A DNA stretch of 64,000 nt from Ramlibacter ginsenosidimutans (GTDB taxonomy: Bacteria > Pseudomonadota > Gammaproteobacteria > Burkholderiales > Burkholderiaceae_C). The DNA lies in assembly GCF_016654015.1 (NCBI RefSeq), contig NZ_JAEPWM010000011.1, positions 1-64,000 on the forward strand. The letters are read 5' to 3'. Shown here one piece after another: positions 1 through 64,000 of this stretch. The position numbers were made by a program, and so were the translations under genes. The notes beneath the pieces are model-generated. The model was not told where the DNA came from. It did no database searches and saw nothing but the letters and a program-made list of their open reading frames with translations. The stretch's first letter is position 1. Each line of letters opens with the position of its first letter.

Positions 1-331
1 GAGTTCTCGCCTTTCCTGAAATGTCAGGCGTGCCCTGCGTCTCGCCATCCCGGTCTCTCCAACATCTTGGGTGAACAATGATGTTGCCTTGACCGGTTGA
101 ACTCACCACGCAAAGGTTTCGCAGAGGACGCAAAAGAATACCTTTCAAGGTTTGCCTTTGCAGATTGGTTTTCCCTTCTGCGTCCTCTGCGTGACTTCTG
201 CGTCCTCTGCGTCCGGTTGTTGGGTGTTTCTCCCTGCTAGAAAAAAAACAGCGCGCCGCCGGCCTGCCAGGGCCATTCGGCGGCAATCCCTTGCGGAGGC
301 CGGGGCGGCCGGGGCGGTGTTAGCATTCGCC
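1..331. other. Non-coding leader upstream of folE
   Basis: I see no convincing gene here. The stretch contains a palindromic intergenic repeat (described separately at 120-212) and runs up to the folE start. An open frame continues upstream of folE to 152, but its translation runs through the repeat and lacks the character of the GTP cyclohydrolase family, so it is treated as non-coding. Confidence 0.5.
120..212. repeat. Palindromic CTCTGCGT-type intergenic repeat
   Basis: An 18-base unit, CTTCTGCGTCCTCTGCGT, occurs twice in tandem at 175-192 and 195-212 with a two-base gap. Its inverted form, CGCAGAGGACGCAAAAG, lies at 120-136. The arms could fold into a large stem-loop in front of folE. 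Similar CTCTGCGT repeats are familiar from intergenic regions of many proteobacteria. Confidence 0.75.
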
Positions 332-1063
332 ATGCTGATGAAAGCCGATCCCTCCAGCCAGCTGACGCCGCCCATGCCGGACGAGGGCGTGCCCGTCTCC
401 GTGAAGATCCGCGAACGCCTCGTGGCGGCGCGCAAGCGTTTCCATTCCAATGACAACATCGCCGACTTCATCGAGCCGGGCGAGATGGACGCGCTGCTGT
501 CCGAGGTGGAGCAGAAGATGCAGACCGTGCTGGACAGCATGGTCATCGACACGACGAGCGACCACAACACGGCCGACACCGCGCGCCGCGTCGCCAAGAT
601 GTACCTCAACGAGGTCTTCCGCGGCCGCTACGTCAAGCAGCCCTCGATCACGCAGTTCCCCAACGCGGAGCACCTCAACGAGCTGATGATCGTCGGCCCG
701 ATCACGGTGCGCTCCGCCTGCAGCCACCACCTGTGCCCGGTCATCGGCAAGCTCTGGGTCGGCGTGATGCCCAACGAGCACACCAACGTGATCGGCCTGT
801 CGAAGTACGCCCGCCTCGCCGAATGGATCATGGGCCGCCCGCAGATCCAGGAAGAAGCCGTGGTGCAGCTCGCCGACCTGATCATGGAACGCACGCAGCC
901 CGATGGCCTCGCCATCGTGATGGAGGCCCGCCACTACTGCATGGCCTGGCGTGGCGTGAAGGACCTGGACTCCAAGATGATCAACTCGGTGATGCGCGGC
1001 GCCTTCCTCAAGGACCCCGCCCTGCGCCGCGAATTCCTGGCGCTGATCCCGCAGAAGGATTGA
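332..1063 (+). CDS. folE: GTP cyclohydrolase I FolE
   Basis: Converts GTP to 7,8-dihydroneopterin triphosphate, the first step of tetrahydrofolate (and pterin) synthesis, in the cytosol. The 243-residue protein carries the family zinc-site pattern: Cys and His in the segment ACSHHLCPV, and the second Cys in the later segment ARHYCMAWRG. The VIGLSK segment typical of the family is also present. The ATG at 332 gives a family-like length; another ATG lies at 338, and an upstream in-frame extension is rejected because it crosses a repeat. No strong ribosome binding site is visible. A BLUF gene starts 7 bases downstream, so the two are probably cotranscribed. Confidence 0.93.
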   Translation: MLMKADPSSQLTPPMPDEGVPVSVKIRERLVAARKRFHSNDNIADFIEPGEMDALLSEVEQKMQTVLDSMVIDTTSDHNTADTARRVAKMYLNEVFRGRYVKQPSITQFPNAEHLNELMIVGPITVRSACSHHLCPVIGKLWVGVMPNEHTNVIGLSKYARLAEWIMGRPQIQEEAVVQLADLIMERTQPDGLAIVMEARHYCMAWRGVKDLDSKMINSVMRGAFLKDPALRREFLALIPQKD

Positions 1064-1070
1064 AACCGCC

Positions 1071-1493
1071 ATGCTGGTCCGCCTTCTCTATTGCAGCCGC
1101 GCGGTCGACACCAGTCCGCCGGCCATCGAATCCATCCTGACGCAGTCCCGCCATCACAACGCGGAGATCGGCATCACCGGCATCCTGTGCTACGGCGACG
1201 GGATCTTCCTGCAGTGCATCGAAGGCGGCCGCATGCAGGTGAGCGCGCTGTACGGCAGCATCCAGCACGATGCGCGCCACAAGGACGTCGCCCTGCTGCA
1301 CTTCGAGGAGATCTTCGAGCGGCGCTTCAGCGGCTGGAGCATGGGCCAGGTCAACGTGTCCAAGCTGAACCAGTCCATCCTGCTGAAGTACTCCGAGAAA
1401 CCCGAGCTCGACCCGTACGCGGTGTCCGGCAAGGTCTCGCTGTCGCTGCTGGAAGACCTCGCGGCCACGGCCGCGATCTGCGGCCGCAGCTGA
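1071..1493 (+). CDS. BLUF-domain blue-light sensor
   Basis: A 140-residue stand-alone BLUF protein, which would bind FAD and sense blue light. The residues needed for the photocycle are visible: Tyr7 in RLLYCSRA, Asn30 in SRHHNAEIGITG, and Gln48 in FLQCIEG, with Trp89 and Met91 near the C-terminal strand. There is no fused output domain, so it belongs to the short BLUF class that acts through a protein partner. It lies 7 bases after folE and 19 bases before a DUF429 gene on the same strand. Whether it controls either neighbour cannot be told from sequence. Family assignment is firm; the partner is unknown. Confidence 0.93.
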   Translation: MLVRLLYCSRAVDTSPPAIESILTQSRHHNAEIGITGILCYGDGIFLQCIEGGRMQVSALYGSIQHDARHKDVALLHFEEIFERRFSGWSMGQVNVSKLNQSILLKYSEKPELDPYAVSGKVSLSLLEDLAATAAICGRS

Positions 1494-1512
1494 CGCCCGC
1501 GCCGTCCGCGGC

Positions 1513-2325
1513 ATGACGCAACTGGTCGGCTGCGACTTCTCCAGCACGCCCACGCGGCGCAAGCCCATCGTGCTCGCCTGGGGCGCAGCCTCGGGCGGCC
1601 GCGTGCAGCTCACGCGGCTGGAGAAACTCGAATCCCTCGCCGCCTTCGCCGAGTGGCTGCGCGCGCCGCAGTCGTGGATCGCCGGCTTCGACTTTCCCTT
1701 CGGCCTGCCGCGCGAACTGGTGGAGCACCTGGGCTGGCCCACGCAGTGGCGCGAGTGCCTGCAGCATTACGCGAGCCTCACCCGGCCGCAGATCCGCGAC
1801 ACCTTCGCCGCCTATTGCGACGCGCGGCCGGCCGGCGCGAAGTTCGCGCACCGGCGCTTCGACCGGCGCGCGGGCTCCAGTCCCTCGATGAAGTGGGTCA
1901 ATCCGCCGGTCGCGTACATGCTGCACGCGGCCGTGCCCTTGCTGCTGGACGCCGGCGTCGACATTCCGGGCCTGCACGCGGGCGATCCGCAGCGCGTCGC
2001 ACTGGAGGCCTACCCGGGCCTGCTCGCGCGCGAGATCCTGGAGCGGCGCAGCTACAAGAGCGATGAGAAGGCGAAGCAGACGCCCGAGCGCCTGATCGCG
2101 CGCAAGGACCTGCTCACCGCGCTGGAACAGGGACGCACGCGACTCGGGCTGCGCCTGAAGCTGACACACGCGCAGCATGATGCACTGGTGCAGGACGCGA
2201 GCGGCGACAGCCTCGACGCCGTGCTGTGCCTGGTGCAGGCTGCGTGGGCGCAGCAGCAGGGCGCACCGCGCTACGGATTGCCAGAGGACCTCGATCCGCT
2301 GGAAGGCTGGATCGTCAGCGCCTGA
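1513..2325 (+). CDS. DUF429 family protein (predicted RNase H-like nuclease fold)
   Basis: A 270-residue protein of the DUF429 family, which has a ribonuclease H-like fold and is predicted, not shown, to be a nuclease. Conserved acidic positions expected for that fold are visible: Asp8 in GCDFSS, Asp60 in AGFDFPFG, the Glu in ALEAYPG and the Asp pair near the C terminus in DSLDAVLC. It follows the BLUF gene closely on the same strand and could be the third member of a folE-BLUF-DUF429 transcript. The substrate is unknown. Confidence 0.8.
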   Translation: MTQLVGCDFSSTPTRRKPIVLAWGAASGGRVQLTRLEKLESLAAFAEWLRAPQSWIAGFDFPFGLPRELVEHLGWPTQWRECLQHYASLTRPQIRDTFAAYCDARPAGAKFAHRRFDRRAGSSPSMKWVNPPVAYMLHAAVPLLLDAGVDIPGLHAGDPQRVALEAYPGLLAREILERRSYKSDEKAKQTPERLIARKDLLTALEQGRTRLGLRLKLTHAQHDALVQDASGDSLDAVLCLVQAAWAQQQGAPRYGLPEDLDPLEGWIVSA

Positions 2326-2441
2326 CGGGCTGCCGGGGCCCGTTTCCCTGGGCGTGCAAGCTCGTAGCTCGGCTGCTGGCGGCGCACCTGCCGCCGCCGG
2401 ATTGCAGTAGTCTGGCTGGCTCCCCAGCACCAGGAGCTGCG

Positions 2442-3515
2442 ATGAAGCCCGACGTCCGCAAGGGCCAGGCCCCGCCCATGGAGCCGCGCGACCGGTTCGG
2501 CGAGCGCTTCCGGGCCCGCTTCTTCGACCCGGCGTTCCGCGGCGAGGACGCAGCCATCGCGCGGCTGGAGGAGATCGCGTGGCAGGGCTACACGCAAGGC
2601 CGCAAGGCGCCCGTCACGCGCAAGGCGGGGCCGGAGTTCCAGGACCCGGACTACGAGCTGTCGGTGGAGTGGTACGAGACGCGCAATCGCCTGCTCGCCG
2701 CGCAGTCCCGCTGGGGCGAGGCCGCCACACCTTCGCGTGTGCTGGTCATCTGCGCTTCGCCGCGCAACGACGGCACCTGTCCCGGCGAAATCTCCAAGAC
2801 GTTCCGGCTGGCGGGTATCGCGCAGCACACGCTGGTGGAAGCGGGGCTGGAGGTCGACTTCCTCGACCTGAGCCTGCTCACCTCGGACTATGACCGGCAC
2901 ATCCACCCGTGCAAGGGCTGCGTGTCCACGGCCATGCCCTTGTGCCACTGGCCCTGCAGCTGCTATCCGAACCACTCCACCAACCAGGTCAACGACTGGA
3001 TGGCGGAGATCTACGAGCGCTGGGTTTCGGCGCACGGCATCCTGCTCGTGACGCCGACGCACTGGTACACGATGGCCAGCCCGCTGAAGCTGATGATGGA
3101 CCGCCTGGTCTGCGCCGACGGCGGCAACCCCGACCCGACGGCCACCGGCGGCAAGAACCCCGAAAAGGCGAAGGCGCTGGAACTGCAAGGCTGGGACTAT
3201 CCGAAGCACCTCGCCGGACGCACCTATGGCGTCGTCGTGCATGGCGACGTCGCCGGCATCGAAGGCACGCGGCGCGCGTTGTGCGACTGGCTGGACTGGA
3301 TGGGGCTGATCGATGCCGGTGCCGCGAGCCGCATCGACCGCTACATCGGCTACTACGAGCCTTATGCGACCAGCCACGACACGCTCGATCACGACGAGGC
3401 CGTGCAGGAGGAAGTGCGCAACGCGGCGCGGGCGCTGACGCAGGCGGTGCGCGAGCTGCGCGCAGGCCGACTCAGCGCGCCCGGCCGGGACCTCGAGCGC
3501 CCCCGGCCGAAGTGA
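2442..3515 (+). CDS. NAD(P)H-dependent FMN reductase / flavodoxin-fold protein
   Basis: A 357-residue protein with a flavodoxin-like core starting near residue 100 (VLVICASPRNDGTCPGE, the FMN-phosphate loop) followed by LLVTPTHWYTMASPLKLMMDR, typical of the NADPH-dependent FMN reductase family. A cysteine-rich segment between these (CKGC then CHWPCSCYP) is unusual and might bind metal or form disulfides. The N-terminal 95 residues are an extension. The ATG at 2442 is chosen because it follows GGAGCTGCG and removes an unrelated low-complexity prefix. The physiological substrate is not evident. It converges with the sulfatase operon. Confidence 0.8.
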   Translation: MKPDVRKGQAPPMEPRDRFGERFRARFFDPAFRGEDAAIARLEEIAWQGYTQGRKAPVTRKAGPEFQDPDYELSVEWYETRNRLLAAQSRWGEAATPSRVLVICASPRNDGTCPGEISKTFRLAGIAQHTLVEAGLEVDFLDLSLLTSDYDRHIHPCKGCVSTAMPLCHWPCSCYPNHSTNQVNDWMAEIYERWVSAHGILLVTPTHWYTMASPLKLMMDRLVCADGGNPDPTATGGKNPEKAKALELQGWDYPKHLAGRTYGVVVHGDVAGIEGTRRALCDWLDWMGLIDAGAASRIDRYIGYYEPYATSHDTLDHDEAVQEEVRNAARALTQAVRELRAGRLSAPGRDLERPRPK

Positions 3516-3538
3516 GGCGGGCTCGCCCGAAGCGGGTC

Positions 3539-4876
3539 CTAGCGCTGCGGCATGTCCTTGGTGGAGTAGCCCAGGCTGATGCTCGCGTCCTCGGGAATCG
3601 GCGGCATGGTCTCGTTCCACTGCTCCCAGGCGTCACGCAGGTCGGCCAGCCGCCCCGGCTCGCGGCCGGCCAGGTTGGCGCGTTCGCGCTCGTCCGCGGG
3701 GATGTTGAACAGGTAGTCGTGGCCGTCCACGCGCAGGTACTTCCAGTCGCCGTCGCGCAGCGCGCGCTGGCCGCGGTGATTCATGCGCCAGTGCAGCGGC
3801 CGCGCGAAGGTGTGGCGCGGCTCGCGCAGCACCGGCAGCAGCGACACGCCATCCAGCGGATACGCGGGATCGGGCTGCGCACCGCCCGCTTCGATCATCG
3901 TGGTGGACCAGTCCATCGTCATGCACTGCTGCGCCGTCACCTGTCCCGGCGCGATCACGGCGGGCCAGTGCGCGATCCACGGCACGCGGATGCCGCCTTC
4001 GGTGAGGTCCATCTTGCCGCCCACCAGCGGCCAGTTGTCCGAGAAGCGCTCGCCGCCGTTGTCGCTGGTGAAGACCACCAGCGAGTCGCGCTCCAGGCCA
4101 TGGCGGCGCAGCGCCTGCATCACCCAGCCGATGCCCTCGTCCATGTGGTGGATCATGCGGTGGTAGGTGTGGATGTTGCCGCCGTGCAGGTGGAACAGGT
4201 TGTTCTTCACCTCCTGCGCCAGCGCCTCGTCGTCCCGCGTCTCCCAGGGCCAGTGCGGCGCCGTGTAGTGCAGGCTCAGGAGGAAGGGCGCGGGGCCTTC
4301 GCTGCGGTTGCGCGCGGCCATGCGGTCGATGTAGTCGACGGCACGGTGCGAGAGCAGGTCGGTCAGGTAGCCTTCCTCCGCCTTCTCCTCCTCGCCGAAC
4401 CACAGGTCGTGCTGGCCGGTGGAACTGCAGTGCGTGAAGTAGTCCACCCCGCCCGACATCGGGCCGAAGTATTCGTCGTAGCCGGAGCGCAGCGGGCCGA
4501 AGTGCGGCGGGTAGCCCAGGTGCCACTTGCCCACGAGCGCGGTGCGGTAGCCCGCCTGCTTCAGCAGCGAGGGCAGGGTGGGGTGTTCGGGCGGCAGGCC
4601 CAGCAGCGGGTTGCCGCGGCTCCTGCTGTTGATCGGCTCCTCCGCCGCGCCGCGCAGCCGGTACTGGTAGCGCGCGGTCATCAGCGCGAAGCGCGTGGGC
4701 GAGCACACCGGGGAATTCGAATAGCCCTGGGTGAAGCGGATGCCGTTCGCGGCCATGGCATCGAGCTGCGGCGACACGCGGCCGAAGCGCGCGTCGCGGC
4801 CGCCGTAGCAGCCCAGGTCCGCGAAGCCGAGGTCATCGGCGACGATGAAGACGATGTTGGGGGCTTGCATGCTCAT
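3539..4876 (-). CDS. Sulfatase (arylsulfatase family)
   Basis: A 445-residue type I sulfatase that hydrolyses sulfate esters. The N terminus has the metal-binding pair in FIVADDLGFADLGCYGG, and the formylglycine motif C-x-P-x-R is present as Cys58-Ser-Pro-Thr-Arg62. GKWHLGYPPHFGP is a further signature, and the metal-binding pair recurs in FTSDNGGE. No obvious signal peptide is seen, so it may be cytoplasmic. Its ATG overlaps the stop of the preceding Bug-protein gene by 3 bases, which implies translational coupling. The operon therefore links a sulfatase with periplasmic substrate capture, perhaps for a sulfated organic compound. The exact substrate is unknown. Confidence 0.92.
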   Translation of the reverse strand: MSMQAPNIVFIVADDLGFADLGCYGGRDARFGRVSPQLDAMAANGIRFTQGYSNSPVCSPTRFALMTARYQYRLRGAAEEPINSRSRGNPLLGLPPEHPTLPSLLKQAGYRTALVGKWHLGYPPHFGPLRSGYDEYFGPMSGGVDYFTHCSSTGQHDLWFGEEEKAEEGYLTDLLSHRAVDYIDRMAARNRSEGPAPFLLSLHYTAPHWPWETRDDEALAQEVKNNLFHLHGGNIHTYHRMIHHMDEGIGWVMQALRRHGLERDSLVVFTSDNGGERFSDNWPLVGGKMDLTEGGIRVPWIAHWPAVIAPGQVTAQQCMTMDWSTTMIEAGGAQPDPAYPLDGVSLLPVLREPRHTFARPLHWRMNHRGQRALRDGDWKYLRVDGHDYLFNIPADERERANLAGREPGRLADLRDAWEQWNETMPPIPEDASISLGYSTKDMPQR

Positions 4877-5826
4877 TCCACTTTCAGTCCGGTTGCGCGA
4901 ATCACTTTGCCATAGCGCTCGCTGAGCGCGGCCAGGCGCTGCGTCGCCGCCGTGCCCGTGATCCCCTCGTAGTGCAGGTCCAGCGCCTGCAGCCGGCCGC
5001 GGACGTCGGCACGCGCGAGCGCATCGGTCACCGCCTGCTGGATGGCCTGCACCACCGGCTCCGGCGTGGCGGCGGGAACCATCGCCAGGTACAGCACTTC
5101 CTGTTCGAGTTGCGGCAGGCCCGCTTCGGCCACCGTGGGGATCTCGGGCGCCAGGCGCGAGCGCTGGTGGCTGGTGACCGCGAGCGCCGTGATCTTGCCC
5201 GCCTTAACGTGCGGCAGCATGCCGGGCGTGGCAAGCTCGCCGCCGTTCACTTCGCCCGACAGCACCGCCAGCACGGCCGGCGTGTTGCCCTTGTAAGGCA
5301 CGTGCGTGATCTTCGCACCGGTCGCCTCGGTGAGCACCGCGGCCGCGAGATGCCCGGGGCTGCCGTTGCCGGCGGAGCTGAAGGTGACCGGCTTCGCCTT
5401 GGCCGCGGCGACCAGGTCCGCGAGGCTCTTGAAGCCGGTGGAGGGGTTGACGCCCACCAGCAGGCCCGAGGAGGCCATGATCATCACGGGCCGCAGGTCC
5501 GCCGCCTGGAACGGCATGGACTTGTAGATGTGCGGATTGACCGTGAAGGTGCTGTCGATCCCGAACAGGACCGTGTGGCCGTCGGCCGGCGCCTTGGCCG
5601 CCGCGTCGGCGCCGATGTTGCCGCTGGCCCCGGCCTTGTTCTCCACCACGAAGGCCCGGTTGAACTGCCTGGACAGCACGTCGGCGATCGAGCGCGCGAT
5701 CAGGTCGGACGGTCCGCCCGGGGGGAAGTTGTTGATGAAGCGCACGGGCTTCGTGGGCCAGGCTTGCGCGTGCGCCGCGAGCGGCGCGACGGTGGCGAGG
5801 AGGAGGGCGCAGAGGAGGCGGCGCAT
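4873..5826 (-). CDS. Bug-family tripartite tricarboxylate transporter substrate-binding protein
   Basis: A 317-residue periplasmic binding protein of the TctC/Bug family. A clear Sec signal peptide (MRRLLCALLLATVAPLAAHAQA) precedes WPTKPVRFINNFPPGGPSD, the standard Bug N-terminal motif. GNIGADAAAKAPADGHT and the THVPYKG segment are also typical. The ATG at 5826 gives the signal peptide; the frame stays open upstream without meaning. It follows another Bug gene by 11 bases and overlaps the sulfatase start. No TctA or TctB membrane partner is in the window, as is common for Bug proteins in Comamonadaceae. Confidence 0.92.
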   Translation of the reverse strand: MRRLLCALLLATVAPLAAHAQAWPTKPVRFINNFPPGGPSDLIARSIADVLSRQFNRAFVVENKAGASGNIGADAAAKAPADGHTVLFGIDSTFTVNPHIYKSMPFQAADLRPVMIMASSGLLVGVNPSTGFKSLADLVAAAKAKPVTFSSAGNGSPGHLAAAVLTEATGAKITHVPYKGNTPAVLAVLSGEVNGGELATPGMLPHVKAGKITALAVTSHQRSRLAPEIPTVAEAGLPQLEQEVLYLAMVPAATPEPVVQAIQQAVTDALARADVRGRLQALDLHYEGITGTAATQRLAALSERYGKVIRATGLKVE

Positions 5827-5837
5827 GCGTGTGTCCT

Positions 5838-6788
5838 TCAGGGCTGGTAGCCGGATTTCTGCACCACCGGCGCCCACTGCGCGCGGTACGCCTTCAGCGT
5901 GGATTCGGTCTGGGCGCGCGTCGCAACGACGGGCGTCATCTGCGCGGCGAGAAACTTGCGCTGCGTGTCCGGGTCCTTCATGACTTCGACGATCGCATTC
6001 GCGTAACGCTGCACGGTGGCGGCCGGCATGCCCGCGGGCGCGAAGAAGGCGTTCCACCCGTTGGCCGCCAGCGGCAGGCCCGCTTCGCGGAAGGTGGGAA
6101 TGTTCGGCGAAATCGGGGCCCGCCTGGCGCCCGAGGTCGCGAGGATGCGCACCTTGCCGGCCTCGTGGTGGGGCAGCACGGCTTCCAGCGTGTCGATCGA
6201 GACGGGCACCTGGCCACCCACGAGGTCCGTTACCAGCGGCGCCGAGCCGCGGTAGCCGATCACCTGCGCCTTCACGCCGGCCTTCTCCGCGATCATCAGC
6301 GCGACGAAGTGCGGCAGGCTGCCGGTCGCGGGGACGCCGAAATTCGCCTTCTCCGGATTCGCGCGCAGCCAGGCGATCAGGTGCGAGAGTTCGCGCACCG
6401 GCACGGCCGGGCCGACCGAAACTGCGAAGTCGTAGTCGTTGACGATCGACAGGGGAATGAAGTCGCGCTCCGGGTCGTAGCCGTTGTCCTTGAAGACCAG
6501 CGGGGCGACCACCATGACGGCGGGATTGGCGACCATCAGCACTTGCTGGCCCGCCATGCCCTTGACCTGCTGCGCCGCGAGCCGCCCGCCCGCGCCGGTC
6601 TTGTTCTCCACGACCACGGTCATGCCCAGCTTCGCCTGCAGCTGGTCGCCCACGATGCGCGCGACGCGGTCGGTCGCGCCGCCCGGCGCATAGCCGGTCA
6701 CGATGCGCAAGGTGCCCCCGGAACCCTGGGCGCGGCTCCAGGCGGCGGGCAGGGCCAGCAGCGCGGCGGCGGCGGTACGTCTTTTCAT
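5838..6788 (-). CDS. Bug-family tripartite tricarboxylate transporter substrate-binding protein
   Basis: A 316-residue second Bug protein, first gene of the operon. MKRRTAAAALLALPAAWSRA is the signal peptide, followed by LRIVTGYAPGGATDRVAR, the ligand-loop motif, and VVENKTGAGGRLAAQQVKG. It is clearly divergent from the downstream Bug protein, so the two probably bind different ligands. The ATG at 6788 is preferred over an upstream start in the promoter region because it gives the signal peptide. The gene is divergent from marR at 6881; the shared 92-base interval is the probable control region. Confidence 0.92.
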   Translation of the reverse strand: MKRRTAAAALLALPAAWSRAQGSGGTLRIVTGYAPGGATDRVARIVGDQLQAKLGMTVVVENKTGAGGRLAAQQVKGMAGQQVLMVANPAVMVVAPLVFKDNGYDPERDFIPLSIVNDYDFAVSVGPAVPVRELSHLIAWLRANPEKANFGVPATGSLPHFVALMIAEKAGVKAQVIGYRGSAPLVTDLVGGQVPVSIDTLEAVLPHHEAGKVRILATSGARRAPISPNIPTFREAGLPLAANGWNAFFAPAGMPAATVQRYANAIVEVMKDPDTQRKFLAAQMTPVVATRAQTESTLKAYRAQWAPVVQKSGYQP

Positions 6789-6840
6789 GGTGCTCTCCGC
6801 GGACGAACTGCGCCCGCCGGGGCCACTGTAGTTGCCGCAC

Positions 6841-6860
6841 AATCAATTGTTCAAATCAAT
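6841..6860. promoter_or_regulatory. Possible MarR operator between marR and the Bug/sulfatase operon
   Basis: The heptamer AATCAAT occurs at 6841-6847 and 6854-6860 (13-base period, just over one helical turn), around the small inverted repeat TTG-TT-CAA at 6847-6854. It is an AT-rich island in a GC-rich divergent promoter region. MarR regulators commonly bind such sites next to their own gene. No binding evidence is available. Confidence 0.35.
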
Positions 6861-6880
6861 CATCCCCCGCACAAACCCGC

Positions 6881-7396
6881 ATGGCCGCCCCGCGCCAACC
6901 TTCCGGTCTCGACGACCTGCTCCTCTACAAGCTCAGCCGCCTGCTCGCGGTCGCCGGCAGCATGGTCATCCGCCTCTGCGAGGGGCGCTTCGGCATCACG
7001 CGCCGCGAGTGGCGGGTGATCGCGCGGCTCGCGCAGGAGCAGGAACTGCTCTCCTCCGAACTGGCCGAGCGCATCCAGCTCGATCGGGCCCGCACCTCGC
7101 GTGCGGTGTCCTCGCTGGTCGCCAAGAAGCTCGTGCGCCGCCAGGTGGGCGCGGCCGACCGGCGCCACGCGCACCTGGCGCTGACGGAGAAAGGCCGTGC
7201 CTTGCACCGCGCCCTGTTCCCGCTGGTGTGCGAGATCAACCGGAGCCTGCTCGCGCCGCTCTCGGCCGGGGACGTGCGTCGGCTCGACGAAATGCTGGTG
7301 CAGTTGCAGGCGCAGGCGGCGGAGCTGGTCGGCGTGGCCGAACTGCCCAAGGCCGACCGCCGGCGCGGCGGTCGCGCGCGCCTGGCGATGGGCTGA
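6881..7396 (+). CDS. MarR-family transcriptional regulator
   Basis: A 171-residue winged-helix regulator. The recognition region runs LLSSELAERIQLDRARTSRAVSSLVAKKL, followed by the wing motif AADRRHAHLALTEKG, the hallmark of MarR proteins. It is divergent from the Bug-Bug-sulfatase operon, and such arrangements usually mean local control of the divergent operon by a small aromatic or related ligand. The helicase gene begins only 3 bases after its stop, so the two may share a transcript although their functions appear unrelated. Confidence 0.9.
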   Translation: MAAPRQPSGLDDLLLYKLSRLLAVAGSMVIRLCEGRFGITRREWRVIARLAQEQELLSSELAERIQLDRARTSRAVSSLVAKKLVRRQVGAADRRHAHLALTEKGRALHRALFPLVCEINRSLLAPLSAGDVRRLDEMLVQLQAQAAELVGVAELPKADRRRGGRARLAMG

Positions 7397-7399
7397 GCC

Positions 7400-9865
7400 A
7401 TGGATGCGGGCGACGCCGGCGACACGCCGGGATCGCACGCGCTGGCGTGGCTGGCCACGCGCGGCTGGCAGGCCTTCGCGTTCCAGCGCGAGGTCTGGGA
7501 CGCGGTCGCGCAGGGACGCAGCGGCATGCTGCACGCCACCACCGGCTCGGGCAAGACCTACGCGGTGTGGCTGGGCATGCTCGACGCGTTGCTGCGGCGG
7601 CATCCGCCGGGACGCGGGGCCGAGCCGCTGCGCGTGATCTGGCTCACGCCCATGCGGGCACTGGCGTCCGACACGACCAAGGCGCTCACCGCCCCGCTCG
7701 CCGAGCTCGCGCCGAACTGGACCATCGGGCTGCGCACGGGCGACACGCCCAGCGCCGAGCGCGCGCGCCAGGACCGGCGCATGCCCACGGTGCTGGTGAC
7801 CACGCCGGAGTCGCTCACGCTGATGCTCACGCGCGAACACGCGCGCGAGGAGCTCTCGGGCGTCGAGTACGTCGTGATCGACGAGTGGCACGAGCTGGTG
7901 GGCAGCAAGCGCGGGGTGCAGGCGCAGCTGGCGCTGGCGCGCCTGCGCGGCTTCCATCCCGGCCTGGTCACCTGGGGACTGAGCGCCACGCTGGGCAACC
8001 TGGAAAGCGCGATGCACGTGTTGTGCGGGCCGCACCCGGAGCCCGCGCCGCGGCTGGTGCAGGGAAAGATCGACAAGACGCTCATCATCGACACGCTGAT
8101 CCCGCCCGACCCCGGCAAGTACTCGTGGGCCGGCCACCTGGGCGCGCGCATGCAGCAGCCCGTGGTCGAGGAGATCGAGCGCTCGGGCACCACGCTGGTG
8201 TTCACCAACGTGCGCTCGCAGGCGGAGGTCTGGTACCAGCTGCTGCTGGAGGCGCGGCCGCAGTGGGCGGGGCACATCGCGCTGCACCACGGCTCGCTGG
8301 ACAGGGCCACGCGGGAGTGGGTGGAGCAGGGCCTGAAGGAAGGCACGCTGCGCGCGGTCGTGGCGACCTCTTCACTCGATCTTGGCGTCGATTTCCTGCC
8401 GGTGGAACGCGTGCTGCAGATCGGCTCCGCCAAGGGCGTGGCGCGCATGATGCAGCGCGCCGGCCGCAGCGGTCACGCTCCGGGTCGCCCGAGCCGCGTG
8501 ACGCTGGTGCCGACCAACACCATGGAGATCATCGAGGCCGCCGCGGCCCGGCGGGCGGCCCAGGCCGGCCGCGTGGAGCAGCGCACGCCGCCTGACAAGC
8601 CGCTCGACGTGCTGGTGCAGCACATCGTCACCGTCGCCCTCGGCGGCGGCTTCCGCCCCGAGGACCTGCGCGAGGAAGTCACCAGCGCGTGGTCCTACCG
8701 CAAGCTCACGCGCGCCGAGTTCGAGTGGGCGCTGGCCTTCTGCGAGCGCGGCGGGGAGAGCCTGGGCGCCTATCCCGAGTACCACCGCATCGTGCGCGGC
8801 GCCGACGGCGTGTACCGCGTGAAGGACAGTGGCGTGGCCCGGCGCCACCGGCTGGGCGTGGGCACCATCGTGAGCGATGCGGCGATCCAGGTGAAGTACC
8901 TCACGGGCGCGAACATCGGCACGATGGAAGAGGGCTTCATCGCGCGGCTGAAGCCGGGCGACCACTTCTTCTTCGCCGGCCGGCTGCTGGAGTTCGTGCG
9001 CGTGCGCGACATGGCTGCCTACGTGCGCAAGGCCACGCGCAAGAAGGGCACGGTGCCGACCTGGCAAGGCAGCAAGATGGCGCTGTCCACCGAACTCTCG
9101 GATGCGGTGCTCGAGATGATGCAGCGCGCCGCGCAGGGCGACTTCTTCGAGCCCGAGCTGCAGGCCGCACGCCCCATGCTGCTGACGCAGCAGCGCCTGT
9201 CGCAGATCCCGACGCCGGACACGCTGCTGGTGGAGGCCTACCAGTCGCGCGAAGGCCAGCACCTCTACATCTATCCGTTCGCGGGCCGCAACGTGCACCT
9301 CGGGCTCGCGAGCCTGCTCGCCTGGCGCCTCGCGCGGGTCCAAGCCAACACCTTCAGCATCTCGATCAACGACTACGGCTTCGAGCTGGTGAGCGCCGCG
9401 CCCTTCGACATCGCGCCCGTGCTCGACCAGTCGCTTTTCTCCGCCACCGAGTTGATGCACGACGTGCTCGCGTCGCTCAATTCGAGCGAACTCGCACAGC
9501 GGCGCTTCCGCGAGATCGCGCGCGTGGCGGGGCTCATCTCCACCGGCTACCCCGGGCAGCCGAAGAGCGCGCGCCAGCTGCAGGCGTCCAGCGCGCTGTT
9601 CTACGAAGTATTCCGCAAGTACGACGCCGGCAATCTTCTGCTGAGCCAGGCGGAGAACGAAGTGCTCAGCCAGGAGCTGGAGCTCTCGCGCCTGGGCGAA
9701 ACCTTGCAGCGCATGCGCTCGCGCCGGCTGGTGTTCGCGCCGCTGCGCCACCCGAGCCCCATGAGCCTGCCGCTGATGGTGGAGCGCTTCCGCGAGCAGC
9801 TCACGACGGAGACGCTGGCGGCGCGGCTCGAGCGCATCCTCAAGGACATCGAGACCGAGCCTTGA
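7400..9865 (+). CDS. Lhr-type DEXH-box helicase (ligase-associated helicase family)
   Basis: An 821-residue superfamily 2 helicase resembling the bacterial ligase-associated Lhr group. Walker A is ATTGSGKT (Lys52), the Walker B box reads [14 protein letters not shown], motif III is LSATLGN, and motif VI is in [14 protein letters not shown]. The C-terminal half has the winged-helix and Lhr-core domain expected for the roughly 810-830 residue family. In many bacteria this helicase is encoded with an ATP-dependent DNA ligase, a metallo-beta-lactamase exonuclease and a phosphoesterase; none of these is adjacent here. Its role is presumed to be DNA repair. The start follows marR by 3 bases. Confidence 0.9.
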
Positions 9866-10034
9866 GCCGCAGCAGCGGAAGGCGGCCACGTGACGGCGGG
9901 CTGGTGACGCTCCTGCGCTGCCGGCTGCTCCTACGAAAGCTTGCAGCGCGCCCCGACGTCGTGCGTCTGTCCCGCTGGCTACATTGGGACCGTCGGCACT
10001 CGAGCCCCAAGGCGAGGCTCAGGGAGAAGAAGAG

Positions 10035-10505
10035 ATGCAACGCACTCGCGCATGCGCCGCGCTCGCAGCTTCGGCGGCGCTGCTCGCAACGCTCGCGGGC
10101 TGTGGCCGTGGTGAGACGCCGCCGCCCCGGCTGGCCCGGGCAGGGGGCGCCGGGAGCGCGCCGCACGCAGCGGCTGCCCTGCCGGCGACACCCGCGCCTG
10201 CCGCAGCGGCCGCTGCCGGCGCCTCGGATCGTCAGGCCGCGATCGACGGCAACGTCCACCGGCTCGGCGCCTCCCGCGGAACGAGCGTGTTCGATCCCGA
10301 CGCGCTGATTGCCGAAGAGGTGAAGGCGGCGCTAGTGACGCGCCCCGAGGTCGGTACCCCGGCGGAGGTGGTCGTGTCGAGCCGCGACGGCGCCGTGACG
10401 CTGCGGGGCCGGGTGCCGGACCCGCAGGCACGCGAGCGCGCCACGGAGATCGCCCGCCGCATCCGCAACGTGAGGGACGTCGACAACCAGCTCACCGTGG
10501 GCTGA
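10035..10505 (+). CDS. BON-domain lipoprotein
   Basis: A 156-residue exported protein. The start at 10035 follows AGGGAGAAGAAGAG and yields a lipoprotein signal peptide ending in LAGC with Cys23 as the lipidation site. A low-complexity Ala/Pro linker follows to about residue 75. The C-terminal 65 residues form a BON domain: VKAALVTRPEVGTPAEVVV, then the strand pattern DGAVTLRGRVPD and the closing VRDVDNQLTVG. BON proteins sit in the periplasm or outer membrane and are often stress-linked. A second BON lipoprotein occurs at 11835. Confidence 0.85.
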   Translation: MQRTRACAALAASAALLATLAGCGRGETPPPRLARAGGAGSAPHAAAALPATPAPAAAAAAGASDRQAAIDGNVHRLGASRGTSVFDPDALIAEEVKAALVTRPEVGTPAEVVVSSRDGAVTLRGRVPDPQARERATEIARRIRNVRDVDNQLTVG

Positions 10506-10565
10506 TTCGCAGCGGAAGGCAGGAAGACGCAGGGCCGCCGGCGGCAGCGGCCTGGGCCTGCAACG

Positions 10566-11750
10566 CTAGGCTTGCGAGGTGGCGGCGTCGGCGTCGTGCG
10601 GTGCGTGGCGGTCCGCGTCCGGCGGCTCGCCTGCCTCAGGGTCCTTCTCGTCCGCCGCGTGCTGCGGCGCAGGCGAGCGCGCCTCCCGGATCACGTCGTG
10701 GACGTAGCGCAGTTTCTCCAGTGCCGCACCGGAGAGGGCGAAGGGATACGCGTCTTCCTGGCCGAGGCTGCGGTTCAGGCTGTTCACCAGCAAGGTGAGC
10801 GGCACCCATTGATCCACCAGCGCATCGAAGTCGGGACTCGCGGTCTCCAGCGGATTCAGCACTTCCTCGACGTCCTGCCCCTGGCCCGGGAGCGCGAGGT
10901 GCGTGTTGTACGAGGCGGCGGTCTCCAGCAGATCCACCATGTGGAGGTAGTGCGCCCAGGTCTCGGCCCAGTCCTCCCACGGGTGCGAGCTCGCGTATTC
11001 GCTCACGTACTCCTGCTGCCAGCCTTCGCGCGTGCCGCCGCGTGCATAGTGTTCCTGCAGCGACTGCTGGTAGTCGGTGCGCTCGTCGCCGAAGCGCTCG
11101 CGGAAGCTGTCCTGCCGTCCCCCCTCGGCGATCAGCCGATCCCAGTAGTAGTGGCCCGACTCATGGCGGAAGTGCCCGAGCAGCGTGCGGTAAGGCTCGT
11201 GCATCTCCACGCGGCGCTTCATGCGCTCGGCGTCGTCCGCTTCGCTCACGTTGATCGTGATCAGGCCGTCGGCGTGCCCGGTCATGACCGGCTGCCCCGG
11301 CATGTCGGCGAGGAATTCGAAGATCGGGCCGTCCGCCTCGCCGTTCGCAGGGGCCGAGTTCAGCAGCCCCAATCGTCCGAGCGAGTAGAAGAGGCGGCGC
11401 TTCGCGGCCTCCAGGCGATACCAGCGACCGGGGTTCTCGGGTTGCGAGAGATCGGGCAGCACGCGAGTGAGGCGGCACGACGCGCACAGCGGATTCGGGT
11501 CCGCCTGGGGCACCATGAAGTTGCACAGGCTCGCGGTCGCATGGTTCTGGCACAGCCGGTAGTGGGCGGGCGAGGGCGTGCGGCCGCGCACGCGCGGGCG
11601 CCACAGCGTGTCGTCGGCGGGCGTGACCGGCTCGATCGCGGCGAGGTTCAGGCGATCGGCCAGGAAGCCGAGGGCGCTCTCGCATTGCAGGCACTTGGTG
11701 TTCTCGAAGAACAGCGGATGCCCGCAGTACTGGCAATGGAAGGTTTTCAT
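10566..11750 (-). CDS. Putative zinc-binding metallopeptidase with N-terminal zinc ribbon
   Basis: A 394-residue cytoplasmic protein. The N terminus is a zinc ribbon (CQYCGHPLFFENTKCLQC), followed by a second cysteine set (LCNFM, LCASC). The catalytic motif H-E-x-x-H is present as HFRHESGHYYWDRL around residue 195, with a later conserved ERTDYQ and EDWAETWAHYLH. This matches the putative zinc-binding metallopeptidase family (Peptidase_Mx type). The C-terminal 40 residues are acidic and low-complexity. It stands alone, downstream of a terminator that closes the BON operon on the same strand. The substrate is unknown. Confidence 0.85.
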   Translation of the reverse strand: MKTFHCQYCGHPLFFENTKCLQCESALGFLADRLNLAAIEPVTPADDTLWRPRVRGRTPSPAHYRLCQNHATASLCNFMVPQADPNPLCASCRLTRVLPDLSQPENPGRWYRLEAAKRRLFYSLGRLGLLNSAPANGEADGPIFEFLADMPGQPVMTGHADGLITINVSEADDAERMKRRVEMHEPYRTLLGHFRHESGHYYWDRLIAEGGRQDSFRERFGDERTDYQQSLQEHYARGGTREGWQQEYVSEYASSHPWEDWAETWAHYLHMVDLLETAASYNTHLALPGQGQDVEEVLNPLETASPDFDALVDQWVPLTLLVNSLNRSLGQEDAYPFALSGAALEKLRYVHDVIREARSPAPQHAADEKDPEAGEPPDADRHAPHDADAATSQA

Positions 11751-11762
11751 CGACGGGAGACC

Positions 11763-11802
11763 GGAAAGAAAACGGGCAGGCCGCCGGGGGGCTGCCTGCC
11801 CG
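11763..11802 (-). terminator. Rho-independent terminator after the BON lipoprotein gene
   Basis: Read on the minus strand, a 9-base stem CGGGCAGGC/GCCTGCCCG (11794-11802 pairing with 11773-11781) is followed by TTTTCTTTCC. It lies between the BON gene ending at 11835 and the metallopeptidase starting at 11750, so it separates the two transcripts. Confidence 0.75.
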
Positions 11803-11834
11803 CGAGGGCGGCGCGCCGCCCCGTGCGATGAAGC

Positions 11835-12149
11835 TTACGGACGCACGATCAGGTTGTTGCGCACTTCGCGCACGCCCTTGGTGCTGGCCGCGACGCGGCT
11901 GGCCTCGTCCTTCTCGTGCTGGGACTTGGCAAACCCGGACAGGGCCACCGTGCCATTGAGCGCGTCCACGTTGATGGACATGCCGCCGGTGTCCTTGTCT
12001 TCGAGCAGCTTGGCCTTCACGGCGGTGCTGATCTCGCGGTCCTGGACGTACTGGCCGGCGTTCGTCTGGCCACGCCACACGGCGCAGCCGCTGGTGGCGA
12101 GCGTCAGCCCGGTGAGGATCGCCAGGGCGATGGTGCGGGTTTGCTTCAT
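11835..12149 (-). CDS. BON-domain lipoprotein
   Basis: A 104-residue exported lipoprotein. The ATG at 12149 has the ribosome binding site AGGGAGTT just upstream and gives the signal peptide MKQTRTIALAILTGLTLATSGC with the lipid-modified Cys22. The rest is one BON domain (ISTAVKAKLLEDKDTGGMS, then LNGTVALSGFAKS and the closing VREVRNNLIVRP). It resembles OsmY-type periplasmic stress proteins in architecture. It is separated by about 90 bases from the membrane-protein group upstream on the same strand. Confidence 0.88.
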   Translation of the reverse strand: MKQTRTIALAILTGLTLATSGCAVWRGQTNAGQYVQDREISTAVKAKLLEDKDTGGMSINVDALNGTVALSGFAKSQHEKDEASRVAASTKGVREVRNNLIVRP

Positions 12150-12242
12150 GGGAACTCCCTTCCTTTGCAGGTTGCTTGTGATTCGGTGCAGGTGCGCCAC
12201 GACGGCCACCGCGATCGCACCTTACCTGCGGGGGAAGGGCTT

Positions 12243-12716
12243 TCAGTCAGGACGCTGCTGATCCTTTCGGTAGTCCGCCGCCGACATGGCGGCCGTGAAC
12301 AGGTTGGACAGCTGCGAGGACTTGAGCAGCGCCACGATGACCGTCGTCACCGAGATCAGCTTCCAGGGGCGCGCCAGCATCAGCAGCGCACCGGCAGCGA
12401 ACGAAACCCCCAGCATCTGCATCGGCTTGCGTTGCGCGTACTTCTGCAGCAGCGGCTCGGCGAGGTCCACCGCCATGTGCGCCGGGTGATAGCGCCACCA
12501 GGTGCGCAGCGCGTGCAGCAGGTGGCCCATCCAGCCGCTGCCCGGATCCGGCGGCTCCTCCTCGTCCGAGTCGGCGTACGCCGCCGGGTCGGCGAAGCTG
12601 CCCGCTGCCCGCGCACGGGGCGGCTCCTCGTGCGGGTCGTGCCGACGCTCGCGCCGCGCGACGTAGTCGAGGATGGCCTGCCGGTTGCGGTCAAGCTTGT
12701 CACTGGCGTCAGACAT
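12243..12716 (-). CDS. Hypothetical membrane-associated protein
   Basis: A 157-residue protein of unknown function. The N terminus (MSDASDKLDRNRQAILDYVA) is charged and helical, residues 30-60 are acidic and Pro-rich, and the C-terminal half holds one or two hydrophobic segments (QMLGVSFAAGALLMLA and WKLISVTTVIVALL). The ATG at 12716 is preferred to an upstream start because the family-like charged N terminus begins there. It follows a phage-holin-family gene and a DUF883-like gene on the same strand, an arrangement reminiscent of the enterobacterial yqjD-yqjE-yqjK cluster. It could occupy the YqjK-like position, but I cannot show homology. Confidence 0.65.
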   Translation of the reverse strand: MSDASDKLDRNRQAILDYVARRERRHDPHEEPPRARAAGSFADPAAYADSDEEEPPDPGSGWMGHLLHALRTWWRYHPAHMAVDLAEPLLQKYAQRKPMQMLGVSFAAGALLMLARPWKLISVTTVIVALLKSSQLSNLFTAAMSAADYRKDQQRPD

Positions 12717-12806
12717 GCATCTGCTCCTGGGCGCCGCCATGCGCGGGCCACGGTCGTCCATGGCGCGGTCGCAGAGCGCCGCCGCGCCGTACAGTGCCGG
12801 GGATCT

Positions 12807-13181
12807 TCATGAACGCGCGCCGATGGCGCGCAGCGCCCTCGCGTCAGCGTCGAGTTGCGCCTTGAGCTCCGCGAACGCCTTCTCGGGCAGCGGCTTGCGC
12901 GCCACCATGAACCCGATCACGGCGAGCACGAGCGCCACGAGGGGCACGATGACGAAGGCCCAGTGGAACTCCTGCTGCCCCGCGCCCAGCATCACGGCCA
13001 CGCCGGTGAGGATCAGGAACACCAGCAGCGCGAACAGCGTGATGCCCCACGCGACGGCGCGCACGGCGACCTCGCGTCCGAGCGACGACGCCTCGTCGCG
13101 CATCAGCGAGGCGTACCCCGCCACATGCTCCATCACCAGCTCCGGCTTGGCGATCAGCACCGAGAAGATCGGGTGCACCAT
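12807..13181 (-). CDS. Phage-holin-family / YqjE-like membrane protein
   Basis: A 124-residue protein with two transmembrane helices (about residues 44-66, GITLFALLVFLILTGVAVML, and 74-94, FVIVPLVALVLAVIGFMVA) and a charged C terminus. This is the layout of the Phage_holin_3_6/YqjE family, which in chromosomes usually has nothing to do with phage. It lies 10 bases downstream of the DUF883-like gene on the same strand, matching the yqjD-yqjE order. Its function is unknown, but the cluster is often linked to stationary phase or envelope stress. Confidence 0.78.
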   Translation of the reverse strand: MVHPIFSVLIAKPELVMEHVAGYASLMRDEASSLGREVAVRAVAWGITLFALLVFLILTGVAVMLGAGQQEFHWAFVIVPLVALVLAVIGFMVARKPLPEKAFAELKAQLDADARALRAIGARS

Positions 13182-13191
13182 GCTCCCCGCC

Positions 13192-13461
13192 TCAGAAGTA
13201 GCGGTCCTGCAGGTCGCGGCGGTGGCGCATGGCCAGGTACAGGCCCGCGACGGCGGCCCCGATGGCGGCGGCGATGAGCGCGGCCTTCAGCGGGTTGTCG
13301 GACACATAGCGCGTGCCCACATTGGCGTACTGGCCCACGGTGCGCTGCGCTGCGGACGCGCGGTCCGACATGCCGGAGCGCAGGTCCCTCATGGTGTTGC
13401 TGGCGCGTTCCAGCGCCTCGGAAGCCATCCTGCGGGTGCTGTCGAGAGATTCGTTCATCAT
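13192..13461 (-). CDS. DUF883 / ElaB-YqjD-like protein
   Basis: An 89-residue protein with an amphipathic, charged N-terminal half and a C-terminal membrane anchor containing [20 protein letters not shown], the signature end of the DUF883 (ElaB/YqjD) family. E. coli YqjD tethers ribosomes to the membrane in stationary phase; a similar role here is only an analogy. Two adjacent ATG codons (13461 and 13458) are possible starts. The first overlaps the stop of the DUF1328 gene by 4 bases, implying coupling. Confidence 0.8.
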
Positions 13462-13661
13462 GTCGGTCCTCTTTTATCGGGGTTGTGCGTGCCTGGTTCG
13501 AATCGTCGCACGAGTCCCAGCGCGAAGGTGGCCGCCGAGAGGCCCGCGAACACGAAGAACAACAGCTTCGCGATGCCGGCGGCGTCCGCTGCCACGCCGC
13601 CGAACCCCAGCAACGCGGCAATGAGCGCGATGACCAGGAAAGCGACGGCGTAATGCAGCAC
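13458..13661 (-). CDS. DUF1328 family small membrane protein
   Basis: A 67-residue protein with two hydrophobic helices ([20 protein letters not shown] and [20 protein letters not shown]) separated by GGVAADAAG, the pattern of the DUF1328/YtjA family. The start is the GTG at 13661, decided by a strong AAGGAG four bases upstream and by family alignment; a longer frame starting with TTG has no such site. It is the first gene of a group that continues with the DUF883-like, YqjE-like and hypothetical genes, likely one transcript. Confidence 0.85.
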
Positions 13662-13807
13662 GAGACTCCTTGGGAACAGGTTGCGCGAACCGCGGGCAGG
13701 CAACGGCCCGCAGCCCGCCCTAGCTTAAGCATGGGCCCCGACGCCATGATCAGGGCGGCACGGAACCGACTGTAGTCGCTCCGGCGGGTGCGCCGGTAGG
13801 AGGCGGA

Positions 13808-15244
13808 CTACGCCCGCTCGGCCGTGGCCGGCTCCAGCCGCTCGGCCGGACTTTCCGGCGCCGGGCTGGCCGGCGCGGGGCCGGGCGGCCGCTGGCGCTT
13901 GGGCAGGGTGGCGAAGATGCGCGTGCCCTGGCCGGGGCGCGACTGGACGTTCAGCCGTCCGCCGGCGGCCTCGACGCGGTGGCGCATGCCGGCCAGTCCA
14001 TGCGTGCTCGGGCGTACGGTGCCGGGGTCGAAGCCCTGGCCGTCGTCGCGCACTTCCAGCTCCACGTGGTTGGGGAAGTCGTGCAGCGCGATGTCCACGC
14101 GCGTGGCTTCGGCGTACTTGCCCACGTTGGTGAGCGACTCCTGCACGGTGCGGTACACGGTCAGCTGCGCCGATTCGTCCAGCGCGGTCGTGTCGAGCAG
14201 GCAGTTCACCTCCAGGCCGGAGCGCTCGGAGAACTCGCGCGCGAGGATCTCCAACGCCGCGTTGAGGCCCAGGTTGGCCAGCGACGAGGGCCGCAGGTCC
14301 TCGATGATACGGCGCTTGAGCGCAATGCCGCTGTTGAGGGTCTCGGTCAGGTGCTGCAGCCGCTCGGCTGCCTCGGGCGACTGCGGGCCCAGGCGCGACT
14401 TCAGCCGCGCGACATCGAGCTTGGCCGCGGTGAGCAGGGCGCCGAGCTCGTCGTGGAGTTCGCGCGCGAGGTGGCCCCGTTCGTCTTCGCGCACCTGCTG
14501 CAGGTGGGTGGCGAGCTGCGCCAGCGATGCCGTGCGTTCGCGCACCTGCGATTCCAGCAGGTCGCGCTCCCGCTGCAGCACCGCCTGCTGCTGTTCGTCC
14601 GCCTCCCGCAGTCGCGTGGTCTGCCGCAGGTACAGGTAGAAGGCGGTGAGCGCGGCGAGGGCGACCAGCGCGATGCCGGCCCGTGCCAGGCGCAGCGAGT
14701 GCTGCACCTGGTCCTGGGCCGCGCCCATGGCCTGGGTGGCGCTTTGCACGAGGCGTCCCGCCTGCTCCCGGATGGCATCCATCTGCTCCTTGCCGACGTC
14801 GGTGAGGAGGACCGTCTGCCACGCCTGTTCGTTGCCCTGCTTGCGCATCCGCACGGAAAGATCCATCTCGGCGAGCTTGCGCTGCACGCTGCGCGTGAGC
14901 TGGGTGACCGTCGCCGCCTCCGGCGAGTCCGGGCCGTAGCTTCTTTGCAGCGCGTCGAGGGTCTTGCCGATCCCGGCGACCGCGGAGTTGTACGGCTCCA
15001 GGTAACGCGGGTCGCCGGTGAGCAGGAAGCCGCGGGAGCCGGTTTCCGCGTCGAGCACCTGCTGCAGCAGCCGGTTCACCTCGTTGCGCGTGCGCGTGCT
15101 GGCCTCGATGCGGTCGAGCGACGCGGTCGACTGGCGGTAGCCCGTTTCGTTGATAACGATGAGCACGAGCGCTGCCAGAAGTGCGAGGATAAGACTGATC
15201 GCACCCCGGGACGGGACAAATGATGACAGCGGCGTGACCCTCAA
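13808..15244 (-). CDS. CHASE3-domain NarX-type sensor histidine kinase
   Basis: A 478-residue membrane kinase. A transmembrane helix at about residues 16-32 is followed by a periplasmic CHASE3 domain (about 40-180, with LDAETGSRGFLLTGDPRYLEPY), a second transmembrane helix (188-206), a coiled coil, and a HisKA_3 domain whose phospho-acceptor is His264 in ARELHDELGALL. The ATP-binding domain has VQESLTNVGKYAEA (N box), DDGQGFDP (G1) and GLAGMRHRVEAAGG (G2). It is divergent from a NarL-type regulator gene 105 bases away, its probable partner. The stimulus is unknown. The C-terminal 35 residues are Pro/Ala-rich and disordered. Confidence 0.92.
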   Translation of the reverse strand: MRVTPLSSFVPSRGAISLILALLAALVLIVINETGYRQSTASLDRIEASTRTRNEVNRLLQQVLDAETGSRGFLLTGDPRYLEPYNSAVAGIGKTLDALQRSYGPDSPEAATVTQLTRSVQRKLAEMDLSVRMRKQGNEQAWQTVLLTDVGKEQMDAIREQAGRLVQSATQAMGAAQDQVQHSLRLARAGIALVALAALTAFYLYLRQTTRLREADEQQQAVLQRERDLLESQVRERTASLAQLATHLQQVREDERGHLARELHDELGALLTAAKLDVARLKSRLGPQSPEAAERLQHLTETLNSGIALKRRIIEDLRPSSLANLGLNAALEILAREFSERSGLEVNCLLDTTALDESAQLTVYRTVQESLTNVGKYAEATRVDIALHDFPNHVELEVRDDGQGFDPGTVRPSTHGLAGMRHRVEAAGGRLNVQSRPGQGTRIFATLPKRQRPPGPAPASPAPESPAERLEPATAERA

Positions 15245-15349
15245 GGCTCAACGGTGTGAATAGAATTCGCCCACGTCAATGACTCAAGGGTAGGCCATTT
15301 CGTTCCTGAAGTGGGGCACAATGAAACAGCTTGGCGTAGAAGGTGAAGC

Positions 15350-15982
15350 ATGATCAAAGTGGGCATTGTGGACGACCACGCCATCGTGCGGTCGGGACTC
15401 AAACAGTTCTTCTCCGAACAGGTCGACCTGCGCGTCGTCGGTGAAGCCGCGAGCGGACGCGAGGCGATCGATCTCGTGCGCACCACGGAAATGGACGTGC
15501 TCGTCATGGACTTGTCCATGCCGGGCCAGAGCGGCATCGATGCCCTGGGCATGATTCGCGCGAAAGCGCCCGACGTCGGCATCCTGATCCTCTCGGGATA
15601 CCCGGAGGAGCACTACGCGATGAACCTGATTCGCCAGGGCGCGAGCGGGTACTTGAACAAGGAATGCGAGCCGATGGAGATCGTCAACGCGATCCGCACC
15701 ATCGCGCTGGGCCGGCGCTACATCTCCCCGGCGGTCGCCGAGCTGCTCGCGCAGCAACTCAATCGCAAGGAAGGCGGCGCCCCGCACGAGCAGCTCTCCG
15801 AGCGCGAGTTCCAGGTGTTCCTCAAGCTCGCGAAGGGCGAGACGGCCGGCGACATCGCGAAGGCGCTGTCGCTGTCGGTGAAGACCGTGAGCACGTACCG
15901 CACGCGCCTGATGGAGAAGATGAACCTCTCCTCCAACAGCGACCTCACGTACTACGCGCTGAAGAACAAGCTGATCGACTGA
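15350..15982 (+). CDS. NarL/FixJ-family response regulator
   Basis: A 210-residue two-domain regulator. The receiver has the acidic pocket VDDH, the phosphorylation site Asp54 in VLVMDLSMPGQSG and the conserved Lys in YLNKECEP. The C-terminal LuxR-type helix-turn-helix begins at LSEREFQVFLKLAKGETAGD and includes LSLSVKTVSTYRTRLMEK. It is divergent from the CHASE3 kinase, forming a likely two-component pair. Targets are unknown. The downstream single-domain receiver gene on the opposite strand may belong to the same signalling network. Confidence 0.93.
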   Translation: MIKVGIVDDHAIVRSGLKQFFSEQVDLRVVGEAASGREAIDLVRTTEMDVLVMDLSMPGQSGIDALGMIRAKAPDVGILILSGYPEEHYAMNLIRQGASGYLNKECEPMEIVNAIRTIALGRRYISPAVAELLAQQLNRKEGGAPHEQLSEREFQVFLKLAKGETAGDIAKALSLSVKTVSTYRTRLMEKMNLSSNSDLTYYALKNKLID

Positions 15983-15999
15983 TCCGGCATCCCCGGTCT

Positions 16000-16377
16000 T
16001 CAGGACCGGGCGGTGAGCGACAGGCAGTAGTCGACCAGCGCGTCGATCTCGTTGGACTTGTCGAACACCGCGTCGGCTCCGAGCTGGGCGCAGCGGCTGC
16101 GCATGTCGGCGGTGGCATAGTTGCTCAGCACCACCACCCGCTGGCCCTTGCCGCGCGCCTGCGCGGCCGCGAGCACGCCGAGGCCGCTGCCTTGCTTGAG
16201 GAACAGGTCGACGACCAGCAGTTCCCACGCATGCGGATGGGCGGCGAGCCATGCGACGGCCGCACTCTCCGTCTCCGCCCATCCCAGGGTGCGCACCGAC
16301 GCCAGTTCCTCCAGCGCCGCCACGAGATTTTCGCGGATGGTCGCGTTGTCTTCGACGATGTAGGTGGGCAGGTTCAC
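16000..16377 (-). CDS. Single-domain response regulator
   Basis: A 125-residue receiver protein without an output domain. It starts LPTYIVEDNATIRENL, has the phosphorylation Asp in LLVVDLFLKQGSG, a conserved Ser in VVVLSNYAT and the Lys in AVFDKSNE. The GTG at 16377 is chosen because receivers normally begin a few residues before the first strand; an upstream GTG would add an unstructured Arg-rich tail. It is convergent with the NarL-type regulator, 17 bases away. A frameshifted relative of this protein lies at 62730-63059. Confidence 0.85.
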   Translation of the reverse strand: MNLPTYIVEDNATIRENLVAALEELASVRTLGWAETESAAVAWLAAHPHAWELLVVDLFLKQGSGLGVLAAAQARGKGQRVVVLSNYATADMRSRCAQLGADAVFDKSNEIDALVDYCLSLTARS

Positions 16378-16587
16378 TGCTGCGGGATCCGTTTGCGCGC
16401 GCCGCTCGCCCCGGCGCGGTGCGCGCGCGGATTGTGCCAGCCCTCCCACGTGCGCACGGTAAGAAGCGTCCTACCGCGGCCCCTGCGCGCATGGACAGCA
16501 TGCGGCGCGGGCCGCCGACGCGCGCCGCGCCTTGCAGCCGCCATGCTGTCGTGCAAGACGGGCGAGCCCTGCCGCCGTCGCCTCCAC

Positions 16588-16743
16588 ATGAAGCTGATCC
16601 TGCAAACCGTCGTCGTCTTCCTCGGCACCATGCTGGCCGCGGCGCTCGTGGCGCTGGGCGCGCCTGGCGATGCGGCCGTGCAGATCGCCGTGCAGTCGCC
16701 GCCGCCGCAACTCGTGGCCGGCCTCTTCGGCGTCAATCCCTAG
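16588..16743 (+). CDS. Small hypothetical membrane peptide
   Basis: A 51-residue open frame whose translation begins MKLILQTVVVFLGTMLAAAL, which looks like a signal anchor or single membrane helix, and ends in a short Pro-containing tail. It lies in an otherwise empty 350-base gap and overlaps the 3' end of moeB on the opposite strand by 11 bases. No family is recognised and no clear ribosome binding site is seen, so it may not be expressed. Confidence 0.3.
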   Translation: MKLILQTVVVFLGTMLAAALVALGAPGDAAVQIAVQSPPPQLVAGLFGVNP

Positions 16744-17506
16744 CGGCGCCGGCCGCCCTGCGGGAGCCGCACACCGGGCACGCGAGGTCGCGCCGCACGC
16801 GCATCTCCTGCCACTCCATGCTGCGCGCATCGAGCATCTGCAACCGGCCCGCGAGCGATGCACCCACGCCCGCCAGCAGGCGCAAGGCCTCGGCCGCCTG
16901 CATCGCCCCGATGATCCCGACCAGCGGGGCGAACACGCCCATCGTGGCGCAGTGCGTCTCCTCCGGCTCCTGGTCCGGCGGAAACACGCAGGCATAGCAG
17001 GGGCTGTCCGCGCGGCGCGGGTCGAACACGCTCAACTGCCCGTCGAAGCGGATCGCCGCGCCCGAGACCAGCGGCTTGCCGTGCGCGAAGCACGCCCTGT
17101 TGATCGCATGGCGCGTGGCGAAGTTGTCGCAGCAGTCGATCACCACGTCGGCCTGCGGCACCAGTTCGTCCAGCACCTGCGCGTCGGCGCGCAGCACCAG
17201 CGGCCGCACGAACACGTCGGGGTTGATCGCGGCGATGGACTCCCGCGCGGACTGCGCCTTGGGCGTGCCCACGCGCGCCAGGTTGTGCGCGATCTGCCGC
17301 TGCAGGTTGGTGAGGTCCACCGCATCGTTGTCCACGATCGTGATGCGGCCGACACCCGCGGTCCCGAGGTACAGCGCCACCGGCGAGCCGAGTCCGCCGG
17401 CCCCGATCACGAGGGCATGCGAGTCGAGGAAGCGCTGCTGCCCTTCGACGCCGATTTCATCGAGCAGGATATGGCGCGAGTAACGCAGCAACTGGTCGTC
17501 GGTCAT
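16733..17506 (-). CDS. moeB: Molybdopterin-synthase adenylyltransferase MoeB (ThiF/HesA family)
   Basis: A 257-residue E1-like enzyme that adenylates the C terminus of a ubiquitin-like sulfur carrier (MoaD, possibly also ThiS). The ATP-binding loop is VIGAGGLGSPVALYLG, followed by the Asp of IVDNDAVDLTNLQRQ. Zinc ligands are CYAC and CPVC near the end, and the Cys of EETHCATMGV matches the family's conserved cysteine region. Molybdopterin synthesis is relevant here because the window encodes a molybdenum formate dehydrogenase. ThiF-type function cannot be excluded. It lies downstream of ctpA but is separated from it by a terminator. Confidence 0.88.
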   Translation of the reverse strand: MTDDQLLRYSRHILLDEIGVEGQQRFLDSHALVIGAGGLGSPVALYLGTAGVGRITIVDNDAVDLTNLQRQIAHNLARVGTPKAQSARESIAAINPDVFVRPLVLRADAQVLDELVPQADVVIDCCDNFATRHAINRACFAHGKPLVSGAAIRFDGQLSVFDPRRADSPCYACVFPPDQEPEETHCATMGVFAPLVGIIGAMQAAEALRLLAGVGASLAGRLQMLDARSMEWQEMRVRRDLACPVCGSRRAAGAARD

Positions 17507-17575
17507 GGCCGGATTTTCCCTCTTCCGCGCAGCGGCACCCGGACCGCGCGGAATAACATGCAGCGCGGTCCCCCT

Positions 17576-17611
17576 TGTGGCGAGGATCCGGCTTCGCCGG
17601 TCCTCGCCACA
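17576..17611. repeat. Long hairpin upstream of moeB
   Basis: The two arms TGTGGCGAGGA-t-CCGGC and GCCGGTCCTCGCCACA pair around a TTC loop with one bulged base. There is no T-tract, so it is not an intrinsic terminator; it resembles a REP-type palindrome. It sits between moeB and the ctpA terminator. Confidence 0.6.
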
Positions 17612-17622
17612 CTGATCAGACC

Positions 17623-17664
17623 CACAATGAAAAAGCGGCCCGAGGGCCGCTTTTTTTCATTGTG
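17623..17664. terminator. Bidirectional-looking terminator after ctpA
   Basis: A nearly perfect inverted repeat with GC core AGCGGCCC/GGGCCGCT, flanked by A-tract and T-tract arms that also pair (CACAATGAAAAA with TTTTTTTCATTGTG). Read on the minus strand it ends the ctpA transcript just 9 bases after the stop codon; the symmetric tracts would allow action on both strands. Confidence 0.9.
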
Positions 17665-17672
17665 AAGAGAAC

Positions 17673-19118
17673 TCAGTTCTCCTTCTTCTCTTCCTTGTTC
17701 TCCACGACCTGCGTCTTGGAGACGGCCACCGGGCGGCCCTTCAACTGATTGAGCGCTTGCGCGAGCTGGAAGTCCTGGTTGGTGCCGAACTCGGGAGCCT
17801 TGCGATCGGCCGGAGCCTTCTTCGCCTCTTCCTCGGCCTTCTTGCGGGCCTCCTCGCGGGCCTTCTCGAACGCCGGATCCTTGGTGATCTCGGTGGTGTT
17901 CTGGCCGCTGGACAGGTGCTTGTCCAGGTCCGCTTCACGCGTGCGCAGCGCCGCGAACAGGTTGCCTTGCGCCGTCTCGTCCACCAGCACGTCCGGCACG
18001 ATGCCGCGCGCCTGGATCGACTTGCCGCTGGGCGTGTAGTAGCGCGCCGTGGTGATCTTCAGCCCGGTGTCCGGACCCAGCGGGCGCACCGTCTGCACGG
18101 AGCCCTTGCCGAAGGTCTGGCTGCCCAGGATGATGCCGCGGTGGTGGTCCTGCAGGGCGCCGGCCACGATTTCCGAGGCGGAGGCGGAGCCTTCGTTCAC
18201 CAGCACAACGAGCGGCACGGTCTTCAACTGCGGCGGCAGGCTGCGCAGCGGGTCGGCGCCGGCGCGGCGCTGGTAGAACTCCGGCGCCGCCTTGTAGACG
18301 AAGTTGCTCTCCGGCAGCTGGCCCTTGGTGGAGACCACCGTCACGTTCTCCGGCAGGAAGGCGCTGGAGATCGCCACCGCGGAATCGAGCAGGCCGCCCG
18401 GGTCGTTGCGCAGGTCGAGCACCAGGCCCTTGACGTTCGGGTCCTGCTTGTAGATCTCGTTGACCTTGTGCACGAAGTCATCGACCGTGCGCTCCTGGAA
18501 CTGCGACAGGCGGATCCAGGCGTAGCCCGGATCCACTTCCTTGCCCTTCACGGACTGCGTCTTGATCTCTTCGCGGGTGATCGTGACCGGGAAGGAACGG
18601 TTCTCGTCCTTGCGGTAGATCGTCAGCGTCACCTTGGTGTTCGGCTCGCCGCGCATGCGCTTGACCGCCTCGGACAGGGCCAGGCCCTTCACCGCGGTGT
18701 CGTCGATCTTGGTGATCAGGTCGTTGGTCTTCAGGCCGGCGCGGAACGCGGGCGAGCCCTCGATGGGCGAGACCACCTTCACCAGGCCGTCTTCCTGCGA
18801 GATCTCGATGCCGACGCCGACGAAGCGGCCGGAGGTGCCTTCGCGGAATTCCTTGAAGCTCTTCTTGTCGAAGTACTGGGAATGCGGGTCGAGGCTGGAC
18901 ACCATGCCGGAGATGGCGTCCGTGATCAGCTTCTTCTCGTCGACGGGCTCGACGTAGTCCGTCTTGATCATGCTGAACACGGCCGCGAGCTGCTGCAATT
19001 CTTCCAGCGGCAAGGGCGCCAGAGAGCCACGGGCGACGGTCTGCAACGAGACCGTGGTCAGCGCTCCGGCAAGGGCGCCAACGGAAATCCAGCCGGCAAT
19101 CTTCAATTTGTGGCTCAT
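17673..19118 (-). CDS. ctpA: Carboxy-terminal processing protease (S41 family, PDZ domain)
   Basis: A 481-residue periplasmic serine protease. An N-terminal signal anchor (KIAGWISVGALAGALTTVSL) is followed by a PDZ domain (about residues 95-170, GRFVGVGIEISQEDGLVKVV) and the S41 catalytic domain. By alignment with E. coli Prc, the catalytic pair is Ser313 in EGSASASEI and Lys338 in TFGKGS, with Asp324 also conserved. The C-terminal 80 residues are Lys/Glu-rich. The start at 19118 gives the signal anchor. It is downstream of gpmA on the same strand, a common pairing in betaproteobacteria, and ends at a strong terminator. Confidence 0.93.
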   Translation of the reverse strand: MSHKLKIAGWISVGALAGALTTVSLQTVARGSLAPLPLEELQQLAAVFSMIKTDYVEPVDEKKLITDAISGMVSSLDPHSQYFDKKSFKEFREGTSGRFVGVGIEISQEDGLVKVVSPIEGSPAFRAGLKTNDLITKIDDTAVKGLALSEAVKRMRGEPNTKVTLTIYRKDENRSFPVTITREEIKTQSVKGKEVDPGYAWIRLSQFQERTVDDFVHKVNEIYKQDPNVKGLVLDLRNDPGGLLDSAVAISSAFLPENVTVVSTKGQLPESNFVYKAAPEFYQRRAGADPLRSLPPQLKTVPLVVLVNEGSASASEIVAGALQDHHRGIILGSQTFGKGSVQTVRPLGPDTGLKITTARYYTPSGKSIQARGIVPDVLVDETAQGNLFAALRTREADLDKHLSSGQNTTEITKDPAFEKAREEARKKAEEEAKKAPADRKAPEFGTNQDFQLAQALNQLKGRPVAVSKTQVVENKEEKKEN

Positions 19119-19294
19119 GGGGTCTGTCCAGGTCCTCTCGACTTCAATATACACCTGAGAAACCTCTCAGACGCGCATGCGGGATCGGGGGTTCCCGCGC
19201 CTTCCCGGGCGGCATGTAAAAAAATCGTGCTTTGGGGCAGGAACCGTCCTACAACCCGGCTTCAAGTGGGTGCGCGCCGCGCCCGCGGGCCGCT

Positions 19295-20038
19295 TCAGGC
19301 CTTGCCCTGGGCCGCCACGGCGGCTGCCGCGCGGGCGATCGCGTCGGCGTCGCCGAGGTAGTAATGGCGCAACGGCCGCAGCTGGTCGTCGAGTTCGTAG
19401 ATCAGGGGGATGCCGTTCGGGATGTTGAGGCCGACGATGTCCTGGTCCGAAATCCCGTCCAGGTACTTCACCAGCGCGCGGATGGAGTTGCCGTGGGCGG
19501 CCACGACCACCCGCTGGCCCGAGCGGATGGCGGGCGCCATCGACTCGTTCCAGAAGGGCAGCACCCGGGCGACGGTGTCCTTCAGGCACTCGGTGCGCGG
19601 GAATTCCCCGTCCTTGACCGTGTCGTAGCGGCGGTCGCTGCGCTCCCAGCGCGGGTCGTCGGCCTCCAGCGCCGGCGGCGGCGTGTCGTAGCTGCGCCGC
19701 CAGACCAGCACCTGCTGCTCGCCGTACTGCCGGGCCATGTCCGCCTTGTTCAGGCCCTGCAGCGCGCCGTAGTGGCGCTCGTTGAGGCGCCAGGAATGCA
19801 CCACCGGCAGCCACGTGCGGTCCATCTCGTCGAGCACGTGCCACAGCGTGCGGGTGGCGCGCTTGAGCACGCTCGTGTAGCAGAGGTCGAAGTCGTAGCC
19901 CTCGGCCTTCAGCAGCCTGCCGGCAGAGACCGCCTGCTCGAGCCCGAGCGGGGTGAGGTCCACGTCGGTCCAGCCGGTGAAGCGGTTCTCCAGGTTCCAG
20001 GTCGATTCGCCGTGGCGGATCAGGACGAGCTTGTGCAT
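19295..20038 (-). CDS. gpmA: 2,3-bisphosphoglycerate-dependent phosphoglycerate mutase
   Basis: A 247-residue glycolytic enzyme that interconverts 3- and 2-phosphoglycerate. The phosphohistidine is His9 in [11 protein letters not shown], followed by [14 protein letters not shown]. The second catalytic His is in [17 protein letters not shown], and the C-terminal motif is [15 protein letters not shown]. The length is standard for the family. It is the first gene of the gpmA-ctpA unit and is divergent from the rhodanese gene, with an 86-base intergenic interval holding both promoters. Confidence 0.95.
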
Positions 20039-20124
20039 GGTCAGGCGGAAGGTGAGGGGAAACCCGCCATTCTAGAATCGCGGGTTGTCCGGCAACGGCC
20101 GGACTCAAGACGAGAAAGGTCGGA

Positions 20125-20541
20125 ATGAATTTGTTGCCCTTCCTGGCGCAGAACTGGGCGCTGGTGTTGATTGCCGTGGTCTCCGGAGGACTCCTGCTGT
20201 GGCCCGGCATCGCCGCGGGGGCGCGCTCCGGCGTCCCGCCCGATGTCGCGGTGCAGTTGATCAACCGCGAACGGGCGGTGGTGGTGGACGTGAGCGAGTC
20301 CGACGAGTTCGCCGCCGGCCACATCGTGGGCTCGCGCAACGTGCCGGTGGGCCAGTTGCAGCAGCGCCTGCCCGAGGTGGTGAAGAACAAGGGCGTGCCG
20401 CTGATCCTGGTGTGCGCCAGCGGCACGCGGGCGCAGCGTTGCCTGGGCCAGGCGAAATCCCTGGGGTACGAAAAGGCTGTCGTCCTCGGTGGCGGATTGC
20501 GTGCGTGGAAAGACGCTAATCTCCCGGTCGAACGAAGCTGA
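20125..20541 (+). CDS. Membrane-anchored rhodanese-domain protein
   Basis: A 138-residue protein: one N-terminal transmembrane helix (about residues 10-32, WALVLIAVVSGGLLLWPGIA) followed by a single rhodanese domain with DVSESDEFAAGHIVGSRNVP and the active-site loop VCASGTRAQR, whose Cys would carry a persulfide. It heads the rhodanese-grxC-secB-gpsA block that is conserved in Comamonadaceae. The sulfur donor and acceptor are unknown. Confidence 0.92.
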   Translation: MNLLPFLAQNWALVLIAVVSGGLLLWPGIAAGARSGVPPDVAVQLINRERAVVVDVSESDEFAAGHIVGSRNVPVGQLQQRLPEVVKNKGVPLILVCASGTRAQRCLGQAKSLGYEKAVVLGGGLRAWKDANLPVERS

Positions 20542-20562
20542 ACCTCGCCAGACAATCGACCC

Positions 20563-20829
20563 ATGCAATCCGTCAAGATGTACACCACGGGCGTCTGCCC
20601 CTACTGCATCCGTGCCAAGCAGATCCTGAAAGCCAAGGGCGTCGAGCAGATCGAGGAGATCCGCATCGACATGCAGCCCGACGAACGCCTCCGGATGATG
20701 GAGATCACCGGCCGCCGCACGGTGCCGCAGATCTTCATCGGCGACACGCACGTGGGCGGCTGCGACGACCTGGTGGCGCTGGATGGCCGCGGCGGCCTCG
20801 TGCCGCTGCTGAACGGCGCCGCCGGCTGA
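20563..20829 (+). CDS. grxC: Glutaredoxin 3
   Basis: An 88-residue cytoplasmic thiol-disulfide oxidoreductase. The dithiol active site is CPYC at about residue 12 ([14 protein letters not shown]), with the cis-Pro glutathione-binding segment [18 protein letters not shown]. It follows the rhodanese gene by 21 bases, likely in one transcript, and is followed by a terminator-like hairpin in front of secB. Confidence 0.95.
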
Positions 20830-20908
20830 GATCGGCCGGCCGGCGCGCGTGCGCGTCGCTGCGGCCGTGCCGCCGCTGCCTGCGATAATCCGGCCCAACT
20901 CGCACTGC

Positions 20909-20938
20909 GCCCGCCGGAGCGCTTCCGGCGGGCTTTTT
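20909..20938 (+). terminator. Hairpin with T-tract between grxC and secB
   Basis: The 10-base stem GCCCGCCGGA/TCCGGCGGGC encloses a five-base loop and is followed by TTTTT. It could end the grxC transcript. A GATAAT box at 20883-20888 lies upstream of it, so a transcript starting there would carry the hairpin in the secB leader. Confidence 0.8.
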
Positions 20939-20962
20939 CATTCGCATCGAAAGGCATTGGCC

Positions 20963-21442
20963 ATGGCCGACAACGACACTCCCGTTTTCCAGATCCAGCG
21001 CGTCTACATGAAGGAGGCTTCGCTGGAGCAGCCGAATTCCCCGGCCATCCTGCTGGAACAGGAGCAGCCCAGCGTGGACATCCAGCTGGGCGTGGAAGCG
21101 CAGCAGGCCGCCGAAGGCATGTTCGAGGTGGCGGTGGTCGCCACGGTCACGACGAAGATCAAGGACCGCACGGTCTTCCTGGCCGAAGTGAAGCAGGCCG
21201 GCATCTTCGAGATCCGCAACATCCCGGCCGACCAGATGCAGCCCATCATGGGCATTGCCTGCCCGCAGATCATCTATCCCTACCTGCGCGCCAACGTCTC
21301 CGACCTGATCACGCGCGCCGGCTTCCCGCCCGTGCACCTGGCCGAAATCAACTTCCAGGCCATGTTCGAGCAGCAGCAGGCCGACCAGCAGCAGGCCCCG
21401 GCCGGCGGCAACGGCGGCTCGCGCATCATCACCTCCGCCTGA
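20963..21442 (+). CDS. secB: Protein-export chaperone SecB
   Basis: A 159-residue tetrameric cytosolic chaperone that keeps precursor proteins unfolded and delivers them to SecA. The family core is clear: [17 protein letters not shown], then [30 protein letters not shown] and [28 protein letters not shown]. The C-terminal tail is Gln/Gly-rich. The ATG at 20963 gives the usual MADND-type start. It is 19 bases before gpsA on the same strand. Confidence 0.96.
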
Positions 21443-21461
21443 GCCGGGGCGGTTCCGCCGC

Positions 21462-22478
21462 ATGGACATCCTGGTGCTCGGGGCCGGTGCCTGGGGCACC
21501 GCACTGGCCATCAGCGCGGGTACGCGGCACCGCGTGACGCTGTGGGCGCGCGATGCGGCGCAAGCCGCCGCCATCGCGCAGGCCCGCGAGAACGTCCGTT
21601 ACCTCCGGGGCGCCCACCTCGCCAAGGGCGTCCAGGTGGCCGGCCCGCAGGCCGGCACACCTGCTGCCCTTGCCAAGCAACATGAACTCGTGATCGTCGC
21701 CACCCCGATGGCGGGGCTGCGCGACATGCTGGTCGCGCTGCGAGAGTGCGGGCGCCCGGTCGCCTGGTTGTGCAAGGGCTTCGAGGCGCCGCGGGCGGGC
21801 GGCCCCGGCCTGCTCGGACACGAGGTGCGTGCCGAAGTCGCGCCGCAGCTCGCGGGAGGCGTGCTCAGCGGCCCCAGCTTCGCGCAGGAGGTGGCGCGCG
21901 GCCAGCCGACGGCGCTGGTCGCGGCGAGCGAAGTGGCGGCCGTGCGCGATGCCCTGGTCGCCGCCTTCCACGGACCGGCAATGCGTGTCTATGCCAACGA
22001 CGACGTCGCGGGCGTGGAAGTGGGAGGGGCGGTGAAGAACGTGCTCGCCATCGCCACCGGCCTGTGCGACGGCCTTGCGCTGGGGCTGAACGCCAGGGCG
22101 GCGCTGGTGACGCGCGGGCTCGCCGAAATGAGCCGCCTGGGCCTCGCCCTGGGGGCGCGCGCCGACACCTTCATGGGGCTGTCGGGCCTGGGCGACCTGG
22201 TGCTCACGGCCACCGGCGACCTCAGCCGCAACAGGCGCGTCGGCCTCCTGCTGGCCGAGGGACGGACCCTGCAGAGCGCCCTCGAGTCGCTGGGCCACGT
22301 GGCCGAAGGCGTATACAGCGCCCGCACGGTGCTGGCACGCGCACAGCACCTGGGCGTGGAGATGCCGATCACGCAAGGCGTGGTCGACCTGCTCGATGGC
22401 CGGGTCACGCCCGCGGACGCGGTGGCCGCACTCATGGGCCGCGACCCCGCCGCCGAGAATATTCCATCGGTCGGGTAG
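21462..22478 (+). CDS. gpsA: NAD(P)+-dependent glycerol-3-phosphate dehydrogenase
   Basis: A 338-residue enzyme that reduces dihydroxyacetone phosphate to sn-glycerol 3-phosphate for phospholipid synthesis. The nucleotide-binding loop is [29 protein letters not shown] and the catalytic-Lys region [12 protein letters not shown] are typical, as is [17 protein letters not shown]. It closes the rhodanese-grxC-secB-gpsA block. The C terminus, about ten residues beyond the usual end, is unremarkable. Confidence 0.96.
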
Positions 22479-22544
22479 GGAGCTTCCCGGCTGCCGCTGA
22501 ACCGCGGCCGGGCTAGCCTGTGGCCTTCACCACAGGGGGTTCCC

Positions 22545-23195
22545 ATGCGCCGTTCCCGTGTTCTTGCCGTTCTCGCGGCCTGCGCCGCCATCGCCGGATG
22601 CGCCAGCTGGACCGCGATGAGCCGCGGCCCGAGCTTCTTCGTCACCAGCAGCAACCCCGGCGGCGGCGCCAACTTCGGCGGCCTCGCGGGCGCCGACGCG
22701 CACTGCCAGGCGCTTGCCAGCGCCGCCGGCCTGGGCAGCCGCACCTGGCATGCGTACCTGAGCACCACCGGCGCGGACGCCGTGAACGCGCGCGACCGCA
22801 TCGGCAAGGGCCCCTGGTTCAACGTGAAGGGCGTGCAGATCGCCGCCAGCGTGGACGAACTGCACGGCACCAACCAGATCGCCAAGGAAACGGCGCTCAC
22901 CGAACGCGGCGGCACCATCGCCGGGGTCGGCGATCCGGGGATCATGCACGACGTGCTGACCGGTTCCACGCCCGACGGTCGCGCGACGGCGGGCGGCAGC
23001 GCGGACACCACCTGCGGCAACTGGACGAAGGGTGACGACGGCTCCGCCATCGTTGGCCACCTCGACCGCCGGGGACTGCGCGACGACGCGCCTTCGCAGT
23101 CCTGGAATTCCTCGCATCCCACCCGCGGCTGCAGCCTGGCTGCGCTGAAGACGACCGGGGGCGGCGGGCTCCTGTACTGCTTCGCGGTGAACTGA
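22545..23195 (+). CDS. Lectin-like lipoprotein (endostatin/C-type-lectin-like fold suspected)
   Basis: A 216-residue exported lipoprotein. The signal peptide MRRSRVLAVLAACAAIAGCA has a lipobox ending at Cys19. The mature part has FFVTSSNPGGGANFGGLAGA, GADAHCQALASAAGLG and RTWHAYLSTTG, then a His/Trp-rich C-terminal half with three cysteines (DTTCGNW, RGCSL, YCFAVN) that could form disulfides. Related bacterial proteins are often annotated as lectins because of weak similarity to the collagen XVIII endostatin fold; I assign it on that pattern, not by alignment. It stands alone after gpsA. Confidence 0.6.
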   Translation: MRRSRVLAVLAACAAIAGCASWTAMSRGPSFFVTSSNPGGGANFGGLAGADAHCQALASAAGLGSRTWHAYLSTTGADAVNARDRIGKGPWFNVKGVQIAASVDELHGTNQIAKETALTERGGTIAGVGDPGIMHDVLTGSTPDGRATAGGSADTTCGNWTKGDDGSAIVGHLDRRGLRDDAPSQSWNSSHPTRGCSLAALKTTGGGGLLYCFAVN

Positions 23196-23209
23196 GGCGA
23201 GGAGGGCGC

Positions 23210-23527
23210 TCAGGCGAGGCGGGCGAGTGCGTCCCGGATCTCGTCGGCGCTGCCGGGGCGGGTGACGCGAGCGACTTCCTGGCCGTCCTTCAGGAACACC
23301 AGCGTGGGCCAGAGCTTCACGCGGAAGCTGCGCCCGAGCGGCCGGCCCGGCCCATCCTCGATCTTCAGGTGGCGCAGGCCCGGCTGGTTCGCGAGCGCCT
23401 GCGCGATCAGCGGCTGCGCGCCGCGGCACCAGCCGCACCAGTTGGTGCCGAACTCCAGCACGGTGGCGCCGGCGAACGCGTCCACTTCCTCTCGCGTCGG
23501 GGCGCTGGCGGCGTAACTCGTTTCCAT
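23210..23527 (-). CDS. Thioredoxin-family protein
   Basis: A 105-residue single-domain thioredoxin-like protein with the active site WCGWC in EFGTNWCGWCRGAQP and the cis-Pro loop VKLWPTLVFLKDG. CGWC is an unusual variant of CGPC and is found in several small thioredoxin-like proteins of unknown partner. No signal peptide is seen, so it is probably cytoplasmic. It lies on the minus strand upstream of the thioesterase gene region and is convergent with the lectin-like gene. Confidence 0.85.
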   Translation of the reverse strand: METSYAASAPTREEVDAFAGATVLEFGTNWCGWCRGAQPLIAQALANQPGLRHLKIEDGPGRPLGRSFRVKLWPTLVFLKDGQEVARVTRPGSADEIRDALARLA

Positions 23528-23612
23528 GCCCGGATTGTGGCCGCGCCGCGGCGGAGGTGCGTCGGAGGCGCCAGCAAGCGCCTGTCGGCCCGTCCCCCTG
23601 CCGCGCAGGCTC

Positions 23613-24011
23613 CTAGTCCAGCACCAGCTGCGTCTGCGTCACCACCGAGCAGAGCTTCCCCTCGGCATTGCGCACGGAGGTCTGCCACACCATCGTCGTG
23701 CGGCCGCGGTGCAGGGCGATGCTCTCGCCCGTGACCGTCGTGTCCACCTTCGCGCCGCCGATGAACTTGGTGCTGGAGTCGGTGGTCGTCGTGCGCTTGC
23801 CCTGTGGCAGGTTGAGGATCGTGCCTACCGCGCCCAGCGTGTCCGCGAACGCCATGTGGGCGCCGCCGTGCAGGATGCCGCCGGCGGTGCACAGTTCCGG
23901 CCGCACGCGCATCGTGGCGACCACGCGTTCGGGCGTGGCCTCGGTGATCTGCACGCCCATCAGGCCGGGGAAGAGGGGTTGCAACAGCTGCTGCAGTCGG
24001 TCCAGGTCCAT
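23613..24011 (-). CDS. PaaI-family hotdog-fold thioesterase
   Basis: A 132-residue hotdog-fold acyl-CoA thioesterase. The family signature is [20 protein letters not shown], including the conserved HGG, followed by [14 protein letters not shown] and a C-terminal TQTQLVL strand. The substrate is not evident; PaaI relatives act on phenylacetyl-type or general acyl-CoA esters. It is divergent from nadC. Confidence 0.85.
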
Positions 24012-24091
24012 GCTTTGCCTCCGCCGGCGACTCTAGCGCCCCCGCGCCCGCGGCGCCAGCAGGGGGGCTGCGATGCCGGTATGCTCGGCGA

Positions 24092-24955
24092 ATGCCTTCC
24101 CTGTTCGATTTCTCTCCTGCGGCGATCGCGCAGCTCGCGCACGAAGACGCCGCGCGCGCCCTCGCCGAGGACGTGGGTGGCGGCGACCTGACAGCCGCCC
24201 TGGTCGACCCCGCCCGCCGCGCGCAAGCCCGCGTGCTGGCGCGCGAATCCGCGGTGATCTGCGGCGCGCCCTGGGTCGAGGCGACGCTGCGCCAGGTGGA
24301 TCCCGGCGTGCAGGTGCGCTGGCTCGTGGGCGAAGGCGAGCGTTGCCAGGCCGACCAGGTGGTGCTGCAAGCCGAGGGCAGTGCGCGCGGCCTGCTCACC
24401 GCCGAACGCACGGCGCTGAATTTCCTGCAGTTGCTCAGCGCCGTCGCCACCAAGACGGCCCGCTACGTGGACGTCGTGCGCGGCACGCGCGCCCAGATCG
24501 TCGATACGCGCAAGACCCTGCCCGGCCTGCGCCTCGCGCAGAAATACGCGGTGAGGACAGGCGGCGGCACCAACCACCGCATCGGCCTGTACGACGCCGT
24601 CCTGATCAAGGAAAACCACATCGCCGCGGCCGGCGGCGTGACGCCGGTGCTGCGTGCCGCGCAACGCGTGGCCGCGCAGGCGAGCTTCATCCAGATCGAG
24701 GTGGAGACGCTGGAGCAGTTGCAGGAAGCGCTGGCCGCCGGCGCCACCATGATCCTGCTGGACAACATGCAGCTGCCGACGCTGCGCGAAGCCGTGCGCA
24801 TCAACGCCGGCCGCGCGAGCCTTGAAATCTCCGGCGGCGTCACCACGGAAACGCTGCGGCCGCTGGCCGAAACGGGCGTGGACCGCATCTCGATCGGCAC
24901 TCTGACCAAGGACGTGCAGGCGACGGACTTCTCGATGCGCCTGAAGGAACTGTGA
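24092..24955 (+). CDS. nadC: Quinolinate phosphoribosyltransferase (carboxylating)
   Basis: A 287-residue enzyme that makes nicotinate mononucleotide from quinolinate and PRPP, with CO2 release. The signature elements [37 protein letters not shown] and [21 protein letters not shown] are all present. Its stop overlaps the nadA start by one base (TGATG), so translation is coupled and nadC-nadA form one operon in the de novo NAD pathway. Confidence 0.96.
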
Positions 24956-26073
24956 TGAGCGCCGTGATCCCGCTGAAGGAAGTCGACTACGAGCACCCGC
25001 TGCCGGGCAACGCCTGCGACACCCGCCACGCCTGGGCGCGCGTGCCGGTGGAGCCCACGGCCGCCGAGCGCGCCGCGCTGAAGGACCGCATCCGCCGCCT
25101 GCTGAAGGAGCGCAATGCGGTGATGGTGTCGCACTTCTACGTGCACCCCGACCTGCAGGACCTGGCCGAGGAGACCGGTGGCATCGTCAGCGACTCGCTG
25201 GAGATGGCGCGCTTCGGCCGCGACCATCCGGCGCAGACGCTGGTGGTCTCGGGCGTGAAGTTCATGGGCGAGACGGCGAAGATCCTGTCGGCCGAAAAGC
25301 GAGTGCTGATGCCCGACCTCGACGCGACCTGCTCGCTCGACCTGGGCTGCCCGGTCGACGAATTCGACGCGTTCTGCAACGCCCATCCGGACCGCACCGT
25401 GGTCGTGTACGCGAACACCAGCGCCGCCGTGAAAGCGCGCTCGGACTGGCTGGTCACTTCCAGCTGCGCGCTGGACATCGTGCGCGCACTGAAGGACAAG
25501 GGCCACAAGATCCTGTGGGCGCCCGACAAGCACCTGGGCGGCTACATCCAGCGCGAGACCGGCGCGGACATGGTGTTCTGGAACGGCTCGTGCATCGTGC
25601 ACGACGAGTTCAAGGGCTTCGAGCTGGAGGAGCTGAAGAAGCAGTATCCGAAGGCCAAGGTGCTGGTGCATCCCGAGTCGCCGGCCGACGTGGTCGCGCT
25701 CGCGGATGCGGTGGGTTCCACCTCCGCGATCCTGAAGGCCGCGCGCGAGCTGGATGCGCGCGAGTTCATCGTGGCCACCGACAACGGCATGATGCACAAG
25801 CTGCGCACGCTGAACCCGGACAAGGTGTTCATCGAGGCGCCCACCGCCGGCAACAGCGCGACCTGCAAGAGCTGCGCGCATTGCCCGTGGATGGCCATGA
25901 ACGGACTCGCCGGCCTGGCCCACGTGCTGGAGACCGGGGCGAACGAGGTCTTCGTGGACCCGGCGATCGGCGCGCGGGCCAAGCTGCCGATCGACCGCAT
26001 GCTGGCCTTCACCGCCGCACTGCGCTCCGGCCAGCCGGCGGGCGCACTCGTGCCAAACATCGGCGCCGCCTGA
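24955..26073 (+). CDS. nadA: Quinolinate synthase A
   Basis: A 372-residue 4Fe-4S enzyme condensing iminoaspartate with dihydroxyacetone phosphate to quinolinate. The three cluster-binding cysteines fit [17 protein letters not shown] and the C-terminal [34 protein letters not shown] and [14 protein letters not shown] are family signatures. The ATG at 24955 is used because it overlaps the nadC stop; a GTG three bases earlier is less likely. nadB, the enzyme that supplies iminoaspartate, is convergent downstream. Confidence 0.96.
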
Positions 26074-26088
26074 GCCCCGCGGCCGTCC

Positions 26089-26817
26089 TCATTGCGAGGC
26101 GGCGGGGGCGGGTTCGAGTTCTTCCAGCAGGTCCTTGACGTCCTCGGGCAGCCGCAGCAGCTCCGCGGTCGTGACGATGCCGATGCCCAGCGCGTCGAGG
26201 CCGTCCAGCATGTCGCACTGGAACTTCGCGTCCGGCTGCTTCTTGCACTCCACCACGCCGCGCGCCTTCGCACTGGCCGGATAGCGGCCCGGGAAGAACG
26301 CGTACACCATGTCCTCGGCGTGGCGCGGATAGACCGTGCGCTCCAGCAGGTCCGCGGGGTACTTGCGGTCGGTGGAGGTCTTGATCACCCACGCCATGCG
26401 CGGGCCGAGCTCCGGCAGCGGCCGGAAGCTGCCGATCGCGTGCGCGCCGTGCAGGCCGACCATCGTCCGCGCGATGTCGCGGCCGTCGCTGAAGGCACGC
26501 GGGCTGCCGCCCAGGAACACCAGGCCGCAGGCGGACTCGCACTTGCCGGAGACGGCGGTCGGCAGGCCTTGCTGGCGAATGACGTTGGCCAGCTGGTAAC
26601 CGACCCAGAGGTCGCCGCCCGGGCTGTCGTCGAGGAGCACCAGCGCCGGCCTCGGGCCCCTGGCCAGTGCGTCGCGCAAGCGGACCAGGTCGCCGTCGTC
26701 GACGGGCCCGGACATCACGAGCACGTCATCGACGCGGTGGAACTCCATCGCACGCGCGACCGGCGTGCCGGCGATGGCGGCCAGCAGCATGGCCAGGGAC
26801 AGGAGGCGACGCATCAC
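26089..26817 (-). CDS. Exported ClpP/crotonase-like protein of unknown function
   Basis: A 242-residue protein with a clear signal peptide (MMRRLLSLAMLLAAIAGTPVARA). The mature part resembles the periplasmic ClpP-like group (COG3904-type): LVLLDDSPGGDLWVGYQLANVI, which contains the SPGG turn, then AVSGKCESACGLVFLGGSPR, where the Ser in CESAC is placed like the ClpP nucleophile. A His follows in VGLHGAHAIG. Proteolytic activity is not shown. It sits between convergent nadA and the nadB gene, which lies upstream on the same strand. Confidence 0.75.
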   Translation of the reverse strand: MMRRLLSLAMLLAAIAGTPVARAMEFHRVDDVLVMSGPVDDGDLVRLRDALARGPRPALVLLDDSPGGDLWVGYQLANVIRQQGLPTAVSGKCESACGLVFLGGSPRAFSDGRDIARTMVGLHGAHAIGSFRPLPELGPRMAWVIKTSTDRKYPADLLERTVYPRHAEDMVYAFFPGRYPASAKARGVVECKKQPDAKFQCDMLDGLDALGIGIVTTAELLRLPEDVKDLLEELEPAPAASQ

Positions 26818-26926
26818 ACAGTCCTCCGCGGCACGAACTGCGTGCCGCCACGTGACTGTTATAGCAACGCGGCCTGACGGCAGCCAGTCGGGTGTTGGGA
26901 AAAACCGGCGCTGCTGGCGCTGCTTC

Positions 26927-28513
26927 TCAGGGCCGCAGGATGGTCGGCAACGCGACGTCCAGCATGTGCGGGTAGTCGAGGCTGTAGTGAATGCCGCGGC
27001 TTTCGTGCCGCGCCTGCGCCGAGCGCACGATCAGGTCCGCCACCGTGACCAGGTTGCGCAGTTCCAGCAGGTCGCGCGTGACGTGGAAGGCCCCGTAGAA
27101 CTCCTGGATCTCCTCCTGCAGCAGCTTGATGCGGTGCCCGGCGCGATCGAGCCGCTTGTTCGTGCGCACGATGCCCACGTAGTCCCACATGAAGCGGCGC
27201 AGCTCGTCCCAGTTGTGCGAGACCACCACCAGTTCGTCGGCGTCGGTCACGCGGCTGTCGTCCCATGCGGGCACGGGGGCGGGCCCGGGCTGCGGGTGGG
27301 CGAGGATGTCGGTCGCGGCGGAGCGCGCGAACACCATGCACTCCACCAGCGAGTTGCTGGCCAGCCGGTTGGCGCCGTGCAGGCCCGTGTAGGCGGTCTC
27401 GCCGATGGCGTGCAGGCCGGGCAGGTCGGTGCGGCCGGACAGGTCGGTGTGGATGCCGCCGCAGGTGTAGTGCGCGGCCGGCACCACGGGAATCGGCTCG
27501 CGCGTGATGTCGATGCCCAGCTCCAGGCAGCGGGCGTAGATGTTGGGGAAATGTTCCTTGATGAACGCGGCGGGCTGGTGCGAGATGTCCAGGTGCACAC
27601 AGTCCAGGCCGTGCTTCTTCATCTCGAAGTCGATCGCGCGCGCGACCACGTCACGCGGCGCAAGCTCCGCGCGCGGGTCGTGCGCGGGCATGAAGCGCGT
27701 GCCGTCGGGCAGCAGCAGCCGGCCGCCTTCGCCACGCACCGCTTCCGAGATCAGGAAGTTCTTCACGTGCGGGTGGTACAGGCAGGTCGGGTGGAACTGG
27801 ATGAACTCCATGTTCGTGACGCGGCAGCCTGCACGCCAGGCCACCGCGATGCCGTCGCCGGTCGCGGTGTCCGGATTGGTCGTGTACAGGTACACCTTGC
27901 CGGCGCCGCCGGTGGCCAGGATGGTGTGGGGCGCGCGGAAGGTGAGGACCTCGTCGGTGGCCTCGTCCAGCGCATACAGGCCCAGGCAGCGGTTCGGCTC
28001 GCGTCCCAGCTTGCCGGCCGTGATCAGGTCCACCAGCACGTGGTGTTCCAGCAGGGTGATGTTGGGCGTGCGCCGCACCCGCTCGATCAGGGTGCGCTGC
28101 ACGGCCGCGCCGGTGGCGTCGGTCACGTGCACGATGCGGCGCGCGCTGTGGCCGCCCTCGCGGGTGAGGTGCAGGTGGCCGTCTTCCTGCGAGAACGGCA
28201 CGCCCAGTTGCCGCAGCCACTCCACGCTTTCCGGCGCGTGCTCCACGACGAAGCGCGTCGCCGCCGGATCGGACAGCCCGGCGCCGGCGATGAAGGTGTC
28301 GTTGACGTGCGATTCGAAGCTGTCGCTCGGATCGGTCACCGCAGCGATGCCGCCCTGCGCCCAGCCACTGGAGCCGTCGCTCGCGGAGCGCTTGGTCAGG
28401 ATCGCGACGCGATGCGTGGGCGCCAGGTGCAAGGCGGCGGACAGGCCGGCAAGGCCGCTGCCGACGATGAGGACGTCGAAGTCGTGGGTCTGGGCTTGGC
28501 TCAAGGGCGGCAC
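26927..28513 (-). CDS. nadB: L-aspartate oxidase
   Basis: A 528-residue FAD enzyme that oxidises L-aspartate to iminoaspartate in the de novo NAD pathway. The FAD-binding loop is [19 protein letters not shown], with [12 protein letters not shown] and the substrate-site HPTCLYHP. The [20 protein letters not shown] segment is also diagnostic. It lies near nadC-nadA on the opposite strand, so the three genes of the pathway's first half are clustered here. It follows scpA on the same strand by 16 bases, and readthrough from there is possible. Confidence 0.95.
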
Positions 28514-28529
28514 CGGTGAAGGGCGGGGT

Positions 28530-29390
28530 TCAGGCGGCCTGGTAGGCCAGGCGCACGTAGATGGGCGCGTAGGCTTCCGCCTGCGTCACCTCGATCAGCG
28601 TTTCCTTGGCCAGTTCCAGCATGGCGATGAAGGTGACGATCAGCACCGGCACGCCCTTGGCGGGGTCGAACAGGCGCTCGAACTCCACGAAGCGCTGCCC
28701 CTGCAGCTTCTTCAGCAGCATGCTCATGTGCTCGCGCACGGACAGTTCCTCGCGCGTGATCTTGTGGTGCTGCACCAGCTTGGCCCGGCGCAGGATGTCG
28801 CGCCAGGCCTCCTGCAGGTCGTTCATGTCGACATCGGGGAAGCGCGGTTGCAGCGACTGCTCGATGTAGACCTGCGCGCGCAGCACGTCGCGGCCCACCT
28901 GCGGCATCTCGTTGATGCGGAAGGCCGCGGCCTTCATCTGCTCGTATTCGAGCAGGCGGCGCACCAGTTCGGCCCGCGGGTCCTCGGCTTCCTCGCCCTC
29001 GGCGGTCTTCTTGGGCGGCAGCAGCATGCGCGACTTGATCTCGATCAGCATCGCCGCCATCAGCAGGTATTCGGCGGCGAGTTCGAGGTTGCGTTCGCGG
29101 ATCTCGTCGACGTACGTCAGGTACTGGCGGGTGACCGCCGCCATCGGGATGTCGAGGATGTTGAAGTTCTGCTTGCGGATCAGGTACAGCAGCAGGTCCA
29201 GGGGGCCTTCGAAAGCCTCGAGGAAGACCTCCAGGGCATCCGGGGGGATGTAGAGGTCCTGCGGCATGGCGAACAGCGGCTCGCCGTAGAGGCGCGCGAG
29301 CGCGACCTGGTCCACCACCTGGGGCAGGCCGGTCTCCTCGGCGGCCGGGGGCTCCGGCAGCTCCGGCAGGACGGTGTCGCTGCTGTCCAT
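28530..29390 (-). CDS. scpA: Segregation and condensation protein A
   Basis: A 286-residue kleisin-like subunit of the Smc-ScpAB chromosome-condensation complex. The conserved [24 protein letters not shown] segment is near the N terminus, followed by [18 protein letters not shown]. The C-terminal winged helix is [16 protein letters not shown]-like. The ATG at 29390 is preferred to a TTG slightly upstream. A DUF3460 gene lies 22 bases upstream, a neighbourhood common in betaproteobacteria. scpB is not in the window. Confidence 0.93.
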
Positions 29391-29412
29391 GGGCAAGCGC
29401 AGGCGCCCGGCT

Positions 29413-29640
29413 TCAGCGGCGCTGGCGCGGGTCGTCGCCGTACACGTAGGGCTTCTGCGGCACGCGCGCGTCCTTCCACTCGGCGATCGCCTCGCGGTCC
29501 AGGTGCTTGTCCCACCAGATCGCGCGGCCGGCCCGCTGCTTCGCTTCCATATCCGGCTTCTGCGCCTTCAGCTGGTCGATGAACTGCGTGACGTCGGAGC
29601 GGTAGTCGGGACGGCGGAAGATGCGTTGCAGGAAGGACAT
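29413..29640 (-). CDS. DUF3460 family protein
   Basis: A 75-residue protein matching the DUF3460 family: MSFLQRIFRRPDYRSDVTQF and FIDQLKAQKPDMEAKQRAGR, then WWDKHLDREAIAEW and a C-terminal QKPYVYG. The function is unknown, but the family is conserved in betaproteobacteria next to scpA. It is soluble and likely cytoplasmic. Confidence 0.88.
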   Translation of the reverse strand: MSFLQRIFRRPDYRSDVTQFIDQLKAQKPDMEAKQRAGRAIWWDKHLDREAIAEWKDARVPQKPYVYGDDPRQRR

Positions 29641-29692
29641 CAGGCGATTTTAGGGCTTTGGCCTGACAGGCCCCGAAACCGCCCCCGCGGGC

Positions 29693-31345
29693 TCAGGCCG
29701 CCACTTCCTCGGAGGCGAGGTTCTGCGCCAGTTCCGCCGCGAAACCCGCGCGTTGCACCACCTCGCACGGCTGCGGCTGCAGGTTCTCCAGGTGCAGCGT
29801 CCCGCCGCGCAGCAGGACCACCTTGTGCAGCTGCCGCAGCGCGTCCAGGCCCGAGGTGTCCAGGTGCACCAGGTGCAGCGCGTCCAGCACCACGACCGGT
29901 TCGGGCGGGCCGTTTTCCACGGCCAGCACCACGTGGTCGATCTTGTCCGCCGCGCCGAAGAAGAGGGAGCCGTAGAGGCGGAACTCGATCAGCGCACCGT
30001 CCTTGCGCACCTGCTCCACGCGGAACAGCGAACTCATCTTCCGGACGAACAGGATGCACGCGGCGGCGAGGCCCACCTGCACCGCCACCGTGAGGTCGAA
30101 GATCACCGTCAGCGCAAAGGTGCCCAGCAGCTTCACGCGGTAGTCCGCGCTGTACTTGCCCAGGTGTCCGAACTCGCGCCAGTCGCCCATGTTCCAGGCC
30201 ACGAACAGCAGGATGCCGGCGAGCACCGACAGCGGCACCAGCCCGGCCAGCGGGCCGGCGATCAGCACGACGGCCGCAATGGTCAGCGCATGCACCACGC
30301 CCGCGACGGGCGAGGTGCCGCCGGAGCGGATGTTGGTCACGGTGCGGGCGATGGTGCCCGTGGCCGGCATGCCGCCGAAGAAGGGCACGATGAAGTTGGC
30401 GACGCCTTGCGCCATGAGCTCCTGGTCCGGATCGTGCCGCGGCAGGCTGGAAAGCTGGTCGGCCACGCGCGCGCACAGCAGCGACTCGATGGCGCCCAGC
30501 AAGGCGATCGTCACCGTGGGCGTGACCAGCAGCTTCACCGTCGCCCAGCTGAACGCCGGCAGCACGAAGGACGGGAGCGCCTGCGGGATGGCTCCGAAGC
30601 GGCTGCCGATGGTCTCGACCGGGAAGGAGAAGTACCAGGACAGCAGCGTCAGCGTCACCAGCGCCACCACCGGGCCGGGCACGCGCGCGCCGACCTCGCT
30701 CGCTTCCTTCAGGCCCGGCACCGACACGGGCAGACGGGCCTGCAGGCGGGCGTGCCACAGGCGCGGCCACAGGAACAGCCCGCCCAGGCAGGCCAGGCCC
30801 AGCCCGAACGCATACGGGTTGAAGCTGGCGAGGTGCGCCGCCATGGTCGCGAGCTGCGTGAAGAAGTCGGCCGGCATCTTCGCAATGGACAGGCCCAGCC
30901 AGTCCTTGATCTGCGAGGCGGCGATCAGCACCGCGATGCCGTTGGTGAAGCCGATCACGATGCTGACCGGCACGTAGCGCACCAGCCGGCCGAGGCGCAA
31001 CAGGCCCATCGTGAAGAGCACCACGCCGGCGCAGGCGGTGGCGATCAGCAGGTTCGCGACGCCGTAGCGCTCGATGATGCCGTACACGATGACGATGAAC
31101 GCGCCGGCCGGCCCGCCGATCTGCACGCTGGAGCCGCCCAGCAGCGAGATGGCCAGGCCGGCGAGGATCGCGGTCCACAAACCCGCCTGCGGCGTCAGGC
31201 CGGACGCGATGGCGAAGGCCATCGCCAGGGGCAGGGCGACGACACCGACCGTGAGGCCGGCGCCCACGTCGCGCGCGAAGCGGGCACGGTCGTAGCCCTG
31301 CATCGCATCCAGCAGGCGCGGACGGAAAGAAAAGGAAATGCGCAA
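29693..31345 (-). CDS. SulP-family inorganic anion transporter with STAS domain
   Basis: A 550-residue inner-membrane transporter with about 10-12 hydrophobic helices (residues 30-430) and a cytoplasmic STAS domain (about 440-550, ending in VHLDTSGLDALRQLHKVVL). The N-terminal signature FARDVGAGLTVGVVALPLAMAF and QIGGPAGAFIVIVYGII are typical of SulP proteins, which carry sulfate, bicarbonate or other anions. The substrate cannot be told from sequence. It is the first minus-strand gene before DUF3460 and scpA. Confidence 0.93.
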   Translation of the reverse strand: MRISFSFRPRLLDAMQGYDRARFARDVGAGLTVGVVALPLAMAFAIASGLTPQAGLWTAILAGLAISLLGGSSVQIGGPAGAFIVIVYGIIERYGVANLLIATACAGVVLFTMGLLRLGRLVRYVPVSIVIGFTNGIAVLIAASQIKDWLGLSIAKMPADFFTQLATMAAHLASFNPYAFGLGLACLGGLFLWPRLWHARLQARLPVSVPGLKEASEVGARVPGPVVALVTLTLLSWYFSFPVETIGSRFGAIPQALPSFVLPAFSWATVKLLVTPTVTIALLGAIESLLCARVADQLSSLPRHDPDQELMAQGVANFIVPFFGGMPATGTIARTVTNIRSGGTSPVAGVVHALTIAAVVLIAGPLAGLVPLSVLAGILLFVAWNMGDWREFGHLGKYSADYRVKLLGTFALTVIFDLTVAVQVGLAAACILFVRKMSSLFRVEQVRKDGALIEFRLYGSLFFGAADKIDHVVLAVENGPPEPVVVLDALHLVHLDTSGLDALRQLHKVVLLRGGTLHLENLQPQPCEVVQRAGFAAELAQNLASEEVAA

Positions 31346-31560
31346 TGTCTACTCCGGAAGTCGAACGGAACGGGGAGTCCAGTTCGCTGCCGGAGGGCCG
31401 CAGTGGTGCAGCCGGGTGATGAAGCGCCGCCGGCGCGAAAGCGGCAGGACGGCGAGCGCGGAAGCCATGGCGGCAGTCTACGGCGACGGGGTGGCGATCC
31501 CCGGCCGCCAGCCGCGCTCCAGTTGCGATGGATCAAGCGGGCCCCGGATGGGCCCGGACG

Positions 31561-31779
31561 CTACTTCTGCGAGTCGCCGGACGGCAACACGGCGCCGACC
31601 GCAGCGCCCGCCACGGCACCCGTGACCTTCGCGGCGCCGACCGCGGCATCGACCGCGAGGCCCGCCCCCGTGACGGCCAGCGAGGCGGCCGTGCCGGCGA
31701 CCGTGACGACCGTGCAGCCGCACAGCGCGCACGCGAGGAGGGCGCAGCAGAGGCGGGTGAAGGCGGAGAACTGGCGCAT
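31561..31779 (-). CDS. Small Ala/Val-rich lipoprotein
   Basis: A 72-residue lipoprotein of unknown function. The signal peptide MRQFSAFTRLCCALLACALCGC ends at the likely lipidated Cys22. The mature part is a glycine zipper-like hydrophobic stretch (AASLAVTGAGLAVDAAVGAA and VTGAVAGAAVGAVL) that might insert in a membrane. It is isolated between the SulP gene and the amidohydrolase. Confidence 0.65.
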   Translation of the reverse strand: MRQFSAFTRLCCALLACALCGCTVVTVAGTAASLAVTGAGLAVDAAVGAAKVTGAVAGAAVGAVLPSGDSQK

Positions 31780-31842
31780 GGTCGGTCCGGTAATGCGAAG
31801 GCCCGGCCGATTCTAGGCCGCAAATGTGAAGCGGCCAGGCTC

Positions 31843-32694
31843 CTACGCCACGCGGTCCCTGACGTACGCCGCGAGGACTTGCAGCAGGTCCGCCAGGTCG
31901 CGCTGCACCCGCGGGAACCCGGCGTTGCGCTCGCGCGTTGCCTCGTCCATGTACAGCGGCCGGCGGATCTCGATCTGCAGGCTGTGGCGGTTGCGCGCCG
32001 GCTGGCCGATGCGCGCGATCAGCTGCACGCCCTTGTACGGATCGTTGCGGGCCACGGTGTAGCCACGCGCGCGCAGCTCGCGTTCGACCAAGTCCACCAG
32101 CCCGGGCTCGCAGGTCGTGCCATCGCGGTCGCCCAGCACGAAGTCCGCCAGCGGATGCGGGCTGCGGATCTGCAGCCGCTCGTAGGCGTCGTTGGGCATC
32201 GAGTGCAGGTTCAGGTGGTACACGCGGCCGAAGCGCTGCGCGGTGCCTTCGATGGCCTGCGACAGCGCCGCGTGGTAGGGCCGGTAGTACGCGTCGATGC
32301 GGTGGCGCACCTCCGCCACGGACAACTTGCGGTCGTACATCGGTACGTCCGCGCGGAGCTTGCTCCAGACGAGCCCGAAGCCCAGGCGCGTCTTCTCGCC
32401 GGGGGCCAGCGGCTCGGGCCAGGGCGCGTCCAGCAGTTCGGGGTCGAGGTCGTCGAGGTTGCGGTTCGGGTCGATGTAGGTGCGCGGGAAGTGCGCGTGC
32501 AGCAGCGTGCCGCCGACGGCGGGCACGGCTTCCCACAGCGCCTCGACGTGCGTGTCCTCGCCGCGGCGCAGCAGCGCGTGCGGCACGGCGGCGCGGAAGT
32601 CCTCGGGATACCAGGTGCCGCTGTGCGGCGAGTCGCACACCAGCGGCACCGGGTCGGCCGCGGGCTCCCGCAGGGTGAAGGGAGCCTGCGCCAT
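31843..32694 (-). CDS. N-formylglutamate amidohydrolase
   Basis: A 283-residue zinc-dependent amidohydrolase family protein (HutG/FGase type) that removes the formyl group from N-formylglutamate or a related N-acyl amino acid. Conserved elements: VCDSPHSGTWYP, RTYIDPNRNLDDLDP, YHLNLHSMPNDAY and HSLQIEIRRPLYMDE. The ATG at 32694 is chosen because it overlaps the stop of the upstream Bug gene by one base (TGATG), implying coupling. No hut genes are nearby, so a role outside histidine degradation is likely: uptake and processing of a ligand captured by the Bug protein. Confidence 0.88.
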   Translation of the reverse strand: MAQAPFTLREPAADPVPLVCDSPHSGTWYPEDFRAAVPHALLRRGEDTHVEALWEAVPAVGGTLLHAHFPRTYIDPNRNLDDLDPELLDAPWPEPLAPGEKTRLGFGLVWSKLRADVPMYDRKLSVAEVRHRIDAYYRPYHAALSQAIEGTAQRFGRVYHLNLHSMPNDAYERLQIRSPHPLADFVLGDRDGTTCEPGLVDLVERELRARGYTVARNDPYKGVQLIARIGQPARNRHSLQIEIRRPLYMDEATRERNAGFPRVQRDLADLLQVLAAYVRDRVA

Positions 32695-33680
32695 CAGTCC
32701 GCGCGGATGTTGGCCATTTGCGCGACGCGGTGGTAGCGGTCCATGGCCTCGCGGATCTGCTTGCCGAATTCGGCCGGCGTCGTCGGGATGAGCGTCGCCC
32801 CGCTGTCGGCCATCCTGCGGACGAATTCCGGGTTCTGCATGGCCTTGTGGAAGGCTGCGTTGAGCCTGGCGACGATCTCCGGCGGCGTGCCCGCGGGCGC
32901 GACCACGCCGAACCACCCACCGCCGCCCATTTCAGGGAAGCCCAGTTCGGCGTAGGTGGGCACGTCCGGCAGCGCCGGCGAGCGCTTCTCCGACAGCACC
33001 GCCAGCGCGCGCAGCTTGCCGGCCTGGATGTGAGGCAGCGCCGAGGGCAGGTTGTCGGTGATCGCGTCCACCTGGCCGGCCAGCGCGTCGTTCATCGCCG
33101 GGCCCGCGCCCTTGTACGGGACGTGCAGCAGCTGGATGTGCGCGAGCGCCATGAAGTGCTCGATGTTGGCGTGGCCGAGCGAGCCGGCACCAGGCGTGCC
33201 GAAGCTGTACTTGTTGGGGTGGGCTTTCGCCAGCGCGAGGAACTCCTTCATCGTCTTCGCCGGCACCTTGTCCGGGTTGACCGCGAACACGCTGGGCGTG
33301 GTGGCCACGTTGGTCACCGGGGTGAAGTCCTTCACCGGGTCGTATTTCAGCTTGCTGCCGTACACGGCGGGGTTGGCGCCGTGCGTGCTGACGGTGGCCA
33401 TGCCCAGGGTGTAGCCGTCCGGCTTCGCGCGCGCCACGAACTCCATGCCGACCGATCCGCCCGCCCCGGCGCGGTTCTCCACGACGATGGCCTGGCCCAG
33501 CTCGCGACCGCCGTACTCGGCCAGCATGCGGGCTGCCAGGTCGGTGGAGCCGCCCGGGGCGAAGGGCACGACCAGCTTGATGGATTGGGTGGGGTAGGCG
33601 GCCCCGGCGGCGGCGGTGCCGGCCACGGCGAAGGCGGCCGCACAGGCGACCGCTTGCAGGAATTGACGACGTTGGTTCAT
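32694..33680 (-). CDS. Bug-family tripartite tricarboxylate transporter substrate-binding protein
   Basis: A 328-residue periplasmic binding protein. The signal MNQRRQFLQAVACAAAFAVAGT is followed by YPTQSIKLVVPFAPGGSTDL and VVENRAGAGGSVGMEFVARA, the Bug signatures. The ATG at 33680 gives the signal peptide. It shares a one-base stop-start overlap with the N-formylglutamate amidohydrolase gene and is divergent from a lysR gene 79 bases away, so the ligand is probably an N-acyl amino acid or similar. No TctAB permease is in the window. Confidence 0.92.
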   Translation of the reverse strand: MNQRRQFLQAVACAAAFAVAGTAAAGAAYPTQSIKLVVPFAPGGSTDLAARMLAEYGGRELGQAIVVENRAGAGGSVGMEFVARAKPDGYTLGMATVSTHGANPAVYGSKLKYDPVKDFTPVTNVATTPSVFAVNPDKVPAKTMKEFLALAKAHPNKYSFGTPGAGSLGHANIEHFMALAHIQLLHVPYKGAGPAMNDALAGQVDAITDNLPSALPHIQAGKLRALAVLSEKRSPALPDVPTYAELGFPEMGGGGWFGVVAPAGTPPEIVARLNAAFHKAMQNPEFVRRMADSGATLIPTTPAEFGKQIREAMDRYHRVAQMANIRAD

Positions 33681-33759
33681 GGGGCTGTTTGTAGGGGCAG
33701 GCGGGGCGGCGGGTCCAGCGACTTTTCGGTCGCCGGTGATGACATGCTGTAATCGCGGG

Positions 33760-34689
33760 ATGGCAATCCGCAGCCCCTCGCTGGTGGAGCTGCATGCGTT
33801 CCTGGCCGTCGCGCGCAGCGGCAGTTTCCGCAAGGCGGCCGACCAGCTTCACGTCACCCAGGCGGCCGTGAGCCGCGCCGTCGCCCGGCTCGAGGAGGAA
33901 CTCGGGGTGGACGTACTGGCGCGCTCGGGGGCCGGCGTGCGGCTCACGCCGGCGGGCGAGGAGCTGCGCGCCCGCATCGAGAAGCCGGTCGCCGCGCTCG
34001 AGGAGGCGGCGCTGCACGTGCGGCGGCGTTCGGACCGCCAGCGCCTGCGGCTTTCCGTGGTGACGAGCCTCGGCAACCTGTGGTTGATGCCGCGGCTGGA
34101 GGACTTCCGCGCGCGGCATCCTGAGGTGGAGATCGAATTCCGCCAGTACCAGCGCGACGAGGACTTCCTGCGTGACGACGTGGACCTGTGGATCGCTCTG
34201 AAGCGCAAGCCGCGGCAGCAGTGGCCGCGGCAGGTGGCGGCGCAATACCTGGTGGGGCGCGAGATCGTCGCGGTGTCCACGCCGGCGCTGGCACGCGGGG
34301 CGGGGTCGGCCAGCGACGTGCTCGCGCGTCCGCTGCTGTACCACTCCAGCTACGCCGAGAACTGGGAACTGTGGGCCGCGGCTGCCGGCGGCGCGCTGCC
34401 GGCTCGCTGGCGCGGTACCGGCTTCGACCTGGTGATCAACCTGATCGACGCTGCGCGCGCCGGCATGGGCGTGGCGGTGGTGCAGAAGTGCATGGTGGAA
34501 GCGGACCTGGCCTCGGGCCGGCTGGTGGAGCCGGTGGCGGCCACGGCTTCGACCGGCCGCGGCTACTACCTGTGCCGCCGGCGGGCTCTGGGCGCGCATC
34601 CGGCGGCCGAGCGCTTCTCGGACTGGCTGCTCGCGCAGTCGGCGCTCAGCGAACCCGCATCCCCGGCTCGGCGCCGGGCCACGGGTTAA
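33760..34689 (+). CDS. LysR-family transcriptional regulator
   Basis: A 309-residue regulator with an N-terminal winged helix ([20 protein letters not shown]) and a periplasmic-binding-like effector domain. It is divergent from the Bug-amidohydrolase operon and is its likely regulator. The ATG at 33760 fits the usual LysR start (a few residues before [10 protein letters not shown]). Its last 44 bases overlap the 3' end of metG on the opposite strand. Confidence 0.92.
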
Positions 34690-36763
34690 GGACGTAGATC
34701 CCGCCCTTCGACTTCTCGTCGGCGTGGCTCGCGGCCAGCACCATGCCCTCGCTCACGCCGAACTTCATCTTGCGCGGCGCCAGGTTCGCCACCATGACGG
34801 TGAGCTTTCCCACGAGCTCCTCGGGCTTGTAAGCCGAAGCGATGCCGGAGAACACGTTGCGCGTGCGGCCCTCGCCCACGTCCAGCGTGAGCTGCAGCAG
34901 CTTGGTCGACCCCTCCACTGCCTTGCAGTCGACGATCTTCGCGATGCGCAGGTCGATCTTCGTGAAGTCGTCAATGCCGATCACGGGCGCAACAGCCTCG
35001 CCGCCCGGCGTCTCACCCCCTGCGGCCTCCGGTGAGGGCTGGGTTCCACTCCCTCCCCCCTTGGGGGAGGGCTGGGGTGGGGGCGCCCCGGCGCCAGCCT
35101 CGGCCGGCAGATCGAACAGCGCATCCACCTGCTTCATCTCCACGCGCTGCATCAGGTGCTTGTACGCGTTGACCTGGTGGCCGGCGCCCAGCGGCTTCGC
35201 GGCATTGCTCCAATCCAGCGGTTCGCAGTTGAGGAAGGCCTCGGCCTGGGCTGCCAGTTCCGGCAGCACGGGCTTGAGGCACGCCGTCAGCACCTTGAAC
35301 GACTCGATGCAGTGGCTGCACACCTGTGCCGCCTCGTTGCTCTTGCCTTCCTTCACCAGCTTCCACGGCGCCGCCGCGTCGAAGATGGCGTTCACCTCGT
35401 CGGCGGCGGCCATGATCTCGCGCAGCGCCTTGCCGTATTCGCGCTCCTCGTACAGTTCGCGCACCTTCTGCACCAGGGCCGGCGCATTCAGCGCGGCGAA
35501 GCCGCCGGAGCCCAGGAGCTTGCCACCCGGGATGAACTTCACCGCGCGGCTGGCGATGTTCACGTACTTGCCGATCAGGTCCGAGTTGACGCGCGCGACG
35601 AAGTCGTCGGGGTTGAAGTCGACGTCCTCCACCCGTCCATTGAGCTTCGCGGCGATGTAATAGCGCAGCCACTCGGGGTTCATGCCGAGCGACAGGTACT
35701 TCAGCGGGTCGATGCCGGTGCCGCGGCTCTTGGACATCTTCTCGCCGCTGACGGTGATGAAGCCGTGCACGTTCACCTGGTTGGGCGTCTTGCGGCCGCT
35801 GAACTTCAGCATCGCCGGCCAGAACAGGGTGTGGAAGTACACGATGTCCTTGCCGATGAAGTGGACCTGCTCCACCGACGGATCGGCGATGAACTGGTCG
35901 AAGGTCGCATCCGTGCGCGACCGCGGGTCCCAGTGGTTCTTCGCCTGGCCCTTGTCGAAGTGGTTCTTCAGGCTGGCGAGGTAGCCGACCGGCGCGTCCA
36001 GCCACACATAGAAGTACTTGCCGGGCGCGTCCGGGATCTCGATGCCGAAGTAGGGCGCGTCGCGGCTGATGTCCCAGTCGGCCATGCCAGCCTCGAACCA
36101 TTCGCCGGCCTTCTTCGCCATCTCGGGCTGCAGCTTGCCGTCCTGCGTCCACGCCTTGAGGAAGTCGACCACCTCGGGCTTGGAGAGCTGGAAGAAGAAA
36201 TGGTCCGAGCTGCGCAGCTCCGGCCGCGCACCGGTGAGCGTGGAGTAGGGCTCGATCAGCTGCGTGGGCGTGTAGACGCTGCTGCACACCTCGCAGGAGT
36301 CGCCGTACTGGTCCTTGGCGTGGCACACCGGGCACTCGCCCTTGATGTAGCGGTCCGGCAGGAACATGCCCTTCACCGGGTCGTAGAACTGCTCGATGGT
36401 GCGCGTCGTGATGAGGCCGTTGGCCTTGAGGCGCTGGTAGATGCCTTGCGCGAGCTCGGTGTTCTCCGGGCTGTCCGTGGAATGCCAGTTGTCAAAGCGG
36501 ATGTGGAAGCCGTCGAGGTACGGCTTGCGGCCGGCGGCGATCTCGCCCACGAAAGCCTGCGGCGTCTTGCCGGCCTTCTCGGCCGCGATCATGATGGGCG
36601 CGCCGTGCGCGTCGTCGGCGCCGACGAACTGCACCATGTTGCCGGCCATGCGCTGGTGGCGCACCCAGATGTCGGCCTGGATGTATTCCATGATGTGGCC
36701 GATGTGGAACTTGCCGTTGGCGTAGGGCAGGGCCGTGGTGACGAAGAGCTTGCGCTGGGGCAT
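34646..36763 (-). CDS. metG: Methionyl-tRNA synthetase
   Basis: A 705-residue class I aminoacyl-tRNA synthetase. The HIGH motif is at residues 20-23, the zinc knuckle CPVC...CEVC near residues 143-160, and KMSKS at 342-346. The C-terminal 110 residues form the tRNA-binding EMAP/Trbp111-type domain ([20 protein letters not shown]). Between the anticodon-binding domain and this tail lies a Pro/Gly/Ser-rich linker (about residues 560-585) that is encoded by a palindromic repeat at 35012-35083. It is divergent from mrp and overlaps the lysR 3' end by 44 bases. Confidence 0.97.
35012..35083. repeat. CTCACCCC/GGGGTGGGGG palindromic repeat inside metG
   Basis: An inverted element with an inner stem CCCTCCCC/GGGGAGGG (35051-35071) and outer CTCACCCC...GGGGTGGGGG arms. 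It shares the core (on the minus strand CCACCCCAGCCCTC then GGGAGGGAGTG) with the element at 38612-38721. It lies in frame in metG in a domain linker. Confidence 0.75.
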
Positions 36764-36857
36764 TGGGGGGATTTCCAGGGGGAACCGGGTATTTTATCGG
36801 CGGTGGGTACACTGGGCGGCAAGAGAAGTATTCGAAGCATTCGAGAGAGACAGCCAG

Positions 36858-37946
36858 ATGGCCACCCAGGAACAAGTGCTCGCCGCCCTCGCAGGCGTCG
36901 CCGACCCGAACACGGGCAAGGATTTCGTCAGCACCAAGGCGGTCCGCAACGTGCACGTCGAAGGCGGCGACGTCTCCTTCGACGTGGAGCTGGGCTATCC
37001 CGCGAAAAGCCAGTGGCCCGAGCTGCGCCGCGCACTGATCGCCGCCGCCAAGTCGGTGCCGGGCGTGTCCAACGTGTCGGTGAACATCACGACCAACGTG
37101 ACCGCCCACGCGGTGCAGCGCGGCGTGCAGCTGATGCCCAACGTGAAGAACATCATCGCGGTGGCGTCGGGCAAGGGCGGCGTCGGCAAGAGCACGACGG
37201 CCGCCAACCTGGCGCTCGCGCTCGCTGCCGAAGGCGCGCGCGTGGGCGTGCTGGACGCGGACATCTACGGTCCCAGCCAGCCCATGATGCTGGGCATCGA
37301 CAAGCGTCCCGAGAGCGAGGACGGCCAGACCATGGAGCCGCTGGAGAACCACGGCGTGCAGGTCATGTCGATCGGCTTCCTGGTGAACCAGGACGAGGCG
37401 ATGATCTGGCGCGGTCCGATGGCGACGCAGGCGCTGGAACAGCTGCTGCGCCAGACCAACTGGGACGCGCTGGATTACCTGATCGTCGACATGCCGCCCG
37501 GCACCGGCGACATCCAGCTCACGCTGTCCCAGCGCGTGCCGATGACGGGCGCGGTGATCGTCACCACGCCGCAGGACATCGCGCTGATCGACGCCCGCAA
37601 GGCCGTGACGATGTTCGAGAAGGTGGGCGTTCCCATCCTCGGCGTGGTCGAGAACATGGCGGTGCATGTCTGCAGCAATTGCGGCCACGCCGAGCACATC
37701 TTCGGCGCGGGCGGCGGGCAGCGCTACGCCGAGGAGAAGGGCATCCCCTACCTCGGTGCGCTGCCGCTGGACATCCATATCCGCGAGCAGGCCGACAGCG
37801 GCAAGCCCACCGTGGTGGCGGACCCGGACAGCGAGCCGGCGAAGATCTACCGGAGCGTGGCGCGCCAGGTGGCGATCCGGATCGCCGCGCGGGCGAAGGA
37901 CTTCTCCGCGAAGTTCCCCACCATCACGGTCTCCAAGAACACCTGA
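36858..37946 (+). CDS. apbC: Iron-sulfur cluster carrier Mrp/ApbC
   Basis: A 362-residue P-loop ATPase of the Mrp/NBP35 family, an Fe-S cluster carrier. The N-terminal MIP18-like domain (residues 1-90) is followed by the deviant Walker A VASGKGGVGKSTTAAN and the Cys pair CSNCGH that holds the bridging cluster. YLIVDMPPGTGDIQL is the switch region. The ATG at 36858 is standard. The DUF3305 gene begins 13 bases after its stop, so this carrier may be cotranscribed with the formate dehydrogenase maturation genes, which need Fe-S clusters. It is divergent from metG. Confidence 0.94.
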   Translation: MATQEQVLAALAGVADPNTGKDFVSTKAVRNVHVEGGDVSFDVELGYPAKSQWPELRRALIAAAKSVPGVSNVSVNITTNVTAHAVQRGVQLMPNVKNIIAVASGKGGVGKSTTAANLALALAAEGARVGVLDADIYGPSQPMMLGIDKRPESEDGQTMEPLENHGVQVMSIGFLVNQDEAMIWRGPMATQALEQLLRQTNWDALDYLIVDMPPGTGDIQLTLSQRVPMTGAVIVTTPQDIALIDARKAVTMFEKVGVPILGVVENMAVHVCSNCGHAEHIFGAGGGQRYAEEKGIPYLGALPLDIHIREQADSGKPTVVADPDSEPAKIYRSVARQVAIRIAARAKDFSAKFPTITVSKNT

Positions 37947-37959
37947 AGGCGAGGGCCGC

Positions 37960-38511
37960 ATGCCAGACCGCCCCGGCATCGACGTCGCGGTGATCCTGCG
38001 CAAGCTGCCCACCTCCAGCCGCTGGCAGCCCTGGCGCTGGGAGCTCGAGGACGTGGTGCCCGGCGAGGGCATCGCGGGCGACGCTCCGCGCCTGCTGCAC
38101 CGCGACGCGCAGGGCGAGCGCTGGCTGCACCCGGGTTTGCGCGTCGAGCTGTTCCGCGACGAGGCCGAAGGCTATTACCTGAACGTCACGACGCCGGCGC
38201 CCGCGTGGTTCGTCCTGTGGCGCATGGAGGACACGGCGACCGTGGCGCAGGAGCCGATCCCGCGTCCGCTGATCGTGACCCTCAGCTACAACGAGGCCGG
38301 CCGCTGGCTCGATGCGCAGGAGACCGTCGAGCAGGTGCCGGCGCCGCCGCAAGTGGTGGAGTGGATGCGCCTGTTCGCCGAGGAGCACTACGTGCCCGAG
38401 CCGAAGAAGCGCAAGCGCCCGGAGAGTTTCCGCCGGCTGGAAGACCGCTTCGGGCAGCCCGCGTCGGTGACCACGGAAAAGAAGCGCGGAGGGGGTGAAG
38501 GCCATGAGTGA
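37960..38511 (+). CDS. DUF3305 family protein (formate dehydrogenase locus)
   Basis: A 183-residue protein matching DUF3305: MPDRPGIDVAVILRKLPTSS, SRWQPWRWELEDVVPG and TPAPAWFVLWRMED. The C-terminal third is basic and charged (PEPKKRKRPESFRRLEDRFG). The function is unknown, but it is regularly found next to DUF3306 and a polyferredoxin at betaproteobacterial formate dehydrogenase loci, so a role in enzyme maturation or electron transfer is likely. It overlaps the next gene by 8 bases. Confidence 0.85.
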   Translation: MPDRPGIDVAVILRKLPTSSRWQPWRWELEDVVPGEGIAGDAPRLLHRDAQGERWLHPGLRVELFRDEAEGYYLNVTTPAPAWFVLWRMEDTATVAQEPIPRPLIVTLSYNEAGRWLDAQETVEQVPAPPQVVEWMRLFAEEHYVPEPKKRKRPESFRRLEDRFGQPASVTTEKKRGGGEGHE

Positions 38512-39169
38512 GGGGTTCTTCAGCCGGTGGTCGCAGCGGAAAGTGGCGGTGCGCAAGGGCAAGGGGGCGGAGCCGGAGGCGGAATCGGCGAAGGAGCTGG
38601 ACCCGCCGATGCCCTCACCCCAGCCCTCTCCCGCAAGCGGGAGAGGGAGTGAAGAGCTCCTCACCGTCGAGGGCGAACTGCAGTCTCCCTCTCCCCCCCG
38701 GGGAGAGGGTGGGGGTGAGGGGGAGCCCCCGCCGCCTCCCACGCTCGAAGACGCCCAAGCCCTCACCCCCGCCTCCGACTTCACCCGCTTCGTCCGCCCC
38801 GACGTCGCGCCGGAGGTGAAGAACGCCGCTTTCAAGAAGCTGTTCAGCGACCCGCACTTCAATGTGATGGACCGGCTGGACGTCTACATCGACGACTACA
38901 ACAAGCCGGACCCGCTGCCGCCGGAGATGCTCAGGCAACTCGCCAGCGCGAAGTTCCTCGGCTTCTTCGCCAACGAAGAAGCGCCGGAGGGGGAGAATGT
39001 CCCCGCCGCCAGCGCAAGTCCGGATGCGCCGGCTGCCGAATCCGTGGCACAGTCCGGCACCCGGACCGCGCAAGCATTACCGCCGGCCCAAGACCATGCC
39101 GACCCTGATCTGCGACTGCAACAAGACGATGCCCCTGGACCCGAAGGCCCTGGGGCGGGCTCTGGATGA
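38504..39169 (+). CDS. DUF3306 family protein with repeat-encoded insert
   Basis: A 221-residue protein. It starts MSEGFFSRWSQRKVAVRKGK and later has DFTRFVRPDVAPEVKNAAFK and VMDRLDVYIDDYNKPD, the DUF3306 core. Residues about 37-75 (PQPSPASGRG ... GEGGGEG) are Pro/Gly/Ser-rich and come from a palindromic element at 38612-38721 inserted in frame. The last 25 codons overlap the start of the polyferredoxin gene. The function is unknown; its neighbours point to formate dehydrogenase assembly. Confidence 0.85.
   Translation: MSEGFFSRWSQRKVAVRKGKGAEPEAESAKELDPPMPSPQPSPASGRGSEELLTVEGELQSPSPPRGEGGGEGEPPPPPTLEDAQALTPASDFTRFVRPDVAPEVKNAAFKKLFSDPHFNVMDRLDVYIDDYNKPDPLPPEMLRQLASAKFLGFFANEEAPEGENVPAASASPDAPAAESVAQSGTRTAQALPPAQDHADPDLRLQQDDAPGPEGPGAGSG
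38612..38721. repeat. Composite palindromic repeat inside the DUF3306 gene
   Basis: The 110-base element has terminal inverted repeats CCCTCACCCC (38612-38621) and GGGGTGAGGG (38712-38721), and two inner hairpins, CCCTCTCCCGC/GCGGGAGAGGG-like at 38624-38647 and CCCTCTCCCC/GGGGAGAGGG at 38687-38709. It keeps the DUF3306 frame open. It shares its core with the element in metG. Confidence 0.85.
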
Positions 39170-41183
39170 ATCCCTGACCCTGCACTCGACGCTGTGCCGC
39201 CGCGAGGCGGGCGCGTTCCAGCAGGCGATCCGCAGTGGCGACGAGGTCGTGGTCGCCTGCACGCAGGAGAAACGGCTGTTCGGCGAGCTGGCCGGACAAA
39301 CCGAAGGCGCCGTCTCGCCGATCCGCTTCGTCAACATCCGCGAGACCGGCGGCTGGAGCAAGGACGCGCGCAGCGCCATGCCCAAGCTCGCCGCGCTGCT
39401 CGCGGCCGCCAGGCTGCCCGAGCCCGAGCCGGTCGCCACCGTCACGTACAAGAGCGCGGGCCGGCTGCTGGTGATCGGTCCCATGCAAGATGCCGAGCGC
39501 TTCGCCGGCCTCGTCGGCGACGCGCTGGACGTCACCGTGTTCGCGCGCGGCGGCAGCGGCGCGCAGGAACGCAAGTTCCCCGTCGTGGGCGGCCGCATCG
39601 AGAGCCTCGCCGGCTGGCTGGGTGCGTTCGATTTCGCCTGGTCGCAGGACAACCCGATCGACCTCGACCTGTGCACGCGCTGCAATGCCTGTGTCGAGGC
39701 CTGTCCCGAGCAGGCGATCGGCCTGGACTACCAGGTGGACCTGCAGGCGTGCCGCAGCCACCGCGCCTGCGTGAAAGCTTGCGGCGTCGCCGGAGCGATC
39801 GACTTCACGCGCACGCCGGTGCCGCACACCGAGCGCTTCGACCTCGTGCTGGACCTGCGGGAACAGCCGGCCTTCCTGCGGCATGCACTGCCGCAGGGTT
39901 ACTTCCACCTGCCGTCCGCCGAGGCGCAAGGGCCGCGAGCACTCGACGTGGTGCTGAAACTGCGCGAGCTGGTCGGCGAATTCGAGAAGCCGCGCTTCTT
40001 CGCGTACAAGCAGAAGCTGTGCGCCCACAGCCGCAACGAGCAGACGGGTTGCACGGCCTGCATCGACATCTGTTCGGCCGAGGCGATCCGCAGCGACAAG
40101 TCGCGCCAGCAGGTCGTGGTCGAGCCCAACCTGTGCGTCGGTTGTGGCGCCTGCACGACCGTTTGCCCCACCGGGGCCATGACCTACGCGTATCCGCGCG
40201 CCGGCGAGCAGGGCACGAAGCTGCGCACGCTGCTCTCCACCTACGAGGCCGCGGGCGGCAAGGCGCCCGTGCTGCTGCTCCACAGCCAGGAAAGCGGACA
40301 GGCGATGGTGGAGGCGGTCGGGCGCGCCGCGCGCGTGGGCGCCGCCGAGGGCGTGCCCGCAAACGTCATTCCGGTGCCGGTCTGGCACGTCGCCAGCACC
40401 GGCATCGACCTGTGGCTGACCGCCGTCGCGCAAGGTGCGTCGCACGTCGCGCTGCTCACGACGGGTGAGGAAGCGCCCCAGTACCTCGACGCGCTGGAGC
40501 AGCAGATGCAGGTGGCCGAGGCGATCCTGGCCGGCCTGGGTTACGAGGGCAGCCACTTCAGCCTGCTGCGTGCGCGCGCCGCCGCCGATCTGGACCAGGA
40601 CTTGCGCCTGCTCGCGCGCCGCGGTGGCACCGTGCCGCGCGTGCGCGCCCGCTATGCCGTGTCCGCCGAAAAGCGCACGACCCTCGATCTCGCGCTCGAC
40701 CACCTGGCCGAGCAGGCACCAGTGCGCGCCGAGAGCATCGCGCTGCCCACAGGCGCCTTGTTCGGTTCCGTGAGTGTGGACAAGGACAAGTGCACGCTGT
40801 GCATGAGCTGCGTGGGCGCCTGCCCCGCCAGCGCGCTGCAGGACAACCAGACCGCGCCGCAGCTGCGGTTCGTGGAGAAGAACTGCGTGCAGTGCGGGTT
40901 GTGCGAGAAGACCTGCCCCGAGAGCGCCATCAGCCTCCAGCCACGGCTGCTGCTCACGCCGGAGCGCAAGCAGCCGCGCGTGCTGAACGAAGCGCAGCCC
41001 TTCGGCTGCATCCGCTGCGGCAAGCCGTTCGGCACGCTCAAGGGCATCGAGCTCATGATCGGCAAGCTCGCCGGCCACGCGATGTTCCAGGGCGCGGCCC
41101 TGGAGCGACTGAAGATGTGCGGCGACTGCCGCGTGATCGACATCTTCTCGTCCCAGAACGAGTCGCGCATCACCGATTCATGA
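39096..41183 (+). CDS. Multi-cluster 4Fe-4S protein of the formate dehydrogenase locus
   Basis: A 695-residue cytoplasmic polyferredoxin. The N terminus is MPTLICDCNKTMPLD, with a CDCN motif. Four full ferredoxin motifs are seen: CTRCNACVEACP, CVGCGACTTVCP, CTLCMSCVGACP and CVQCGLCEKTCP, with extra cysteines in CTACIDIC, CIRCGKPFG and CGDCR. The ATG at 39096 is used because the CDCN start is conserved in the family, and it overlaps the DUF3306 gene by 74 bases. It probably supplies electrons or clusters to, or assembles, the formate dehydrogenase encoded downstream. Confidence 0.9.
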   Translation: MPTLICDCNKTMPLDPKALGRALDESLTLHSTLCRREAGAFQQAIRSGDEVVVACTQEKRLFGELAGQTEGAVSPIRFVNIRETGGWSKDARSAMPKLAALLAAARLPEPEPVATVTYKSAGRLLVIGPMQDAERFAGLVGDALDVTVFARGGSGAQERKFPVVGGRIESLAGWLGAFDFAWSQDNPIDLDLCTRCNACVEACPEQAIGLDYQVDLQACRSHRACVKACGVAGAIDFTRTPVPHTERFDLVLDLREQPAFLRHALPQGYFHLPSAEAQGPRALDVVLKLRELVGEFEKPRFFAYKQKLCAHSRNEQTGCTACIDICSAEAIRSDKSRQQVVVEPNLCVGCGACTTVCPTGAMTYAYPRAGEQGTKLRTLLSTYEAAGGKAPVLLLHSQESGQAMVEAVGRAARVGAAEGVPANVIPVPVWHVASTGIDLWLTAVAQGASHVALLTTGEEAPQYLDALEQQMQVAEAILAGLGYEGSHFSLLRARAAADLDQDLRLLARRGGTVPRVRARYAVSAEKRTTLDLALDHLAEQAPVRAESIALPTGALFGSVSVDKDKCTLCMSCVGACPASALQDNQTAPQLRFVEKNCVQCGLCEKTCPESAISLQPRLLLTPERKQPRVLNEAQPFGCIRCGKPFGTLKGIELMIGKLAGHAMFQGAALERLKMCGDCRVIDIFSSQNESRITDS

Positions 41184-41236
41184 GTCGCGCGGCCGTTCCC
41201 CAGGCGAACGCCGCAGCGAAAGGCGGAGCCTCCTGA
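41180..41236 (+). CDS. 18-codon micro-ORF bridging the polyferredoxin and chaperone genes
   Basis: The reading frame ATG...TGA encodes MSRAAVPQANAAAKGGAS. Its ATG overlaps the polyferredoxin stop (ATGA) and its TGA overlaps the chaperone ATG (TGATG). It has no recognisable function and may only relay translating ribosomes across the 52-base gap. Chance cannot be excluded. Confidence 0.3.
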   Translation: MSRAAVPQANAAAKGGAS

Positions 41237-41853
41237 TGCAAGAACCCATCCCGACCACCAGCGCGCTGGACGAGGAGATCGCGCGCGCCGAGATCTACGG
41301 GCTCCTCGCGCAGCTCTACTACGCGCCGCCCCCGCCCGAGTTGCTCGCGTCGCTGCGCGTCGCCGTGACCGATGCGCCGGCGCAGGGCGCCTTCCTCGAA
41401 GAGCCCTGGCGCCAGCTGGTGGGCGTAGCGCGCGAGCTGGACGACCGCGCGATCGCCGGCGAATACGACGCGCTGTTCGGCGGCGTCGGCAAGCCCGACA
41501 TCTTCCTGTTCGGCTCGCACTACCTGGGTGGTTTCCTCAACGAGAAGCCGCTGGCGCGCCTGCGCGACACGCTCGCGCAGCTCGGCCTGGGCCGCGACGA
41601 GGCCATGCCCGAGACCGAGGACCACATTGCCTACGAGTGCGAGGTGATGCGCTACCTGATTGCGGGGGACGACGCCGCCGTCGCCAATCTCGCGCGCCAG
41701 CGCGAGTTCTTCACCACGCACCTGCAGCCCTGGGTCGATCCCTTGTGCGATGCCATCGCGGCGCATCCCAGGGCGCGCTTCTATGCGCAGGTCGCCCACT
41801 TCACCCGCGCCTTCGCCGGCGTGGAGACCCAGGGCTTCGACCTGTTGGGCTGA
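41236..41853 (+). CDS. TorD/DmsD-family redox enzyme maturation chaperone
   Basis: A 205-residue all-helical chaperone of the TorD family. The conserved acidic/His segment appears as MPETEDHIAYECEVMRYLI, preceded by EYDALFGGVGKPDIFLFGS. Such proteins bind the Tat signal of molybdoenzyme catalytic subunits, keeping the precursor in the cytoplasm until cofactor insertion; the target here is presumably the formate dehydrogenase alpha subunit. Start and stop couple to the preceding micro-ORF. A hairpin terminator follows. Confidence 0.88.
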   Translation: MQEPIPTTSALDEEIARAEIYGLLAQLYYAPPPPELLASLRVAVTDAPAQGAFLEEPWRQLVGVARELDDRAIAGEYDALFGGVGKPDIFLFGSHYLGGFLNEKPLARLRDTLAQLGLGRDEAMPETEDHIAYECEVMRYLIAGDDAAVANLARQREFFTTHLQPWVDPLCDAIAAHPRARFYAQVAHFTRAFAGVETQGFDLLG

Positions 41854-41874
41854 ACGCGCCGCGCGCGTTTTATT
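41853..41874 (+). terminator. Hairpin terminator after the TorD-type chaperone
   Basis: A 7-base stem AACGCGC/GCGCGTT overlaps the end of the chaperone gene and is followed by TTTATT. It would separate the accessory genes (37960-41853) from the structural operon, which has its own promoter at 41993. Confidence 0.6.
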
Positions 41875-41992
41875 CCCTCGCCGTGGCGCGAGGAGATGAG
41901 TGATTCCCCTAGGCCATGCCTCGCGTCGCGATGGAAGCTGTCGGCGTGCTGTCGGCTGCGCGTTTACCCTGAGCTGTTTCGCCACGCGCACG

Positions 41993-42021
41993 TTGCCGCG
42001 CTCGGGGTGCTCCACTACAGT
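41993..42021 (+). promoter_or_regulatory. Sigma-70-type promoter of the formate dehydrogenase structural operon
   Basis: A -35 box TTGCCG (41993-41998) and a -10 box TACAGT (42016-42021) are separated by exactly 17 bases. This is the best promoter match in the region, about 40 bases before the Tat-signal gene at 42058. A palindrome begins at the last base of the -10 box. Confidence 0.6.
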
Positions 42022-42038
42022 ATGAAGAGACCTTCATA
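42021..42038. promoter_or_regulatory. Palindromic operator candidate at the start site of the fdh operon
   Basis: A perfect 7-base inverted repeat, TATGAAG-AGAC-CTTCATA, overlaps the end of the -10 box and the expected transcription start. A protein bound there would block initiation, so it is a plausible repressor site. The binding protein is unknown. Confidence 0.45.
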
Positions 42039-42057
42039 AGAGCTTCAGGAGACCACC

Positions 42058-42267
42058 ATGTCCGAAAGCCGCAGCAAGCCCTCTCGCCGGGGCTTCATGC
42101 TGGGAGCCGCCGTCGCCACTGCCGCGACCGCTGCCGTCGTCACGCTTCCCAAGACTTCCACGCCCGAGACCGCCGAGGCCGACCGGCCCGTGCCCCCGCC
42201 CGAGAACGGCGGCGGCTACCGCGTCTCGGAGCACGTGAAGCGGTACTACAAGACCACGCTCCTCTGA
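42058..42267 (+). CDS. Small Tat-signal protein of the formate dehydrogenase operon
   Basis: A 69-residue protein with a twin-arginine signal (SRRGFMLGAAVATAATAAVV) and a short mature part (about 35 residues, ending YRVSEHVKRYYKTTLL). Proteins of this size directly before the alpha subunit are typical of betaproteobacterial formate dehydrogenase operons; their function is unknown, perhaps a small subunit or export helper. It is 11 bases before the alpha subunit gene. Confidence 0.8.
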   Translation: MSESRSKPSRRGFMLGAAVATAATAAVVTLPKTSTPETAEADRPVPPPENGGGYRVSEHVKRYYKTTLL

Positions 42268-42278
42268 TCGGAGGGATC

Positions 42279-45242
42279 ATGTTGCTCACGAAGAAAACGG
42301 GTTCGACCCAGGCGCAAGCACGCTCGCCCCTGGTCCACAGCCTGCAGCGCGGCCTGTCGGCGGCCCTGCCCACCATGGACCGGCGCGGCTTCCTGCGGCG
42401 CTCGGGACTGGGTGTCGGGGTCGGCATCGCCGCCTCGCAACTGGCGCTGGTGAAGAAGGCGAGGGCCAAGGACAACGATGCCGCCGTCGGTGCAGGCCGC
42501 GTCGAGGTCAAGCGCACCGTCTGCTCGCACTGCTCGGTCGGCTGCGCCGTCGACGCGGTGGTGGAGAACGGCGTCTGGGTGCGCCAGGAGCCGGTGTTCG
42601 ACTCGCCGATCAACCTGGGCGCGCACTGCGCCAAGGGTGCGGCGCTGCGGGAGCACGGGCACGGCGAGTTCCGCCTGCGCTACCCGATGAAGCTGGTGGA
42701 CGGCAAGTACCAGCGCATCTCCTGGGACCAGGCCCTGAGCGAGATCTCGACCCGGCTGCAGGACCTGCGCAAGGCGAGCGGCCCGGACTCGGTCTTCTGG
42801 ATCGGCTCGTCCAAGCATTCGAACGAGCAGTCCTACCTGATGCGCAAGTTCGTGAGCCTCTGGGGCAGCAACAACTGCGACCACCAGGCGCGCATCTGCC
42901 ACTCCACCACGGTCGCCGGCGTGGCGAACACGTGGGGCTACGGGGCGATGACGAACTCGTACAACGACATGCAGAACAGCAAGGCGGCGCTGTACATCGG
43001 CTCGAATGCGGCCGAGGCGCACCCGGTCTCCATGCTGCACATCCTGCACGCGCGCGAAAACGGCCTGAAGCTGATGGTGTGCGACCCGCGCTTCACGCGC
43101 ACGGCGGCCAAGGCGGACCAGTACATCCGCATCCGCTCCGGCTCGGACATCCCTTTCCTGTTCGGCGTGCTGTACCACGTGTTCAACAACGGCTGGGAAG
43201 ACAAGAAGTACATCAACGACCGCGTCTACGGCATGGACAAGGTGCGCGAGGACGTGATGGCCAAGTGGACGCCCGACAAGGTCGAGGAGGCCTGCGGCGT
43301 GCCGGAAGCGCAGGTCCTGCAGGTGGCGCAGACGCTGGCGATGAACCGGCCCTCGACCATCGTGTGGTGCATGGGCCAGACGCAGCACTCGATCGGCAAC
43401 GCGATGGTGCGCGCCACCTGCATCCTGCAGCTGGCGCTGGGCAACATCGGCGTGTCCGGCGGCGGCGCGAATATCTTCCGCGGCCACGACAACGTGCAGG
43501 GCGCGACCGACGTCGGCCCCAATCCCGACTCGCTGCCTGGCTACTACGGCCTGGCCGAAGGCTCGTGGAAGCACTACGCCAAGGTCTGGGGATTGGACTA
43601 CGACTGGCTCAAGGGCCGCTACGCCTCCAAGGCCCTGATGGAAAAGCCCGGCATGACCGTGTCGCGCTGGATCGACGGCGTGCTGGAACGCAACGAGCTG
43701 ATCGACCAGGACTCCAACCTGCGCGGCGTCATCTACTGGGGCCACGCGCCGAACTCGCAGACGCGCGGCCTGGAGATGAAGCGGGCCATGGACAAGCTGG
43801 ACCTGCTGGTGGTGGTGGATCCGTATCCCTCGGCCACCGCGGCGATGGCCGCCATGCCCGGCGACCCCAAGGACCTGAATCAGAACCGGGCGGTCTACCT
43901 GCTGCCGGCGACCACGCAGTTCGAGACCAGCGGGTCGGTGACGGCGTCGAACCGCTCGCTCCAGTGGCGCCAGAAGGTGATCGAGCCGCTGTGGGAAAGC
44001 CGCAGCGACCACATGATCATGTACCAGCTCGCCGACAAGCTGGGCTTCGGCAAGGAGCTGGTCAAGAACTACAAGATGCAGCAGGTCAAGGGCATGGACG
44101 AGCCGCTGCCCGAGGACATCCTGCGCGAGATCAACAAGTCGAACTGGTCGATCGGCTACACCGGACAGAGCCCGGAACGGCTGAAGGCGCACATGCGCAA
44201 CATGGCGGCCTTCGACGTGAAGACGCTCAAGGCCAAGGGCAGCGTGATCGACAAGGAAACCGGCTACGACATTGCCGGCGACTACTTCGGCCTGCCGTGG
44301 CCCTGCTACGGCACACCCGAACTCAAGCATCCCGGCTCGCCCAACCTGTACGACACGTCCAAGCACGTGATGCAGGGCGGCGGCTGCTTCCGCGCCAACT
44401 TCGGCGTGGAGAAGGACGGCGTGAACCTGCTGGCCGAGGACGGCTCCGCCCCGGTCGGGTGCGAGATCCAGACCGGTTATCCCGAGATCGACCACGTCTT
44501 CATGAAGAAGCTGGGCTGGTGGGACGAACTGACGGACACGGAAAAGGCCGCGGCCGAAGGCAAGAACTGGAAGACCGACCTGTCCGGCGGCCTGATCCGC
44601 GTCGCGATGAAGAACCACGGCGTGCACCCCTTCGGCAACGCGAAGGCGCGGGCGGTGGTGTGGAACTTCCCCGACCCGATCCCGCAGCACCGCGAGGCGA
44701 TCTACAGCACGCGGCCCGACCTCGTCGCCAAGTACCCGACGCACGACGACAAGAAGGCCTTCTGGCGGCTGCCCACGCTGTACAAGTCGCTGCAGCAGAA
44801 GAACGTCGACGACAAGCTGGCGCAGAAATTCCCGCTCATCCTCAGCTCGGGCCGCCTGACCGAATACGAGGGCGGCGGCGAGGAGACGCGCTCGAATCCC
44901 TGGCTGGCCGAACTGCAGCAGGAGTCCTTTGTCGAGATCAATCCGCAGACGGCCTCGAACCGCGGCATCAAGAACGGCGACCGCGTGCTGGTGAAGACGC
45001 CCACGGGCGGCAACCTGAACGTGCAGGCGCTGGTCACCGACCGCGTGGGGCCCGACACGGTCTGGATGCCGTTCCACTTCTCGGGACGCTGGCAGGGCCA
45101 GGACCTGCTCGCGTACTACCCGAACGGCGCTGCGCCGATCGTGCGCGGGGAGGCGGTCAACACCGGCACCACGTACGGCTACGACAGCGTCACCATGATG
45201 CAAGAGACCAAGACGACCATCTGCGACGTGCAGCGCGCTTAA
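42279..45242 (+). CDS. Formate dehydrogenase alpha subunit (Mo/W-bisMGD, cysteine type)
   Basis: A 987-residue catalytic subunit oxidising formate to CO2 at a molybdopterin site. A Tat signal with DRRGFLRRSG begins near residue 34, so it is exported folded. The 4Fe-4S ligands are Cys82, Cys85, Cys89 and Cys117. The metal ligand is Cys207 in DHQARICHSTTV, where the E. coli FDH-N enzyme has selenocysteine, so no Sec machinery is needed. The C-terminal molydopterin dinucleotide domain includes LSSGRLTEYEGGGEETRSN and VWMPFHFSG. It is followed by the beta subunit 15 bases on. Confidence 0.95.
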   Translation: MLLTKKTGSTQAQARSPLVHSLQRGLSAALPTMDRRGFLRRSGLGVGVGIAASQLALVKKARAKDNDAAVGAGRVEVKRTVCSHCSVGCAVDAVVENGVWVRQEPVFDSPINLGAHCAKGAALREHGHGEFRLRYPMKLVDGKYQRISWDQALSEISTRLQDLRKASGPDSVFWIGSSKHSNEQSYLMRKFVSLWGSNNCDHQARICHSTTVAGVANTWGYGAMTNSYNDMQNSKAALYIGSNAAEAHPVSMLHILHARENGLKLMVCDPRFTRTAAKADQYIRIRSGSDIPFLFGVLYHVFNNGWEDKKYINDRVYGMDKVREDVMAKWTPDKVEEACGVPEAQVLQVAQTLAMNRPSTIVWCMGQTQHSIGNAMVRATCILQLALGNIGVSGGGANIFRGHDNVQGATDVGPNPDSLPGYYGLAEGSWKHYAKVWGLDYDWLKGRYASKALMEKPGMTVSRWIDGVLERNELIDQDSNLRGVIYWGHAPNSQTRGLEMKRAMDKLDLLVVVDPYPSATAAMAAMPGDPKDLNQNRAVYLLPATTQFETSGSVTASNRSLQWRQKVIEPLWESRSDHMIMYQLADKLGFGKELVKNYKMQQVKGMDEPLPEDILREINKSNWSIGYTGQSPERLKAHMRNMAAFDVKTLKAKGSVIDKETGYDIAGDYFGLPWPCYGTPELKHPGSPNLYDTSKHVMQGGGCFRANFGVEKDGVNLLAEDGSAPVGCEIQTGYPEIDHVFMKKLGWWDELTDTEKAAAEGKNWKTDLSGGLIRVAMKNHGVHPFGNAKARAVVWNFPDPIPQHREAIYSTRPDLVAKYPTHDDKKAFWRLPTLYKSLQQKNVDDKLAQKFPLILSSGRLTEYEGGGEETRSNPWLAELQQESFVEINPQTASNRGIKNGDRVLVKTPTGGNLNVQALVTDRVGPDTVWMPFHFSGRWQGQDLLAYYPNGAAPIVRGEAVNTGTTYGYDSVTMMQETKTTICDVQRA

Positions 45243-45257
45243 TCCCAGGAGAACACG

Positions 45258-45875
45258 ATGGCCCGAATGAAATTCATCTGTGACTCCGAGCGCTGCATCG
45301 AATGCAACGGCTGCGTCACCGCCTGCAAGAACGAAAACGAAGTGCCCTGGGGCGTCAACCGCCGCCGCGTGGTGACGCTCAACGACGGCGTGCCGGGCGA
45401 GAAGTCGGTCTCGGTGGCCTGCATGCACTGCTCGGACGCGCCCTGCATGGCGGTCTGTCCCACCAACACCTTCTACCGCACGGAAGAAGGCGTGGTGCTG
45501 CACGACAAGGACACCTGCATCGGCTGCGGCTACTGCAGCTACGCCTGCCCGTTCGGCGCCCCGCAGTTCCCCGCGCAGGGCGCCTTCGGCGTGCGCGGCA
45601 AGATGGACAAGTGCACCTTCTGCGCCGGCGGGCCCGAGGCCAACGGCTCGCAAGCGGAGTTCGACAAGTACGGGCGCAACCGCCTGGCCGAAGGCAAGCT
45701 GCCCGCGTGTGCGGAGATGTGTTCGACCAAGGCGCTGCTCGCCGGCGACGGCGACGTGGTGGCCGACATCTTCCGCAACCGCGTGGTCAAGCGCGGCCGC
45801 GGCGCGGAAGTGTGGGGCTGGGGCACGGCCTACGGCTCCAAGCAGGCTGGCCAGCCGAATGGAGCCAAGTCATGA
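45258..45875 (+). CDS. Formate dehydrogenase beta subunit (4Fe-4S electron transfer)
   Basis: A 205-residue ferredoxin-like subunit with four cluster motifs: CIECNGCVTACKNE, CMHCSDAPCMAVCP, CIGCGYCSYACP and the split CTFC...CAEMC. It carries electrons from the alpha subunit to the gamma cytochrome. It lacks its own signal and the long C-terminal membrane helix of E. coli FdnH, so it probably travels with the alpha subunit through Tat. Its stop overlaps the next gene (ATGA). Confidence 0.94.
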   Translation: MARMKFICDSERCIECNGCVTACKNENEVPWGVNRRRVVTLNDGVPGEKSVSVACMHCSDAPCMAVCPTNTFYRTEEGVVLHDKDTCIGCGYCSYACPFGAPQFPAQGAFGVRGKMDKCTFCAGGPEANGSQAEFDKYGRNRLAEGKLPACAEMCSTKALLAGDGDVVADIFRNRVVKRGRGAEVWGWGTAYGSKQAGQPNGAKS

Positions 45876-46108
45876 ACAAGAGCGTGATCGTCCTGTGCCT
45901 CGCCCTCGCGACGCTGGCCCTGTCCGCCTGCGCCGAGCGCGAGCAGACCGCCAGCGGCATCAAGAGCGACGCCGCCCCCTACAACGGCACCAACCGACCA
46001 CCGCCTTTCACGGCGGCCGGCTGGAAAGCGGGTGACCGCAACAGCTGGGAACAGGAGATGAAGGTGCGGACCATGCAGGGGCAGAACGAGTATGCGAAGG
46101 TTCCTTGA
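45872..46108 (+). CDS. Small lipoprotein within the fdh operon
   Basis: A 78-residue lipoprotein with signal MNKSVIVLCLALATLALSAC (lipid Cys20). The mature part contains GTNRPPPFTAAGWKAGDRNS and ends in a soluble tail. It overlaps the beta gene by 4 bases and the gamma gene by 17 bases, so it is tightly coupled to both. Its function is unknown; the position suggests an accessory or stabilising role in the periplasmic complex. Confidence 0.75.
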   Translation: MNKSVIVLCLALATLALSACAEREQTASGIKSDAAPYNGTNRPPPFTAAGWKAGDRNSWEQEMKVRTMQGQNEYAKVP

Positions 46109-47345
46109 GCTCCTGGCCGCGGCGTCCTTGAGCGCCGCGCTCGCCGGCGGTGCGCTCGCGCAGTCGGTCAACTCGGTGCCGGCCGGCGGAGCGTCGACCA
46201 CCACGCCGCCGGCGAAGGTGGCACCCGAGGACCTGCCTCCCGGCGCAACTCCCGGCGCCGGCCCCGGCGGCATCCAGGGCCAGAACATCTTCGAGGTGAA
46301 GCCCGAGGTGAAGCGCGACGCTTCCAGCGAGCCGGGCTACCTCGACCAGACCAACGGCCAGCGCAACCGCGTCCAGCCGGGCAACAACGCGCCGATGTGG
46401 CGCGGCGTGCAGCGCGGCATGGAAGGCTACAGCAGCCTGCCCAAGTCGGAAGCGCCGGAGGCCGGCGTCCTCATCCAGGCGCCGGTCGCGTATCCGGGCA
46501 CGCGCTACGTCACCGCGGGGGAAGCCTGGCGCGAGGTGCGCAACCGCTGGCTGATTCCTTACGGCGGCGCGCTGCTCGTGATCGCGCTGCTGGCCCTGGC
46601 CATCTTCTACTTCGTCAAGGGGCCGCTGGGCCACGAGATCGGTGACGGGCCGCGCCGCATCGAACGCTTCACGCCGTTCGAGCGGGCCGCGCACTGGGCG
46701 AACGCGATCGCGTTCGTGTGCCTGGGCATCTCGGGCATCGTGATGGCGTTCGGCAAGTTCTTCCTGCTGCCCGTGATCGGCCAGACCCTGTTCGGCTACC
46801 TCACGTACCTGCTGAAGAACCTGCACAACTTCGCCGGCCCGCTGTTCGCCGTGTCGCTGGTGATCATCTTCCTCACCTTCGTGCGCGACAACCTGCCGCA
46901 AAAGGGCGACCTGCGCTGGCTGCTGCACTTCGGCGGCATGCTCAGTGGCAAGGAGCTGCCTTCGCACCGCTTCAATGCGGGCGAGAAGGTGGTGTTCTGG
47001 GGTGGCGTGCTGCTGCTGGGCGCCATCGTCGTGGCCTCCGGGCTGGTGATGGACAAGCTGATTCCTGGACTGGTCTACGAGCGCCGCACGATGCAGCTGG
47101 CGCACATGGTGCACAACGTCTCGACCGTGCTGATGCTGGTGATGTTCTTCGGCCACATCTACATCGGGACCATCGGCATGCGCGGCGCCTACACCGCCAT
47201 GCGGCGCGGCACCGTGGACGACGCCTGGGCGCGCGAGCACCACGCGTACTGGTACGAGGACATCCAGGCCGGGCGCGTCCCTGCGCAACGGAGCAAGCCG
47301 CTGATCGCGGCGGACGGCCCCGCCGACAACGTGCGGCCCGCCTGA
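46092..47345 (+). CDS. Formate dehydrogenase gamma subunit (cytochrome b556)
   Basis: A 417-residue membrane anchor. An N-terminal signal (MRRFLELLAAASLSAALAGG) and a long Pro/Gly-rich periplasmic stretch (about residues 25-140) precede a helix (PYGGALLVIALLALAIFYFV), then the cytochrome b561-type core with RFTPFERAAHWANAIAFVCL, LHNFAGPLFAVSLVIIFL, the helix after HRFNAGEKVVFWGG, and MVHNVSTVLMLVMFFGHIYIG, whose histidines would ligate two b-type haems. It passes electrons to quinone. The unusually long periplasmic N-terminal extension is typical of this operon type. Confidence 0.93.
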   Translation: MRRFLELLAAASLSAALAGGALAQSVNSVPAGGASTTTPPAKVAPEDLPPGATPGAGPGGIQGQNIFEVKPEVKRDASSEPGYLDQTNGQRNRVQPGNNAPMWRGVQRGMEGYSSLPKSEAPEAGVLIQAPVAYPGTRYVTAGEAWREVRNRWLIPYGGALLVIALLALAIFYFVKGPLGHEIGDGPRRIERFTPFERAAHWANAIAFVCLGISGIVMAFGKFFLLPVIGQTLFGYLTYLLKNLHNFAGPLFAVSLVIIFLTFVRDNLPQKGDLRWLLHFGGMLSGKELPSHRFNAGEKVVFWGGVLLLGAIVVASGLVMDKLIPGLVYERRTMQLAHMVHNVSTVLMLVMFFGHIYIGTIGMRGAYTAMRRGTVDDAWAREHHAYWYEDIQAGRVPAQRSKPLIAADGPADNVRPA

Positions 47346-47358
47346 GGAGAACGAGACG

Positions 47359-47862
47359 ATGAAACGCAGCATGATCACCGCGGCCGCCCTGGTTGCCTGC
47401 AGCCTGGCGCTGGCCAAGCTCCCGCCGCCCGACGAAGCCGCCCAGGCCAAGGCCGCCGAGGCCGCCGCGAAGACCGCCTGGCAAGCCAAGGTGGATGCCT
47501 ACTTGCAGTGCAAGGTGCAGGACCGCATCGCGGCGAAGTACAAGGGAAGCCATCCCGCCCAGGCTGCCCAGGCCGCGGCCCAGGCGGCGTCGGGAGCGGC
47601 TGAGGCGAGCAAGATGCCGGTGGCGACTCCCGCCACCGCATCGCAGGGCGGCTCCACTCCAGTGGCCGCGGTGACGAACCCCGCACCCGCCATTCCGCCC
47701 TGCGCGGACCCGGGTCCGTTCGCGTACACGCCGGCCGCACAGAAGCCGTTGGAGAGCTCCGAGGCGCACTCGCCCGCGGGCAATGCGACCAGTCCGCCGA
47801 GCGTCCGCGCCGAGTCGGGCAGCATGACTTCGGGGAAGACGGGCGCCCCCGCGAGCAAGTAA
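47359..47862 (+). CDS. Exported Ala/Pro-rich protein at the end of the fdh operon
   Basis: A 167-residue protein with a signal peptide (MKRSMITAAALVACSLALAK). The mature N-terminal half is helical and Ala/Lys-rich with CKVQDRIAAKYKGSHPAQAA; the rest is a low-complexity Ala/Pro/Ser tail with one later Cys (PPCADPGPFAY). No family with known function is recognised. It is 13 bases after the gamma subunit gene and precedes the operon terminator, so it belongs to the same transcript. Confidence 0.7.
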   Translation: MKRSMITAAALVACSLALAKLPPPDEAAQAKAAEAAAKTAWQAKVDAYLQCKVQDRIAAKYKGSHPAQAAQAAAQAASGAAEASKMPVATPATASQGGSTPVAAVTNPAPAIPPCADPGPFAYTPAAQKPLESSEAHSPAGNATSPPSVRAESGSMTSGKTGAPASK

Positions 47863-47894
47863 GCGCATTTCGGCAAGCGCTTTTCGTTTCCGGG

Positions 47895-47925
47895 AGGCCA
47901 GCCGCGCGGCTGGCCTTTTGTTTTG
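47895..47925 (+). terminator. Rho-independent terminator of the fdh operon
   Basis: The stem AGGCCAGCCG/CGGCTGGCCT closes a two-base loop and is followed by TTTTGTTTTG. It lies about 33 bases after the last operon gene. Confidence 0.88.
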
Positions 47926-47970
47926 TGGTTCCGCGGAGCTTGAGACGTGCGCTCTGCGGAGGCCGGTGGG

Positions 47971-48253
47971 CGTCGCGGCAGGCGGCGTGCGGTGCAGGCC
48001 CGCTGGGCATCGGTCCGCGGCTGCGCGCGCCGACTGCCCTGGAAGCCGGTCCGGGCGGCGTCGCGCGGCACAACTCGCAGAGAGTTTGGCCGCTGTTCGC
48101 GGCCAAACTCTCTGCTCGGACAAGTGCCGCGGTAGCATGAAACGTACGCGCGGTTCGATACGCTGCGCTCTCGTAACCGCGCTCCGCCGCCCGGACCGGC
48201 TTCCAGGCGATGCCCTTCATGCGGGCCTGCACCGCACGCCGCCTGCCGCGACG
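47971..48253. repeat. Large nested inverted repeat between the fdh terminator and fdhD
   Basis: A left arm at 47971-48060 pairs with a right arm at 48185-48253. Three blocks match exactly: 33 bases (47971-48003 with 48221-48253), 8 bases (48005-48012 with 48208-48215) and 22 bases (48039-48060 with 48185-48206). The 124-base loop contains a further perfect hairpin at 48078-48114. No gene is supported here; overlapping frames on both strands only mirror the repeat. The whole gap 47863-48538 is otherwise non-coding. Confidence 0.85.
48078..48114. repeat. Perfect 16-bp hairpin inside the nested repeat
   Basis: The arm CAGAGAGTTTGGCCGC (48078-48093) pairs exactly with 48099-48114 around the loop TGTTC. 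There is no T-tract, so it is not an intrinsic terminator. Confidence 0.85.
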
Positions 48254-48304
48254 ATGAGCAGTCGGGCCCCTGCGGGAAGAAGACGGGCCGTCGCGACGGG
48301 CGTT

Positions 48305-48392
48305 CGTAGGCTGGCGGTGAGCAACGCGAACCCCAGCGATCCAGCGTGGCGCAGCAAGCTGGGGTTCGCCTGCGGCTCACCACCAGCCTACG
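48305..48392. repeat. GTAGGCTGG hairpin element (full copy)
   Basis: An 88-base element with arms CGTAGGCTGGCGGTGAGC...CGCGAACCCCAGC and GCTGGGGTTCGCC...GCTCACCACCAGCCTACG. The arms match imperfectly across about 33 bases each, leaving a short loop, as in REP or MITE-like repeats. A half copy lies at 57865-57899. Confidence 0.8.
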
Positions 48393-48538
48393 ATTGCCGC
48401 TTCAACCGCCGCAAAGCCGTGCCCTTGAGCCTGAAGCGGGCACCTGGGTGCAACCCGGCGCGCGCCGGGACAGGTCCCGGCGCGACCGGCATTCCCGCAC
48501 CGCCGCGCAGTCCCTTCCATTTGCGGTAGCCTTGGACC

Positions 48539-49393
48539 ATGACCCGCCCCGTCCTCACCGACGCCCGCGCGCCGCTGACCCGCAGCGTGTCCATCGTCAA
48601 CGAGCATGGCGAGAGGGAGACTGTTTCCATTCCGGCGGAGCGGGCCCTGACCGTCTACGTCGACAAGCGCGAGCTGGTCACGCTGATGACGCTGGGCGCG
48701 CATCCGGAATGGCTGGTGCTGGGCTATCTGCGCAACCAGCGGCTGGTCGACGCCCTGGACAGCGTGGACTCGGTGACGGTGGACTGGGAGGTCGGCGCCG
48801 CCGCCGTGAAGACCCGCAGCGGCATCGAACGCATCGAGGAACGCACGGCCCACCGCGTCGTGACCACGGGCTGCGGGCAGGGCAGCGTCTTCGGCCACCT
48901 GATGGAAGAGGTCGACAGCCTCGTGTTGCCGCCGGCGCGCCTCACCCAGGCGCAGTTGTACGGCATCGTCAACACCATTCGCCTGCAGGAGAGCACGTAC
49001 AAGTCCGCCGGTTCGGTGCACGGGTGCGCGCTGTTCCGTGGGGAGAGCATGCTGCTGTTCGTGGAGGACGTGGGGCGGCACAACGCGATCGACACCATCG
49101 CGGGCTGGATGTGGCTGCATGGGCACGACGCGGCGACCGAGCAGGAGCCGCTGGTGTTCTATACGACCGGGCGCCTGACCAGCGAGATGGTCATCAAGTC
49201 GGCGCAGATGGGCGTGTCCATCGTGCTGTCGCGCAGCGGCACCACGCAGATGGGCTACGAGATCGCCGAGCGCGTGGGCTTGTGCACCGTGGGGCGTGCG
49301 ACGGGCCGCCACTTCCTCTGCTACACGGCGCCCGAGCGCCTGGTGCTGCAGCCCGAGCTCGCGGGCCAGCGCCTGCGTTCGGCCGGCGCATGA
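48539..49393 (+). CDS. fdhD: Formate dehydrogenase accessory sulfurtransferase FdhD
   Basis: A 284-residue protein needed for formate dehydrogenase activity; in E. coli it transfers sulfur to the molybdenum cofactor before insertion. Family elements are seen: LVLGYLRNQRLV, TTGCGQGSVFG, TYKSAGSVHGCALF, FVEDVGRHNAIDTIAG and FYTTGRLTSEMVIKSA. The first motif has one Cys (TTGCGQG) rather than the C-x-x-C of E. coli FdhD. It lies on the same strand as the operon but behind its terminator and a 670-base repeat-rich gap, so it is probably expressed separately. Confidence 0.93.
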   Translation: MTRPVLTDARAPLTRSVSIVNEHGERETVSIPAERALTVYVDKRELVTLMTLGAHPEWLVLGYLRNQRLVDALDSVDSVTVDWEVGAAAVKTRSGIERIEERTAHRVVTTGCGQGSVFGHLMEEVDSLVLPPARLTQAQLYGIVNTIRLQESTYKSAGSVHGCALFRGESMLLFVEDVGRHNAIDTIAGWMWLHGHDAATEQEPLVFYTTGRLTSEMVIKSAQMGVSIVLSRSGTTQMGYEIAERVGLCTVGRATGRHFLCYTAPERLVLQPELAGQRLRSAGA

Positions 49394-49448
49394 GCCGCCG
49401 CTGCGCCTGGAGGCGAATCGCTGGTCGCGCAGCGCGGAGCGTCGCCCA

Positions 49449-51971
49449 GTGACGCGCTTTCACGCCGCGGCCCTGGGCTGGCGCACGCTGCGGCGTGACC
49501 TGCGCGCGGGCGAGCTCCGCCTGCTGCTCGTAGCCGTGACGCTCGCGGTGGCGGCGCTCACGGCGGTGGGCTTCTTCGCGGACCGGCTGAAATCCGGGCT
49601 CGCGCGCGATGCGCGCGCGCTGCTCGGGGGCGACGCCGTGATCGTGAGCGATGCACCGACGCCCGAGGCCTTCATCGCGCAGGCGCGCGCGCTCGGGCTG
49701 CGCTCGGTGGACTCGCTGCTGTTCCCCTCGATGGCGCGCGCGCCCGATCCGCAAGGCGGTGCCAGCCGGCTCGTCGCGCTCAAGGCCGTCCGTGAAGGCT
49801 ATCCGCTGCGCGGCAAGCTCGAAACGGCGCAGCGTGCCGACGCTCCGGGCGCGCCCACGAGCGACGTGCCGCATCCGGGCGAAGCGTGGGTGGATGCGGC
49901 GGTGCTGGAGGCGCTCGGCCTGCACGTCGGCGACCCCTTGCTGCTGGGCGACGCGCAACTGCGCATCACGCGCGTGATCACCACCGAGCCCGATCGCGGC
50001 ACCGGCTTCGTGAATTTCGCGCCACGGGTGATGATCCACCAAGGCGACCTGCCGGCCACGCACCTGGTGCAGCCCGCGAGCCGCGTCGGCTGGCGCTTCG
50101 CCGTGGCGGGCGACGAGCGCGCGGTGGCGCGCTTCTCGACCTGGGCCGCGGCGGAAGTGAAGCGGCCCGAACTGCACGGCGTGCGCCTCGAGTCGTTCGA
50201 GAGCGGCCGGCCGGAGATGAAGCAGACGCTGGACCGCGCGGAGAAATTCCTGAATCTCGTCGCGCTGCTGTCGGCGCTCCTCAGCGCGGTGGCCGTGGCG
50301 CTGGCGGCGCGCGGCTTCGCCAGCCGGCACCTGGACGACTGCGCCATGCTGCGCGTGCTGGGTCAGAGCCAGCGCACGATCGCCTGGAGCTACACCTTCG
50401 AATTCGGCGCGGTCGGCATGGCGGCCAGCCTGCTGGGCGTGGTGCTCGGGTACGCGGTGCACTTCGTGTTCATCGCCTTGCTCGGCGGCTTCGTCGACAC
50501 GGCGCTGCCCGCGCCCGGACCCTGGCCGGTGCTGTTCGGCGTCGGCGTGGGCCTCACGCTGCTGTTCGCGTTCGGCCTGCCGCCGGTGCTGCAGCTCGCG
50601 CAGGTGCCGCCGCTGCGCGTGATCCGGCGCGACGTCGGCAACCTGCGGCCGGCGTCGCTGCTGGTGCTGGGCATCGGCGTCGCGGGCTTCGCGGCCCTGC
50701 TGCTCGCGGCCAGCAGCGACCTGAAGCTCGGCGCGATCGCGGTCGGCGGCTTCGCCGGCGCCGTGCTCGTGTTCGCGGGCCTCAGCTGGGTGGCGGTCAA
50801 GCTGCTGCGCCGCGTGGTCAACGAGGCGACCGCGCCGCGCTGGCTGGTGCTGGCCACGCGCCAGATCAGCGCCCGGCCCGTCTACGCGGTCGTGCAGACG
50901 AGTGCGCTCGCCGTCGGCCTGCTGGCCCTGGTGCTGCTGGTGCTGCTGCGCACGGACCTGATCGCGAGCTGGCGCCAGTCGACGCCGCCCGATGCGCCGA
51001 ACCGCTTCGTGATCAACGTGCTGCCGGACCAGAGCCAGGCCTTCCTGCAGCAGTTGCACCGCGCCGGCGTGCAGCGGCTGGACTGGTATCCGATGTTCCG
51101 TGGCCGCCTGGTCGCGGTGAACGGACGCACCATAGGCCCGGAGGATTTCCCCGACGAGCGCGCCCGTCGCCTGGTCGACCGCGAGTTCAATCTCTCCTAT
51201 GCCGCGCAGAAGCCCGCGTACAACGAAGTCGTCGCCGGCCGCTGGCAGCCGCAGGAGCAGGGCGCCGTGAGCGTGGAGGCGGGCCTGGCGGAGACGCTGG
51301 GCCTGAGGCTGGGCGACACGCTGCGCTTCGACATCGCGGGCACGACCAGCGAGGCGAAGATCACGTCGCTGCGCAAGGTGGACTGGAGCTCGATGCACGC
51401 GAACTTCTTCGTGATGTACCCCGTGAGCGCGCTGCCCGACATGCCCGTGACCTTCATGGCCGCCTATCGCGCGCCCGGGCAGCACGGCTTCGACAACGCG
51501 CTGGTGCGCGCCTTCCCGAACATCACCAACGTGGACATGACGGCGACCCTCAACCAGGTCCAAGGCGTGCTGGACAAGGTGATCCGCGCGGTGGAGTTCC
51601 TCTTCGGCTTCACGCTGGCCGCCGGGGTCGTGGTGCTGTTCGCCGCCGTGACGGCCACGCGCGAGGAGCGCGCCCGCGAGTTCGCGATCATGCGTGCCGT
51701 CGGCGCGCGCGGCAGCCTGCTGCGGCAGGTGCAGCGCGCGGAACTGGTCGGCGTCGGCCTGCTCGCGGGCTTCCTCGCCGGCATCGTGGCGTCCGTCGTG
51801 GGCTGGGCGCTCGCGAAGTACGCGTTCGACTTCACCTGGACGGCTTCACCGTTGGTTCCGCTCGCCGGCGCCGCGGCCGGTGCGGTGCTGGCCCTCGCGG
51901 CGGGCTGGTGGGGACTGCGCGGCGTGCTGAGCCGGCCCGTCGTCGATACCCTGCGCAAAGCGGCCGAATAG
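49449..51971 (+). CDS. FtsX-family ABC transporter permease (LolC/YbbP-like)
   Basis: An 840-residue membrane protein with the double FtsX layout: helix near the N terminus (LRLLLVAVTLAVAALTAVGF), a large periplasmic domain (about 45-250), three helices (LNLVALLSALLSAVAVALAA onward), a middle pair, another periplasmic domain and three C-terminal helices containing FAAVTATREERAREFAIMRAVG. The start is the GTG at 49449. No ATPase partner is adjacent; the relatives (YbbP type) normally pair with a YbbA-like ATPase and export hydrophobic molecules or lipoproteins. Confidence 0.87.
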   Translation: MTRFHAAALGWRTLRRDLRAGELRLLLVAVTLAVAALTAVGFFADRLKSGLARDARALLGGDAVIVSDAPTPEAFIAQARALGLRSVDSLLFPSMARAPDPQGGASRLVALKAVREGYPLRGKLETAQRADAPGAPTSDVPHPGEAWVDAAVLEALGLHVGDPLLLGDAQLRITRVITTEPDRGTGFVNFAPRVMIHQGDLPATHLVQPASRVGWRFAVAGDERAVARFSTWAAAEVKRPELHGVRLESFESGRPEMKQTLDRAEKFLNLVALLSALLSAVAVALAARGFASRHLDDCAMLRVLGQSQRTIAWSYTFEFGAVGMAASLLGVVLGYAVHFVFIALLGGFVDTALPAPGPWPVLFGVGVGLTLLFAFGLPPVLQLAQVPPLRVIRRDVGNLRPASLLVLGIGVAGFAALLLAASSDLKLGAIAVGGFAGAVLVFAGLSWVAVKLLRRVVNEATAPRWLVLATRQISARPVYAVVQTSALAVGLLALVLLVLLRTDLIASWRQSTPPDAPNRFVINVLPDQSQAFLQQLHRAGVQRLDWYPMFRGRLVAVNGRTIGPEDFPDERARRLVDREFNLSYAAQKPAYNEVVAGRWQPQEQGAVSVEAGLAETLGLRLGDTLRFDIAGTTSEAKITSLRKVDWSSMHANFFVMYPVSALPDMPVTFMAAYRAPGQHGFDNALVRAFPNITNVDMTATLNQVQGVLDKVIRAVEFLFGFTLAAGVVVLFAAVTATREERAREFAIMRAVGARGSLLRQVQRAELVGVGLLAGFLAGIVASVVGWALAKYAFDFTWTASPLVPLAGAAAGAVLALAAGWWGLRGVLSRPVVDTLRKAAE

Positions 51972-51993
51972 GCGTCGCTGCGACAATCGGCGG

Positions 51994-52398
51994 ATGGAGA
52001 GCGAACAGAAGCCGCCGTACGCGACACCCTACGAGTGGATCGGCGGCGAGGAGAAGGTCCATGCGCTGGTGGAGCGCTTCTACGACCTGATGGACCTGGA
52101 GCCCGGGTACCAGGAACTGCGGGCCGCGCACGGCACGGAGCTGGCGCGCGCGCGGCAGAACCTGTTCTGGTTCCTGTGCGGCTGGCTCGGTGGCCCGCAG
52201 CACTACACCGACCGCTTCGGCCATCCGCGCCTGCGCATGCGCCACATGCCCTTCAAGATCGGCATCGCCGAGCGCGACCAGTGGCTCGCCTGCATGGACC
52301 AGGCGATGGGCGAGACCGGCGTGCCCGAGGACCTGCGCGCGCGGCTGCGCGAGTCGTTCTTCCAGACTGCCGACTGGATGAGGAACACCCCGGCCTAG
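51994..52398 (+). CDS. Group II truncated haemoglobin
   Basis: A 134-residue haem protein of the 2/2 globin group II. TPYEWIGGEEKVHALVERFYDLMD begins the fold; the proximal His is in LRMRHMPFKIG, followed by the conserved Trp of ERDQWLACMDQAM. Likely roles are O2 or NO handling. It is 22 bases after the FtsX-like gene and its end overlaps the Smr gene on the opposite strand by 4 bases. Confidence 0.92.
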   Translation: MESEQKPPYATPYEWIGGEEKVHALVERFYDLMDLEPGYQELRAAHGTELARARQNLFWFLCGWLGGPQHYTDRFGHPRLRMRHMPFKIGIAERDQWLACMDQAMGETGVPEDLRARLRESFFQTADWMRNTPA

Positions 52399-53033
52399 GC
52401 CGAGGGCTTCAGCAGCACCACCACCGCGCCGGCGCCGCCTTCGTCGCCGCGCGCCTGCACGAAGGCGAGGACCTCGTCCTTCTGCACCAGCCAGCCGTGC
52501 ACCTTGCCCTTGAGCACCGGCGTCTTGCCTGGCGAGCCCAGGCCCTTGCCGTGGACCACGCGCACGCAGCGCAGGCCCTGGCGCACGGCTTCGCGCACGA
52601 AGCTTGCGAGCGCCTCGCGCGCATCGTCGGTGCGCAAGCCGTGCAGGTCGATCTCCGCCTGGATGCTCCAGTAGCCGCGCCGCAGCTTGCGCGCGACGTC
52701 GATGCCCACGCCGGGACGGCGGAAGCTCAGGGCCTCGTCCACTTCCAGCAGCGTGGACGCATCGAACTCGTCGCTGATCGCCTCCTTGAGCACGCGCTGG
52801 TCATCGAGCTGGCGCTGGGCCGCGACCGGCGCCACCGGCTCCGGTGGATGGTGCACGCGCCCGTGTTCGCGCAGCGGCGCCACCTTGCCGGCGGCGCGCT
52901 GGAACAGGTTGCGCTCCACTTCGGCGCGGCGCTCGGCCTCGGCTTTCTTCGCGGCCTGCTCGCGCGCGGTGCGTTCCTGCTCCGCCAGCCGCTGCCGGAT
53001 CGCCTGCAGGTCCTGCAAGGACCGGGCCTTCAC
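52395..53033 (-). CDS. Smr-domain protein
   Basis: A 212-residue protein. The N-terminal half is a charged helical region (residues 1-90); the C-terminal Smr domain has the [18 protein letters not shown] motif and [20 protein letters not shown], the usual signature of the MutS2/Smr nuclease-like family. The GTG at 53033 has AAGGGG upstream and overlaps the radC stop by 4 bases, so the two genes are coupled. A role in nucleic-acid processing is likely but undefined. Confidence 0.9.
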
Positions 53034-53707
53034 AGCAGCCCCTTTTCGGCCATCGACAAGGCCTGGCCTGGCGCGACGACCACGTGATCGAGCACGCGCA
53101 CGTCCACCAGCGCGAGCGCGGCCTTCAGCGTCTGCGTGAGCGCCTCGTCGGCGCGCGAAGGCTGCACGGTCCCACTGGGATGGTTGTGGGCCAGCACCAC
53201 GGCGGCGGCGTGATGGTGCAAGGCCTTGAGGACGACTTCGCGCGGGTACACGCTGGTCTGAGTCAGGGTGCCGCGGAAGAGTTCTTCGAGGGCGATCAGC
53301 CGGTTCTGCGCGTCGAGGAAGAGGGCGGCGAATACCTCGTGCGGCCGGCGGGCGAGATGCAGCTGCAGGTAATTCTTCACGGCGTCGGGGGAGCCGAACA
53401 CTTCGCGGGCCTTCAACTGCTCCGCCATCGCGCGGCGGGCCAGCTCCAGCACCGCGAGCAGTTCGGAGCGCTTGGCCGTGCCGCCGAGGCCCTTGATGGC
53501 GCGCAGGTCCTCGCCGCTCGCGTGCAGCAGGCCGGCCAGGCCGCTGAAGCGATCGAGCACCTCCTGCGCCATCTGGAACACGCCACGACCCGCAGTCCCG
53601 GTGCGCAGCAGCAGCGCGAGCAGTTCGGTGTCGCTGAGCGCACCGGCGCCGCGGGAGAGCAGCTTTTCGCGCGGACGCGCATCGGCAGGCAAGTCGAGCA
53701 ACGGCAT
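53030..53707 (-). CDS. radC: RadC family protein (JAB/MPN domain)
   Basis: A 225-residue protein: a helix-hairpin-helix-like N terminus ([34 protein letters not shown]) and a C-terminal JAB/JAMM domain with the metal-binding motif [15 protein letters not shown]. The function is unsettled; a direct repair role for RadC was withdrawn in E. coli. The ATG at 53707 is chosen over an upstream Arg-rich extension. A second, closely similar copy lies at 60058-60729. Confidence 0.9.
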
Positions 53708-53823
53708 CGGTTCGAGTCTAGCGGTGGACGCAGCACGGCGGCGCCGATCCCGCAGCCTATACTGCACGCGCTGCGGTCCCTGTGAGGAGGGGCTGGCCCC
53801 GCGTGGGAATAGGACACAGGATC

Positions 53824-55320
53824 GTGTTGCTCAAGAACTTGTTCGCAGGCGGCCGCGCCGCCAGGTCCGCGCTGGAGCAGCGCATCGCCGCCGCGGATGC
53901 CGCGGGCGACCTGGCCGACGCCATCGCTGCGCGCCGCGCCTTGCTGGAACTCGCCCCGCGCGACGCGGCCACCTGGGTCGCACTGGCCGAACGCCTGCGC
54001 CGCGACGGGCAGCTGGCGCCCGCGGCGAGCGCGTACGAGCAGGCGCTGGACTGCGGGGCCCCGCCCGGGCCCGTGCTGCTGCAGCTCGGCGCCATCCGCC
54101 ATGAACTGGAAGACTTCCCCGCCGCGCAGCAGGCCTTCTCGCGGCTGGTGGCGCTGGAGCCCGCCAACGCGGACGCGTGGTGCATGCTGGGCGTGGTCGG
54201 CAAGGACCAGGGCCGCTACGCCGAAGCCATGGCGCATTTCGACAAGGCGCTGCAACTGCAGCCCGCCTTCGCCGAAGCCTTCTTCAACCTGGGGCTCACG
54301 CAGTTCGAACTGGGGCAGCTCGCCGAGGCGAGCCGCAGCTTCCTGCGCTGCGTGGAACTGCGCCGCGGCGCGCCGTGGACGGGTGACCTCGCGCTGCCGC
54401 TGCAGAAGGACCCGCAGCCCGTGCTGGAGCCCATGGACATGGGCGTGAACGAAGTGAAGCTGCGGCACGACTGCGAGCAGTTCGAGTACCTGCTGCAAAA
54501 CCGGCTGCTGCCTCCCGCGTACGAGCGCGTGCTGCAGGACTACCGCGCGCTGCTGGCCGAACTGCGCGGCCAGGTGGACGAGAACTCGCTCGCGGGCTTC
54601 GACGCGCAGCGGCACCCGCTCGTTGCGCGCACCTACAAGCGGCCCGTCTACATCTCGGCCGCCGGGGTGCCGCCGGCGGGGATCATCAATCTTGAGCTCG
54701 ATTTCGAGGCGATCCAGGACCGCTACCTCGCCGCGCAGCCGAACGTGCTGGCGCTGGACAACCTGCTCACGGCCGATGCGCTCGCCGCGATGCGCCGCTT
54801 CTGCCGCGAGAGCACCATCTGGAATAACATCAAGCCCGGCTACCTCGGCGCCTATGCCTACGACGGCTTCTGCTCCGAACTGCTGCTGCGCCTGGCCTGG
54901 GACCTGCGTGCGCACCTGCCGCGTGTGATCCGCGACCATCCGCTGAAGATGATGTGGGGCTTCAAATGCGACGCCAGCCTGCCGGGGCTGGCCGTGCACG
55001 CCGATGAGGCGGCGGTGAACGTGAACTTCTGGATCACCGAGGACGAAGCCAACCTCGAGCCCGAAGGCGGCGGACTGCAGGTGTACGAGCACGTGGCGCC
55101 GCGCGACTGGGACTTCCGGCGCTTCAACCACGACCCGGCGGTGATCCAGCAGTACCTGGCCTCCGTCGGCAGCGCGCCCACCCGCTATCCCTACCGGGCC
55201 AACCGCGCCCTCATCTTCGACTCGGACCTGTTCCATGCGACGGACCGTCCCCGCTTCCGCGAGGGTTACCTCAACCGGCGCATCAACATCACGCTGCTGT
55301 ACGGCAACCGCCTCATCTGA
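53824..55320 (+). CDS. TPR protein with C-terminal 2OG-Fe(II) oxygenase-like domain
   Basis: A 498-residue protein. Residues about 15-180 hold tetratricopeptide repeats ([40 protein letters not shown]). The C-terminal half is a double-stranded beta-helix oxygenase with the iron triad His392-x-Asp394 and His471, and the 2-oxoglutarate Arg in [11 protein letters not shown] (residues 485-486). The substrate is unknown; TPRs suggest a protein or peptide partner. The start is uncertain: the GTG at 53824 follows AGGACACAGG, and another GTG lies at 53782. It is divergent from radC. Confidence 0.82.
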
Positions 55321-55440
55321 GGCCTCAGCGCTCCTGCAGGCCCTGAGCCAGGCCCTGGCGTCGCGGCGAGCGGCAGGTCCCTGGGGTCATCGCCCGCCTG
55401 CCGGCGGCCGTCCGCCCCGGCTTCCTACAATGGAGGTCTA

Positions 55441-55932
55441 TTGAACGCCCCCTCCATGAGCACCTCGCCCGCCCGCGTCCAGCCGGGCTCCTTCCTGACC
55501 CTGCACTACCGGCTGGCCGGTCCGGCGGGGGACATCATCAATACCTTCGACGACAAGCCCGCGACGCTGACGCTGGGCACGGGTGAACTCTCGCCCGCCG
55601 TGGAGCAGCGCCTGCTGGGGCTGGAAGAGGGCACGCGCGCCGTCTTCGAGATCGCGCGGGGTGAGGCCTTCGGGGACCGCAACCCGGAGCTGGTGCAGTG
55701 GGTCGGGCGCAAGCTGCTCGCGCAGATGGGCGATCCGCTGGAGCGCTACCACGTGGGCGACGTCGTGCAGTTCCCCACGCCCGACGGCCAGGGCCAGTAC
55801 GCGGGCGCCGTGCAGCAGCTGGGGGAGGACAAGGACGGCGACGGGCAGCCGGACGCCGTGCTGTTCGACTTCAACCACCCGCTCGCGGGCCAGCCGGTGA
55901 CCTTCGAGGTCCAGTTGATCGGGGTGCTGTGA
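55441..55932 (+). CDS. FKBP-type peptidyl-prolyl isomerase (SlpA-like)
   Basis: A 163-residue SlyD/SlpA-type isomerase. It has [40 protein letters not shown] and [20 protein letters not shown], the FKBP and insert-in-flap layout. The start is the TTG at 55441, supported by GGAGG four bases before it; an ATG at 55456 has no such site. The TGATG overlap links its stop to ispH, a conserved pairing in betaproteobacteria. Confidence 0.92.
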
Positions 55933-56885
55933 TGCAGGAACCTTCGCGCCCGGGCGGCCCCGACAGCATCCTGCTCGCCGAGCCGCGCGGCTTCTGCGCC
56001 GGCGTCGACCGCGCCATCGACATCGTCGAGCGCGCACTGGAAAAATTCGGCGCGCCCATCTACGTGCGCCACGAGATCGTGCACAACACCTTCGTGGTGA
56101 ACGACCTCAAGTCCAAGGGCGCGATCTTCATCGAAGACCTCGCGGAAGTGCCGCCCGGCTCGACGCTGGTGTTCTCCGCGCACGGCGTGAGCAAGGCGGT
56201 GCAGGAGGAGGCGGCGCAGCGCGGCTTCCACGTGTTCGACGCCACCTGCCCGCTGGTGAGCAAGGTGCACATCGAAGTGGCCAAGCTCGCGCGCGAAGGC
56301 TACGAGTTCATCATGATCGGCCACAAGGGCCATCCCGAAGTGGAAGGCACGATGGGCCAGGTGGACCACGGGATCCACCTCGTCGAGGATGTCGCCGATG
56401 TCGCGACCGTGCAGCCGGCGCAGAGCGAGCGCCTGGCGGTCGTCACGCAGACCACGCTTTCGGTGGACGACGCCGCCGAGATCATGGCGGCCGTGCGCGC
56501 GCGCTTCCCGAGCATCCGCCAGCCCAAGCAGCAGGACATCTGCTATGCGACGCAGAACCGGCAGGACGCGGTGAAGATGCTGGCGCGCGAAGTGGACGTG
56601 GTGATCGTGGTGGGCAGCCCCACCAGCTCCAACAGCAACCGGCTCGCCGAGCTCGCGCGCAAGCTGGGCGTCGAAAGCTACATGGTCGACACCGCGCAGG
56701 AGCTGCGCGCCGAATGGCTGGAAGGCAAGGCGCGCGTCGGCCTCACGGCGGGCGCATCGGCGCCCGAGCTGCTGGTGCAGGAGGTCATCGCGCGCGTGAA
56801 AGCGCTCGGTGCGGTGTCCGTGCGCAAAATGGACGGTATCGTGGAGACCGTGAAGTTCCCGCTGCCGAAGGGGCTGAAGCTTTGA
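55932..56885 (+). CDS. ispH: 4-hydroxy-3-methylbut-2-enyl diphosphate reductase
   Basis: A 317-residue Fe-S enzyme for the last step of the MEP isoprenoid pathway (HMBPP to IPP and DMAPP). The cluster cysteines are in [15 protein letters not shown] (Cys22), [11 protein letters not shown] and [29 protein letters not shown] and ELLVQEV are further signatures. The start overlaps the FKBP gene stop, and its own stop overlaps the start of the dehydratase gene, so three genes are coupled. Confidence 0.96.
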
Positions 56886-57823
56886 TGCGCAGCGACATCG
56901 AGGCGGCCGCGGAACGCTTCGCCACCGACGGCCGCGGCTTCGTGCGGCGCACGCCGCTGTGGAAGGTGGCGGGCAGCACGCTGGGCGTGGCGTGCGCCGA
57001 AGTCTGGCTCAAGCTGGAGCAGCTGCAGGTGGGCGGCAGCTTCAAGGCGCGCGGCATGTACAACCGCCTGCTCGCCAACCGGATTCCTGCCAGCGGCGTG
57101 ATCGTCGCCTCCGGCGGCAACGCCGGCATCGCGACGGCGGCGGCTGCGCGCGCACTGGGCGTGAAATGCGAGGTGTTCGTGCCCACCGTGAGCAGCGCGG
57201 CGAAGCAGGCCAGGCTGCGCGAACTGGGTGCGGAGGTCGTCGTGACCGGCGCCGTGTACGCCGAGGCGCTGGAAGCGTGCCTGCAGAGGCAGCGCACGAC
57301 CGGCGCGCTGCTCACGCATGCGTACGACCAGCCCGAGGTGGTCGCCGGCGCCGGGACGCTGGCGATGGAGATCGAGGCGCAGGGTGGCGAGCCGCCGGAC
57401 AGCGTGCTCGTGAGCGTGGGCGGCGGTGGTCTCATCGCCGGCGTGGCCGCGTGGTGCGAGGACCGCAGCCGCGTGGTCGCGCTCGAGCCGGAACTGGCGC
57501 CCACGCTGTTCCGCGCGCGCGAGGCGGGCGCACCGGTCGATGTCGCGGTGAGCGGCATCGCGGCCGACTCGCTCGGCGCCAAGCGCATCGGCGCGATCCC
57601 TTGGGAGATCACGCAGCGGCATGTGCCGCAGGCGCTGCTGTTGTCCGACGCGGCCATCCGCGACGCGCAGCTCGCGTTGTGGAAGGACTTCAAGCTGGCC
57701 GTGGAACCCGCCGCGGCGCTGGGCCTGGCGGCACTGCGCACGGGCGCGTACGTGCCGCAGAGCGACGAGATCGTCGCGCTCGTGCTGTGCGGCGCGAACC
57801 TCGATCCGGCCACGCTGGCCTGA
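56885..57823 (+). CDS. PLP-dependent threonine/serine dehydratase family protein
   Basis: A 312-residue fold-type II PLP enzyme. The Schiff-base Lys54 is in VGGSFKARGMYN, the substrate loop is [16 protein letters not shown] and the phosphate-binding glycine loop VGGGGLIAGVAAW. It lacks the C-terminal ACT regulatory domain of biosynthetic IlvA, so a catabolic threonine/serine dehydratase or racemase-like enzyme is more likely. The start overlaps the ispH stop (TGATG). Confidence 0.85.
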   Translation: MRSDIEAAAERFATDGRGFVRRTPLWKVAGSTLGVACAEVWLKLEQLQVGGSFKARGMYNRLLANRIPASGVIVASGGNAGIATAAAARALGVKCEVFVPTVSSAAKQARLRELGAEVVVTGAVYAEALEACLQRQRTTGALLTHAYDQPEVVAGAGTLAMEIEAQGGEPPDSVLVSVGGGGLIAGVAAWCEDRSRVVALEPELAPTLFRAREAGAPVDVAVSGIAADSLGAKRIGAIPWEITQRHVPQALLLSDAAIRDAQLALWKDFKLAVEPAAALGLAALRTGAYVPQSDEIVALVLCGANLDPATLA

Positions 57824-57864
57824 TCACTTGCAATCCATCATCCGCTGGCGGCTGAATCGAAACC

Positions 57865-59266
<1,402 letters not shown>

Positions 59267-59310
59267 GCTTGGGTTAAACTACCGGGCTTCGCACCACGCG
59301 AACCGAATCA

Positions 59311-59401
59311 GGAGCGGTGGCAGAGTGGTCGAATGCGCCGGACTCGAAATCCGGTATACGGTTTCACCGTATCGAGGGTTCGAATCCCTCCTGCTCCGCC
59401 A
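59311..59401 (+). tRNA. tRNA-Ser (anticodon CGA)
   Basis: A 91-base class II tRNA with the CCA end encoded (59399-59401). The acceptor stem pairs GGAGCGG with CTGCTCC (one G-T pair). The anticodon loop reads CTCGAAA within GGACTCGAAATCC, giving anticodon CGA for codon UCG. A long variable arm (TACGGTTTCACCGTA) is typical of serine tRNAs. The T-arm has GGGTTCGAATCCC. It is followed by a terminator and marks a switch to lower-GC sequence. Confidence 0.96.
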
Positions 59402-59409
59402 CAAATACT

Positions 59410-59447
59410 AAGCGCCATGCGGGTTTCAGCCCTATGGCGCTTTTTTA
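59410..59447 (+). terminator. Terminator after tRNA-Ser
   Basis: The stem AAGCGCCAT/ATGGCGCTT encloses a 15-base loop and ends in TTTTTTA. It lies 9 bases after the tRNA. Confidence 0.85.
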
Positions 59448-59579
59448 CTCCCTTTCCTACCCCCTTTTTGATTTGGACTGTGGTGGACGGCTTTGGATCG
59501 GGCGGTAAAACGAAAGTTAGAGTTCGGAGCGGGATACGGCGCGGTAGGAATTGTGAGGGGCTGGCTTTAATGTCTGGGG

Positions 59580-60044
59580 ATGCCCCAAGAAAACACCACC
59601 GAAACACAGCCCCCGCAGCCTGAGAAAACGCGACGCGAGCGCAAGGTTCGAAGGCAACGACAGCAAGGCATGGTGCCCGTTGGTCGCGGCACCCGGCACC
59701 TCCTCCCCGAGTCACTGCGTCACATGCAGGAGCTGTTTGAGCTGCTCCCGCAACTGAAAGTGGATGCCAGCGGAGCCCCCGACGTGCGTGCCACCGATCA
59801 GGCCGTACTGGGCAGAATCGCGGAGCACGCACAAGCTTCGGCAGCCGCAATCAATTTGGGAATGTCGGCTGTCGGCTCGCTGATGGCGTACGCGGCGCCG
59901 CAGTGCGAAGACAGGGCGATCAGCTCAGATGCGGTGGAGGCGCTCGGATGGCTGCTCGCCGAACTCGGAGCAACGACTGCTCTCATGGTGCGACTCGCTG
60001 CGGTATGCGGGTCTTCAGAGGGTATGCGCGTCCCTCAACCCTGA
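59580..60044 (+). CDS. Hypothetical protein
   Basis: A 154-residue protein with no recognised family. The N terminus is Gln/Arg-rich and strongly basic (EKTRRERKVRRQRQQG), suggesting nucleic-acid binding; residues 45-154 are predicted mostly helical with two moderately hydrophobic stretches (AAAINLGMSAVGSLMAYAA and LGWLLAELGATTALMVRL). It is the first gene after the tRNA and lies 13 bases before the second radC, probably in one transcript. Codon use is less GC-rich than in the genes before the tRNA. Confidence 0.55.
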   Translation: MPQENTTETQPPQPEKTRRERKVRRQRQQGMVPVGRGTRHLLPESLRHMQELFELLPQLKVDASGAPDVRATDQAVLGRIAEHAQASAAAINLGMSAVGSLMAYAAPQCEDRAISSDAVEALGWLLAELGATTALMVRLAAVCGSSEGMRVPQP

Positions 60045-60057
60045 TGGCGAATTGCAA

Positions 60058-60729
60058 ATGACTCTGCTCGCATCCGAGGTCCGACCACGTTACAGGCTTC
60101 TCTCCGCCGGCCCGAAGGCGTTGACAGATGCAGAACTCGTGGCAGTGCTGCTCCGGACGGGCTTGCCAGGAAGGTCCGTGCTCTCGCTGGCCAGAGATCT
60201 ACTGGACTCGTTCGGCGGGATTGCCGGCTTGCTGTATGCCTCAGTGGACGAAGTCGCTGATGTAAGAGCTCTCGGGGGCGAAACGCGGAGGACGGAGCTG
60301 CTGGCAGTACTGGAACTCGCTCGACGCGCCGTCGGCGAACAGTTATCCGCAAGGGAGGTTTTCAGTTCGCCAGACGCTGTGAAGCAGTTTCTGCAACTGC
60401 ACTTGGCGCGAGTACCGCACGAGGTGTTCGCGGTGATGTTCTTAGATGCACAGAACCGGCTGATCGAATTGGAGGTGATGTTCCGCGGCACGCTGACGCA
60501 AACATCCGTGTATCCGAGGGAGATTGTGAAGCGAGCGTTGCATCATGAGTCAGCAGCCGTAGTCCTCGCGCACAATCATCCGAGCGGAACCGTGCAACCG
60601 TCGAGAGCGGACGAGGCGCTCACCGCAACGCTTAAGCAAGCACTGTCGGTCATCGAGGTACGCGTCCTCGATCATGTGATTGTGGCACCAGGGACTGCTT
60701 GCTCAATGGCGGAGAGCGGACTGATCTGA
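60058..60729 (+). CDS. RadC-family protein, second copy
   Basis: A 223-residue paralogue of the radC product at 53030-53707, colinear over its full length: [40 protein letters not shown], and the JAMM motif [15 protein letters not shown], identical over these residues. It is encoded with less GC-rich codons. RadC copies are common cargo of integrated elements, and its place after a tRNA fits that. The ATG at 60058 is the natural start. Confidence 0.88.
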   Translation: MTLLASEVRPRYRLLSAGPKALTDAELVAVLLRTGLPGRSVLSLARDLLDSFGGIAGLLYASVDEVADVRALGGETRRTELLAVLELARRAVGEQLSAREVFSSPDAVKQFLQLHLARVPHEVFAVMFLDAQNRLIELEVMFRGTLTQTSVYPREIVKRALHHESAAVVLAHNHPSGTVQPSRADEALTATLKQALSVIEVRVLDHVIVAPGTACSMAESGLI

Positions 60730-61030
60730 CCGCCAGCTGGGCCAAGCTGCTTAGCAGCGGGCACATCGACCCTACGGCTGGCCGGTGGTGGAATTCCGCA
60801 GTTGCGGCTTGGGCCGCTTGAGAATTGCGATCAGGTATTCCCCGTCGCTCTGGGATGTGAAAGGCTTCCCAACCCCCTTCGCCGGCTTCATTCGCGCCAG
60901 GGTAAAGCTGCTCGCGCCCCGCTACGCGTTGTACTCGTTTTCCCACCGCATGCACGGCCTCCCCTTGGGGCACGGTGCCGCGAAGTATGGCTGATTCTTA
61001 GGTACGATGCTGCAACTCAGCGGAAGCAAA

Positions 61031-61657
61031 ATGGACTGGTTGCAGTTTTGGAGCAGCTTGGCGGGTTCGCTAGCTTGGCCGGTCGCGGCCGTTGCTATCG
61101 CATTGCTCTTTCGGAGCAAGATCGCTGCCCTTCTTGGCAAGCTGCGCAAGCTGGAAGGGCCGGCCGGAATAAAGGCCGACTTCTCCGAGGAAGTCATTGA
61201 GGCCGCAAAGGAGGCAAAGCTCGTAGCCGTTCGAGTTGAGGGCATGGGCAACGTAGCCAAGTTTGGTACTCCGGCTCTTTCCGAGCCCGCTCAAGTGGAC
61301 CCGCCCATTGAGACTCACTATGACTCTCCGCGCTGGCGCATCATGGATGCATACCGCTCTGTGGAAGACGCGATGCAGAAGATCATCCACATTGGGAAAC
61401 TTCCAAAGCACAAGGGTCCAGAGGGGCCGGGATTTTACGCATACACGCTTCGCATGGCAGGCGTTATTGACAACCCCACTCGAATGTTGATCGACAAGCT
61501 GCGAGACCTGAGGGACAAGGCGGTCGCAAGTGAAGAAGAACCAGACCGCAAGGACGCCGACACCTTCTACGTCGCTGCCCGTTCAGTGCTCCGCACTCTG
61601 CAAATGAAACTCCACGAGCTGCTGCTTGAGAAAGAAGGGCACTTCGCGCCGAGGTGA
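61031..61657 (+). CDS. Hypothetical membrane-anchored protein
   Basis: A 208-residue protein with one N-terminal transmembrane helix (about residues 5-28, FWSSLAGSLAWPVAAVAIAL) followed by a cytoplasmic soluble domain (LGKLRKLEGPAGIKADFSEE) that is charged and helical. No family or active-site motif is recognised. The ATG at 61031 is chosen for the membrane start; another lies at 61007. It sits isolated in the low-GC region. Confidence 0.6.
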   Translation: MDWLQFWSSLAGSLAWPVAAVAIALLFRSKIAALLGKLRKLEGPAGIKADFSEEVIEAAKEAKLVAVRVEGMGNVAKFGTPALSEPAQVDPPIETHYDSPRWRIMDAYRSVEDAMQKIIHIGKLPKHKGPEGPGFYAYTLRMAGVIDNPTRMLIDKLRDLRDKAVASEEEPDRKDADTFYVAARSVLRTLQMKLHELLLEKEGHFAPR

Positions 61658-61953
61658 AAGGGTAGCCCGAATGTGGCCCACAGAGGTTGGGACAATTGGC
61701 GGGCAGAGAATCGGGCACGGCTGAACTCACCGTCGGCTAGGGGCACTAGCGGACGATCAGCTCTTTGTCGGGCATGGACGGGAGTGCCTTGCGATAGGCC
61801 GCGCCACACAGCTCCAAAGGAATTCGTGCAACAAAGGAAAGACGTTTAGAGACCCACTGCAATCGCGTCTGACTTGCCGAAGTTCGCCTAAAGATGGATA
61901 CGTATTACACCTTCAGATCACATGATGTCGGCGGGTTTGAATAGCATTGGTCG

Positions 61954-62172
61954 ATGCTGCATCTTGCACAGCAAACGATCAGAGACTGGCAGGCTGCTGA
62001 TGAAATCGCCAGCAGTGCTGAGAGAAGGCTGAAAGATGCCTGGGCGGCCTTCGCTGCCAACCGTAGACCTCCACCCTCAAAGGAGCTGATGGACGAGGTT
62101 AGCAACGCCAGGTCGTTAGCGAACTCACTGCTCAACGAAGCGATGCGCCTGATGGCGGAAGCAGCGCTCTGA
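61954..62172 (+). CDS. Small hypothetical protein
   Basis: A 72-residue protein, predicted entirely helical and charged (MLHLAQQTIRDWQAADEIAS, then NARSLANSLLNEAMRLMAEA). No family is recognised. It converges with the response regulator gene 6 bases downstream. The length and even codon use make it a plausible gene, but no strong ribosome binding site is seen. Confidence 0.45.
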   Translation: MLHLAQQTIRDWQAADEIASSAERRLKDAWAAFAANRRPPPSKELMDEVSNARSLANSLLNEAMRLMAEAAL

Positions 62173-62178
62173 CCGCTT

Positions 62179-62565
62179 CTACGTTGCTAGGCTGCTCCCT
62201 GCGACCCTACGGACCGTTTCAACGAGGAGTTCAAAGGCGCACGGCTTCTCCAAATACGCGCAAGCGCCGGCGTTAAGCATCGCGCGAGCAGTTTTTTCGG
62301 CGGGGCGACCGGAATGGATGATGACGCGCACCTCGGGCGCAAGTTTTCGGATCCTTCGTAGCGCTTCCCGCCCGTCCATGTTCGGCATGTCGAGATCCAA
62401 TACCAAGACTTGGATCTCTCCCGTCACGGCAAGCGCAACAGCCTCGGAGCCATCGTTCACGGTAGCGACAACATGTAAGTCTTGTGCGCGACGCAGTACA
62501 TATCCCACCGTCGTCCGAATGAATGCGTCGTCGTCAGCGATCGCAACTGTTGTCCGGTTCTCCAT
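62179..62565 (-). CDS. Single-domain response regulator
   Basis: A 128-residue CheY-like receiver protein. The acidic pocket is ADDD at residues 10-13, the phospho-acceptor Asp57 is in VLVLDLDMPNMDGREAL, and the conserved Lys is Lys106 in YLEKPCAFE. There is no output domain. No kinase is adjacent. It lies in the lower-GC region after the tRNA. Confidence 0.88.
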   Translation of the reverse strand: MENRTTVAIADDDAFIRTTVGYVLRRAQDLHVVATVNDGSEAVALAVTGEIQVLVLDLDMPNMDGREALRRIRKLAPEVRVIIHSGRPAEKTARAMLNAGACAYLEKPCAFELLVETVRRVAGSSLAT

Positions 62566-62729
62566 CTGTAGAGTCTAGGGGCCGCTCGAAGCACCACACT
62601 CCACACGCCACGTCAGCGCGTGATCAGCTTCGACAAGTTCGTGATCAATTAACATGAATGTGAGTCGGCGCCGGGAATTAAGTAAGTCAAAAGTGCACTG
62701 AGCGGACGCCCGGCGCCCTTCGTTGAGGA

Positions 62730-63059
62730 ATGCCCACTGTTCTGGAGGACCGAGTTGCCAATGTCGGGTTGGCGCGGGCGGCACCACCAAAGGAGAAGCT
62801 GAGGCCAAGCTCTGGATGGCGGATTACGTGGGGGATGGGACCTGCTCATCGTCGACTTGATCTTGTCTAACGGCAGTGGGTATGGCGTGATCCAGCACGC
62901 CAAGCAACTGCGGCCGAACGCACGGTGGTGGTGTTCAGCGGCTTCGCCACCGACGGAGTGAAGCAACGTTGCTTGCAGTTTGGCGCAGATTCCGTTTTCG
63001 ACAAAATGAGCCCAAAAGGACTATTGGATTTGCTCCAGACGTTCGCACGACAGCCGTAA
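62730..63059 (+). pseudogene. Frameshifted single-domain response regulator
   Basis: Joining frames by eye gives MPTVLEDR..., then AEAKLWMADYVGDG, then DLLIVDLILSNGSGYGVIQHAKQLRPNA, then TVVVFSGFATDGVKQRC and ADSVFDKMSPKGLLDLLQTF before the TAA at 63057. At least two single-base shifts separate the blocks (near 62838 and near 62920), and the N-terminal part is degraded. It resembles the receiver at 16000-16377 (VVDLFLKQGSGLG, GADAVFDKSNE) more than the one at 62179. It cannot make a full protein unless there are sequence errors. Confidence 0.7.
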
Positions 63060-63117
63060 GCGGTAGTTTTCGACACTCCTGAGCTCTAGACCGACGCACA
63101 TTTGATTAGAATCCGGC

Positions 63118-63366
63118 GTGGTCAATCCGCAGCACGGCTTTTCAGAGGGAAATTTGGTCCGCTTAAAGGATGGTGGACCTTTGATGTCCGTAAAGTTCGC
63201 GATCGGGGTGTTGCTCCTGTGCGTCTGGACCGATCCAGGCGGCCGTGCTCGCCGAGGTACCTTCTCCCACCATCAACTGGAGCTAGTCACGGACGCCGAA
63301 CTGCTGTGGGTCAGGGTCGCTGCGCGGCTAGCTTCACGTTGGCATGTCGTTGCGGCAAGCTGTTAA
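63118..63366 (+). CDS. DUF2158 (YodC-like) small protein
   Basis: An 82-residue frame whose first 55 residues fit the DUF2158 pattern: FSEGNLVRLKDGGPLMSVKF, then LLLCVWTDPGGRARRGTFSH and HQLELV. The C-terminal 25 residues do not look like the family and may come from a lost stop or a frameshift. The start is the GTG at 63118. DUF2158 proteins are short and of unknown function. It lies in the degenerate region after the tRNA. Confidence 0.5.
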   Translation: MVNPQHGFSEGNLVRLKDGGPLMSVKFAIGVLLLCVWTDPGGRARRGTFSHHQLELVTDAELLWVRVAARLASRWHVVAASC

Positions 63367-64000
63367 GTCCCGTGAGGCGCACGGCCGGTGAGCCGCGCAA
63401 GCTGCCAGATCAGCTCGTTCTTCACCGCCGCTGCTGCACTTTATGCGGTGCGGATTCGCATTTAGTCCCGAAACGGTTAGTGCGGAAGTCACCATCCACG
63501 GGTGGCACTAACTATAGGTCGCAGCATCGTCGACGCCTGACAGCAAAGGGTACCCCTAGTTGCATCTACCTGACGACAAGCCGAAACGCGCTCAGGCGTC
63601 GTTCTGATGCGCCCGTGACTTCGGCACAGGTCACACGGAAGTAAAGAGCAAATAACTCGCATGATCTTTGCGTGCGAGACTTGACCTTCCATCGGGCAGT
63701 CACCTTTTCCATCGGAACAGCTCTCAAGGAGTGCAACTGCTAGGTCCGTGAATGCTCCAAGTTGCCGGGTCCATTGAGGAATGCTTGATACAAGGCGTCG
63801 TGTACTGATTCTGTGCAAATGACCGCCAGCAAGTCACCGCAATAGCGTCCTCCAATTGAGTACTACTGTGTGGGGGTGCAGTGAAGTGCCGCCATTCGGC
63901 CTCCTCGATCGAGACAGCGAATTGCGCACGTCGGGCACCTTTGCACGAAGCCAAGACAGCATCGGAGCGGCTGGGGCAACCAAGGCAAGCGCGGCGCGAG
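63367..64000. other. No gene recognised to window end
   Basis: Only short overlapping frames without recognisable motifs occur on either strand. Composition is lower in GC than before the tRNA. The stretch may be decayed coding sequence or intergenic. Confidence 0.5.

Follow-up and report, generated by a model that had tools for sequence, protein, structure and literature searches.

The triplex motif TM(ECO), earlier named PIT (Hoyne 2000, as cited in PMC4666352), is a short repeat with the order CCCTCTCCC-loop-GGGAGAGGG-loop-GGGTGAGGG (Holder 2015, PMC4666352). Its 23 copies in E. coli MG1655 are reported to be always intergenic, with five inverted pairs and no associated mobile elements (PMC4666352). 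A single strand of the motif is reported to form a triplex in vitro, without in vivo support (PMC4666352). GTAG and CGTC REPs are hairpins of 20–40 bp which also occur as dimers and include intragenic copies, uvrA being one of the genes concerned (PMC3733652). CGTC REPs seem, in addition, to be without a dedicated transposase, CGTC-1 has been equated with dRS3, and two Xanthomonas recB genes carry REPs at about one site (PMC3733652). In-frame REPs as such are already known from Rickettsia and others, the Rickettsia palindromic elements (RPE) being palindromic repeats which lie in frame in unrelated genes (PMC3733652, PMC10969869). These three papers, PMC4666352, PMC3733652 and PMC10969869, were the closest among the matches listed in a limited literature search. 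The triplex family itself is thus known, whereas that search yielded no description of its life within proteins or of the reuse of one linker by several repeat families.

The locus considered here lies in a window, by which is meant the whole stretch of 64,000 nucleotides of Ramlibacter ginsenosidimutans DNA that was analysed. The 110 bp at positions 38612–38721 consist of two ~38-nt repeat units, inverted relative to each other, and lie in frame in a DUF3306 gene on the plus strand (38504–39169; ORF; Pfam PF11748, E 1.6e-32). The pair occupies the N-terminal linker of the protein and is flanked by an N-terminal RWSQRK motif and a conserved PTLED block. In each unit the arm, CCCTCACCCC, is separated by two free bases from a 9-bp hairpin, CCCTCTCCC/GGGAGAGGG, which is followed by a short tail mostly starting AG. 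Unit A, which is T-type (38612–38655, plus strand), has its arm at 38612–38621, its stem at 38624–38632/38639–38647 and the tail AGTGAAGA. A spacer with no assigned strand (38656–38684), open in frame, separates it from the inverted Unit B, also T-type (38685–38721, minus strand), whose stem lies at 38687–38695/38701–38709 and whose arm, GGGGTGAGGG, lies at 38712–38721. The first-pass annotation had described a 110-base element with terminal inverted repeats, two inner hairpins and an open frame, and all of this stands: the boundaries are exactly 38612 and 38721, the terminal repeats CCCTCACCCC/GGGGTGAGGG are perfect within wider 21-nt arms that are 90% complementary, the hairpins span 38624–38647 and 38687–38709, and the frame is open across the insert with the translation PSPQPSPASGRGSE...SPSPPRGEGGGEG.

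A second gene of the window, metG (34646–36763, minus strand; ORF and Pfam), carries a single unit in frame at 35043–35083 on the minus strand, with its arm at 35074–35083 and its stem at 35051–35059/35063–35071. This unit, CCCCCACCCC...CCCTCCCCC, belongs to the C-type subtype and sits between the Pfam anticodon domain (residues 431–547) and the C-terminal tRNA-binding domain (605–687). The core that had been proposed as common to both elements, CACCCCAGCCCTC and GGGAGTG, was recovered, as were two in-frame copies within 4 kb; the metG copy is, however, one unit of a sister subtype and not a pair.

A low-complexity, GC-rich linker could come to resemble a repeat by chance, and the DUF3306 linker is indeed rich in Pro and Glu in a window of 68.6% GC. 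This explanation must be regarded as already refuted. With at most two mismatches, the unit-arm pattern occurs in the window at three places, two in the DUF3306 pair and one in metG, yet was absent from all of 100 window shuffles. Folded as single-stranded DNA, the 110-mer was better than its dinucleotide shuffles in 200 cases out of 200 (z -4.95). Nor is the repeat confined to these two genes: it is dispersed through its own genome (5.33 Mb, 26 contigs), where a pattern scan found 47 exact unit arms and a slightly wider pattern gave 48 matches against 0 for its reversed control. An Rfam scan of the window found a tRNA alone and no match for the repeat.

Judged by its sequence, the family is the intrastrand-triplex (PIT/TM) repeat of Hoyne and Holder and not a REP/RAYT family. 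The unit matches the TM(ECO) table sequence when read on the opposite strand, the hairpin CCCTCTCCC/GGGAGAGGG and the adjoining arm GGGTGAGGG both being present in the units at 38612–38721 (Holder 2015, PMC4666352). Like TM(ECO) in the published description, the repeat is dispersed and multi-copy in both orientations (24 forward, 24 reverse), and forms inverted pairs, no mobility genes having been found in the flanks (PMC4666352). It differs in its location, since all of the E. coli copies are reported as intergenic, a statement on that species and not a definition of the family, whereas here many copies are in frame within genes, those for MetG, PurL, ThrC, AroA and LipB among others (PMC4666352). 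C-type and CCTTC-type subfamilies with compensating third-strand changes also occur here, unlike TM(ECO) as described (PMC4666352). RPE share the in-frame palindromic habit, but have another sequence, a length of about 150 bp, ten families and another phylogenetic group as their host, and the passages on them mention no triplex arm (PMC10969869, PMC3733652).

The third-strand arm is compatible with the purine strand of the hairpin in mirror register, and arm and stem covary. Of the 47 exact arms, 31 have C at both arm position 4 and stem position 6, 15 have T at both and 1 is mixed (p 2e-11); across 69 places with at most two mismatches, arm position 7 and stem position 3 are C-C in 62, T-T in 5 and mixed in 2, one each way (p 3e-6). 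These figures count copies and not independent events, since the subtypes are families which may reflect as few as two or three changes. When mutual information was calculated for all arm-by-stem pairs, arm 4–stem 6 (0.73 bits) and arm 7–stem 3 (0.26 bits) stood above the next value (0.14). Both pairs fit the mirror register (sum 10) needed for antiparallel pairing of a third strand, and a direct-repeat register would not yield the covariation observed. By the rules for triads, the substitutions swap A.A-T triads for G.G-C triads and back. When up to three mismatches are allowed, pattern and control are poorly resolved (46 forward and 41 reverse matches against 34 and 33), and the covariation was therefore limited to rows with 0–2 mismatches. 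One inverted pair, L005, mixes a C-type with a T-type unit; in mixed-subtype pairs of this kind the arm thus follows its own hairpin and not the arm of its partner. The mirror-register covariation amounts to comparative evidence that the triplex geometry, or whatever reads it, is maintained.

Copy numbers vary widely. All were taken from the pattern scan and not from blastn, for which the 110-mer gave 43 matches and true copies are fewer because palindromes match on both strands. The reversed-pattern control for the slightly wider pattern was 0 in each of the 61 genomes searched, including the 36 further genomes of the genus, in which copies range from 0 to 76. At the level of the class, the repeat was found in 70 of 274 sampled genomes, with control matches in 2. 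In the 42 units of the own genome which start CCCCC, the arm is often immediately preceded by GGAGCG or GCGTG, position -1 being G in 40; these bases may be part of the unit or may reflect a target preference. A third subfamily, CCCCCATCCC-NN-CCTTCCCCC, is seen in L039, L048 and L137–L142, and in several of these loci it adjoins an inverted C-type unit.

The first-pass annotation had likened the element to a paired REP unit. Pairing, BIME-like arrangement and dispersal are all present, and the likeness to GTAG and CGTC REPs extends to hairpin size, dimers and intragenic copies; membership of the REPs does not follow, however, as no GTAG or CGTC tetranucleotide was found at the hairpin end in the units and the CCCTC string is absent from the main text of PMC3733652. 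A REP or REPIN family moved by a RAYT (Y1) transposase of the host would fit the inverted dimers, the hairpins and the size, and a REP-associated transposase gene had been thought worth seeking. The only Y1 gene found in the own genome (G000:C1:201725-202018; L026:1501-1794) is flanked by a different repeat, of the inverted AATTGGGGTCAGATTCC type, and no triplex units were found at its 3.3-kb locus in the unit scan, nor any cognate RAYT gene flanked by a triplex unit in that genome. Within the genus, Y1 genes occur in 36 of 37 genomes, including all eight with no triplex copies, although repeat number spans 0 to 76. Within the class, Y1 genes are commoner where the repeat is present (59 of 70 repeat-bearing genomes versus 127 of 204 repeat-free, Fisher p 6e-4). 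This association is real, and genome size or base composition might explain it. However, the genomes with a Y1 match do not include 11 of the 70 bearers, and one of these 11, G107, has 47 copies at 100% completeness. Strict dependence on a RAYT is unlikely and movement of the family by such an enzyme altogether improbable, while some help from a Y1 enzyme stays conceivable on the class-wide association.

The repeat lies in frame in many genes of its genome. A codon model trained on eight genes of the window was applied to both flanks of 64 units of the own genome. It gave 15 units, in 12 reading frames, with a strong coding signal to either side in a single open frame, the other 49 not being internal to a coding frame at the threshold used. 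DUF3306, which falls below the codon-score threshold on its short left side, is counted in addition to these 12 frames, and three more ORFs continue through a unit without passing both thresholds: an AMP-binding enzyme (L007), a CoA ligase (L012) and a pseudouridine synthase (L121). The unit-bearing genes encode, by match to a solved chain, AroA, UvrA, ThrC, PurL, LipB and an N-carbamoyl-amino-acid or allantoate amidohydrolase, and, by Pfam, an XdhA-like protein, hydantoinase A/B, an ABC exporter and a lipoyl-domain pyridine-nucleotide oxidoreductase, together with an ABC-ATPase/UPF0261 frame, MetG and DUF3306. Alignments of AroA, ThrC, PurL, LipB and the amidohydrolase to their solved homologues leave all or most of the unit peptide gapped or unaligned; in UvrA the region is poorly aligned. 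Four proteins, namely the XdhA-like and lipoyl proteins, MetG and the ABC exporter, carry the unit between Pfam domains. Conserved ancestral protein sequence was considered as a source of these stretches and set aside, the solved homologues of AroA, ThrC, PurL and LipB being wholly or mostly gapped at the unit.

Two of the host frames have peculiarities of their own. In L006:3-2855 an ABC ATPase and a UPF0261 protein form one frame of 951 residues with the unit at residue 500, so that the repeat may have bridged two genes. The LipB insert (L052:1194-1970) has three copies of a PPPGEGR-like stretch, as would result if a portion of the unit had been amplified in frame.

It had been suggested that the repeat is built to be readable in some frames. 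If selection had shaped the repeat so that its peptide is tolerated or useful, many in-frame copies would be expected, and the frames of the units are slightly more open than those of controls. The excess is small, however, at 5.4 open frames of six as against 4.9 for random stretches of the window and 5.0 for shuffled units, and of the six frames of the 110-mer 3 are open, no more than in its own shuffles (3.0) and fewer than in random 110-mers (4.0). Moreover, the ratio of internal to non-internal units given above places most copies outside coding frames at the threshold used, and the intragenic copies use all three forward frames as well as reverse frames, giving unrelated peptides in different genes. 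Since the frame differs between genes and openness is near random, the notion of a readable design fails and has very little left to recommend it; a permissive site is the better explanation. What recurs is the protein site.

The 110 bp are probably a dimer of the PIT/TM repeat, dispersed without a gene of its own, in which the in-frame state is the survivor of a filter and not a matter of design. Each unit combines its 9-bp C/G hairpin with a third-strand arm that matches the purine strand of the hairpin in mirror order. Copies would be written into new places by a process probably coupled to replication or repair, and not by a dedicated RAYT. Selection would then remove most insertions into genes, those which survive adding a low-complexity, in-frame peptide to a linker or loop; because such insertions would be the ones spared, the open frame in DUF3306 is what the filter would be expected to leave.

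Among the species of the genus, the presence of units is scattered. For metG, 60 of the 61 genomes matched and all 30 loci fetched were readable; the linker holds a unit in 15 of these 30, three of them decayed, the unusual linker of G002 being scored as none. For DUF3306, 38 of 61 genomes matched, and 30 loci were fetched with a query that contained the insert and may thus favour insert-bearing species; of the 29 readable linkers (G003 lacking same-frame anchors), 12 hold the triplex repeat, in decayed form in G022 and G001. For ThrC, 53 of 61 matched at the set cut-off, 30 loci were fetched and 27 placed on the tree, which omits G003, G014 and G026, G003 possibly holding a remnant. With linker states assigned by eye from the sequences in all three genes, the number of changes on the trees was close to that of shuffled states. 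Unit presence in metG requires 9 changes on the MetG tree with the linker columns removed (shuffled mean 10.3; 94 of 300 shuffles as low). The DUF3306 linker, scored in four states for 25 of the 29 (G017, G019 and G031 not being on the tree and G021 unclear), requires 11 (shuffled mean 11.2; 169 of 300 as low). ThrC requires 5 for its 5 bearers, the maximum, which 154 of 200 shuffles also reach. Unit presence therefore has little or no tree signal, and these parsimony counts do not separate gain from loss.

Recurrent gain or replacement of units looks to be the source of this scatter. Gain is favoured by sister species which carry different subtypes, as in three well-supported pairs for metG (G025 T and G022 C; G015 C and G013 T; G027 C and G011 T). 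It is favoured also by the ThrC loop, which in the sister G036 is short (TRSNDERVSF), as in the solved homologue 3v7n, and equally short in the sisters G022 and G033, and by the metG linker of L207, in which a T unit and a C unit stand in tandem. An odd stretch of 36 residues occupies the ThrC loop of G023, the sister of G005. Copies outside the linkers are more numerous where the linker is occupied (Mann–Whitney p 7e-4 for metG and 1e-3 for DUF3306), with exceptions such as G007, whose metG linker is empty in a genome of 64 triplex repeats.

A different history, in which each gene received one ancient insertion that was inherited vertically, with gene conversion among copies switching the subtype and many lineages losing the unit, would account for two features of the data. 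Frame and orientation are constant within a gene across the genus (metG 15 of 15, first DUF3306 unit 12 of 12, ThrC 5 of 5), and intact metG units are 83–100% alike, a range which leaves out the three decayed units and so favours high values, against 57–74% at four-fold sites of the same genes. That history would, however, have to place the five ThrC bearers at five separate points of the tree, let losses restore the old short loop of G036, produce the tandem of T and C units in L207, and leave the same linkers to other repeat families as well. We consider it unlikely, though not negligible. Recurrent gain meets a difficulty of its own, as constant frame and orientation per gene count against random insertion followed by a filter, because independent gains should vary. 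The constancy could come from a preferred target sequence, from a narrow structural filter or from inheritance with conversion. In Herminiimonas (L233) a degenerate unit lies in another frame of the metG linker. No target-site duplication, such as a MITE with terminal inverted repeats would leave, was evident by eye in ThrC or metG, and variable linker length blurs such a search in metG and DUF3306. The five ThrC loops are longer by 5–12 codons, less than the unit of ~44 nt, so that target bases seem to have been replaced.

The DUF3306 linker is used by three repeat families across the genus. Beyond the linkers with the triplex repeat, 3 of the 29 hold a CGTC-like repeat, 1 holds the TTCGACAGG repeat, 10 hold none and 1 is unclear (G021); G031 and G019 possibly contain a decayed CGTC-like repeat (2 of 29). 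The repeat GTCATTCCCGCG...GCGGGGATGAC, found in the linkers of G020, G032 and, in part, G034, is by its sequence presumably of the CGTC REP or dRS3 type. By pattern, CGTC-like copies number 30 in G020, 40 in G032 and 12 in G034, and the GTCATTCCCGCG repeat is very numerous in G015 (373), G025 (248) and G017 (146), the genome of the window having 1. G015 has an empty DUF3306 linker despite its 373 copies, and that of G025, with 248, holds the triplex repeat; taken with G007, these cases indicate that abundance alone does not decide occupancy. The TTCGACAGG repeat, as TTCGACAGGCTCAGCCCGAACG, lies in the DUF3306 linker of G004, which also has a relative of it in the ThrC loop; G004 has 86 TTCGACAGG copies, and every other of the 61 genomes at most 22. 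In the metG linker of Ramlibacter sp. BP03 (L218), the peptide PFDKLRTGQ is the translation of a TTCGACAAGCTCAGGACAGG string related to the repeat of G004.

It is possible, though the reading is tentative, that the metG and DUF3306 linkers and the ThrC loop are recurrent landing pads, into which several unrelated palindromic families, none with a known dedicated transposase, have been written repeatedly by a shared copying process tied to DNA structure. The families would be the triplex repeat, the CGTC-like REP and the TTCGACAGG repeat, and one might speculate that each insertion replaces target bases, with frame and orientation fixed. The process could conceivably lie in stalled forks, or in template switching on hairpins and triplexes, a suggestion we make with equal reserve. 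Were this true, bacterial linkers would be built in part from the resident repeats of each genome. These sites offer a natural set of insertions for studying the spread of transposase-less palindromic repeats and the origin of protein linkers. The genus lies near Ramlibacter/Caenimonas, since the metG linker peptides of Ramlibacter cellulosilyticus (L203), R. alkalitolerans (L204) and Caenimonas soli (L208) equal those of G011, G025 and G033, respectively.
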